From a virus, in IMG/VR virus record IMGVR_UViG_3300049846_001536, positions 1 through 32,649 of that record: 32,649 nt of DNA, one strand, 5' to 3'. The notes below the pieces were generated by a model. The model was given only the letters and a program-made list of their open reading frames with translations. It searched no databases and was not told the origin of the DNA. Below, piece after piece: positions 1-32,649 of this stretch. How positions within the stretch are numbered: position 1 is the stretch's first letter; every line of letters starts with the position of its first letter. The position numbers and the translations under genes are program-made.

Positions 1-119
1 TATATATGTAATGCAGTGTCAATCGGGGTTTCGGTGTCTGATTTTTTTTTAGACAGAGTCCGACAAATCCGACAAGTATTTTTTTTTAAAATTCTCTGAA
101 ATATTCAAATATTTTTTCT
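1..119. other. Noncoding leader upstream of terminase
   Basis: I see no credible gene in this stretch. It is very T/A-rich. The octamer TCCGACAA occurs twice, at 59-66 and 68-75, separated by one base, which could be a protein-binding site such as a terminase (pac/cos) or operator site; this is only a guess from its position. TGTCT (35-39) and AGACA (51-55) could pair around a T-rich loop. The -7-like element described separately follows at 120-127. Confidence 0.4.
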
Positions 120-127
120 TATCTTTG
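120..127 (+). promoter_or_regulatory. Candidate Bacteroidota -7 promoter element for terminase genes
   Basis: TATCTTTG matches the Bacteroidota -7 consensus TAnnTTTG and lies 21 bases upstream of the terminase small subunit ATG at 149. No good -33 TTTG is visible at the expected spacing (TCTG at 94-97 is the closest, 22 bases away), so the call rests on the -7 match and the position alone. Confidence 0.5.
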
Positions 128-148
128 CCTAAGTAAAAATTTCAAATT

Positions 149-568
149 ATGGAAAAGGGAAGACCGATGAAATTCAAAAGTCCTGAAGAGCTGCAGGATA
201 AAATAGACAGATACTTTGCCGAATGCGATAAACGAACCCGCAAAAAATACATTCCGACTAAAGACGGGGTTGAAATATTTGATGAGCCGTGGCCTAAGCC
301 GTACACCGTCGAAGGTCTTGCAGTTGCCTTAGATACGAACCGTGAAACTTTGATAAACTATTCAAAAAGAGACGGTTTTTTTGACGTTATTTCGCGCGCT
401 AAGGAAAAAATATTTGCAAACAAAGTAGAGGGCGGACTTGATAGGACTTATGATCCGCAAATGGCTAAATTCATGCTCAAAAACAATTACGGATTAACCG
501 AAAATACTGAACAGGCAACCGACGATAAAAACATAAACATTACGATTCAGTATCCAGATGCCCCGTGA
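149..568 (+). CDS. terS: Terminase small subunit (DNA-packaging, putative)
   Basis: This 139-residue protein most likely recognises phage DNA and recruits the large terminase for packaging. It is basic at the N-terminus, and residues about 52-75 (YTVEGLAVALDTNRETLINY) read as a helix-turn-helix, the usual DNA-binding unit of small terminases. A helical stretch follows (residues 80-110) and the C-terminus is polar. The length is typical of small terminases. It is the first gene after a -7-like promoter and overlaps the start of the large subunit (558) by 11 bases, the classic terS-terL arrangement. A second ATG at 167 is a possible alternative start. The assignment rests mainly on the HTH and on position. 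Confidence 0.8.
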   Translation: MEKGRPMKFKSPEELQDKIDRYFAECDKRTRKKYIPTKDGVEIFDEPWPKPYTVEGLAVALDTNRETLINYSKRDGFFDVISRAKEKIFANKVEGGLDRTYDPQMAKFMLKNNYGLTENTEQATDDKNINITIQYPDAP

Positions 569-2021
569 AATCAAAGTTACTCTATGCCGTCCGCACTCAG
601 GCCAACAGCGCATATTACAGAACCGCCGAAGGTTTAACGCGATTGTTTGCGCCCGTCGATTCGGTAAGACTGAACTGATTGTTTCTGTAGCTTTGCCGCT
701 GATCAGTCCGGCAGTTTTTGAGGGTAAATTAGTCGGGGTTTTTGTTGATGACTTTAAGGATTTTGCGCAGTCTTGGGTTAAAATTGTTGAAACTTTCCGA
801 ATGTACAACGAAGGCGGTCTGATCATCCACAAAGATGAAACTGCCAAAATTATGAGATTTGTAAACGGCGGCGTTTTAGAGGTTTGGAGTATCGGCGATG
901 AGGGCCGAAAAGAAAAGGGCAGGGGTCGAAAATATCACAGGGTCATTTATGAGGAAACTCAAAAAATACCTTCGCACATTTTGGAACATCATTGGAAAAC
1001 AGTCGCCCGTGCTACACTTGCAGACTACAAAGGTGATGCATTTTTCATCGGCACGGCAGCAGGAAAAGATAATTTTTGGTATAAACTCTGCCAAAACGGC
1101 GCACGTTCTGGAGGTGTTGAAACAAACTGTTACGGCGATTTAGATTTGCCACAGTCTGAATCAGGCACAGAAAATTGGATGACGTTCCGAATGGAAACAA
1201 CGGATAACCCGCACATTGACCCGCTTGAAATTGCAGACGCAGCCCGTGACCTTGACCGTTTGACATTTGAACAGGAATTTAAGTCTGTTTTTGTTGATTA
1301 TTCGGGTGAAGCTTGGGTTTATGTACTGAAAGAAAAAGCACTACAGCAGAAAGTTTTTCAGCCTTCAAAGAAAATAAATTGGGAAACTGAACAGCTGTAT
1401 ATTTCGTTTGACTTTAACAAAATCCCGATGACGGCGGCGGTCATGAAAAAGACTGTTTTGCCGTTTAAGGATCAGGAATCATCAAGGTACAAATACGGGA
1501 TTCACATTGTAAAAGAGTTCAAAATAGGCAGCATAGAACAGGGCGAGGCTTCAATTTATGACACTTGTAAAGCTATCAGGGAATGGATATATTCGGAAAC
1601 AGGAAAGAAAATTGGCGCATGGTACGAAGGCGAAGAAATAAAAATGAGATTACCCTGCACCGTTCCGATTTTGATAACAGGGGACGCATCAGGCGAGCGG
1701 TCCGACGGTCGGCAAAAGCAGCCTAAAACGTACTACGAGATCATTCAGGATGAACTGCAAGTCCCGCCTGACCGAATAAAAGTACCTAAGGCTAACCCGC
1801 TTCATGCTGATTCTTATGTTCAGGTTAACACAATCATCAGTAAATGCCCTGACTTTCAGATTTACGAGGACAAATGCCCTAACCTTAGAATGGACGTTCT
1901 AAGAATCAAGGCCGATAACAGCCGGGGAATCATGAAGGGCAAAGGCGAAGAGAGACAGGCCGACTTACTTGATAATCTCCGATATTTGTTGAATACATTT
2001 TGTAAGGATATAAAATTTTAG
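558..2021 (+). CDS. terL: Terminase large subunit (ATPase/nuclease)
   Basis: This 487-residue protein is the packaging motor: the ATPase pumps DNA through the portal and the nuclease cuts concatemers. The N-terminal ATPase has a Walker A-like ARRFGKTE (residues 32-39) and a Walker B with catalytic acidic residue, HRVIYEET (127-134). The C-terminal RNase H-like nuclease shows its expected acidic patches: SFDFN (283-287), GDASG (375-379) and ADLLDNLRYLLN (468-479). The length is normal. The ATG at 558 overlaps the terS stop in another frame, suggesting translational coupling. No truncation is seen. Motif order and context make this one of the safest calls in the window. Confidence 0.95.
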   Translation: MPREIKVTLCRPHSGQQRILQNRRRFNAIVCARRFGKTELIVSVALPLISPAVFEGKLVGVFVDDFKDFAQSWVKIVETFRMYNEGGLIIHKDETAKIMRFVNGGVLEVWSIGDEGRKEKGRGRKYHRVIYEETQKIPSHILEHHWKTVARATLADYKGDAFFIGTAAGKDNFWYKLCQNGARSGGVETNCYGDLDLPQSESGTENWMTFRMETTDNPHIDPLEIADAARDLDRLTFEQEFKSVFVDYSGEAWVYVLKEKALQQKVFQPSKKINWETEQLYISFDFNKIPMTAAVMKKTVLPFKDQESSRYKYGIHIVKEFKIGSIEQGEASIYDTCKAIREWIYSETGKKIGAWYEGEEIKMRLPCTVPILITGDASGERSDGRQKQPKTYYEIIQDELQVPPDRIKVPKANPLHADSYVQVNTIISKCPDFQIYEDKCPNLRMDVLRIKADNSRGIMKGKGEERQADLLDNLRYLLNTFCKDIKF

Positions 2022-2024
2022 GAA

Positions 2025-2234
2025 ATGGACCTGACCACAGCAATAGAGATCCTGAAAGAATACCGAGACTGGCGGCAAGGTGACAGCGATCAGATGCTAT
2101 CTCCACGCGTTATTTCAAAAGCTTTAAACACAGTAATCAAACATCATGAAAAGAAAACCGAACAGCGACCGCGAAACGTATCCGATACGTCAGGATTGGA
2201 ATCAGCAGGAAGTCGAGCATCTGAGGCGGTTTAA
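2025..2234 (+). CDS. Small conserved phage protein, unknown function
   Basis: A 69-residue protein starting 3 bases after the terL stop. The N-terminal 40 residues (AIEILKEYRDWRQG, then SPRVISKALNTVIKHH) resemble a short helical unit I recall as common in small Bacteroidota phage proteins; its role is unknown to me. The last 25 residues are polar, low in complexity, and overlap another short open frame (2146-2241). The natural domain may therefore end near residue 45, with the tail a by-product. No catalytic motif or membrane segment is visible. Confidence 0.6.
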   Translation: MDLTTAIEILKEYRDWRQGDSDQMLSPRVISKALNTVIKHHEKKTEQRPRNVSDTSGLESAGSRASEAV

Positions 2235-2241
2235 AAATTAA
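2146..2241 (+). CDS. Possible 31-residue overlapping small ORF
   Basis: An ATG at 2146 opens a 31-codon frame (begins MKRKPNSDRETY, ends TAA at 2239-2241) that overlaps the end of the 2025-2234 gene in a different frame and stops 7 bases before the next start. The product is basic and hydrophilic. Its fit between neighbours is suggestive, but an ORF this short could arise by chance. Confidence 0.25.
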   Translation: MKRKPNSDRETYPIRQDWNQQEVEHLRRFKN

Positions 2242-2248
2242 CACAGAC

Positions 2249-2812
2249 ATGAACATATTCAAACGACAGACAAGAGCAGAGCGGAATGAGCGGAACTATC
2301 AGAAGTGGCTTAAAACGTATATTCCGGAAACAACTGCACAGCGGATTGAGTTAACAAGAGTTTTCACGGACCGAAATGATAATAATTTCTACATTCTGAA
2401 AAACCCTGCATACTTAACCCGCGAACGTGCGCAAAGAATTGAAGAATCATTATTAGCGATTGACTTCGGAGTCGGTAAAGCTGAGATAACCGAAAAGATG
2501 ACCGAGATTCTAAAACAGGTTGATGATATGCCGTGGCAGAATATGACGCGCGACAGGTTAAAGGAATTTCACACGAACGCAAAGAACAGCATAAACGATC
2601 TGCTTTTCAGGCTTAAAAACATCAGCATTGATGATAAGATTTTAGAAGCGGCAATGTACTTCTTCTATATCGACGGTGAAAATCCGTATATCATCAATTC
2701 CGAAACAATTGCCCGAAAATTTGAAGCTGTACGAAACGATGATGAGCTGCGCGCTTTTTTTTTGAACAGTATGGAACAAATCTTGAAAGGTTTGAACGGT
2801 ACAAACGCCTAA
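2249..2812 (+). CDS. Tail assembly chaperone, gpG-like (zero-frame product)
   Basis: This 187-residue, mainly helical protein lies directly upstream of the tape measure gene, the canonical place for tail assembly chaperones, which coat the tape measure while the tube polymerises. I do not recognise the family from sequence. The call comes from position and from a slippery run of nine T (2755-2763) near the 3' end. Zero-frame codons there are TTT (2756-2758) and TTT (2759-2761), so T TTT TTT is a textbook -1 slip site. Without slipping, translation ends after LNSMEQILKGLNGTNA. With a -1 slip it continues to 3060, giving about 270 residues, the equivalent of lambda gpGT. A homopolymer sequencing error is the main alternative. 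Confidence 0.7.
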   Translation: MNIFKRQTRAERNERNYQKWLKTYIPETTAQRIELTRVFTDRNDNNFYILKNPAYLTRERAQRIEESLLAIDFGVGKAEITEKMTEILKQVDDMPWQNMTRDRLKEFHTNAKNSINDLLFRLKNISIDDKILEAAMYFFYIDGENPYIINSETIARKFEAVRNDDELRAFFLNSMEQILKGLNGTNA

Positions 2813-3060
2813 ACTTTCCGCGACTGTTAAAACAAGATCCGACGGCGAAAAAGAAAAAGCAACCTGTAAATTATCAGCGGGCACTACAGCGACTGAAAGA
2901 AACTGCCCGCGAGAATGATTATATCCTGACAAAGGGCGATCCGGTCGAAATGCAGAAAGTTAGATTTTGGTTATTGTGCGATTACTACGCAGCATTAGAA
3001 CAGATTTTAAAGGACAACGACAGAGCAGAACAACAGGCCAAACAGATAAAAAATAAGTAA
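2761..3060 (+). CDS. Chaperone -1 frameshift extension, gpT-like
   Basis: This frame is open from 2743 (after a TGA at 2740-2742) to the TAA at 3058-3060. It has no ATG until 2950, so it lacks its own start for most of its length. After a -1 slip at the T run, about 99 residues are added to the first 171 residues of the 2249 gene. The extension begins FEQYGTNLERFERYKRLNF and contains a lysine-rich stretch and an aromatic patch (VRFWLLCDYYAALEQ). It stops 4 bases before the tape measure ATG. In known systems the extension binds the tape measure while the G part binds tube subunits; applying that here is inference. The otherwise empty 250-base gap supports it being coding. Confidence 0.7.
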   Translation, partial: FEQYGTNLERFERYKRLNFPRLLKQDPTAKKKKQPVNYQRALQRLKETARENDYILTKGDPVEMQKVRFWLLCDYYAALEQILKDNDRAEQQAKQIKNK

Positions 3061-3064
3061 TAAA

Positions 3065-5623
3065 ATGGCTGAGATAAAAGACGTTTACAGTTTAGAGTTT
3101 AATTCAGGTCAGTTTTCTGCTGAAATTGATTCCGCTATTGCTAAAGTTGAGGAACTGAACGAAGCGATGTCGTCGGGTGCTGATGTATCCGAAGAGTTAG
3201 CCGCTGCACAGGAAGAATTAGTATCTGTTCTAAGTACAGAGGCGAAAGGGGTTGAGCAGCTGAATCAGAAACGAAATGTTTTAGTAAATACGCAGAAAAA
3301 CCTAAACAAGGAAACTAAAGCAGGGGCAGCGGTTACTAAGGAACTTACCGCGACTAACGGAAAATTAGCAGTCGAAACGGGCAAAGCCGCAGGACAGCAG
3401 AAAAGTTTTATAGGTCAGCTTATAGGCGGCGCACGTGCTATCAATTCCGTAAAACGTGCCGCAGGTCTGCTTACAGGTGCATTCCGTCTGTTAGGTGCGC
3501 TCAATCCTTTAGGCCTTGCACTGATGGTACTGCCTACTGTTATCGGTTGGTTTCAAAAGCTTACAGGCACAACTGACACGGCTGCTGCTGCACTGGAAAA
3601 GCTTGATGATAAAACCTTAGGATATGCCGAGCGTCTGAATATCGCACAGTCCGAACTCGACAAATTAGAGCAGGTAGAAAAGAAACGCGGATATCTTACC
3701 GAAAATGAAAAAAAGCAGCGTGAAGAATTGACAAAGAAATACGAAGAAACTGCAAATGAGATTGTAAAGATTGAGCAGGATAGAGTTCGTATTATGGAAG
3801 ATCTTGAACGCAGCTTAGCAGATACAAAAGTAAAGCTGTTAGGTAATACTATTGCCGGTGCAAATGCGGCGTATAATGTTGAGGTAAATAATATTAAAAA
3901 ACAGGCAAGTCAGACATTTAATGATCTGCTTAAAATTGAAGCTGATTTAAGAAAAAAATTAAAAGAGGCTCAGGATTCATATAATAAAACATCATCATCA
4001 GCAGATAATAAAAGGGTTAATGATCTTCAAGATTCACTCGATGAAGTATCTAAGCAATTGAGCATGAATGTTCAGGACCAAAATGATAAAATATTACTCG
4101 CTCAGGTTGAGTTAAATCAGAAAATAAAAGCTATAAAAGAAGCCGAAAAAAGAGAAGAAGAGCGAAAGAAAAAAGAGCAGTTGGATTTTGAAAAGATGCT
4201 CGATGATGAATACGAAGCAGATCAAAAACGCAGATTAGAAGATCAGTTAGACGGAATCGAAAAATTCTTAGAGGAACAGAACAAACTTTACGAGGATGCA
4301 CTTAAAGAAAGAAAACGTCAGGAAGAATTATACGCTGCTGAGGTTTCAATGAAAAAGTATGATGATGAACTTAATCAACTTGCCGCAAATTTAAAAATAG
4401 CATCAGACTACAGACAGAATAACCGTGAGACTGAACTCGCTATGGATATTTTGTCTTTAGAGCAGGAACGAAATCAGCAGCTTTTGTATGCTAACAAAAC
4501 TATCTCTGATGAAAAAAAGCGAAAAGAGCAGCTAGAGAATATAAACAAAGATTACGATAAACGCCGTGCACAGATTGAACGAATCGCAAATCAGGAAATA
4601 CTGAGAATAAGAATAGAATTTTTGAAGCGACTTCGTGATGAGACTGCTGCGGCTGATCCGTTAGCTATTTCTGAACTTAATAAGCAGATAAAAGACCTTG
4701 AGTTAAAACTTCAAGAACTTGGAAAAAGTACCGAGGAAGGATTAAATCCTAAAGGTATAGGACTAAGCATAAAAGAGTTAGTTCAGGCAACCGCAGAAGC
4801 TGTACAAATTGCATCAGACGCAGTTTTTCAGGTCCTTAATGCACAGGTTCAATCTTATATTTCTTCGCTCGATAAAGCAGCCGACAAATCGCGCGAAACG
4901 CTAAACGATATCAGGCAGAACTCCGAAAACTTCAACGCCAGACAGTTAGAACTTGAAAAGGAACGATTAGAAAAGTTAGAAGCTGAACGGGCGCGGGCTG
5001 TAGAACGTGAAAAAACATTAGCGCAGGTGCAGATAGCGATAAATGCAGCGGTAACAATTGCTAAAGCGGCGGCTGAAGGTGGCGGCGTTGCATCTGCCTT
5101 CACTATTGCGGCCGCACTCGCTTCGTTAATAGCAGGCTTCGCATCAGCACGGGCCGCAGCAGGTAACGCATTTTATCACGGTGTCGAATATCTTGAAAGG
5201 GGCAACAATCCGAAAGGCCGAGATACAATTCCGGCACGACTGCACGAAGGCGAACGGGTTATAACTGCTCATGATAATGCAAACTACTGGGACGTTTTGA
5301 CAGCAGTGCATAACCGAAAGATACCTGCTGATATTCTGAACGGCTTTGCATTAGGTTATCAGCGCAACGGTTTAAAAGGTGCGTTCGATGCTTTTTCGGA
5401 TCGCATCAGCCTCAGCAGCGAATTAGGCCGAAATGGTGTGTTTGTTAATGTAGGGACGGATAACAGCGGACTCGAGAACCGATTAGAGCGAATCGAGGCG
5501 GCACTGACCGAACTGCCTAAATTCATGCCACGCACAACCGTAACCGCGAACGCAAACGGAATATTTAAAATAGTTGAGCAACGACTGAACCGCGCTAATT
5601 TTTCACGTAACCGAGCTAAATAA
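3065..5623 (+). CDS. Tail tape measure protein
   Basis: This 852-residue protein would set tail length and help deliver DNA across the host envelope. Much of it is charged, Glu/Lys/Gln-rich coiled coil (roughly residues 20-110, 185-310 and 340-550, and again 590-660). Hydrophobic segments lie at about 137-166 (LLGALNPLGLALMVLPTVIG) and 675-700 (Ala-rich), as expected for a tape measure that inserts in membranes. Near residues 706-744 is a motif often seen in tape measures (RDTIPARLHEGERVITAH). It is the longest gene in the window and follows the frameshifting chaperone. It ends at a hairpin shared with the convergent HTH gene. No lysozyme or peptidase domain is evident. Confidence 0.9.
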   Translation: MAEIKDVYSLEFNSGQFSAEIDSAIAKVEELNEAMSSGADVSEELAAAQEELVSVLSTEAKGVEQLNQKRNVLVNTQKNLNKETKAGAAVTKELTATNGKLAVETGKAAGQQKSFIGQLIGGARAINSVKRAAGLLTGAFRLLGALNPLGLALMVLPTVIGWFQKLTGTTDTAAAALEKLDDKTLGYAERLNIAQSELDKLEQVEKKRGYLTENEKKQREELTKKYEETANEIVKIEQDRVRIMEDLERSLADTKVKLLGNTIAGANAAYNVEVNNIKKQASQTFNDLLKIEADLRKKLKEAQDSYNKTSSSADNKRVNDLQDSLDEVSKQLSMNVQDQNDKILLAQVELNQKIKAIKEAEKREEERKKKEQLDFEKMLDDEYEADQKRRLEDQLDGIEKFLEEQNKLYEDALKERKRQEELYAAEVSMKKYDDELNQLAANLKIASDYRQNNRETELAMDILSLEQERNQQLLYANKTISDEKKRKEQLENINKDYDKRRAQIERIANQEILRIRIEFLKRLRDETAAADPLAISELNKQIKDLELKLQELGKSTEEGLNPKGIGLSIKELVQATAEAVQIASDAVFQVLNAQVQSYISSLDKAADKSRETLNDIRQNSENFNARQLELEKERLEKLEAERARAVEREKTLAQVQIAINAAVTIAKAAAEGGGVASAFTIAAALASLIAGFASARAAAGNAFYHGVEYLERGNNPKGRDTIPARLHEGERVITAHDNANYWDVLTAVHNRKIPADILNGFALGYQRNGLKGAFDAFSDRISLSSELGRNGVFVNVGTDNSGLENRLERIEAALTELPKFMPRTTVTANANGIFKIVEQRLNRANFSRNRAK

Positions 5624-5644
5624 AAAAGCCCCTTAATTGGGGCT
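5622..5644. terminator. Bidirectional terminator between tape measure and HTH gene
   Basis: A six-base stem AGCCCC (5627-5632) / GGGGCT (5639-5644) with loop TTAATT. An A run (5622-5627) precedes it, giving a U-tract for the minus-strand gene, and T-rich sequence follows on the plus strand. It sits between convergent genes ending at 5623 and 5649. Confidence 0.75.
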
Positions 5645-5648
5645 ATAA

Positions 5649-5951
5649 TTATTTTCTTTTTCTAAGGTAACTTAAAAGTTCTAAAGTTGAAAAAAATAAT
5701 CTTTTTCCGTTTTTCATTGCTGGAATCTCTTTTCTTGAAACTTTAGAATAAACTGTAGGAACTGTAAGTTTTAAAAGATCGGCTGCTTCTGAAATTGTTA
5801 AAAGTTTATCTTCTTCAGGTTTTTCATTTAGTTTAGTTAATATTTTTTCAATGTCATTTATTATTTTTTCGGATACCTTTTCGGATACCTTTTCAGCAAT
5901 CATGTCAGCGAGCTTATTAGGATCAATAGGGCTTAATACTAAATTGTACAT
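5649..5951 (-). CDS. HTH_17/excisionase-type DNA-binding protein
   Basis: A 100-residue protein on the opposite strand to the tail genes around it. Residues about 49-99 form a MerR/excisionase-like winged helix: LLTISEAADLLKLTVPTVYSK, then a basic wing (KNGKRLFF) and a final helix. Such proteins act as excisionases or small transcription regulators. Residues 20-42 contain a heptad-like EKVSEKVSEK stretch encoded by a 12-base direct repeat (5866-5877 and 5878-5889), probably an oligomerisation helix. It has a -7-like element at 5991-5998 and a terminator at its end, so it looks like an independent insertion. With no integrase nearby, a regulator is as likely as an excisionase. Confidence 0.75.
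   Translation of the reverse strand: MYNLVLSPIDPNKLADMIAEKVSEKVSEKIINDIEKILTKLNEKPEEDKLLTISEAADLLKLTVPTVYSKVSRKEIPAMKNGKRLFFSTLELLSYLRKRK
5866..5889. repeat. Two-copy 12-base in-frame tandem repeat
   Basis: TTTTCGGATACC occurs twice in tandem (5866-5877 and 5878-5889) inside the HTH gene and encodes the repeated EKVS helix unit. The unit is a multiple of three, so copy changes would lengthen the predicted coiled coil without shifting frame. Confidence 0.8.
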
Positions 5952-5990
5952 AAATGATGGTTTTTTATGATTTTAAATATTTTAACAAGA

Positions 5991-5998
5991 CAAAAATA
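5991..5998 (-). promoter_or_regulatory. Candidate -7 promoter element for the HTH gene
   Basis: On the minus strand this reads TATTTTTG, matching TAnnTTTG, 40 bases upstream of the ATG at 5951. The surroundings are very A/T-rich and no -33 TTTG is found at 19-21 bases, so a chance match is quite possible. Confidence 0.35.
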
Positions 5999-6042
5999 AT
6001 ATTTTATTTTATTATAGTATAATTTATTTAAACTTTTTTTTC

Positions 6043-6171
6043 ATGCCACTGAACAAAAATTGCACACCGTCAGACAAAACCTGCATTTCTAACAATATTT
6101 CAAAGCTGATAAAAGAAGGATATCCGAGAGATCAGGCCGTCGCTATAGCTTTAGGAATGGTAAAGAAATAG
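6043..6171 (+). CDS. Small conserved phage protein with QAVAIAL motif
   Basis: A 42-residue gene beginning MPLNKNCTPSDK and ending at TAG 6169-6171. The C-terminal half, ISKLIKEGYPRDQAVAIALG, matches a small unit I recall from many phage and bacterial small proteins: lysine, a short turn, then QA[VI]AIA. Its function is unknown. It lies just after the minus-strand HTH gene and is followed at once by a rho-independent terminator (6178-6200), so it may be a short transcription unit of its own. Two cysteines near the N-terminus could bind metal or form a disulfide. Confidence 0.7.
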   Translation: MPLNKNCTPSDKTCISNNISKLIKEGYPRDQAVAIALGMVKK

Positions 6172-6177
6172 ATTGTG

Positions 6178-6200
6178 CCCCGCCTAAAAACGGGGTTTTA
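6178..6200 (+). terminator. Rho-independent terminator after the 42-residue gene
   Basis: Stem CCCCG (6178-6182) / CGGGG (6191-6195), loop of eight A-rich bases, then TTTTATTTTA. It starts 7 bases after the stop at 6171 and ends 15 bases before the next ATG. Confidence 0.75.
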
Positions 6201-6214
6201 TTTTATACTAATTT

Positions 6215-6544
6215 ATGAAAATGAAAAATATTTCTCCTACAGCCATGATCAGTATTTTTTTTATACTGCTTTTTTGGCTGAATGTCAGTAATAATCAGCG
6301 TTTCATTAAAACGGTGACTGATAACGATAAAAAAACACGTGACAGTTTATCAAAAAAAATGCTTATCTTAGCAGCGCAATCGGACAGCCTCAGCCGACAG
6401 ATAAAACTGATGACTGAGAATCTGACTGCTGACAGACTAAAATTAACAACAGAACTAAACAAGATCCGAAATGAAAAACCGCCTGTTATCAATTATCACT
6501 ATTATACTGATTCTGCCATTATTGGCCGTCTGTCAGGACGTTAA
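6215..6544 (+). CDS. Small membrane-anchored coiled-coil protein, possible inner spanin
   Basis: A 109-residue protein with one N-terminal transmembrane segment (about residues 8-25, preceded by two lysines) and then a hydrophilic helical part (residues 30-88) rich in Asp, Lys and Leu. This is the layout of an inner-membrane spanin (Rz-like), which links inner and outer membranes at lysis. Its 3' end overlaps the start of the next gene by 74 bases in another frame, again recalling Rz/Rz1. Against this, the lysis genes are far away (28305 onward) and the partner is not a clear lipoprotein. A tail-associated or unrelated membrane protein is possible. Confidence 0.4.
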   Translation: MKMKNISPTAMISIFFILLFWLNVSNNQRFIKTVTDNDKKTRDSLSKKMLILAAQSDSLSRQIKLMTENLTADRLKLTTELNKIRNEKPPVINYHYYTDSAIIGRLSGR

Positions 6545-6908
6545 ACCGCATCCGGAAGGGTTCATCATCAGCCGCGAATTTGCAGAGCTTACGGCAGCAC
6601 GATTTGACAGCCTGAAATTTTATAAGGCACAGACTGAAAAACTGACCTCTGCTGCGGATACGTGCACTGCATTACTGAACTATTCTGAGCGCATAATTGC
6701 ACAACAGAATGTGCAAATTACGACCAATATTGCACAATTGAATGTGCAAAATGAGATCATAAAAACGTACGCAAACACGGAAAACATTAACAAAGCCCTA
6801 AGATCAGAGCTAAAAGGCGAGGTCCGCAGAAAAAAGGCATGGAAAACAGTCGCGGTTACAGGTCTTAGTCTGTTAGGGTCATGTTTGCTTTACATTGCAA
6901 TATTTTAA
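6471..6908 (+). CDS. Membrane/secreted protein overlapping the spanin-like gene
   Basis: A 145-residue protein with an N-terminal signal or anchor (residues 1-22, ending LPLLAVCQD), a helical middle (residues 35-115), and a second hydrophobic segment at the C-terminus (about 126-145). The cysteine after LLAV resembles a lipobox, but Val at -1 is atypical, so lipidation is uncertain. It starts inside the preceding gene in a different frame and ends 9 bases before the 6918 tail gene. It might be the outer partner of a spanin pair, although the C-terminal membrane segment is unusual for one. I do not recognise the family. Confidence 0.5.
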   Translation: MKNRLLSIITIILILPLLAVCQDVKPHPEGFIISREFAELTAARFDSLKFYKAQTEKLTSAADTCTALLNYSERIIAQQNVQITTNIAQLNVQNEIIKTYANTENINKALRSELKGEVRRKKAWKTVAVTGLSLLGSCLLYIAIF

Positions 6909-6917
6909 ACGGCACGG

Positions 6918-8609
6918 ATGCAAAACCTAATAATATATTTCGACGGCATACAGCAGGATTTAAACGATTTTGCAGGCACGGAATCAGCATCGTTCGTATT
7001 CAGAAAAAAAACTGAAACGGGCGACTCTGCATTTTCTTTTGCCCCTGAGCTTACCGTTACGAACAATGCCTATCTTTACGTAAAACAGCAGATAATCGAC
7101 GCACCTAATCCGAACGTGGCAGCTATTCAGGTTGAAATATATGATTCATGCTGCCTTGAAACTGACGGATCTGCTCGGCTGCTGTTTACGGGAAAAATTG
7201 AAGGCGCGGACGTGCGCTGGTGTACAGTTCCAGCGTGCGAGGCTTCAGTAACGATTATCGACAATTCGCAGGATGCCGAAGCGATACGCTGCCTTAAGAA
7301 TCATTTTCCGTGGGATATTCAAAACCGCGAACAGACGGTGACAACTCGCGGCGTTGATGAATTTAGATTTGCGCCGTGGATGTATTACTGCAATGACTTA
7401 AAACCTGCCGCAACACAGGAAGCAATTATGATTTTAGGCATATTCCTGTTTATAGTCATTGCCCCGCTTCTTGCTATTTTTCAGCTGCTTAACGTTCTTT
7501 CAGGCCTTAATACAAATATCTTTGAAAACCTTAGTAATTTTATTGTAGGATGCGGACGTCGTCACCTTGCGCCGTTCGTTGATTCTCAGTTCAGAAATTT
7601 GTGTAAGCTTTGTAATTTGCAATATCAGTCATCATTATTTGGTCCAAGCGGTTATTATAACAATACGGTCAGACTTGATTTTCCGTATGTTCCGGGCAAA
7701 GGTTACAGCGAACAGGGATTCGGAGAGGCTGCCGTTTATGACGATAACAAACCGAACTTAAACGGACTACAGTTCTTAGATTGGTTTAAACAGTTCAATA
7801 TAGATTGGCGGGTAGTTAACGGGGTACTGACAATCGAACGAAAAGATTATTTTGCAGGTCCTGAATGGTTTGATATTTCGACTCTGCCGACTGATTCGGT
7901 TTTGTCTATCTGTTGGGATTCTACAGGCGATAAACCCGCCGCATATGCCGAATACACCTACGGAAAGGATGGCGTAGATAATTCAGGTGATGAGGTTATA
8001 CGCGGTTGGTCTGATAGGGTCATAGACTGGAATCCTGCCAACAATCCGCAGCAGTCGGGGCTATTCAGTAAAACATTCACATCAGGGGCAGCGCAGTTTA
8101 GATTCGATTATGCACGGCCCGACGTAAACCCGATAGATAAGCCGTTTTACGTAACGTTTTATCCGTTTGTGCAGAATACCGAGAACGAATATGCGATGTT
8201 TTTATCTAAAGGCGTTGCAGGTTTTCCTAAGCTGATAAATTTAGTTTCGATAGTCGGGCAGGATATAACGCCTACAACGTTTGAGCGCGGATTCGGTGTA
8301 GCTGATTTCGTTTATATGTCGAACGGTCTTCGGGCCTATAATTACAAATGGTATGTTCAGGCCGTGCCGCTTACCGATGCAGGCGGGGCACAATACGACA
8401 CAGCTTATCAGCGATTATTTGAAATAGACGATCCGCAAGCTACAACGGTAAAAACCCGAAAAGTAACAATATCAATAACCGCAGACTGTGACTTATTGCG
8501 CGGTTTGTCAGTTGATAAGTACATAACACTGCCTGAAGGACAAGTAGAAATTCAGGAAATTACATACGATACGAATAATAATTCTTTAACGATTTCAGGA
8601 CTTATATAA
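6918..8609 (+). CDS. Tail tip/baseplate protein with internal hydrophobic segment
   Basis: A 563-residue protein that I place in the tail tip because it follows the tape measure region and precedes another large beta-rich protein. The N-terminal 120 residues and C-terminal 200 residues look beta-rich; the end, residues 520-563 (LRGLSVDKYITLPEGQVEIQ and beyond), resembles ends of phage hub-like proteins. A long hydrophobic stretch at about residues 168-196 (AIMILGIFLFIVIAPLLAIF) is unusual in a soluble structural protein and could insert in the host membrane on ejection. Cysteine pairs occur (CC at 78-79; C224/C227 region). The next gene starts 1 base after its stop. Family not recognised with certainty. 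Confidence 0.6.
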   Translation: MQNLIIYFDGIQQDLNDFAGTESASFVFRKKTETGDSAFSFAPELTVTNNAYLYVKQQIIDAPNPNVAAIQVEIYDSCCLETDGSARLLFTGKIEGADVRWCTVPACEASVTIIDNSQDAEAIRCLKNHFPWDIQNREQTVTTRGVDEFRFAPWMYYCNDLKPAATQEAIMILGIFLFIVIAPLLAIFQLLNVLSGLNTNIFENLSNFIVGCGRRHLAPFVDSQFRNLCKLCNLQYQSSLFGPSGYYNNTVRLDFPYVPGKGYSEQGFGEAAVYDDNKPNLNGLQFLDWFKQFNIDWRVVNGVLTIERKDYFAGPEWFDISTLPTDSVLSICWDSTGDKPAAYAEYTYGKDGVDNSGDEVIRGWSDRVIDWNPANNPQQSGLFSKTFTSGAAQFRFDYARPDVNPIDKPFYVTFYPFVQNTENEYAMFLSKGVAGFPKLINLVSIVGQDITPTTFERGFGVADFVYMSNGLRAYNYKWYVQAVPLTDAGGAQYDTAYQRLFEIDDPQATTVKTRKVTISITADCDLLRGLSVDKYITLPEGQVEIQEITYDTNNNSLTISGLI

Positions 8610-8610
8610 A

Positions 8611-11085
8611 ATGCCCTACGCTTACGGTAATATACAACTTGACCATGTCGACGTAAATAACACTACTATTCAGGCAATAGATAGTTTCACAGCTGCGACT
8701 ATTCCGGTACTGTCCGACGTTTTTGCAATCGGTAACAGGATAAAACTAACCCTTACGATTGACGCATCAGGACCTGACAGCTTTACAAATAAACTGCTTA
8801 GGTTTAATCCTGCCTTGTTTACGAATCAGGCCGACTTAAATGCGTGGCAGTTCGGATATGAGTCTAACGGCGTATTAACAACTACTCCGACTCTGTGCGT
8901 TTTAAATGCTGCCTCAGCGACACAGCAGAACTACGAATGTTATATGTCTATAAATTTAGCAGCGACTGAGGCAACGATAGATTTCTATTTTTATGTGACG
9001 ATGGACCTGCAAAAGTTTATCAATAATCTGTCAGTTCCGAATATAAACCGCCTTATTTCTGCCGCAACTTCAGGCGTATTTACAAACGGCAGCACAAACA
9101 CAGCATACAGAGTACAGCGTAATTTATCATGCGCTGCTTACGTTTTCGATTATGTCGCATTTGGTCAGCACGTGTTAGAACCTATAGGATCATCACGATT
9201 TTTAAATATTCCCGTCCGTGCAAGGTGGTTTAATTCGGACTATGCAGGGGCAACAACAGGAATGCGGTATATTTCCGAAATCGAAATTACTTCAGCTTCT
9301 CAGCTTGCCGCAGGTCTTCCGACATTGACCGACGTCACGGCAACAGGCGCACAGACTACAGCAGGTACAGACGTTCGGAGTATTTTCACGGTTACAAATA
9401 ATCAGCTCGCAGTCGGTGAAATGAATTCTGTTAGGGTTCTGCTTTCTGGCGACGCTTACACAGGTTCAGTCGGTAATGACCCTGTTTTTAAGGTTCGGGC
9501 GTTACTGCTCAGAGTTGATGCCGTGACACAGCTAAACGATTTTGTTACAGAATATGACTTATCTGATGCCTTAGTAAATCAGGGCGCAGTCATTCCCGCT
9601 CAGCTTGATAACGCTATTTATGCCCCGTCTGATTGGTTTGAAGATGTGCCGAATCCTGACGACGTAGAAGTGCAATTCATGATTGACGGCACAAAAATAC
9701 AGCTGAACGGCAGTTATTACCTAATTATAAATATTTACGATTCGATAAATCCTGAATACGTAACAACGCACATCAGCCCTGAATTGACCGCCTCATATGT
9801 TGCGCCTGTTCTGCCAACGATTACGGGCTATTTGAGTACGTACAACAAAGAATACAGCGGAAACGAGCTGACAGTTGCCCCGCACCAACGCATAAAGGCA
9901 AGTATAGAAGTAGATAAGGCAAGTTATGAGGCTGCACTGCTCGCCTTAGGCATTACGGCCGACTTTGATGACTGCCTATTTGGGGTTATCTGCAAACTGA
10001 CGGATGTGCCGGGCGCAGTTAATCAAGTTCAGGGCTATATTCCGAATACACTCACACCGCCTAATTCTAATCAGGTTTTAACAGCGGATATGTCGCTAAT
10101 CACCAACGATGCAACGACGTTAAGACTTGAGGCAATATTCAGAATATCTGAAGAATATGCAGGCAGCACGACGGATATTGTTTGGACTTTGTCATTCAAT
10201 CAGCCTGTAACTGTAGGCGGATCTACTCAGTTCAATCAGATAACATTTACTCAAGTTTTGAATGTATCAGATTTTGAGAACGACGCTGTAGCACCTAAAC
10301 TGCTTGCGGTCCGTTTCTATGATCTTGATTTATACTTAGCAGGAACTAAGCAGGAAATTATAGATATTTGTGACGCTGATCAGATTATTGCCGAAGTAGA
10401 AAAAGATCCTGCCTTTACAGGTTCGATTAACTTAGTCGCTACGATTTACCCTGCTAACGAATCAGGCGAAACAAACCCCGCAGCGATTGAAGAAGAAGAA
10501 GACTGGATGCCGACCGTTATACAGATGTCACAGGCCGTAAGCGGAAAGTTGGATAATGTAGATATTTCGTTCGGTGGTGATGATTACGCAGTATTCCGCA
10601 TAAACTGTCAGCAGTTAACGCAGGGGCAGCGGTATTGGGTTACTGCTATAGCATTTGAGCAGTTCCCTGATTATTGTCCGCTCGGATTAGTGCAGAATAT
10701 TGTAATTACATCCGTCCGTCCTTCTGCTGCGCCGTTTTGGGCGGTCGGTGCTGCGTGTGCTAATTTTGTCAATGAAATAATCGCGCATCCTGATTATGTT
10801 TCCGGCGTTACGGTTGTTTATAATCGTGTTGTTGATATTAACGGTAATGTAGTCGGTACGAATCTGTACAGCACAAACGTTATTCCGAATGATACTTTAG
10901 CCTGTTCAGCAATTGCCCCGCAAGCTACAGTATACTACGAAATGCGAATTGATGCCGTATTCGATTCAGGTTCAGGCAATCATTTAATTTCGCATACCTT
11001 ACGAGTTCCGATAACTTTACAGGCTATAAATACGCCGCCGATAAGTTGGGGTTCTAACGCATACGAATGCACGGATTTAGGATAA
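8611..11085 (+). CDS. Large beta-rich tail/baseplate protein
   Basis: An 824-residue protein beginning MPYAYGNIQLDHVD. Alternating hydrophobic/polar residues, many Thr/Ser/Asn/Gly, and repeated domain-like blocks suggest a chain of beta-sandwich domains, as in tail-tip or receptor-binding proteins. An acidic patch, EEEEDW, lies near residue 630. No enzymatic motif, signal peptide or collagen repeat is visible. It starts 1 base after the 6918 gene and ends at a strong terminator (11090-11113), so it closes the tail-tip transcription segment before the inserted minus-strand genes. The function is inferred from size, composition and position only. Confidence 0.6.
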   Translation: MPYAYGNIQLDHVDVNNTTIQAIDSFTAATIPVLSDVFAIGNRIKLTLTIDASGPDSFTNKLLRFNPALFTNQADLNAWQFGYESNGVLTTTPTLCVLNAASATQQNYECYMSINLAATEATIDFYFYVTMDLQKFINNLSVPNINRLISAATSGVFTNGSTNTAYRVQRNLSCAAYVFDYVAFGQHVLEPIGSSRFLNIPVRARWFNSDYAGATTGMRYISEIEITSASQLAAGLPTLTDVTATGAQTTAGTDVRSIFTVTNNQLAVGEMNSVRVLLSGDAYTGSVGNDPVFKVRALLLRVDAVTQLNDFVTEYDLSDALVNQGAVIPAQLDNAIYAPSDWFEDVPNPDDVEVQFMIDGTKIQLNGSYYLIINIYDSINPEYVTTHISPELTASYVAPVLPTITGYLSTYNKEYSGNELTVAPHQRIKASIEVDKASYEAALLALGITADFDDCLFGVICKLTDVPGAVNQVQGYIPNTLTPPNSNQVLTADMSLITNDATTLRLEAIFRISEEYAGSTTDIVWTLSFNQPVTVGGSTQFNQITFTQVLNVSDFENDAVAPKLLAVRFYDLDLYLAGTKQEIIDICDADQIIAEVEKDPAFTGSINLVATIYPANESGETNPAAIEEEEDWMPTVIQMSQAVSGKLDNVDISFGGDDYAVFRINCQQLTQGQRYWVTAIAFEQFPDYCPLGLVQNIVITSVRPSAAPFWAVGAACANFVNEIIAHPDYVSGVTVVYNRVVDINGNVVGTNLYSTNVIPNDTLACSAIAPQATVYYEMRIDAVFDSGSGNHLISHTLRVPITLQAINTPPISWGSNAYECTDLG

Positions 11086-11119
11086 AAAAAAGCCCTCGAT
11101 TATTCGGGGGCTTCGTTTT
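11083..11119. terminator. Bidirectional terminator at the edge of the minus-strand insertion
   Basis: A ten-base stem with one G-U pair: AAGCCCTCGA (11090-11099), loop TTAT, TCGGGGGCTT (11104-11113). It is followed by CGTTTTTT on the plus strand and preceded by eight A (11083-11090), which give a U-tract for the minus-strand genes ending at 11120. Confidence 0.85.
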
Positions 11120-11515
11120 TTATGCGCTGTACGTATCGGTTATGTCGGTCCAATTATGGTGCACTTCCCATTTATTTGAACATTCGCCTTTTTTGTGATA
11201 AGGCCCTTGTATTAATATAGCTGAAAAAAAATATTGCGACATTTGATACCCTGTTGTTTTTACAATCTCTTTACCACATTTCAATATCCTCCCCTCAACA
11301 CTAAAATCAATCGGCTTTGGTTTGGTGATTATGATTTCATTTTCGTCAAGTATCCAATATTCTCTACTATAAGAAATTCCATCTAATTCAACTTTAATAG
11401 GTTGTTCACCTATATTTTCAATTTTTAAAACTTTGCATTTTACGAATATATAATCTCCTTCGTTGATTAAATTATTTGATGCTGCTTTTTTTGCTGTTGT
11501 TTTAATGCGTTTCAT
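11120..11515 (-). CDS. Hypothetical protein, last gene of inserted cassette
   Basis: A 131-residue protein with a basic N-terminus (MKRIKTTAKKAA) followed by a beta-rich body (EGDYIFVKCKVLKIENIG and beyond). There is no signal peptide, no membrane segment and no motif that I recognise. Cysteines are scattered (K-CGK, GECSN). It is the last gene of a four-gene minus-strand operon and ends at the bidirectional terminator. It is separated from the preceding gene (11527) by 11 bases. Accessory genes of this kind inserted in phage structural regions often affect host defence or superinfection; nothing in the sequence shows that here. Confidence 0.6.
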   Translation of the reverse strand: MKRIKTTAKKAASNNLINEGDYIFVKCKVLKIENIGEQPIKVELDGISYSREYWILDENEIIITKPKPIDFSVEGRILKCGKEIVKTTGYQMSQYFFSAILIQGPYHKKGECSNKWEVHHNWTDITDTYSA

Positions 11516-11526
11516 AATCGTATTTT

Positions 11527-11826
11527 TTAAAATGGTAATTCAATCGGATTATTAAGTCTGTATAGTATTTTATAAGTAAGCTCGTCGGATGTCATTCTTT
11601 GTTCTTCGCGTCCGTTCCAACTTAGCAACTTCGGGGCGATTTGTTCGATCTCGGTTTTTACACCGTCGGAATAAACGTCTAAAATATGCCATTCGCCGTC
11701 AGTTTCAAGTTCGCCGCGATAATATTCAGGTTCGTAGAATTTAGCGATTGCCTCAATTTTAATTTCGCGTTCGTAATCGTCGAAAAGTTCGAAGTAAATT
11801 ACAGCTCTGTGGATTGTGTTTGTCAT
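11527..11826 (-). CDS. Hypothetical protein of inserted cassette
   Basis: A 99-residue acidic protein (MTNTIHRAVIYFELFDDYER...). It has a pattern of beta strands rich in Tyr, Phe and Glu (AKFYEPEYYRGELETDGEW) and looks like a small alpha/beta fold. Its ATG overlaps the stop of the upstream gene by 4 bases (ATGA, 11823-11826), implying coupled translation. The C-terminus is a hydrophobic tail (NPIELPF). No family recognised. Its weak resemblance to small conserved proteins of Bacteroidota mobile elements is only an impression. Confidence 0.6.
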   Translation of the reverse strand: MTNTIHRAVIYFELFDDYEREIKIEAIAKFYEPEYYRGELETDGEWHILDVYSDGVKTEIEQIAPKLLSWNGREEQRMTSDELTYKILYRLNNPIELPF

Positions 11827-12017
11827 AGTGCCTCAGAAAGTTTAATGATGTAATTATTGCATTCGTCCCAAGTTTTGAAAGTTCGGCCCGATACAGGCTT
11901 ATTGTTTTCAAAAACTGTTAAGTAGAATCGGCCTTTAAGGTAGCCGATGTGGATAATCTTTTTCCAACCTTGCAGAAAGTGTGTGCGCTGATTTACGCCG
12001 AATTTTTTAAAAAACAT
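11823..12017 (-). CDS. Small basic hypothetical protein of inserted cassette
   Basis: I choose the ATG at 12017, giving 64 residues (MFFKKFGVNQRTHF...), because the 13 residues before it from an ATG at 12056 (MIIILTLKTYLII) come from A/T-rich sequence and look like read-through rather than a natural N-terminus. The longer form would add a hydrophobic leader, so a membrane-anchored version cannot be excluded. The body is basic with a GRFYLTVFENNKPVSGRTF strand pair, then a helix (EC NNYIIKLSEAL). It overlaps the next gene by ATGA. Function unknown. Confidence 0.5.
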   Translation of the reverse strand: MFFKKFGVNQRTHFLQGWKKIIHIGYLKGRFYLTVFENNKPVSGRTFKTWDECNNYIIKLSEAL

Positions 12018-12079
12018 AATTATCAAATAAGTTTTTAAAGTAAGGATAATGATCAAAATATGCAGGCTCTATAAATGCT

Positions 12080-12097
12080 ATCAGGACCGAACCTGAT
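12080..12097. other. Hairpin in cassette intergenic region
   Basis: Perfect six-base inverted repeat ATCAGG (12080-12085) / CCTGAT (12092-12097) with loop ACCGAA. It lies between the first and second genes of the minus-strand cassette. No U-tract follows on either strand, so an mRNA processing or stability element, or a protein-binding site, fits better than a terminator. Confidence 0.4.
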
Positions 12098-12119
12098 CGA
12101 ATTTCTATGCGGGTAGCGG

Positions 12120-12356
12120 TTAGGGTGTAGTGCATAAAAAGCCGGGCGTTTTTTTAAGTTTTTTGATGTAGTAGTCTTTGTTCTGCTCAAAGGCATAGAC
12201 CGCACTGCCGAAAGAATCAAAGCCCGTTTCAAGTGTGCAGTTCATAAAGCCTTGATTTGATACGGCAATGATTTTGATAGACGGAACATAAACACCTGAA
12301 TAGATAATTTCAAAGTCAATTCCGCAGTAGTTGAATGTTTTGTGTACGTTTCTCAT
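12120..12356 (-). CDS. First gene of inserted cassette, hypothetical
   Basis: A 78-residue protein (MRNVHKTFNYCGIDFEIIYS...) that is the first gene behind the best promoter in the window (12379-12409 minus). It appears to be a small beta-alpha fold: two strands (FEIIYSGVYV, SIKIIAVS), a turn, then a helix (SAVYAFEQNKDYYIKKLKK). Three cysteines are present. There is no membrane segment or signal peptide. Being promoter-proximal, it should be the most highly expressed cassette gene. I do not recognise the family and infer no function. Confidence 0.6.
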   Translation of the reverse strand: MRNVHKTFNYCGIDFEIIYSGVYVPSIKIIAVSNQGFMNCTLETGFDSFGSAVYAFEQNKDYYIKKLKKTPGFLCTTP

Positions 12357-12378
12357 ATGTTTTCGTTTTTTGTTGTAT

Positions 12379-12409
12379 CAAAGGTAATACTTAATTTCAT
12401 ATCTGCAAA
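12379..12409 (-). promoter_or_regulatory. Bacteroidota promoter (-33/-7) of minus-strand cassette
   Basis: On the minus strand: TTTG (12409-12406), a spacer of exactly 19 bases, then TACCTTTG (12386-12379). This matches the Bacteroidota TTTG-N19-TAnnTTTG arrangement. It is 22 bases upstream of the ATG at 12356 and lies in an A/T-rich divergent intergenic region. Confidence 0.7.
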
Positions 12410-12462
12410 CTTTTTTACTATAAATATTAAAAAATATTTTTTTAAGCGTCTTTTTTTATCCG

Positions 12463-12471
12463 TACTTTTGC
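12463..12471 (+). promoter_or_regulatory. Candidate -7 element directly at the start of the 12475 gene
   Basis: TACTTTTGC fits TAnnTTTG and ends only 3 bases before the ATG at 12475. A transcript started at the usual distance would begin at or next to the start codon, so it may be leaderless. No -33 TTTG is present; only a T run lies at that distance. Confidence 0.45.
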
Positions 12472-12474
12472 ACT

Positions 12475-13416
12475 ATGCTAATTCAATATCCTGTAATATA
12501 TACGCCTGAAAACTCGCTTACGTACGCATTTCGGCAGCCTGTACCGATTCGGTATGCCTGTCCGATTCTGCCGCCGGGCTTTTTATCAGATGAAACGGAC
12601 GGCTGGAACTGTAATTTATGCGGTTCTGCCTCTGCGTTTTATGCGCCGTATGTTGCTGGGGATATTATTCCGTTCCAAACTCAGTTTGCAGATAATTACA
12701 ATGTACCTACAGATGTAATTACGGCAGGTTTTCAGACTTCTGTTTCGGCTACGCATTACGTTAAAGTAGAATTACAGGACTGCTGCGGGGTGACGGTATC
12801 GGAATATATTGACGATTTTTGCGAAGTGTATTGGGTCGGTTATTCCGTAGAAACGGGCAGCATTCAGACGTGGTTTGTGAATACGGGCCTTTTTCCTACA
12901 GGCTTAGAATGTTTCAGGCTGAAAATAACTTATTACAGAGATTCTGGCGCGCCTGTGGTTGAACGTACACTGTACACAGAATATTATAAAGAGGTCGCGA
13001 ACTGTGGCGGTATCGGTACTGCCTTAATTGAATCTACTTATCCGAATTATGACTGCAACGGCAATTATTACGGGCAGTTGACTAATACTTTAGGCTTAGG
13101 CAATGCAGCGTTTTACAATTCAATGCGGATTGAAGGCGAAGTAGAGTTTTTCGGGGAATCGGAATCGGTCACAGAGAATGATAGAAATGTAGTTATTAAG
13201 AAAGATATAACAGAAAACTACGGCATTATTTCGGGCGTTGTGCCGCCTTATTTCATCAAACGTTTAGCGCAGACTGTGAGAGGGAACGCGGTAACGGTTG
13301 ACGGCATACAGTATCAGAATTTCAGTTATGATTCTAAGCCTGAGACGTCGAAAATGTTTCTGTTAGACTTGACTTTTAATAAAAAGTGTTCGATTGATAA
13401 TCGGACTTGTGGATAG
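12475..13416 (+). CDS. Cysteine-rich structural (tail) protein, unknown
   Basis: A 313-residue protein beginning MLIQYPVIYTPENSL. It is beta-rich and has cysteine motifs (NCNLCG near residue 43-48, DCCG near 102-105, DCNGN near 188). It resembles a two-part beta-sandwich structural protein of a type common beside tail tube genes in Bacteroidota phages, but I cannot name the family. The ATG at 12475 is the only plausible early start. It begins just after a -7-like element and is followed 42 bases later by the tail tube gene, so it restarts plus-strand transcription after the inserted cassette. Tail-tip, fibre or tube accessory roles are all possible. Confidence 0.6.
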   Translation: MLIQYPVIYTPENSLTYAFRQPVPIRYACPILPPGFLSDETDGWNCNLCGSASAFYAPYVAGDIIPFQTQFADNYNVPTDVITAGFQTSVSATHYVKVELQDCCGVTVSEYIDDFCEVYWVGYSVETGSIQTWFVNTGLFPTGLECFRLKITYYRDSGAPVVERTLYTEYYKEVANCGGIGTALIESTYPNYDCNGNYYGQLTNTLGLGNAAFYNSMRIEGEVEFFGESESVTENDRNVVIKKDITENYGIISGVVPPYFIKRLAQTVRGNAVTVDGIQYQNFSYDSKPETSKMFLLDLTFNKKCSIDNRTCG

Positions 13417-13458
13417 TGAGCAGGACAGCTAATTATTCATTCATAAAAAAAATATCTA

Positions 13459-14340
13459 ATGAGAGATAATTTTGTATTTATTCAGGCTTTTGTCGGTGTA
13501 TTCGGGATTTGCCCGCCTTGCACGGATGATGAGAACGTGCCTAATTACCTTTGCGATCCGTGCGATTCGACTGTTTACGGCGGCGGTATTGCAGGTTGGT
13601 ACGCTAAAAAATGTAGCTACGAGTTCGTAGATATTACCGATGACGCAGAATGGGTTACGGCAATTGAAAACAAAGACGTTTTCGGTCGTGTGAACGGTAG
13701 CCGTATTTCCGGCGGTTTGACTGCTCCTGAATTCACGACTAAAAAACGTGGCAGCTGCGGACAGGAAGAAGTAGTCAAACAATCTCGCGTTGTGTCTCTG
13801 ACCGATGCCGAAAACGATGCTACTTTTTCAATTGATGCACTGTACAATTTCCTTGCCGTTCCTGCTAATGCTGCGGGCTACGAATTCGGATTTGTTACTT
13901 GTGACGGTCGTTTTTTGGGATGGTTCTCTAACGTAGCAGTTAGAACATTTTTCCAAATTGCCGAAACTAACGAAGATGATTCATATTGGACAATTGAGTT
14001 CCGTTACGATGAGCAAATCGGATCATTCAGTCAGCAGCAGCTTTCATTCCTACTTACTCAAGCTTACAACGTTTGTTGGGTAACTTCAATTGTTGTAACA
14101 GGTACAGGCGGCGCGGTTACAGTTGCCAACGGTGCGACTCTGCAAATGATCGCTACTGTTCTTCCGACTAATGCCACAGATTCTTCTGTAACGTGGTCAG
14201 TCGTTGCGGGCAGCGGTACAGCTACTATCAACGGTACAGGTCTTCTGACAGGTACAGGCGCGGGAACTGTTACAGTCGTAGCAACTGCGAACGATAATTC
14301 AGGCATAACAGGGTCGCTTCAGATTACTGTAACGCCTTAG
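13459..14340 (+). CDS. Major tail (tube) protein with C-terminal BIG2 domain
   Basis: A 293-residue protein. The first about 205 residues resemble a tail tube subunit: a cysteine-rich N-terminus (CPPC 18-21, CDPC 32-35), a KRGSCG loop at 96-101, then a mixed alpha/beta core with FSIDALYNFLAVPANAAGYE and a strand-rich end. Residues about 208-292 form an Ig-like BIG2 (group 2 bacterial Ig) domain, with the typical LQMIATVLPTNATDSSVTWS, then INGTGLLTGTGAGTVTVVAT. In siphophages such domains decorate the outer surface of the tube and may bind host glycans weakly. It lies directly upstream of the portal, not of the chaperone, which is unusual. Confidence 0.75.
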   Translation: MRDNFVFIQAFVGVFGICPPCTDDENVPNYLCDPCDSTVYGGGIAGWYAKKCSYEFVDITDDAEWVTAIENKDVFGRVNGSRISGGLTAPEFTTKKRGSCGQEEVVKQSRVVSLTDAENDATFSIDALYNFLAVPANAAGYEFGFVTCDGRFLGWFSNVAVRTFFQIAETNEDDSYWTIEFRYDEQIGSFSQQQLSFLLTQAYNVCWVTSIVVTGTGGAVTVANGATLQMIATVLPTNATDSSVTWSVVAGSGTATINGTGLLTGTGAGTVTVVATANDNSGITGSLQITVTP

Positions 14341-14355
14341 AACTAAGGGAAACGA

Positions 14356-14415
14356 TCAGCTGAGCTGAAACGACCCGCTTTAGGACCGTTAGGGGCGGTA
14401 TCGCTACGCCGCCCC
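14356..14415 (+). other. Two hairpins between tail tube and portal genes
   Basis: The 94-base gap holds TCAGC-TGA-GCTGA (14356-14368) and a stronger GGGGCGG (14392-14398) / CCGCCCC (14409-14415) with a ten-base loop. The second is followed by AACTTTAAAATC rather than a T-tract, so it is a weak terminator at best. An mRNA-stabilising 3' structure that lets the abundant tube message outlive the portal message is plausible. Confidence 0.45.
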
Positions 14416-14434
14416 AACTTTAAAATCAAAATAA

Positions 14435-16228
14435 ATGAACGTTCAGGATTTTTTCAATTTTCTTGCAGAGCTAAATACTACCGTACTTAACCCGCCACAG
14501 CATCCGTATAAGGCTGAATGGAAAAGGATATACGAGTCTATTAAGCCGCACTTTTACGGACAGGTCCCGCCTGCACTTGAAAAAGCATTCCCGAATGAGG
14601 AAGCTAAGATTCTGAACTACAGAAAAGAAACCTATCAGCCTAAGACCGAGTCACCGTTAGTTAAGGCAATAACTGAGCTACATCGTTTATTATCGAACGC
14701 TAAGCACTCAGTTAAGTTTGAGTCTGCACAGATGCAGGATTATATCAAAAATAAGAAGTTCGGAGATTCGGACCTGACAAAATTCTTTTTCTCTGTTTTT
14801 GTTCCGCACCGCGTATTAGACCCTAATGCAGTTCTGCTGATTCAGCCGACAGGCTTAGGCGTTGTAGATAATTCGCAGCGGGTCGATATTGATTTTAAAA
14901 TGATTCAGTCTGATAGGATAGTATTTAATGATCCTGAGTATCGGCTGTTAATATATAAGGGCGTAAGTAAAAATAAATATGCCGTATTAGGTATTGAAAA
15001 TCCTGTTTATTATCACATTGTTACCGATGAGTTCTATGCAGAAGTAAATTCTAACGGCGGTGATTATGAATTTACGGTATTATATGAGCATAAGTCGGGT
15101 ATTATGCCGTGGGTTACGCTCGGCGGTCGCAGTATTCCGATTTATGACCGTTACGGCAATACTTTTACCGTTTATAAATCAGACTTCAGTCCGGCAATTC
15201 CTTATTTGAATGATGCCGCAATTTTTGACAATCAGCACAAATCTGTAATGTTATCGGCCTGCTTCCCGATTAAGTTCGTCGAAGGAGTTGACTGTAATCA
15301 GTGCCACGGCGTTGGAAAAGTTCACGATCACGAGCATGACGAAGGTGTCGAGTGCCGTTCGTGTGGCGGTACGGGTAAAACTTTGAGCATTTCACCGCTT
15401 GCAGCCTATAACCTTAACCCTACGACTAAGAACTTCGGCGAAAATACGCAGCCTGTAGATCCGATCCGTTATTTCAGTCCTGACATTTCTTCTATTCAGG
15501 AAACGCGCACGGTATCGGATGCGGCACTGTTAAAAGCTGAGCAGGTTTTGAATATAAACCGATCTTTAAACTCTGCGCAGTCGGGCGTAGCTAAGGAACT
15601 TGACCGAGAGCCTGAATATATCGAAATCGGTAAAATTAGCGATGATGTTTATGCACGTTTTGCTGATGTGCTGAATATCATTCAGGCCCTTGTTTTTATG
15701 GATACGACGTCCGAAATTACGGTAAACGCCCCGATTTCGTTTGACTTGAAGTCTGAGACCGAACTAATGCAGGAATTTGCAGAGTCTCAGAAAGGCCTTC
15801 CGACTGCTATTCGTTTTGAGGCATACATTTCGTATGTTGACCGCCGATACAATTCCGATCAGGTAGCCCGCAGAATCGCGGCAATCTGCGCAATGTATAA
15901 CAGTACTTATCTGTATACGGTTGACGAACGGAATACACTTTTAGCAGGCGGGCAGATTACTACAAATGATTGTATCGCTGCTCAGTTTGTTTTTGACGCT
16001 GTAACAACTCTATATTATGAAAAGAACTTTGATATTATGTCTGATAATTGGGATGCTATCAGGGCAGCCATTGACGCAGAACTTGCACCAAGATTTGACG
16101 CTGCTATGAGCGTAACACCGCCTGAGGTTGACATGAATCAGTTTAATAACGCAGACGATAACGCAGACGATAACGCAGACGATAACACAGACGATAATTC
16201 AGATGATAATTCAGACCCGAACGCATAA
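14435..16228 (+). CDS. Portal protein with CxxCxGxG insert
   Basis: A 597-residue portal: it would form the dodecameric ring at the capsid vertex that binds terminase and the neck. Evidence is size, position before the Mu F-like gene, and a body of mixed strands and long helices (SDAALLKAEQVLNINRS, residues 361-377, fits the helical region of portals). Between residues 287 and 315 are two DnaJ-like motifs, CNQCHGVGK and CRSCGGTGK, separated by a His/Asp/Glu-rich loop (HDHEHDEG); they should bind one or more zinc ions. The C-terminus (572-595) is a tandem NADD/NTDD/NSDD acidic tail. The stop overlaps the next ATG (TAATG). Confidence 0.85.
   Translation: MNVQDFFNFLAELNTTVLNPPQHPYKAEWKRIYESIKPHFYGQVPPALEKAFPNEEAKILNYRKETYQPKTESPLVKAITELHRLLSNAKHSVKFESAQMQDYIKNKKFGDSDLTKFFFSVFVPHRVLDPNAVLLIQPTGLGVVDNSQRVDIDFKMIQSDRIVFNDPEYRLLIYKGVSKNKYAVLGIENPVYYHIVTDEFYAEVNSNGGDYEFTVLYEHKSGIMPWVTLGGRSIPIYDRYGNTFTVYKSDFSPAIPYLNDAAIFDNQHKSVMLSACFPIKFVEGVDCNQCHGVGKVHDHEHDEGVECRSCGGTGKTLSISPLAAYNLNPTTKNFGENTQPVDPIRYFSPDISSIQETRTVSDAALLKAEQVLNINRSLNSAQSGVAKELDREPEYIEIGKISDDVYARFADVLNIIQALVFMDTTSEITVNAPISFDLKSETELMQEFAESQKGLPTAIRFEAYISYVDRRYNSDQVARRIAAICAMYNSTYLYTVDERNTLLAGGQITTNDCIAAQFVFDAVTTLYYEKNFDIMSDNWDAIRAAIDAELAPRFDAAMSVTPPEVDMNQFNNADDNADDNADDNTDDNSDDNSDPNA
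15293..15379 (+). other. Zinc-finger-like coding segment in the portal gene
   Basis: Encodes CxxCHGVGK (residues 287-295) and CxxCGGTGK (307-315), the pair of CxxCxGxG repeats typical of DnaJ-type zinc centres. DnaJ normally carries four such repeats; here there are two, enough for one four-cysteine site. Confidence 0.7.
16148..16219 (+). repeat. 12-base tandem repeat at the portal C-terminus
   Basis: Six in-frame 12-base units. The first three are AACGCAGACGAT, followed by increasingly diverged units (AACACAGACGAT, AATTCAGATGAT, AATTCAGACCCG). They encode the acidic NADD/NTDD/NSDD tail. Identity is highest at the 5' units, as expected from recent expansion by slippage. Confidence 0.85.
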
Positions 16229-17076
16229 TGGACTTAAACGCACCAGAACGAATAAACGACAAGGCCTTAGAATTATTAGAAAAGCGATTCGGTAAAGTAG
16301 AACCGAAGTTCGTTAAATCTGTAGTTGATTGGATAGAAAAATTTGAAACAAGTTCAGGAAATTTGACAAGATCCAAAAAAAATACAGAAAGATTAGCTAC
16401 CTTTAAGCGGGCAATTGAACGGTATCTGATTCAGTCGGGTTATAACGAAATGGTATCGGAGTATCTGACTGCCTTCGATGCTGTTTCTGAGCATGAACAG
16501 GAACTCCACAACGAACTGAACGGAATCAAACTTACAAAGTCGTTTTTGAACACGTATAAAAAGTGGGCGGTAAATAACGTTATTGCTCAGATGCAGGGTA
16601 ACGGATTAAATCAGACTATCATAAATCCGCTTAAGCAGGAAATGTTCATTGCTATAAATCAGGGCAGCAGCTTAACCGATGTTGTTAATTCTATTTCGGG
16701 GCAGCTGACGACTACGAACGTAAGGCAGGGAATATTAAAGCGTCAGGTTTTGCAGGCGTCACGGGATGCACTGTTACAGTATGACGGAATAGTTAATGAG
16801 GCGGTCCGAAAAGTTTATAAAATGCCCGCGATTATGTACGTCGGCAGTATCGTAAAAGACAGCCGCGCGCAGTGTGAACGTTGGGTAAATTACGATAAAA
16901 ACGGGAAAAAAGGTGTAATTTTGTTTGAGGAATTGCAGGCAGAAATAGACTGGGCAGACGATAACGGCACAGGAATGATACCAAATACAACGCCTGAAAA
17001 CTTCTGCCAGAATCGCGGCGGTTACAATTGCAGGCATATTGCATACCCTATTCGATTAAATAAAACACAGGAATAA
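16228..17076 (+). CDS. Phage Mu F-like minor head protein
   Basis: A 282-residue minor capsid/head morphogenesis protein. Family members are found in a few copies in the head and may be ejected with DNA. The C-terminal signature is clear: YVGSIVKDSRAQCERW (residues 204-219, with D211, R213, C216) and NRGGYNCRH (262-270), the Cys/His elements of the Mu F-like domain. The N-terminal 200 residues are helical. It starts by TAATG overlap with the portal and overlaps the 17076 gene the same way, consistent with coupled translation. No fused ADP-ribosyltransferase or nuclease domain, as seen in some relatives, is evident. Confidence 0.85.
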   Translation: MDLNAPERINDKALELLEKRFGKVEPKFVKSVVDWIEKFETSSGNLTRSKKNTERLATFKRAIERYLIQSGYNEMVSEYLTAFDAVSEHEQELHNELNGIKLTKSFLNTYKKWAVNNVIAQMQGNGLNQTIINPLKQEMFIAINQGSSLTDVVNSISGQLTTTNVRQGILKRQVLQASRDALLQYDGIVNEAVRKVYKMPAIMYVGSIVKDSRAQCERWVNYDKNGKKGVILFEELQAEIDWADDNGTGMIPNTTPENFCQNRGGYNCRHIAYPIRLNKTQE

Positions 17077-17273
17077 TGTTAATCATAAAAGCTAAAAGCA
17101 AACAGACAGGATCTGTACATGAGTTCACGCCGTCCGAGTGGTACGACGCTCAGCAGACAGGACAGTATGAATACCTAAGCACAGTATACAAAGCAGAGCA
17201 GTCACCGCCTACAGCCCCAAAACAGTCTACTGTAAAGCGCGGATGCGGATGTGCGAACAAAAACAAAAACTGA
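17076..17273 (+). CDS. Small head-module protein with cysteine-rich end
   Basis: A 65-residue protein overlapping the Mu F-like stop (TAATG at 17075-17078). The N-terminus has a small conserved-looking fold (strand IIKAKSKQTG, then FTPSEWYDAQQTGQYEYLS). The middle is proline-rich (SPPTAPKQS) and the end is basic and cysteine-containing (KRGCGCANKNKN). Small genes of this type sit between minor head and scaffold genes in many phages and are of unknown role. The KRGxCxC end recalls KRGSCG loops in two tail proteins of this window (13459 and 22628). Confidence 0.6.
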   Translation: MLIIKAKSKQTGSVHEFTPSEWYDAQQTGQYEYLSTVYKAEQSPPTAPKQSTVKRGCGCANKNKN

Positions 17274-17298
17274 TTTTCACACCTTTAAATATTTCAAA

Positions 17299-17568
17299 AT
17301 GGGAAAGTTTATAACCGTAAAATTAGGCTTATCAATTACCGACGCTGAAAAAGAAGAGCAGTTCGAAAGAATGGGAATTAAGGGCGATTTTTCAGAGGAT
17401 TTCGATTCTGAATGCGATATAAACCTTTTTGCGGTTGAGGCTTATTACGATTCTCAGTTTGCCGACGGTGCGCCTTTTACGAACGTAATTCTTCAGTCAG
17501 GTGTACAGCTTCCCGTGCTGATGGGATTTAAGGAATTTAAGGCACTAATGAAAAAACACGTTTCTTAA
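17299..17568 (+). CDS. Hypothetical head-module protein
   Basis: An 89-residue acidic protein. I choose the ATG at 17299 (MGKFITVKLG...), 25 bases after the previous stop; an in-frame ATG at 17251 would add 16 residues lying inside the previous gene and looking non-natural. The body is hydrophilic and helical, with FSEDFDSECDINLFAVEAYY and an end rich in Lys. No known domain. It lies just ahead of the scaffold gene, so a role in head assembly is likely but unproven. Confidence 0.6.
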   Translation: MGKFITVKLGLSITDAEKEEQFERMGIKGDFSEDFDSECDINLFAVEAYYDSQFADGAPFTNVILQSGVQLPVLMGFKEFKALMKKHVS

Positions 17569-17584
17569 CTAATTTTAAACACAT

Positions 17585-18412
17585 ATGGAATTTCTAAAAA
17601 CAGTTGTTGAAAAACTCGGATTCGATGCCGAAACTCTTACAAAACTCGAGAAAAACGAGATTACAGTAGATGACGCCGTAACAGGTTATGTATCTAAAAT
17701 CGAAAAAACGACAGCCGAGCGACTCGCTAAGCAGATCGAAACGGAAAAAACTACTGAGCTTTTTGCCTCAGCTTACAACAAGGCAGAAAAAACGATTGCA
17801 GAAACTTTCGGAATTGATCTGAAAAAATATGAAACTGTTGAGAAAAAAGACAGATTCAAAAATATGATTTCGGATTTGAAAGTTCAACAGGCTGAAATGC
17901 TTGAAAGGCTGAAACAGGAATATACTTCTGCCGATGCTCAGAAGTTGCAGCAGTTGACGCAACAGCTTGAACTCGCGAACGCTAAACTGAACGAAAAAGA
18001 AATACTGATGCAGCAGGCTATTCAGGCAGAGCAACAGAAGTTTGGCGAATTTGTAAAGAATCAGCAGATCGATAAAGTTAGGAATGACCTTATTTCTGAT
18101 ATCAAAGATCCGCGACTGAACGCAAAACAGATGCGCGCTATCTTTGAGGCTGAACTGTCCGAACGTGGGTATTCGCTTGAGATTGATGCGGACGGTAATA
18201 TTTGGATTAACAAGGATAACAGCCGCGTAAAACATCCTGCTAAGCCTACCGAAAATATGACATATCAGACTTTGTTTGAAATTGTTGCCGCTGAAAATTC
18301 TTTCAGCAAAATGTCGATGGGAACAGAGCCGACTAAATTCAAGATTGATGAGAAGCAAGCAGGCGGCGTACATCCGTCACGTTTGAAATATCTGCAACAG
18401 AAAAATTACTAA
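17585..18412 (+). CDS. Capsid scaffold protein (putative)
   Basis: A 275-residue, mainly helical protein, with coiled coil from about residue 85 to 170 rich in Gln, Glu, Lys and Leu (QAEMLERLKQEYTSADAQKL...). This composition and the place directly upstream of the major capsid gene fit a scaffold, which shapes the procapsid and is then removed. The N-terminus (LEKNEITVDDAVTGYVSKIE) is also helical, while residues 190-210 give a short beta part (GYSLEIDADGNIWINKD). The C-terminus is basic and ends HPSRLKYLQQKNY, as expected of a capsid-binding end. No protease motif is visible. Confidence 0.75.
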   Translation: MEFLKTVVEKLGFDAETLTKLEKNEITVDDAVTGYVSKIEKTTAERLAKQIETEKTTELFASAYNKAEKTIAETFGIDLKKYETVEKKDRFKNMISDLKVQQAEMLERLKQEYTSADAQKLQQLTQQLELANAKLNEKEILMQQAIQAEQQKFGEFVKNQQIDKVRNDLISDIKDPRLNAKQMRAIFEAELSERGYSLEIDADGNIWINKDNSRVKHPAKPTENMTYQTLFEIVAAENSFSKMSMGTEPTKFKIDEKQAGGVHPSRLKYLQQKNY

Positions 18413-18441
18413 CATCTGTTTTTTTGGTTTTTTAGGGTTTG

Positions 18442-18470
18442 CCCGTCGGTTTATATCGGCGGGTTTTTTT
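18442..18470 (+). terminator. Rho-independent terminator upstream of the capsid gene
   Basis: Stem CCCGTCG (18442-18448) / CGGCGGG (18457-18463) with one G-U pair and an eight-base loop, followed by seven T (18464-18470). It separates scaffold from capsid transcription and sits right before the capsid promoter. Confidence 0.85.
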
Positions 18471-18486
18471 ATTTGATAGTTTTTAA

Positions 18487-18519
18487 TTTGCACAGTATCT
18501 TTTTTTTGCTATATTTTTG
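18487..18519 (+). promoter_or_regulatory. Bacteroidota promoter of the major capsid gene
   Basis: TTTG (18487-18490), a 21-base spacer, then TATTTTTG (18512-18519). The match to TTTG/TAnnTTTG is complete, with spacing at the long end of the usual range. It lies between a terminator and the capsid gene, giving the capsid its own transcript with a leader of about 110 bases. Confidence 0.65.
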
Positions 18520-18638
18520 CACTGTCCTTCTCACTAAAAAGGTGCTTCTGCACAGGAAACAAAAATAAGACGCATTCGGCAGCGTGGAAATGCCTAAAAA
18601 ATAAGGTTAAACATTTTCAAATTAAAAATTCAATTCCA
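18520..18638 (+). other. Capsid mRNA leader with small hairpins
   Basis: No gene is seen here. The leader includes GTGC-TTCT-GCAC (18542-18553) and a possible GCATT/AATGC pairing around 18573-18594, then an A-rich stretch just before the ATG at 18639. Such leaders often help expression of abundant proteins in Bacteroidota; no Shine-Dalgarno sequence is present. Confidence 0.4.
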
Positions 18639-20381
18639 ATGAGTCAAATCAATTTGGCCGATGCGTGGAAGATAATTGACATTTCGCTTAACAATCTCGG
18701 CGGAATGCGCTCTATGCCTTCACCTTCTATCGGTCTTTTGCAGCTTCTTACATCTGAGTCTAACAAATCTGCCTCTGCTGTAAAACTCGGCGATGTTCAG
18801 GCAGTAGACAAAGGTGATGGTAAAGTTTACAAAGTTACACGCAGATTCTTCCCACGTTTAGGCGAAGGAGGTGTAGAGACTTTCGAATACTGTCCTACAG
18901 GCGGCAGCGGTATCAAACCTGTTGTTGATGAGGTTTACATCACTAATGAGACTATTTCCCCTAAAGTTGTCATTGACGATGCTTTGCTGCGTTGCATCCT
19001 TGAAAACAAAGCTGACTATCAGAACAGCTATGTTAACGAGGTTCTGAGAAATCACATCAACAAACTCGGTAAAGAGGTAGCAACAAAAGTAGCTACGGGC
19101 GGTTTTATCGGTTCTTTCGTTAAATGCGACTGCGACGATGCACCTGTAACTATCAAAAACCTGCCTTTGTTCATGGCTTCAGGCTTAGGCATTAACCCAG
19201 TAGGTGAATCTATCCTTGACAGCGACCGTAAACAGGCCGAAATCGATCAGCAGTTCATCCTCGTTGGTGGTACTCTGCTTGATCAGTATCGTAAAGCCCG
19301 TGCAATCGCAAGCGGTAACGATCTCGGCTTTGATGCTTCTTTGCTTGACATTACCCGCGCTATCTACTACGATACTAACCTTCCTGCTGCTTACGGTAAT
19401 AATAACCTCGCTTTGGCTATGGCTCCCGGCGCACTTCAGGTTATTACCTACGCTAAGCACAAAGGTCAGTTTATGAAGCAGTTTGATACTCAGCTCCGTG
19501 AAACTACTGTAGATCCTTGGATGGGTCTTGAGCATGATGTTTTGGTAAGCTATGAAATCTGCGGTGAAGAGGTTAAAATGTACATTCAGTTCCGTACTTC
19601 TTGGGCGGTTGTCGGTATGCCTACTTGTTGGTCTCAGGACTGCAAATTTGACGGCGTACTCGATGTTTTCGCTTACGAAGTTAAATGCGCTGATACTGGT
19701 TACTGCGACATTACCCCTGCGTGCGGTTCTGCCGGTGCGCCTGTTCCTTCAACGGCTGAGTTCTGCACTTCGGCTGATGAGTGCGACGTTCCTTGCCGCG
19801 CGCTGTTCTATACTCGCTGCCTTGAAGCTGAGCTGTTCGCGGGTGCTGCGGTTGACGTTGCCGATGCTGTAGCAATTCAGATCAACGGTTTGCCTATCAG
19901 TGTAGGTGCTACATTCGATACAGGAACTGAGGCAGGTGCTAACGGCTTTATTGCTGCTGTACAGGCTGCTCTTGCTGCTGCGGGCTATGTTTATAGCGTT
20001 TCTGGCGGTTGGGACGGTGCTACAGGTATGGATATCGCAATTATCACTACTTCGGCTGTAACTTCTGTGGTTGTTGTTTCTGCTACAGGTGCTGACGTTG
20101 CTCTGACAGTTTCTACTGAAAACCTGATCAACGTTTACAGTGCGTCTACCGCTTCTAACGGTGCGACTATTACCAACCTCGCTTGGACTACTCCAACTAC
20201 TACCTTCAACGGTGCGCCGAGCGCATCTCTGATCGGTGCAATTGACATCTACGGTACATACGATAACTTCTATGCTATCGAAGGTACTCAGGCAGGAGCA
20301 TATCAGCTCGTAATTACTGACAGCGCAAGCTGCACAGATACTTACAATGCTGATTCTTGCGGTGAGCTTGTAGTTCTTTAA
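18639..20381 (+). CDS. Major capsid protein with extended C-terminal region
   Basis: A 580-residue protein that I call the major capsid because it follows the scaffold, has its own promoter and is flanked by terminators, as befits the most abundant product. Residues about 1-370 read as the core capsid (for example ILENKADYQNSYVNEVLRN, DQQFILVGGTLLDQYRKA and FRTSWAVVGMPTCWSQD). From about 375 onward a cysteine-rich link (CDVPCRALFYTRC) leads to Ala/Thr/Val-rich beta domains that are probably surface decorations. Preference for CTT, GCT, AAC and ACT codons over the neighbours' mix suggests selection for high expression. A separate fused function cannot be excluded. Confidence 0.8.
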   Translation: MSQINLADAWKIIDISLNNLGGMRSMPSPSIGLLQLLTSESNKSASAVKLGDVQAVDKGDGKVYKVTRRFFPRLGEGGVETFEYCPTGGSGIKPVVDEVYITNETISPKVVIDDALLRCILENKADYQNSYVNEVLRNHINKLGKEVATKVATGGFIGSFVKCDCDDAPVTIKNLPLFMASGLGINPVGESILDSDRKQAEIDQQFILVGGTLLDQYRKARAIASGNDLGFDASLLDITRAIYYDTNLPAAYGNNNLALAMAPGALQVITYAKHKGQFMKQFDTQLRETTVDPWMGLEHDVLVSYEICGEEVKMYIQFRTSWAVVGMPTCWSQDCKFDGVLDVFAYEVKCADTGYCDITPACGSAGAPVPSTAEFCTSADECDVPCRALFYTRCLEAELFAGAAVDVADAVAIQINGLPISVGATFDTGTEAGANGFIAAVQAALAAAGYVYSVSGGWDGATGMDIAIITTSAVTSVVVVSATGADVALTVSTENLINVYSASTASNGATITNLAWTTPTTTFNGAPSASLIGAIDIYGTYDNFYAIEGTQAGAYQLVITDSASCTDTYNADSCGELVVL

Positions 20382-20387
20382 ATTTAC

Positions 20388-20419
20388 GGGGAGGTTTAAC
20401 CGCCTCCCCTTATTTTTTT
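20388..20419 (+). terminator. Rho-independent terminator after the capsid gene
   Basis: Stem GGGGAGG (20388-20394) / CCTCCCC (20403-20409), loop TTTAACCG, followed by TTATTTTTTT. It starts 6 bases after the capsid stop. Confidence 0.85.
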
Positions 20420-20430
20420 AATACTGACAC

Positions 20431-20808
20431 ATGAAAAACTATTCAAACAAAATAAAATTAGCTCTGAACATCATTAAGAAATTCAATTCTAATGTAAATG
20501 TTCAGCGGACAGATGACGAAAACACGGTTTATCTGTTCGATTATTCGACTCAAAAAAAGACAGTCGGCAGTGCTGCGATAAATAAGGCAGTAGAAAAAGC
20601 CGTAAAGCAACAGGATTGGCCCGAATCAGTCGTTTATTCTGAAGGTATGCTGTTCTGCCAGTCTGCCGAAGTTAAGGCCGTACAGACTGAAATTATCGAA
20701 ACGGTCGAAACAGTTGAAACGACAGAACCTGAATTATTCGCCGAATCCGAAACAGAAACAGAAACAGAACCTAAGAAACGCGGCCGTAAAAAGAAATCTG
20801 AGGAATAG
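20431..20808 (+). CDS. Hypothetical head-tail region protein with acidic then basic tail
   Basis: A 125-residue protein. The first 80 residues form a small lysine-rich alpha/beta domain (MKNYSNKIKLALNIIKKFNS..., then QQDWPESVVYSEGMLFC). Residues about 85-112 are a Glu/Thr-rich repeat (ETVETVETTE and ETETETE), encoded partly by three GAAACA hexamers at 20749-20766. The end is strongly basic (KKRGRKKK). The alternating charge could bind DNA or capsid. Genes at this place often code for decoration or head completion factors, but I do not recognise this one. Confidence 0.6.
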   Translation: MKNYSNKIKLALNIIKKFNSNVNVQRTDDENTVYLFDYSTQKKTVGSAAINKAVEKAVKQQDWPESVVYSEGMLFCQSAEVKAVQTEIIETVETVETTEPELFAESETETETEPKKRGRKKKSEE

Positions 20809-20810
20809 TT

Positions 20811-20916
20811 ACCTCGCGGCATCCCGTAAGATCTGCTCACTTTGAGGTGTTATCTGTTTAAGTGAATAGCCTAATACTTTTAGTATGGCATAAGCTAAAA
20901 CTTAACCAAATCAATG
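20811..20916 (+). ncRNA. Structured noncoding stretch (possible RNA element)
   Basis: There is no ORF here. A three-part nested hairpin can be drawn: TTAAGT (20858-20863) / ACTTAA (20900-20905), TAGC (20867-20870) / GCTA (20894-20897), and ATACT (20874-20878) / AGTAT (20882-20886) with loop TTT. Upstream, ACCTC (20811-20815) can pair with GAGGT (20844-20848). No T-tract follows the nested element, so it is not a simple terminator. It may be a leader, an mRNA-processing site or a small RNA. The internal loops are large, so the fold needs testing. Confidence 0.35.
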
Positions 20917-20940
20917 CCCCGTAGACGTACGGGGTTATAT
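20917..20940 (+). terminator. Terminator-like hairpin before the 20966 gene
   Basis: Perfect seven-base stem CCCCGTA (20917-20923) / TACGGGG (20928-20934) with loop GACG, followed by TTATATTTGG. The T-tract is imperfect, so termination may be partial. Confidence 0.6.
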
Positions 20941-20965
20941 TTGGGGATTTAAATTAAGAATAAAA

Positions 20966-21949
20966 ATGCTTACACCGAACTCCCCTGCTTGCCTTGACAA
21001 TTATATCGTATCGTTTAACGGATGTTATGCGGGCGGCCTTCCTACTCCCACATCAGGATACTATTTGGAGAATTTAGAAGGCTTGACACTCGATAATGTC
21101 GCTGCGGTATCGTCTGAAGTTCTGATGAGCGCAACGAAAACGATAGAAGAAAAGGTAAGATTTGCGGCTGATATTGTTGAAAAAAGGCTCAAAGCTGTAC
21201 TAAACAGCAGGGGTATTATTTTGAATAAGATCGGGAACAAATACGGTGTGTGCAGTGTTACGGCCTCGACTGATATTCCTGCACCGCTGAACAGAGGTAT
21301 TCGGGTATCAAAGAAGTGGTTAAATTCGCCACAGTCACGTATTTATGTTGATGCGGTTAAGTTTAAGTCTGCCGTTACTGCTGCTACTACGATTTACATT
21401 ACCGATTTATTAGGGAATGTTTTGTGGTCTAAAGCTACTCAGGCAATTGCAGACACGGAACTGACTGTATTTGTGAATAAATCTTTTGCCACTGATTACA
21501 TCCTGATCACGTGGGATACTACGGCAGTTGTTCCTTATCTATACAGCTGCGATTCTCAGAGTAATTGCACGCCTTGCAATAGTAAATATTTAGCAGTAAC
21601 AGGTTGGAACGGACTCGCGGCAGGTGGAAGCGGTTATTTAGGTGCGTGCGTGCGCTTAGATTGCGTTGATACTGATATTATCTGTCAGTTTTTGGACCGT
21701 TTAGGCATGGCGGTTTTGTATCAGACAGGTGTACAGATTTTGAAAGAATGGATTAGTCCGAATAACCGCCTGAACTTGATTAAAACGCACGGCGGCGAGT
21801 GGGCTAACGTGAAAATAACAGAATGGGAAAATGCAAGTATTGAGGCATTAGATAACGAAATAGAAAACATTATTCAGATTCTTGAAACGGACAAATTCTG
21901 TTATAACTGCCGTCCGAGGCTGAGAATGTATCCGATGTTGCCGGGCTGA
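20966..21949 (+). CDS. Head-tail connector region protein, unknown
   Basis: A 327-residue protein (MLTPNSPACLDNYIVSF...). It has an N-terminal part with a helix (ATKTIEEKVRFAADIVEKRL), a central beta domain (residues about 125-200), and cysteines towards the end (CDSQSNCTPC near 195-204, CYNCRPR near 312-318). Helices at 270-305 (SIEALDNEIENIIQILE) finish it. Its place between capsid and neck genes suggests an adaptor or minor head protein, and I recall similar proteins at this place in Bacteroidota phages, but the function is not established from sequence. Confidence 0.6.
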   Translation: MLTPNSPACLDNYIVSFNGCYAGGLPTPTSGYYLENLEGLTLDNVAAVSSEVLMSATKTIEEKVRFAADIVEKRLKAVLNSRGIILNKIGNKYGVCSVTASTDIPAPLNRGIRVSKKWLNSPQSRIYVDAVKFKSAVTAATTIYITDLLGNVLWSKATQAIADTELTVFVNKSFATDYILITWDTTAVVPYLYSCDSQSNCTPCNSKYLAVTGWNGLAAGGSGYLGACVRLDCVDTDIICQFLDRLGMAVLYQTGVQILKEWISPNNRLNLIKTHGGEWANVKITEWENASIEALDNEIENIIQILETDKFCYNCRPRLRMYPMLPG

Positions 21950-21954
21950 TTGTT

Positions 21955-22047
21955 ATGAGTCGTGTAAATTTTAAAATACAATTAAAAAAATATGTCATTC
22001 ATGTTTTAGAAGAAATGGAACAGGAGTGGCATGATGCGTGTGAGTAA
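21955..22047 (+). CDS. 30-residue small ORF in the connector operon
   Basis: ATG at 21955 (MSRVNFKIQLKKYVIHVLEE...) to TAA at 22045-22047, five bases after the previous stop and overlapping the next ATG as TAATG. The product is an amphipathic helix with an acidic, tryptophan-containing end (EQEWHDACE). The tight fit on both sides argues that it is translated. Function unknown. Confidence 0.55.
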   Translation: MSRVNFKIQLKKYVIHVLEEMEQEWHDACE

Positions 22048-22622
22048 TGGAATCGCTACTAAACCGACTTGAGGCACTGCGCGAAGTTATCGCAGATGAC
22101 GCAACAGCTCGCAGAATATCTCAGGCGGCTGCATTTCGGGTTATTGCCGAATATAAGCAGCGGATATTTGTCGAAGGACAGACCACAGACGGGCAGCAGA
22201 TCGGGCAGTATTCAGTAAATCCGTTTTACATAAATCCGAATAATCCTAACTTGTCAGGCGTTGCGACTTCTGGAATTAAGCCTGCAGGGAAATACGGACA
22301 GACAATATTTAAAAACGGAAATCCGCACAAAACTAAGTATTTGACAAACGGATATGCGGAACTTAGGCAGTTAACAGGCAGGCAGAACGGAACAGTAGAT
22401 TTGAATTTCAGCGGGTCGCTGTTTAATTCGATAAAAGTTCAGGAAGTCAGCGGCGTTTCTTATGTTTCTTATACTGTGCCTGAACTTGCCGATAGGATGC
22501 GCGGGCAGGAATTGTACTTTGTAAAGGATATTGCAACGGTTTCGGAATCAGAACAGCAGGCAGGAACAGAGGCGGCACAGCTTGAATTATTAGCAATTTT
22601 GGAAGATTTAGACTTAGCATAA
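22047..22622 (+). CDS. Neck/head-closure protein, HK97 gp10-like (putative)
   Basis: A 191-residue protein with an N-terminal helix (residues 1-40) and a body containing RIFVEGQTTDGQQIGQYS (39-56) and YLTNGYAELRQLTGRQNG (97-114), then a strand pair (LNFSGSLFNSIKVQEV). This pattern of a helix, G-x-DG-x-x-IG loop and a T-G-x-L-x-S-like pair is seen in phage neck or tail-completion proteins of the HK97 gp10/virion morphogenesis type. Its place between connector genes and the tail terminator-like gene agrees. The acidic C-terminus (residues 165-191) is helical. The family call is moderate. Confidence 0.55.
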   Translation: MESLLNRLEALREVIADDATARRISQAAAFRVIAEYKQRIFVEGQTTDGQQIGQYSVNPFYINPNNPNLSGVATSGIKPAGKYGQTIFKNGNPHKTKYLTNGYAELRQLTGRQNGTVDLNFSGSLFNSIKVQEVSGVSYVSYTVPELADRMRGQELYFVKDIATVSESEQQAGTEAAQLELLAILEDLDLA

Positions 22623-22627
22623 CGGAA

Positions 22628-23203
22628 ATGATAGTAGCACAGGAAATAATAGATTACATAATTAGTCAAGTATCTGCTGAAATGTCGGCAAATACAGGGC
22701 AGATTATTTCAGGTGCTGGCATTGCCGTAAAAGATATAGCGGGGCAGGTAGTAACATTACAGGTAGATTATAAAGGTTTTCGGAATTATGTCGGACTTGA
22801 CGATAGTAAAACAGGTTATTTTTATATCCGTCTTAACGGTCAATTTTCAGAACCTCGTAAGGCCGCGAACGTTAAGCGCGGAAGTTGCGGAATTGAATCT
22901 GAGGTTAGAATTCCCCTTAAATTAGTTTTTCAGCATAGGTGTGCAGATCCGCGAGTTTTGTTAGATGCTGTTAAGGCTGCACTGTTTAATATCTCGTTTT
23001 CAGGCGTAAAGTGGAATTATAACATTGTCAGTCCGAAACTGTACCCGCTGACGTCTGAGCTGCTGCCGTGGGTAGTTTATCAGTCCGAAACAGGAAAAGA
23101 CCCTAAAACGCTAAATAACCTAATGCAGATTGTATCTGTAGACTTTGAACTTAGGTTCGATTATACATATACAGAGAAATGTAAACCGTTTTCATTTTGT
23201 TAA
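22628..23203 (+). CDS. Tail terminator/completion protein (putative)
   Basis: A 191-residue protein beginning MIVAQEIIDYIISQVSAEMS. An N-terminal helix is followed by strands and helices (DPRVLLDAVKAALFNI, residues 106-121) and a C-terminal strand pair ending FELRFDYTYTEKC. This helix-strand organisation, size and position fit tail terminator (gpU-like) or head-tail joining proteins, which cap the tube and bind the head. It contains KRGSCG (83-88), the same motif as the tail tube protein, which may mean the two interact or share a disulfide. The assignment is by layout and not by a specific signature. Confidence 0.5.
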   Translation: MIVAQEIIDYIISQVSAEMSANTGQIISGAGIAVKDIAGQVVTLQVDYKGFRNYVGLDDSKTGYFYIRLNGQFSEPRKAANVKRGSCGIESEVRIPLKLVFQHRCADPRVLLDAVKAALFNISFSGVKWNYNIVSPKLYPLTSELLPWVVYQSETGKDPKTLNNLMQIVSVDFELRFDYTYTEKCKPFSFC

Positions 23204-23215
23204 AATATAAACCCG

Positions 23216-23533
23216 ATGGCCTGCTGTAACTGCTGTACTAATACTTTAAACTTAGGCTGTTTTGATGCCTGTTCCGTAATTATCGATACGGGCATAGTTG
23301 CCGACCTTACGAATGAAGGAACGTGGATTCTGTCGCTTGAATTCGGACGTCGTACGGTTTATTATTCGGCTGATATTGTAGCAGGTGACAACGTTATATT
23401 TACGCTTGACAGCCTGAATGAATCTTACACATACGTCGGTCAGATTATCGACCCGAACGGCACTGTAATCTCGATAAATCAGGGCGGTACTGATTATGAT
23501 TGTATTCAATTCACAACTAAAATAACTCAATAA
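23216..23533 (+). CDS. Small cysteine-rich virion protein
   Basis: A 105-residue protein with a cysteine-dense N-terminus, MACCNCCTNTLNLGCFDAC (six cysteines in 19 residues), followed by a beta-sandwich-like body (WILSLEFGRRTVYYSADIV..., GTVISINQGGTDYDCIQF). The body looks like a small structural domain used in fibres or appendages; the cysteine head could attach it through disulfides or metal. It opens the fibre gene cluster, 13 bases after the tail completion gene and 3 before the first fibre gene. Similar small Cys-rich proteins occur in Bacteroidota phage tail clusters, as I recall; the role is unproven. Confidence 0.6.
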   Translation: MACCNCCTNTLNLGCFDACSVIIDTGIVADLTNEGTWILSLEFGRRTVYYSADIVAGDNVIFTLDSLNESYTYVGQIIDPNGTVISINQGGTDYDCIQFTTKITQ

Positions 23534-23536
23534 AAA

Positions 23537-24457
23537 ATGATTGATATTGTAAAACTTGACAACGGAAATGTAGCTATTTATGATACTACTTCCGGCGATT
23601 TTATCCGTTCGCTTTCGCCTGATATTGTCGAAATTGACTGCAACGAAAACGGAATTGTAAAAGTTAAGCAGGAAAACGGATCGGTAGAATATTTTGATCC
23701 TGCACTCGTAACAAGTACACAGGTTGTCCCTGCTGCCGCTGTTCCGTTTTCGGGCAATTGTGTCGATTTGTCTGAGCTGCTTTCGACTGATTTTTTTTTT
23801 GTAGTTAGTGGCGGCGGTGCTGTTGATGCTGCGTCCGTAACCTACGATAACAGCACTTCGGGACTTGTTGCAACTGATGTACAGGCGGCAATTGATGAGG
23901 TTGTTGATAGCAATCTGTTTACAAGACGTGCAAGCATAGGTCATAACTTTAACTACAACGGCACTCCTTCGGGTATTGTTCAGGTTAACGATCAAAACTT
24001 CTTAGTTTATGGATTTGAAATGCACGGCGAACAAAATATATCAAACCTAACAATAGAAGTTACAAACGCATCAGCCGCAGGAACTAAATTTGTTATCGGT
24101 ATTTATAAAAATAATGGTAACGGTCTTCCAGGTTCAAAAGTAGTACAAACAACGGAATTTTCAGGCGATTTAGTAGCGGTACAAACTTACAATTTTGCAA
24201 GTCCCGTTAATTTAAAACCCGGTCTTTATTTTTACTGCATAATGTCTAATGCAGGAAATATGTATTGCAGGGCTTTGCAGTCCGTAGATGCTTTACCTGT
24301 TTTCGGATATTCTAGCACTACAACTGCTCCATTATGCAGAGGTTTGATGTCCGCTCCTTATGCTTACAATGCAACAATGCCCGCAACAGCTCCAACTATA
24401 GACACTTTTGCAAATGCTAATTTGCCATTTATTTTGTTAACGACATCAAACGTATAA
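23537..24457 (+). CDS. Tail fibre/adhesin with shared anchor domain
   Basis: A 306-residue fibre-like protein. Residues 1-90 form an anchor domain also found in the 25231 gene (NGNVxIxD at the start; PAAxxFxGxxxDLxxxLSxDFF at about 64-88). Residues 100-124 (TYDNSTSGLVATDVQAAIDE) are a motif common in phage tail fibres just before a coiled-coil or shaft. The rest (about 130-306) is a beta-rich head, probably the receptor-binding part, with Gly/Asn/Ser loops. Two small genes separate it from the second anchor-bearing gene. Confidence 0.7.
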   Translation: MIDIVKLDNGNVAIYDTTSGDFIRSLSPDIVEIDCNENGIVKVKQENGSVEYFDPALVTSTQVVPAAAVPFSGNCVDLSELLSTDFFFVVSGGGAVDAASVTYDNSTSGLVATDVQAAIDEVVDSNLFTRRASIGHNFNYNGTPSGIVQVNDQNFLVYGFEMHGEQNISNLTIEVTNASAAGTKFVIGIYKNNGNGLPGSKVVQTTEFSGDLVAVQTYNFASPVNLKPGLYFYCIMSNAGNMYCRALQSVDALPVFGYSSTTTAPLCRGLMSAPYAYNATMPATAPTIDTFANANLPFILLTTSNV

Positions 24458-24458
24458 A

Positions 24459-24893
24459 ATGCAAACTTACAAAGCTACAAACGGGGCGCAGACCTATCTT
24501 AAAAACTTTGCAGATTTAGCAGCGGCAGAGGCTTATTTTATTCCGATTTTAGGCGAAGGATTTACCGTGAGTCTTGCCAATGAAAACGAGCAGATAAAAC
24601 AGCCTACTGACGCAGAAAAACTTTCTGCGCGTCAGGCTTTCGGTCGTGAGCTGCTGAATGAATACCTGCTCGACAATGATGCAATTGCCTCGGCTCGCGG
24701 TTATGCCTTCACAGTAGAAGAAACAGCACAGCAAGCTCAGAAATTTCAGCTTGTAATGGGTATTTTGCCGCTCGGTTCGCTGAAGCAGGTATTAACCGTT
24801 ATTCAGAATACTGCTACAGATACAATCTTTACGCAGGCCCGAAAAGATAAATACATTAACGCACTGAATGACTTTATAAACGCTCAGGGATGA
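24459..24893 (+). CDS. Fibre-associated protein, unknown
   Basis: A 144-residue, mainly helical protein (MQTYKATNGAQTYLKNFADL...). After a short strand region it has helices such as DAEKLSARQAFGRELLNEYL and EETAQQAQKFQLVMGIL. It starts 1 base after the fibre stop and overlaps the next gene by ATGA. Its place and helical nature suggest a fibre chaperone or assembly factor, but I recognise no such family, so this is only inference. Confidence 0.5.
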   Translation: MQTYKATNGAQTYLKNFADLAAAEAYFIPILGEGFTVSLANENEQIKQPTDAEKLSARQAFGRELLNEYLLDNDAIASARGYAFTVEETAQQAQKFQLVMGILPLGSLKQVLTVIQNTATDTIFTQARKDKYINALNDFINAQG

Positions 24894-25234
24894 TCGGGTA
24901 TGTTCTGTTTTTTGTCGGCCTGCTTACGGCATTTATTTTGTATCCTATCGGTATAGTGTACGGTGCTTTAAAAATGTCGCTTTTGTATGTCGGGGCAATT
25001 CTTAAAACGTTTGCCGTCGGGTTATCGCAGTTCGGAAATGTTGCCTGTTCGGAATTATTTAACGATACATTGATCAAAAAAGATGGTGTAAAGTTCGGCA
25101 GTCCCGACAATACAACATCTAAGATTTTAGGCATCAACAAACGAAACGGGACACTTACAAAAACAGGGCTATTCTTTGCCGACTTACTGAATAAAATTGA
25201 TCCTAACCACGTCGAAAACGCAGCAGACAAATGA
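24890..25234 (+). CDS. Small membrane protein in the fibre cluster
   Basis: A 114-residue protein with two hydrophobic helices in its first 46 residues (YVLFFVGLLTAFILYPIGIV and ALKMSLLYVGAILKTFAVGL), then a soluble tail with KDGVKFGSPDNTTSKILG. It overlaps both neighbours by ATGA (24890-24893 and 25231-25234), so it is translated with the fibre genes. A membrane protein here is unexpected; it may block reinfection, aid lysis, or be a DNA-entry component. The sequence does not decide. Confidence 0.55.
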   Translation: MIGYVLFFVGLLTAFILYPIGIVYGALKMSLLYVGAILKTFAVGLSQFGNVACSELFNDTLIKKDGVKFGSPDNTTSKILGINKRNGTLTKTGLFFADLLNKIDPNHVENAADK

Positions 25235-26628
25235 AATTTGTAAAAGAAACAAACGGAAACGTAAGAATAACGGACGATTCTGATAATACGGTCCTGCTAT
25301 TTAACAGTACAGGGGTTCAGATTCGTGAAATCGGATTAAGCACGGGCATTGAAATTCTGCAAAACGGATATCCGATTTTTACGGCGATTACGGCAGATGT
25401 TACAGAAACGCGGGTACTGCCTGCTGCGGGTATTGCGTTTGCGGGAACTACGGCAGATTTGATTGATATTCTGTCTGCTGATTTTTTTACCGTTGAGACC
25501 GCCGTAACGGTCACGGGTTCAGTAACGGTATCTGACGAAGGTACAGTAAGTACAAATAACAGCACATCTGTAGCTTTAGGCGGGGGGGCAACGTGGACTG
25601 GAACAAGCGAAGATGTTGTAAAATATTCGTCTGTGGTTGTGGCGTGCAAATCAGACGTTGCAGGTTCTTTGTACGTTGAATTTTCACCTGACAATGTTAA
25701 TTGGGATTCATCATTGCCTTATCAGGTTGCGGCAGGGGTTAACGAAGTCCATCGCGTTACAGTTACGAGGCAGTATATGCGGGTTCGGTACGTAAACGGG
25801 GCGGCCGCTCAGACTTATTTACGGTTACAGACGCTTTTAGGCAAGCAGCAGACTTTAACTTCAAGTCTTACATCTGTAATTCAGGAAGACGCTGATAGCA
25901 TCATTGTCCGGCCTTTGGACTTTAATATGATGGTAGGCGAGGGCCTATATCAGAACCGTAATAATTTTATTAAAGACGGTATCAATTTTGATGTTGATGC
26001 GGGTTCTGTGCCTGAAGACCTATGGGACGGCGGCGGGGCTTATACGGGTTTTCCTGCTGCCCCTGCTGCGGCTGAGTTAGTTGTTGCGGGTGCGGATACA
26101 GGCACGGTTTACTATGCCTATTTAGTATCTTCTTCAGATACAAATTACAGTTTCGGTTCTAAAGCAATTGCAGGGGCGGGAACGTATGCGCTCGGTCATA
26201 ATATTTGGCGGTGCAATTTTATGTATTTTGTAGCATCTACAAAAGTATTCAATGTAGGGCAAATGACAATAAGACATACTGCAACGCCGGGCAATATTTT
26301 TTGTGTGATTCTTGCGGGCCTGTCTCAGTCTTTTTGTGCCGCTTATACTACACCTGCTTCAGCATATGCTTACATAGACCGTATTACTACAAATCTGCGT
26401 TCAAATACGGCAGGTCAGTGTGACGGGTATTTTTATTATGATCCGCTTTCAGAATCGCCGCGTTATCGATTCCCGCACGAATACAATTCTAATCAGCTTT
26501 ATTTTGATGATATAGACTACCTTGTAAGAATCCCGCCGCAAACTGATATTATGCCCCGAATTACTTTCAGTTCTGCAAATAATCTTGTTTGTAAGGTATC
26601 TTATCGAATCGTACTAAAAACCGTTTAA
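25231..26628 (+). CDS. Second tail fibre/adhesin with shared anchor domain
   Basis: A 465-residue fibre-like protein. Its first about 88 residues parallel those of the 23537 product (NGNVRITDDSDN, then LPAAGIAFAGTTADLIDILSADFF), indicating a common attachment module. A Val/Thr/Ser-rich linker (TVTGSVTVSDEGTVSTNN) precedes a beta-sandwich-like domain (about 115-205), and the C-terminal 240 residues are rich in Tyr, Gly and aromatic residues, as in receptor-binding tips. It is the longest gene in the fibre cluster. Its end is only 3 bases from the GTG of the phosphoesterase gene. Confidence 0.7.
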   Translation: MKFVKETNGNVRITDDSDNTVLLFNSTGVQIREIGLSTGIEILQNGYPIFTAITADVTETRVLPAAGIAFAGTTADLIDILSADFFTVETAVTVTGSVTVSDEGTVSTNNSTSVALGGGATWTGTSEDVVKYSSVVVACKSDVAGSLYVEFSPDNVNWDSSLPYQVAAGVNEVHRVTVTRQYMRVRYVNGAAAQTYLRLQTLLGKQQTLTSSLTSVIQEDADSIIVRPLDFNMMVGEGLYQNRNNFIKDGINFDVDAGSVPEDLWDGGGAYTGFPAAPAAAELVVAGADTGTVYYAYLVSSSDTNYSFGSKAIAGAGTYALGHNIWRCNFMYFVASTKVFNVGQMTIRHTATPGNIFCVILAGLSQSFCAAYTTPASAYAYIDRITTNLRSNTAGQCDGYFYYDPLSESPRYRFPHEYNSNQLYFDDIDYLVRIPPQTDIMPRITFSSANNLVCKVSYRIVLKTV

Positions 26629-26631
26629 ACA

Positions 26632-27801
26632 GTGCTTAGACCTAAACTTTACCACAAAAACGAGGCTGAGCGCAGAGCTTGGATAGAACTTATTGAGCAG
26701 GCCCGAAAAACGGGAATACTGAATTTTGTTAAGTCTGATATTCAGAATAGCACGGTAACTGAGACTGCTGACGGATTAGAGTATGAGATTAACGCCACAA
26801 CGATAAACACGAAGGAAAAGTTAATTCAGGCCTGCAAGATAGATACGAATCAGTGGGAAATAATATCGTTTAGAGTTTCGACGTGGCAGCAGAAAGAAGA
26901 CGGAAAGCAGTTATTTTCGGTAAGGTGTAAGTTTAAGCAAAAAACGGACGTTTCTGCCGATGATATTCTGAAAGCTATAGAAACGGGCCTGAAAGCACAG
27001 ATAAGGCCTAAAATAGCTAAAAGAATTGAAAATACGGGCGATTATGTCGCAATGATAAATATCTTTGATGCGCATATAGACAAAGTCACAAGGTATACCG
27101 AAACAGGCGAGCAGGCTGAAATAGTAGACAAAGTGTGTCAGTTTACTGCGGCATTTGATTATCTGTTAGATCGGGCCGAAAATCCGAAAGAAATTATCTT
27201 CCCTGTCGGAAATGATTTTTTTAACGTAAACGATTCACGTTCGACAACAAAAAAAGGAACTCCGCAGGATTCAAGCATAAATTTTATTGATGCGTTCAGT
27301 ATCGGACTGAATTTGATTTTAGAATGTATTGATAAGGCTGCCGAAGTTTCAGACGTTGTTCATATTCCGATCATTGCCGGAAATCATGCAGAAGATTTAG
27401 AGTATCTTTTAGGCTCTGTTATTGAAACGATTTACAGGAATAATCCTAAAGTTCGGGTTTATGCAGACCGCAGATACAGAAAATATCTGAGTTTTGGGCA
27501 TAATTTGTTTATGCTTGCGCACGGTGACAGAGTTAAGAATAAAATCAGGGAGATACCGAATATTATGGCAACGGAAGAACCTGAACTCTGGGCAGATCAT
27601 AAATTCCGATATGCGATTTTTGGCGATATTCATCACGAACAGACGCACGATTTGAGAGGAGTTAAGGCTATGTTTTTGCGCTCGGTTTCGCATTCAGATA
27701 AGTGGCATCATTCAGAAGGTTATTTCGCAAACAGAACGGCGTATCTGCACACGTTTTCAAGATGCGGGAAATTTACAAGAACAGAAACAATAAACTTTTA
27801 A
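26632..27801 (+). CDS. Calcineurin-like metallophosphoesterase
   Basis: A 389-residue protein read from a GTG at 26632; no ATG occurs until near residue 141, inside the catalytic domain, so the GTG start is needed. Residues 1-135 hold a helical, partly HTH-like part (TKEKLIQACKIDTNQWEIIS). The phosphoesterase then shows FDAHID (145-150; metal ligands D146, H148), GNDFFN (193-198), AGNHAE (249-254), AHGD (296-299) and GDIHHE (331-336), the usual order of the two-metal centre. Substrate unknown: members cut phosphodiesters in nucleic acids or nucleotides. Similar two-part proteins occur in other siphophages. It lies between fibres and lysis genes. Confidence 0.85.
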   Translation: MLRPKLYHKNEAERRAWIELIEQARKTGILNFVKSDIQNSTVTETADGLEYEINATTINTKEKLIQACKIDTNQWEIISFRVSTWQQKEDGKQLFSVRCKFKQKTDVSADDILKAIETGLKAQIRPKIAKRIENTGDYVAMINIFDAHIDKVTRYTETGEQAEIVDKVCQFTAAFDYLLDRAENPKEIIFPVGNDFFNVNDSRSTTKKGTPQDSSINFIDAFSIGLNLILECIDKAAEVSDVVHIPIIAGNHAEDLEYLLGSVIETIYRNNPKVRVYADRRYRKYLSFGHNLFMLAHGDRVKNKIREIPNIMATEEPELWADHKFRYAIFGDIHHEQTHDLRGVKAMFLRSVSHSDKWHHSEGYFANRTAYLHTFSRCGKFTRTETINF

Positions 27802-27802
27802 A

Positions 27803-28291
27803 ATGGGAACAGCAACACTTTTAATTATCATTACAGCGGCGGTTTGTCGTTTTTTGCATTACTGTATCGGTTCACCTATTCAGGGCGAATATTATACAGG
27901 GCGTATATTTTCGGATTACGGGAAGTGGATATCTAAGAAGTATTTAGCGTTTGAAGAAAAGGAACACAGCAGGGTTTGGGCAGATTATTTGCAGTGGAAA
28001 AAACTCGCAGATAAAAAATTGAGCGAAGATTTAGAAAATAAAACAGAAGAACAGGCGAAATTAGTTTATTACGAATATTTGCAACGTGTTGACGCTGTTT
28101 TTAATGACGTCGAAAATAATAAAAAATTGAATATGTATTCTGGCTTAGGGGCCTGTCCGATCTGCTTTAGCACGTGGGTCAGTCTGATAATGTTCATTTT
28201 TTTTATTATCTTTGTGCCGCTTCCTTGGTGGTGGATTTTTGTCGGCGCACCTTCGGCAGTGGTATTATCCCGATACATTAACCTAACCTAA
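27803..28291 (+). CDS. DUF1360-like membrane protein with CPIC motif
   Basis: A 162-residue protein with an N-terminal membrane helix (residues 4-22), a long charged helical middle (residues 45-110) and two close C-terminal membrane helices (about 120-157). The motif GACPICFSTW (116-125) just before the second helix resembles the CxxC-x-x-x-W seen in DUF1360-type phage membrane proteins. The role of this family is not known to me; a lysis or holin-like helper is a fair guess because the holin follows 13 bases later. It starts 1 base after the phosphoesterase stop. Confidence 0.6.
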   Translation: MGTATLLIIITAAVCRFLHYCIGSPIQGEYYTGRIFSDYGKWISKKYLAFEEKEHSRVWADYLQWKKLADKKLSEDLENKTEEQAKLVYYEYLQRVDAVFNDVENNKKLNMYSGLGACPICFSTWVSLIMFIFFIIFVPLPWWWIFVGAPSAVVLSRYINLT

Positions 28292-28304
28292 CTCCTTAAA
28301 TGTC

Positions 28305-28754
28305 ATGAATCCTGATTCTGTTAAAACGGTCGTTGATACGGCTAATTTTATTGAAAAACATTTGCCTGAAATTGTCACTCAGTTAAATATACTGAAACCG
28401 CTGATAATGGGGCTTGTTATCCTTTTAGCGGCTGATTTTATTACCGGCACACGAAAAGCAAAAGCCTTAAAGCAGCAGATTAACTCAGGCGGGTTCAGAC
28501 GTTCAGTATCTAAATTTAATGACTACAGCATCGCGATTGTCAGCAGTCAGGTTTTTACGTGGATGTTTACATTAGATATTACTTTAGCGTATTATGTGGC
28601 ATTGTTTATCTGTGGCATTGAATTAAAATCAATTTGGGAAAACGTTTCACAGACTACAGGCGTTAACATAATCGGATATTTCAAAGGCTTTATTCCAGAT
28701 CCTAAGCAGATGTTTAAAAAAGAAAAAGCCGACTCGGAAGAATCGGCTAAATGA
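28305..28754 (+). CDS. Holin (phage_holin_4-like)
   Basis: A 149-residue membrane protein. An N-terminal amphipathic region (1-30) leads to a hydrophobic helix (33-48) ending in ADFITGTRKAKA, then SGGFRRSVSK (61-70), then two more hydrophobic helices (about 74-90 and 92-106). The D-x2-TG, basic loop and SxxFxxxxxK order is that of holin family 4. The charged tail ends in KADSEESAK. It would form holes in the inner membrane at lysis, letting the unsignalled GH19 endolysin on the opposite strand reach peptidoglycan. It is the last plus-strand gene and ends in a terminator. Confidence 0.8.
   Translation: MNPDSVKTVVDTANFIEKHLPEIVTQLNILKPLIMGLVILLAADFITGTRKAKALKQQINSGGFRRSVSKFNDYSIAIVSSQVFTWMFTLDITLAYYVALFICGIELKSIWENVSQTTGVNIIGYFKGFIPDPKQMFKKEKADSEESAK
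28716..28748 (-). terminator. Minus-strand terminator inside the holin gene 3' end
   Basis: On the minus strand AGCCGA (28748-28743) pairs with TCGGCT (28732-28727), loop of ten bases, followed by a U-rich run (complement of AAAAAAGAAAAA, 28716-28727). It lies past the end of the minus-strand lysis operon (28813), so that transcript would run into the holin antisense region. Confidence 0.5.
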
Positions 28755-28785
28755 TCTGTTGTTTGTTGTTCTGTCATGTGTTTGG

Positions 28786-28814
28786 CCGCTGCTCGTAAGG
28801 GTAGCGGTTTTTTT
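28786..28814 (+). terminator. Rho-independent terminator after the holin
   Basis: Nine-base stem with two G-U pairs, CCGCTGCTC (28786-28794) / GGGTAGCGG (28799-28807), a GTAA tetraloop, and seven T (28808-28814). It overlaps the final codon of the convergent minus-strand gene (stop at 28813-28815). Confidence 0.85.
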
Positions 28815-29214
28815 ATCCGAATACACGTTTTAAGGTTAACAAATTATAAGTTTCAAAGTCGGTTACAGCGGAAGCTTGATATATTTTATGCCTGTTGAAA
28901 TATTCCTCAGCATCGTAATAAGTAGATTTTCCGCCGTCGATTATCTGAATTTCGGATCTTGACCAAAATCCGCATACGCAGTGCGTTTTACTGAGCAAAA
29001 ACAGTGGTATTCTATTTTCGGTAAACGGTATAACCTTAATCAAATTTGCGTTTCTGAGCTTTTCGGCATGATTTACGTAAATCGGCCATAGTGTAAATTC
29101 AGGCGGTAACATTCGCTGTATATCGCCTAATGCGTAACCTGACGGACGGGCTTTAAATTCCGTCAGGTCAAGCTCAGGAAATAATACGTTTACCGCTTCT
29201 GGAACGCACCTCAT
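28813..29214 (-). CDS. Possible papain/C39-like cysteine protein next to endolysin
   Basis: A 133-residue protein, last in the minus-strand operon, overlapping the GH19 gene by ATGA. It has a layout recalling small papain-like (C39-type) folds: Cys3 in RCVPEAVNVLF at the N-terminal helix, GYALGDIQRMLPPEF, then KTHCVCGFW with His78, and IQIIDGG with Asp93 as possible Cys-His-Asp residues. The N-terminal cysteine is very close to the start, and no signal peptide is present. If active it could cleave peptide bonds in peptidoglycan or a host protein. The match is by eye only, so function is uncertain. Confidence 0.4.
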   Translation of the reverse strand: MRCVPEAVNVLFPELDLTEFKARPSGYALGDIQRMLPPEFTLWPIYVNHAEKLRNANLIKVIPFTENRIPLFLLSKTHCVCGFWSRSEIQIIDGGKSTYYDAEEYFNRHKIYQASAVTDFETYNLLTLKRVFG

Positions 29215-29810
29215 ACTCCGAATTCCTCCAAATATTTAAGGCCCTTATTTCGTTTTCGTGGTATGCCTTCAACGTGAACAGGATTTTTTGAAGCGTCATA
29301 AAAAGCAAACGATTTGCCTACGCCTGCATTTTGTCTGTATGCTTCCTGAAATGCAGGCTCAAATTCTGTAAATGCCTTAACAGCTTTGAAATAGCAGGCT
29401 AATGCTTTTGCCGCAAATTCAGGCTGTTCTAAAAGTTCGGGCTGATTTACGAAGTCAATTCCGGTACATTTTGCAGCAGAAATATAATTTGCTTTAAATG
29501 TAATGCCGTTAAAACCTCTGCCGACATACTTCCATCCTTCTGTAGGGCTATTTCCGTAAATGCCTCCGTACACAGCATTGAAAAACGCCTCATCTGACTT
29601 TTTAAGTTCGTTTAACTGTGCGTCAGTATGATTTGACAGCCGACCGAAAATAGCACGGATGCGGGCATTATTTGTGTTTCGATAACTTGCCTCTTTTAGG
29701 TTTTTGAATGCTGTTTCACCTCCGACAACTCCCATCACTGCGGCTGCTGCTTGTGGTGTAAACCCTTCAGCAATTAGGGTTTCTTTTACGATTTTTTCAT
29801 TCTGATTCAT
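29211..29810 (-). CDS. GH19-type endolysin (lysozyme/chitinase-like)
   Basis: A 199-residue enzyme that would hydrolyse the sugar backbone of peptidoglycan. The GH19 signature is visible: MGVVGGETAFKNLKEASYRN with the likely catalytic acids E32 and E40, and GWKYVGRGFNGITFKANY (92-109), the substrate-cleft core. No signal peptide, so it needs the holin at 28305. The end (residues 165-199) is basic. It overlaps its neighbours on both sides by ATGA. The family usually has 180-200 residues, matching this length. Confidence 0.85.
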   Translation of the reverse strand: MNQNEKIVKETLIAEGFTPQAAAAVMGVVGGETAFKNLKEASYRNTNNARIRAIFGRLSNHTDAQLNELKKSDEAFFNAVYGGIYGNSPTEGWKYVGRGFNGITFKANYISAAKCTGIDFVNQPELLEQPEFAAKALACYFKAVKAFTEFEPAFQEAYRQNAGVGKSFAFYDASKNPVHVEGIPRKRNKGLKYLEEFGV

Positions 29811-30211
29811 ACATATTTAAGTTTTACGAGTTGATCATTAAGCCGTTCGGACTTGTTAGATTTTGCCATTCTGACAAGCTTATTACGGCTGATTCCAAAA
29901 TGCTCTAAGGCTGCTTTTACGTGTGTGAATTTCATTGTACTGCCGTCAGAAAATTTAGCAAGTATTGTTTTACCTTTTCGTTTGTAGTTTCGGTTTACGT
30001 ATTTTTCAACAGATTCGGAAGTCACTAAACGCTCGGTTTTGATATCCAAAGGTACGAAATTATTCTTAACCTTGCAGTATATTTTCGGGTTTTCGACTTC
30101 TTTTAAATCGCCGGCCTTAATCATCTGATTGATTCTTACTTGAGCGTAATTAGGTGTGTCGATATGTTCGGGCGAAATTCGCTCTAATGCCTGTCTGAAT
30201 GTTAGATACAT
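29807..30211 (-). CDS. Hypothetical basic protein with HTH-like end
   Basis: A 134-residue, lysine-rich protein ([19 protein letters not shown]...). The N-terminal 40 residues look like a small helical motif ([10 protein letters not shown] and [19 protein letters not shown]), and residues 95-115 ([20 protein letters not shown]) look like a helix-turn-helix. It may bind nucleic acid, perhaps as an intron- or homing-type or regulatory protein. It overlaps the thyA gene by 10 bases (30202-30211) and the endolysin by ATGA. Family not recognised. Confidence 0.55.
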
Positions 30212-30987
30212 ACTTCTGCTTTTATGTGAGGGTGAGGATAATAATTTAATAAGGCAAAGTCTTCGTACTTGAAATCGAAAATGTCTTTAATTTCAGGATT
30301 CAGCAGCATTTTAGGCAAATACTTAGGTTCGCGGGTTAGCTGCAAACTCGCCTGTTCGATGTGATTATTGTAAAGGTGCGCATCACCTAACGTATGCACA
30401 AATTCACCTGCCTGTAGTCCTGTAACCTGTGCTATCATCATTGTCAGAAGTGCGTATGAGGCAATATTAAACGGTACGCCTAAGAATACATCTGCTGAGC
30501 GTTGGTACATTTGGCAGGACAGTTTTCCGTTAGCGACATAGAATTGAAAAAAAGCGTGACAAGGCGGCAGAGCCATTTCAGGCAGTTGAGACGGATTCCA
30601 AGCCGAAACGATTAGGCGGCGGCTGTCAGGATTTGTTTTTATCTGCTCAATTACGTTTTTAATTTGATCTATGCCTTCGCTATTCCAATTCCGCCACTGA
30701 TGCCCGTAAACAGGTCCTAAATTCCCGTAAGCGTCGGCCCATTCGTTCCAAATTGTTACTTTGTTATCGGTCAAGTATTTTGTATTTGTTTCGCCTGATA
30801 AAAACCAAAGCAGTTCATGAATAACCGATTTGATATGAATTTTTTTTGTAGTAATCAGGGGAAATCCGTCGGATAGGTCAAATCGCATCTGATAACCGAA
30901 AATAGATTTTGTTCCCGTTCCGGTCCTGTCCGTTTTTTCTATGCCTGATGTAAGTATTGTTCTTAGTAGGTTGTGGTATTGTTTCAT
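30202..30987 (-). CDS. thyA: Thymidylate synthase
   Basis: A 261-residue ThyA (EC 2.1.1.45): dUMP plus methylene-tetrahydrofolate gives dTMP and dihydrofolate. It is close to the 264 residues of the E. coli enzyme. Visible signatures: R21 (TDRTGTG), [20 protein letters not shown] (near 40-59), WNEWAD (80-85), [11 protein letters not shown] (91-101), [12 protein letters not shown] (121-132), the nucleophile Cys143 in [12 protein letters not shown], and the conserved end [10 protein letters not shown]. All key residues appear intact. It boosts dTTP for phage DNA synthesis. It lies within the lysis operon, overlapping the upstream 48-residue gene by ATGA. Confidence 0.97.
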
Positions 30988-31130
30988 GCGCGGCGGCTAA
31001 GTTTTCTAAGGTGTAAAAATAATAAATTTCTGTCGTAGTTTTTCCAGCTTTTTTGGCGGTCGGCCTTTTCTTCCATGAAAGCCTGATACATCCAATAGTT
31101 TAGCTCGTGTAAGTAGTTTAGTGGCTGCAT
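30984..31130 (-). CDS. 48-residue small ORF between GH73 and thyA
   Basis: ATG at 31130 ([18 protein letters not shown]...), TGA at 30984-30986, overlapping the thyA ATG. The upstream gene's stop ends 1 base before this ATG. The product is helical, aromatic-rich at the N-terminus and basic at the end (RKLSRRA). The perfect fit into an otherwise empty gap makes translation likely. Role unknown; it may serve mainly for coupling to thyA. Confidence 0.6.
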
Positions 31131-31131
31131 A

Positions 31132-31668
31132 TCAATTAAAAAATTTTACATCATATTTCCACAACTGATACTTTTCGATAACAGCAATCAGACTTTCGGC
31201 ATATTTCGGAGCGGTTGCGTATCCTGCTTTTTTAAGGCCGTATGCCCATTTTTTATATTGCAGTCGGTTGAGTTTTGTCAGGTGTTTGTATCGGTCTGAC
31301 GTCAGTAATTTAGAATGCGCGCGGTAACTGTACCAAGCAGACTTAAAAACCTGAAAACGGTCGCGGGGCGAATCGTCACGGTAAACTGCATATTTGCCAG
31401 TTCCACGATATTTTATGCCGAAGTGATTGTTATGTCTTCGGCTGAGTTCAGACCTGCCCGCATTGCTCTCTAAAATGCCCTGAGCGAGCTTTATTGATAC
31501 AGGTATATTAAAACGGTCAGCCTCGTTTTTTGCGGTCGGCAGAAAGCGTTTTATGTACTTGGTGACGTGGGTAGGGATTTTTGCACCGTGGCGGGTATTT
31601 GCTGGAGTTGCGAGCGGACGGTATGCGCTTATAAATATTAGCGCGGTTAGGAGGATTAGGTATTTCAT
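31132..31668 (-). CDS. Secreted glucosaminidase (GH73-type)
   Basis: A 178-residue peptidoglycan hydrolase expected to cut between GlcNAc and MurNAc. The N-terminus is a signal peptide or membrane anchor (MKYLILLTALIFISA). The GH73 core follows: SIKLAQGILESNAGRS with catalytic E67, NNHFGIKYRG (80-89), and KKAGYATAPKYAESLI near the end. Because it is exported by the host, it does not need a holin, unlike the GH19 enzyme. It could act in lysis, in virion-associated wall opening or in spreading through biofilm. The family is well known; its precise role here is inferred. Confidence 0.85.
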   Translation of the reverse strand: MKYLILLTALIFISAYRPLATPANTRHGAKIPTHVTKYIKRFLPTAKNEADRFNIPVSIKLAQGILESNAGRSELSRRHNNHFGIKYRGTGKYAVYRDDSPRDRFQVFKSAWYSYRAHSKLLTSDRYKHLTKLNRLQYKKWAYGLKKAGYATAPKYAESLIAVIEKYQLWKYDVKFFN

Positions 31669-31689
31669 ATCTGTTTTTTTGTGCCTTGC

Positions 31690-31700
31690 GGCGGGTTAAT
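31690..31700 (-). repeat. Intergenic GGCGGGTTAAT motif, copy 1 of 3
   Basis: On the minus strand it reads ATTAACCCGCC, placed around the stop codon of the 98-residue MGMYDD gene. Copies 2 and 3 occur at 32006-32016 and 32589-32599, also at gene ends. It may be part of the duplicated unit or a short processing site. Confidence 0.6.
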
Positions 31701-31992
31701 CAATAGGTTCTATTTGTGTTATATGAATAAGTTTACCTTCCTTAAATAGTGCTATAAAGCAATACCAAATATCCATTATGTCTTGGTAAAATTCAATTTC
31801 GCCAGTTAAATTATCTTTTTCCTTTTTATTAGGATTAGCCCAAGTATCTGTTACATATAATTCACCACTTTCAGTTATTTCAAGCAAATTTAAATAACAT
31901 TCATGTGATTTTGTTTGCCATCCTTTTTGGTATTTTTTTATTTCTTCAGGCAGGTGTTTGCTGTGAACAATCAAATCGTCATACATTCCCAT
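31696..31992 (-). CDS. MGMYDD-family hypothetical protein (full-length copy)
   Basis: A 98-residue protein starting MGMYDDLIVHSKHLP. The MGM[FY]D start and the following GWQTKSHECYLNLLEITESG (24-43) resemble a widespread family of unknown function with an FQTK-L-D-x-L-x-x-Y-x-I-x-x-G-L pattern found in phages and bacteria. An acidic middle (residues 54-72) and a hydrophobic strand pair (YCFIALFKEGKLIHI) complete it. Its first 18 codons and upstream region lie within a 126-base direct repeat also present at 32524-32649. The family's role is not known to me. Confidence 0.65.
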   Translation of the reverse strand: MGMYDDLIVHSKHLPEEIKKYQKGWQTKSHECYLNLLEITESGELYVTDTWANPNKKEKDNLTGEIEFYQDIMDIWYCFIALFKEGKLIHITQIEPID

Positions 31993-32066
31993 AATTTAAA
32001 ATTTCGGCGGGTTAATGATTCTTATCTTCTCTGTCCTTAATTCGTACCGGAAACAAATCCATGATC
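31941..32066. repeat. 126-base direct repeat, copy 1
   Basis: Matches 32524-32649 with the same length and four base differences that I can count. It spans the 5' end of the 98-residue MGMYDD gene, the intergenic spacer and the 3' half of the 39-residue membrane protein gene. Confidence 0.9.
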
Positions 32067-32131
32067 GAGTGAATAAGCATTCCGAGTACGAATACGAATA
32101 AGGCGATTATTAGGAGGTGGGATAGTGTCAT
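32012..32131 (-). CDS. 39-residue membrane protein
   Basis: ATG at 32131 (MTLSHLLIIALFVFVLGMLI...), TAA at 32012-32014. One transmembrane helix (residues 4-22) is followed by a charged tail (VRIKDREDKNH). Its start overlaps the regulator's stop by ATGA (32128-32131). The last part of the gene is repeated at 32595-32649, so a second copy existed upstream. Size and topology would suit a toxin-like or holin-like peptide, or a small membrane anchor, but nothing decides between these. Confidence 0.6.
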   Translation of the reverse strand: MTLSHLLIIALFVFVLGMLIHSIMDLFPVRIKDREDKNH

Positions 32132-32394
32132 AGTTTATGTGTGGTTGAAACGTTATGAATAGTTATGTCCAAAAATTCAAAAGGGAAATCAAGATAAATC
32201 ATGCATTCTTTTAAAATGTTATCAGGAAGTTCTGAAACCCCTTTTAAGAATTTAGATAGTTTCGGCTGTGTCAATCCTTTTACATTTTTTGCAAGTTCTG
32301 TCTGTGATACATTCCTGTAACCCATTGCAAATTCAAGTTGTCTTGCTCTGTTTACTTGCCTCTTTCGTAACAGGTGAATTTCAATGCTCATCAT
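32128..32394 (-). CDS. XRE-type HTH regulator
   Basis: An 88-residue protein. Residues about 28-52 make a helix-turn-helix (NVSQTELAKNVKGLTQPKLS), followed by FLKGVSELPDNILKECMIYLDFPFEFL, a pattern seen in XRE/HigA-type regulators, many of which partner with a toxin or protease. The two methionines at the start leave 32394 or 32391 as the start. It overlaps the 32381 ORF upstream and the membrane protein downstream. It is the only repressor-like gene in the minus operon and could control this operon or an adjacent switch. No peptidase domain is attached. Confidence 0.75.
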   Translation of the reverse strand: MMSIEIHLLRKRQVNRARQLEFAMGYRNVSQTELAKNVKGLTQPKLSKFLKGVSELPDNILKECMIYLDFPFEFLDITIHNVSTTHKL

Positions 32395-32575
32395 AACTCA
32401 CTATACAATTTATACATTTTCTGAATTTCTGTTTAGATTTTAGATGATCCGTCGCCGTTGCTGTCGCCTTCGCCGTAGCCGTCGCCGTCGCCGTCGCCGT
32501 AGCCGTCGCCGTCGCCGTAGCCGTTTCTTTAGGCAGGTGTTTGCTGTGAACAATTAAATCGTCATACATTCCCAT
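32381..32575 (-). CDS. Chimeric ORF: MGMYDD start plus Thr-Ala repeat
   Basis: A 64-residue ORF. The first 15 residues (MGMYDDLIVHSKHLP) are identical to those of the 98-residue gene at 31992. They are followed by KE, a (Thr-Ala) repeat encoded by hexanucleotides (32451-32522), then a short basic end (DHLKSKQKFRKCINCIVSYDEH). The conserved family body is missing, so it looks like a broken copy whose 3' part was replaced by repeat expansion, although it may still be translated. It overlaps the regulator start by 14 bases, so translation could feed into that gene. Confidence 0.45.
   Translation of the reverse strand: MGMYDDLIVHSKHLPKETATATATATATATATATAKATATATDHLKSKQKFRKCINCIVSYDEH
32451..32522. 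repeat. Hexanucleotide tandem repeat (GTCGCC/GTAGCC)
   Basis: Twelve six-base units, mostly GTCGCC with GTAGCC at intervals and a few point variants (GTTGCT, TTCGCC). On the minus strand they code for alternating Thr and Ala. Local G+C is far above the surroundings. Unit number changes keep the frame. Confidence 0.9.
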
Positions 32576-32649
32576 AATTTAAAATTTTGGCGGGTTAATG
32601 ATTCTTATCTTCTCTGTCCTTAATTCGCACCGGAAACAAATCCATGATC
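32524..32649. repeat. 126-base direct repeat, copy 2 (reaches the window edge)
   Basis: Same length as 31941-32066 with four base differences counted by eye. It begins right after the hexanucleotide repeat and runs to the last base of the window, so it may extend further. Confidence 0.9.
32595..32649 (-). CDS. Partial second copy of small membrane protein (C-terminal end)
   Basis: The last 17 codons of a minus-strand frame ending at TAA 32595-32597, cut off by the window edge. The visible residues (IMDLFPVRIKDREDKNH) are identical to the end of the 39-residue protein at 32012-32131. It is the upstream copy of a duplicated module. Confidence 0.6.
   Translation of the reverse strand, partial: IMDLFPVRIKDREDKNH

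Follow-up and report, generated by a model that had tools for sequence, protein, structure and literature searches.

A probable accessory-gene cassette with a promoter-leader header shared between antisense insertion points in the late block of an uncultured phage

Introduction

Accessory genes of phages are usually recognised through guilt of position. Cassettes built on promoter early stem-loop (PeSL) elements in T4-like phages are reportedly the subject of work by Arbiol (2010) and Comeau (2014). A further study describes PeSL elements that mediate shuffling in these phages (PMC4503421). A moron, by comparison, is a unit of promoter, gene(s) and terminator that separates two genes which are neighbours in related phages (PMC4378225). 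The same term is also applied to insertions in the lytic phage SPP1, in whose late region a moron segment of ORFs 8-10 interrupts the packaging/portal module (PMC6316719).

Here we analyse a block of small minus-strand genes in the complete IMG/VR record IMGVR_UViG_3300049846_001536 (32,649 bases, hereafter the window), which had been proposed from its sequence to be a moron-like cassette of four genes inside the tail genes (hereafter the original prediction).

Results

The window encodes large terminase, portal, structural, exonuclease, holin, endolysin and thymidylate synthase genes. Neither the 7.6-kb region surrounding the block (as DNA) nor the portal (as protein) had a match in cultured phages, and many relatives were found in IMG/VR, both by the portal and by gene 12475. 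One of these, G003, is a circle-closing record with a 127-base end repeat. The order of the late genes is conserved in relatives, running through genes 3065, 6215, 6471, 6918, 8611 and 12475 to an Ig-domain gene, the portal and onward. Alignment of the portal to bacterial genomes yielded no contig that carries it, and thus identified no host or prophage. A search of 14 long records of the group, among which one is circular and most are possibly fragments, gave no match to tyrosine (PF00589) or serine (PF00239) integrases, and a moron in the lysogenic sense is accordingly not supported. The phage is probably virulent.

Two further features of the window were observed. Residues ~282-314 of the portal (14435-16228) contain a double CxxCxGxG motif, similar to a DnaJ zinc finger and conserved across relatives, and in PHROGs these residues match an antitermination Q-like family. 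A second minus-strand block (28813-32575) contains thymidylate synthase and two endolysin-like genes, and its gene 31132-31668 has relatives among the site-2 cargo (see below) of L073 and G003.

The block under study lies between late genes 8611 and 12475 (Table 1). All four predicted minus-strand genes are present as ORFs A, B, C and E with coding-like codon usage (z 2.4-4.0), the overlapping alternative frames in the cassette reaching z values of only -1.0 to 1.4. A fifth ORF, gene D, was absent from the original gene list, and given its weak codon-usage score we do not accept it as a certain gene. The GC content is 0.358 in the cassette versus 0.438 and 0.428 in the flanks. The location claimed for the block holds as regards the late/virion block and only in part as regards the tail, since the direct flanking genes 8611 and 12475 match no family in profile searches; gene 13459-14340, next after the right flank, matches Ig-domain/major-tail-protein families and is followed by the portal. 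"Inside the late/virion block" is the safer wording.

Table 1. Coordinates of the cassette and of its flanking features in the window.
Feature	Coordinates	Strand	Length, evidence or remark
Left flanking late gene	8611..11085	+	824 aa; conserved in relatives
Bidirectional intrinsic terminator, left end of cassette	11084..11121	both	folding and T-runs
Cassette gene A	11120..11515	-	131 aa; codon usage z 2.4
Cassette gene B	11527..11826	-	99 aa; codon usage z 3.5
Cassette gene C	11823..12017	-	64 aa; codon usage z 3.5
Possible fifth gene D	12007..12135	-	42 aa; overlaps C and E; codon usage z 2.1, weak
Cassette gene E, first after promoter	12120..12356	-	78 aa; codon usage z 4.0
Cassette header (promoter and conserved leader ATACAACAAAAAACGAAAAC)	12359..12409	-	matrix score, comparison
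-7-like box TACTTTTG before right flanking late gene	12463..12470	+	similar box at same place in most empty sites
Right flanking late gene	12475..13416	+	313 aa; 47-74% identity in relatives

The original prediction named a comparison for empty sites in related phages as a check. Among uncultured relatives, the interval between genes 8611 and 12475 (site 1) is empty in 51 of 54 distinct flank pairs, which have 9-61 nt in its place and, in most cases, a -7-like box before gene 12475. Site 1 is also empty in the distant relatives L080, L134, L135 and L138. Three fills are complete, namely those of the window (1389 nt), L002/L076 (1505 nt) and L011/L072 (902 nt), while in L003/L074 and L136 a header (see below) is present at site 1 and the insert runs off the contig. 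In these fills, every convincing gene is encoded on the minus strand, and the genes largely differ from one fill to another; a 50-aa plus-strand ORF in L072, which overlaps the terminator region, was not counted as a gene. None of the relatives compared carries the window's cassette genes at site 1, so these genes are not a constant companion of the tail module. It should be noted that few independent events are represented, because the set includes few filled sites, three of them complete and two at contig edges, and the empty ones fall largely into one clade of 42 tree rows.

Site 2, between genes 17585 and 18639, holds an insert in 7 of 48 distinct cases. The inserted genes are always on the minus strand, and their products include GIY-YIG/T5orf172, ParB-like, synthetase-like, endolysin-like and SPOR-like proteins. 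At site 4, between TerL and gene 2249, antisense cargo with the same header was found in G009, G030, G038 and G048. Cargo families recur at different sites, as each of three genes occurs at two of them: a 63-aa gene is common to L076 (site 1) and L073 (site 2; E 1e-33), the site-2 block of G003 encodes a relative of the window's gene B (36-37% identity, E 4.8e-12), and a SPOR-like gene is found at both site 2 and site 4.

Several individual insertions deserve mention. A ParB-like/GmrSD_N-like protein is the single reverse cargo at site 2 in two relatives (L055:14068-14868 and L077:4567-5385), and a relative of it adjoins gene 17585 in G001. Another reverse cargo gene, L082:4672-5553 (293 aa), matches the class II tRNA synthetase core (D, K and N) and, strongly, phrog_29758. 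At site 3, between genes 3065 and 6215, the window alone among the relatives compared has an HTH_17/excisionase-like gene (5649-5951, minus strand; GC 0.277), which is accompanied by a short bidirectional hairpin with T-runs (5627-5644) and lacks the cassette header.

The bidirectional terminator predicted at one end of the cassette proved strong on both strands, as it folds far better than shuffled sequences (z -5.0 and -4.6) and has T-runs in both directions. It is missing from the short empty sites of relatives. A left-end hairpin was present in all ten complete filled inserts examined, always at the end opposite to the promoter and with a sequence that differs between them.

The predicted TTTG-N19 promoter form was recovered at its expected place on the minus strand (12379-12409), with TTTG at -33 (12406-12409), a 19-nt spacer and TACCTTTG at -7 (12379-12386). 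Five occurrences of this motif were found in the window where 2.7 are expected by chance, and we rejected it as significant on its own; because the motif alone is not rare, its significance comes from comparison. TTTG-N18-19-TANNTTTG lies 22-52 nt before the first ORF in nine of 11 filled cassettes, the window included, as against a mean of 0.05 and a maximum of 1 in a shuffle control of this placement; the cassette of L059 is without the header form, and the -7 box of the L072 cassette contains a single mismatch. In the orientation of the cassette, the promoter is present at none of 92 empty sites.

Conservation between sites also extends into the sequence after the promoter, and we refer to the promoter and this leader of ~20 nt together as the header. 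A first matrix, trained only on headers of sites 2 and 4, scored window positions 12359-12409 at 34.5 bits, the next best of 65,196 positions reaching 10.8, and the window header still ranked first when the -33/-7 bases were masked. The matrix used to scan all fetched records included site-1 headers in its training set, and the first matrix is therefore the independent test. This second scan detected 16 headers above 28 bits, spread over several sites. Each of them is antisense to the late genes, and at each site the distance to the right-hand late gene is nearly fixed, with 53-65 nt before gene 12475, 164-195 nt before gene 18639 and 73-74 nt before gene 2249. The promoters of the helicase/methylase and 230-aa genes share the -33/-7 form and have poor leader scores, and for this reason the leader looks specific to the cassettes.

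The primary sigma factor of Bacteroidota has the consensus TAnnTTTG at -7 with TTTG near -33 (PMC7366714; PMC9723704), and since the promoter form fits it, a Bacteroidota host is suggested for the phage. In G003, the same -33/-7 form precedes SNF2-helicase/methylase and ERF/YqaJ genes. A separate observation in this relative concerns the 834-aa gene L094:12436-14940, which joins a SNF2/helicase part to an N6/N4 DNA methylase part, has its own promoter (TTTG-N19-TAATTTTG) and is a candidate anti-restriction gene.

The claim that the cassette proteins match no known family held for Pfam, PHROGs, NCBIfam and PADLOC and failed in one respect, the relative of gene B in G003. The best PADLOC hit of genes A-E, none being significant, was that of gene B to PtuB (E 0.018, 12.6 bits, over a 31-residue stretch). 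Scans of IMG/VR revealed no relatives of genes A, B and E, and the gene B pair as query retrieved nothing beyond G003; genes A, C and E had no matches in a set of 50 related records that lacks a positive control. Against cultured phages, genes B, C and E had no protein match and gene A only a non-significant one (E 0.9). Homology of gene B to a 101-aa gene of L072/L002 of similar size and place was rejected (BLASTP E 0.43). The structural model of gene B, made with two sequences, is confident (pLDDT 88.6) and mixes strands and helices, and it had no convincing match among PDB and viral structures, the best being BamC at a VIA-align Z of 4.3, below signal. The model of gene A folded alone (pLDDT 33) was unusable.

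Discussion

We consider it highly probable that the block is an acquired accessory-gene cassette that occupies one of several insertion points recurring along the late block. Most relatives are empty at this site, others have different genes there and the header recurs at other insertion points, which together point to a reusable slot for swappable genes. The self-contained, acquired cargo of the original prediction is thus borne out by the empty sites, the different cargo at the same site, the cassette's own promoter and terminator and its lower GC content. Because a relative was found for gene B alone, the mobility of genes A, C, D and E is judged from it and from the other cassettes.

We propose that the reverse-facing header at the right edge acts as a host sigma-A-type promoter with a conserved leader and would recruit the host polymerase. 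The resulting transcript would read the four or five small genes leftwards, and the left terminator would stop both this transcript and any late transcript running in from gene 8611. Uncoupled from late transcription in this way, the cargo would most likely be expressed early by the host polymerase, as also seems to hold for the minus-strand helicase/methylase genes. SNF2-helicase/methylase and ERF/YqaJ recombination genes are of early type, and because the same promoter form precedes such genes in G003, early expression of the cassette is our best guess; by promoter type and analogy, it is probably early. The headers and cargo families that different sites have in common would fit exchange by recombination at the header, between terminators, or both. 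On balance, we lean towards a PeSL-like system in which a promoter-leader header of ~50 nt marks antisense slots, into which unrelated small genes are plugged and between which they are moved.

A different history, in which the block is ancestral in the lineage, was lost by a large clade and owes its differences in cargo to fast divergence and gene loss, finds some support in the tree of gene 12475. There, the filled rows lie near the base of a large empty clade, and two changes fit one gain plus one loss; the tree is compatible with loss by that clade as well as with separate gains by the filled rows. We nevertheless consider this history improbable, as the more distant relatives are empty too, the cargo sets of site 1 are mostly unrelated, and cargo families and headers recur elsewhere. 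The position of the block within the virion genes might also suggest accessory virion or assembly proteins (decoration or tail accessory proteins) that are encoded in reverse by chance. This is very unlikely given the reverse strand, the host-type promoter of the block's own and the ParB-like, GIY-YIG/T5orf172, synthetase-like and endolysin-like cargo elsewhere, which are not virion proteins; profile searches of the window's cassette genes also matched no structural family. The least probable reading is that of a selfish mobile element. It draws on the GIY-YIG/T5orf172 proteins among the site-2 cargo, which match homing-endonuclease families, but the window cassette itself has no match to endonuclease, transposase or recombinase families in profile searches.

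Assuming an acquired cassette, the role of its proteins is a more tentative matter. Small, fast-changing, early-type phage proteins often act in host takeover or counter-defence, and for this reason our preferred guess, held with less than even confidence, is that the cassette proteins do so as well. Many morons protect the infected cell against other phages, and small proteins with an independent promoter would suit superinfection exclusion or defence, directed at competing phages and not at host defences. We regard such a guarding role as rather unlikely, since no PADLOC match is significant and, with no sign of lysogeny, the long-term benefit of protection would be limited.

If the proposed slots are real, the header marks both their position and their direction, so that in phages with Bacteroidota-type promoters the header, not homology, could be used to collect unknown cargo, giving a sequence handle on unknown host-takeover or counter-defence genes. 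The idea, known from T4-like phages, of regulatory elements as gene-shuffling joints is thereby suggested in an unrelated group, where it is testable with close strains.

The closest known kinds are the promoter/stem-loop (PeSL) cassettes of T4 and the classical morons. As in morons, a promoter, genes and a terminator, here recognised by sequence, are inserted between genes adjacent in relatives and differ from them in base composition; the cassette may thus be called a moron in the broad sense, no integrase having been found in the records tested. Unlike classical morons, it is multi-gene and antisense, its headers are conserved between sites and it has no temperate sign. It shares with PeSL cassettes (PMC4503421) the association of conserved promoter and stem-loop elements with small variable genes in a virulent phage, and a conserved promoter element is indeed repeated before variable genes (16 headers above 28 bits). 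No conserved stem-loop, however, forms one composite motif with the promoter. Because the hairpins differ and lie at the opposite end, we do not file the cassette as PeSL but propose that it works like one. It also differs from them in phage group and promoter type, in its antisense placement at a few fixed points of the late block, and in having the promoter at one end and the terminator at the other.

More distant parallels exist for single aspects. The SPP1 segment likewise consists of small genes bracketed by transcription signals in a lytic siphovirus, but it also carries the origin oriR, and a header shared by multiple sites is not described in the available portion of PMC6316719. The SAS/ESAS of cluster K mycobacteriophages resemble the header as short conserved sequences before many unrelated phage genes; SAS are proposed translation signals (PMC3203893), whereas the cassette header spans the promoter and leader of insertions. 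The antiviral hotspots of P2 and P4 are, like site 1, fixed variable positions with different accessory genes in related phages, and they belong to E. coli phages and satellites and hold recognised antiviral genes (PMC9122126), in contrast to the cassette, in which no defence gene was recognised. A partial literature search found no published description of antisense slots with a header shared between sites. In this group of phages, such slots appear to be a distinct variant of the known systems, of which the shared header is the new part.
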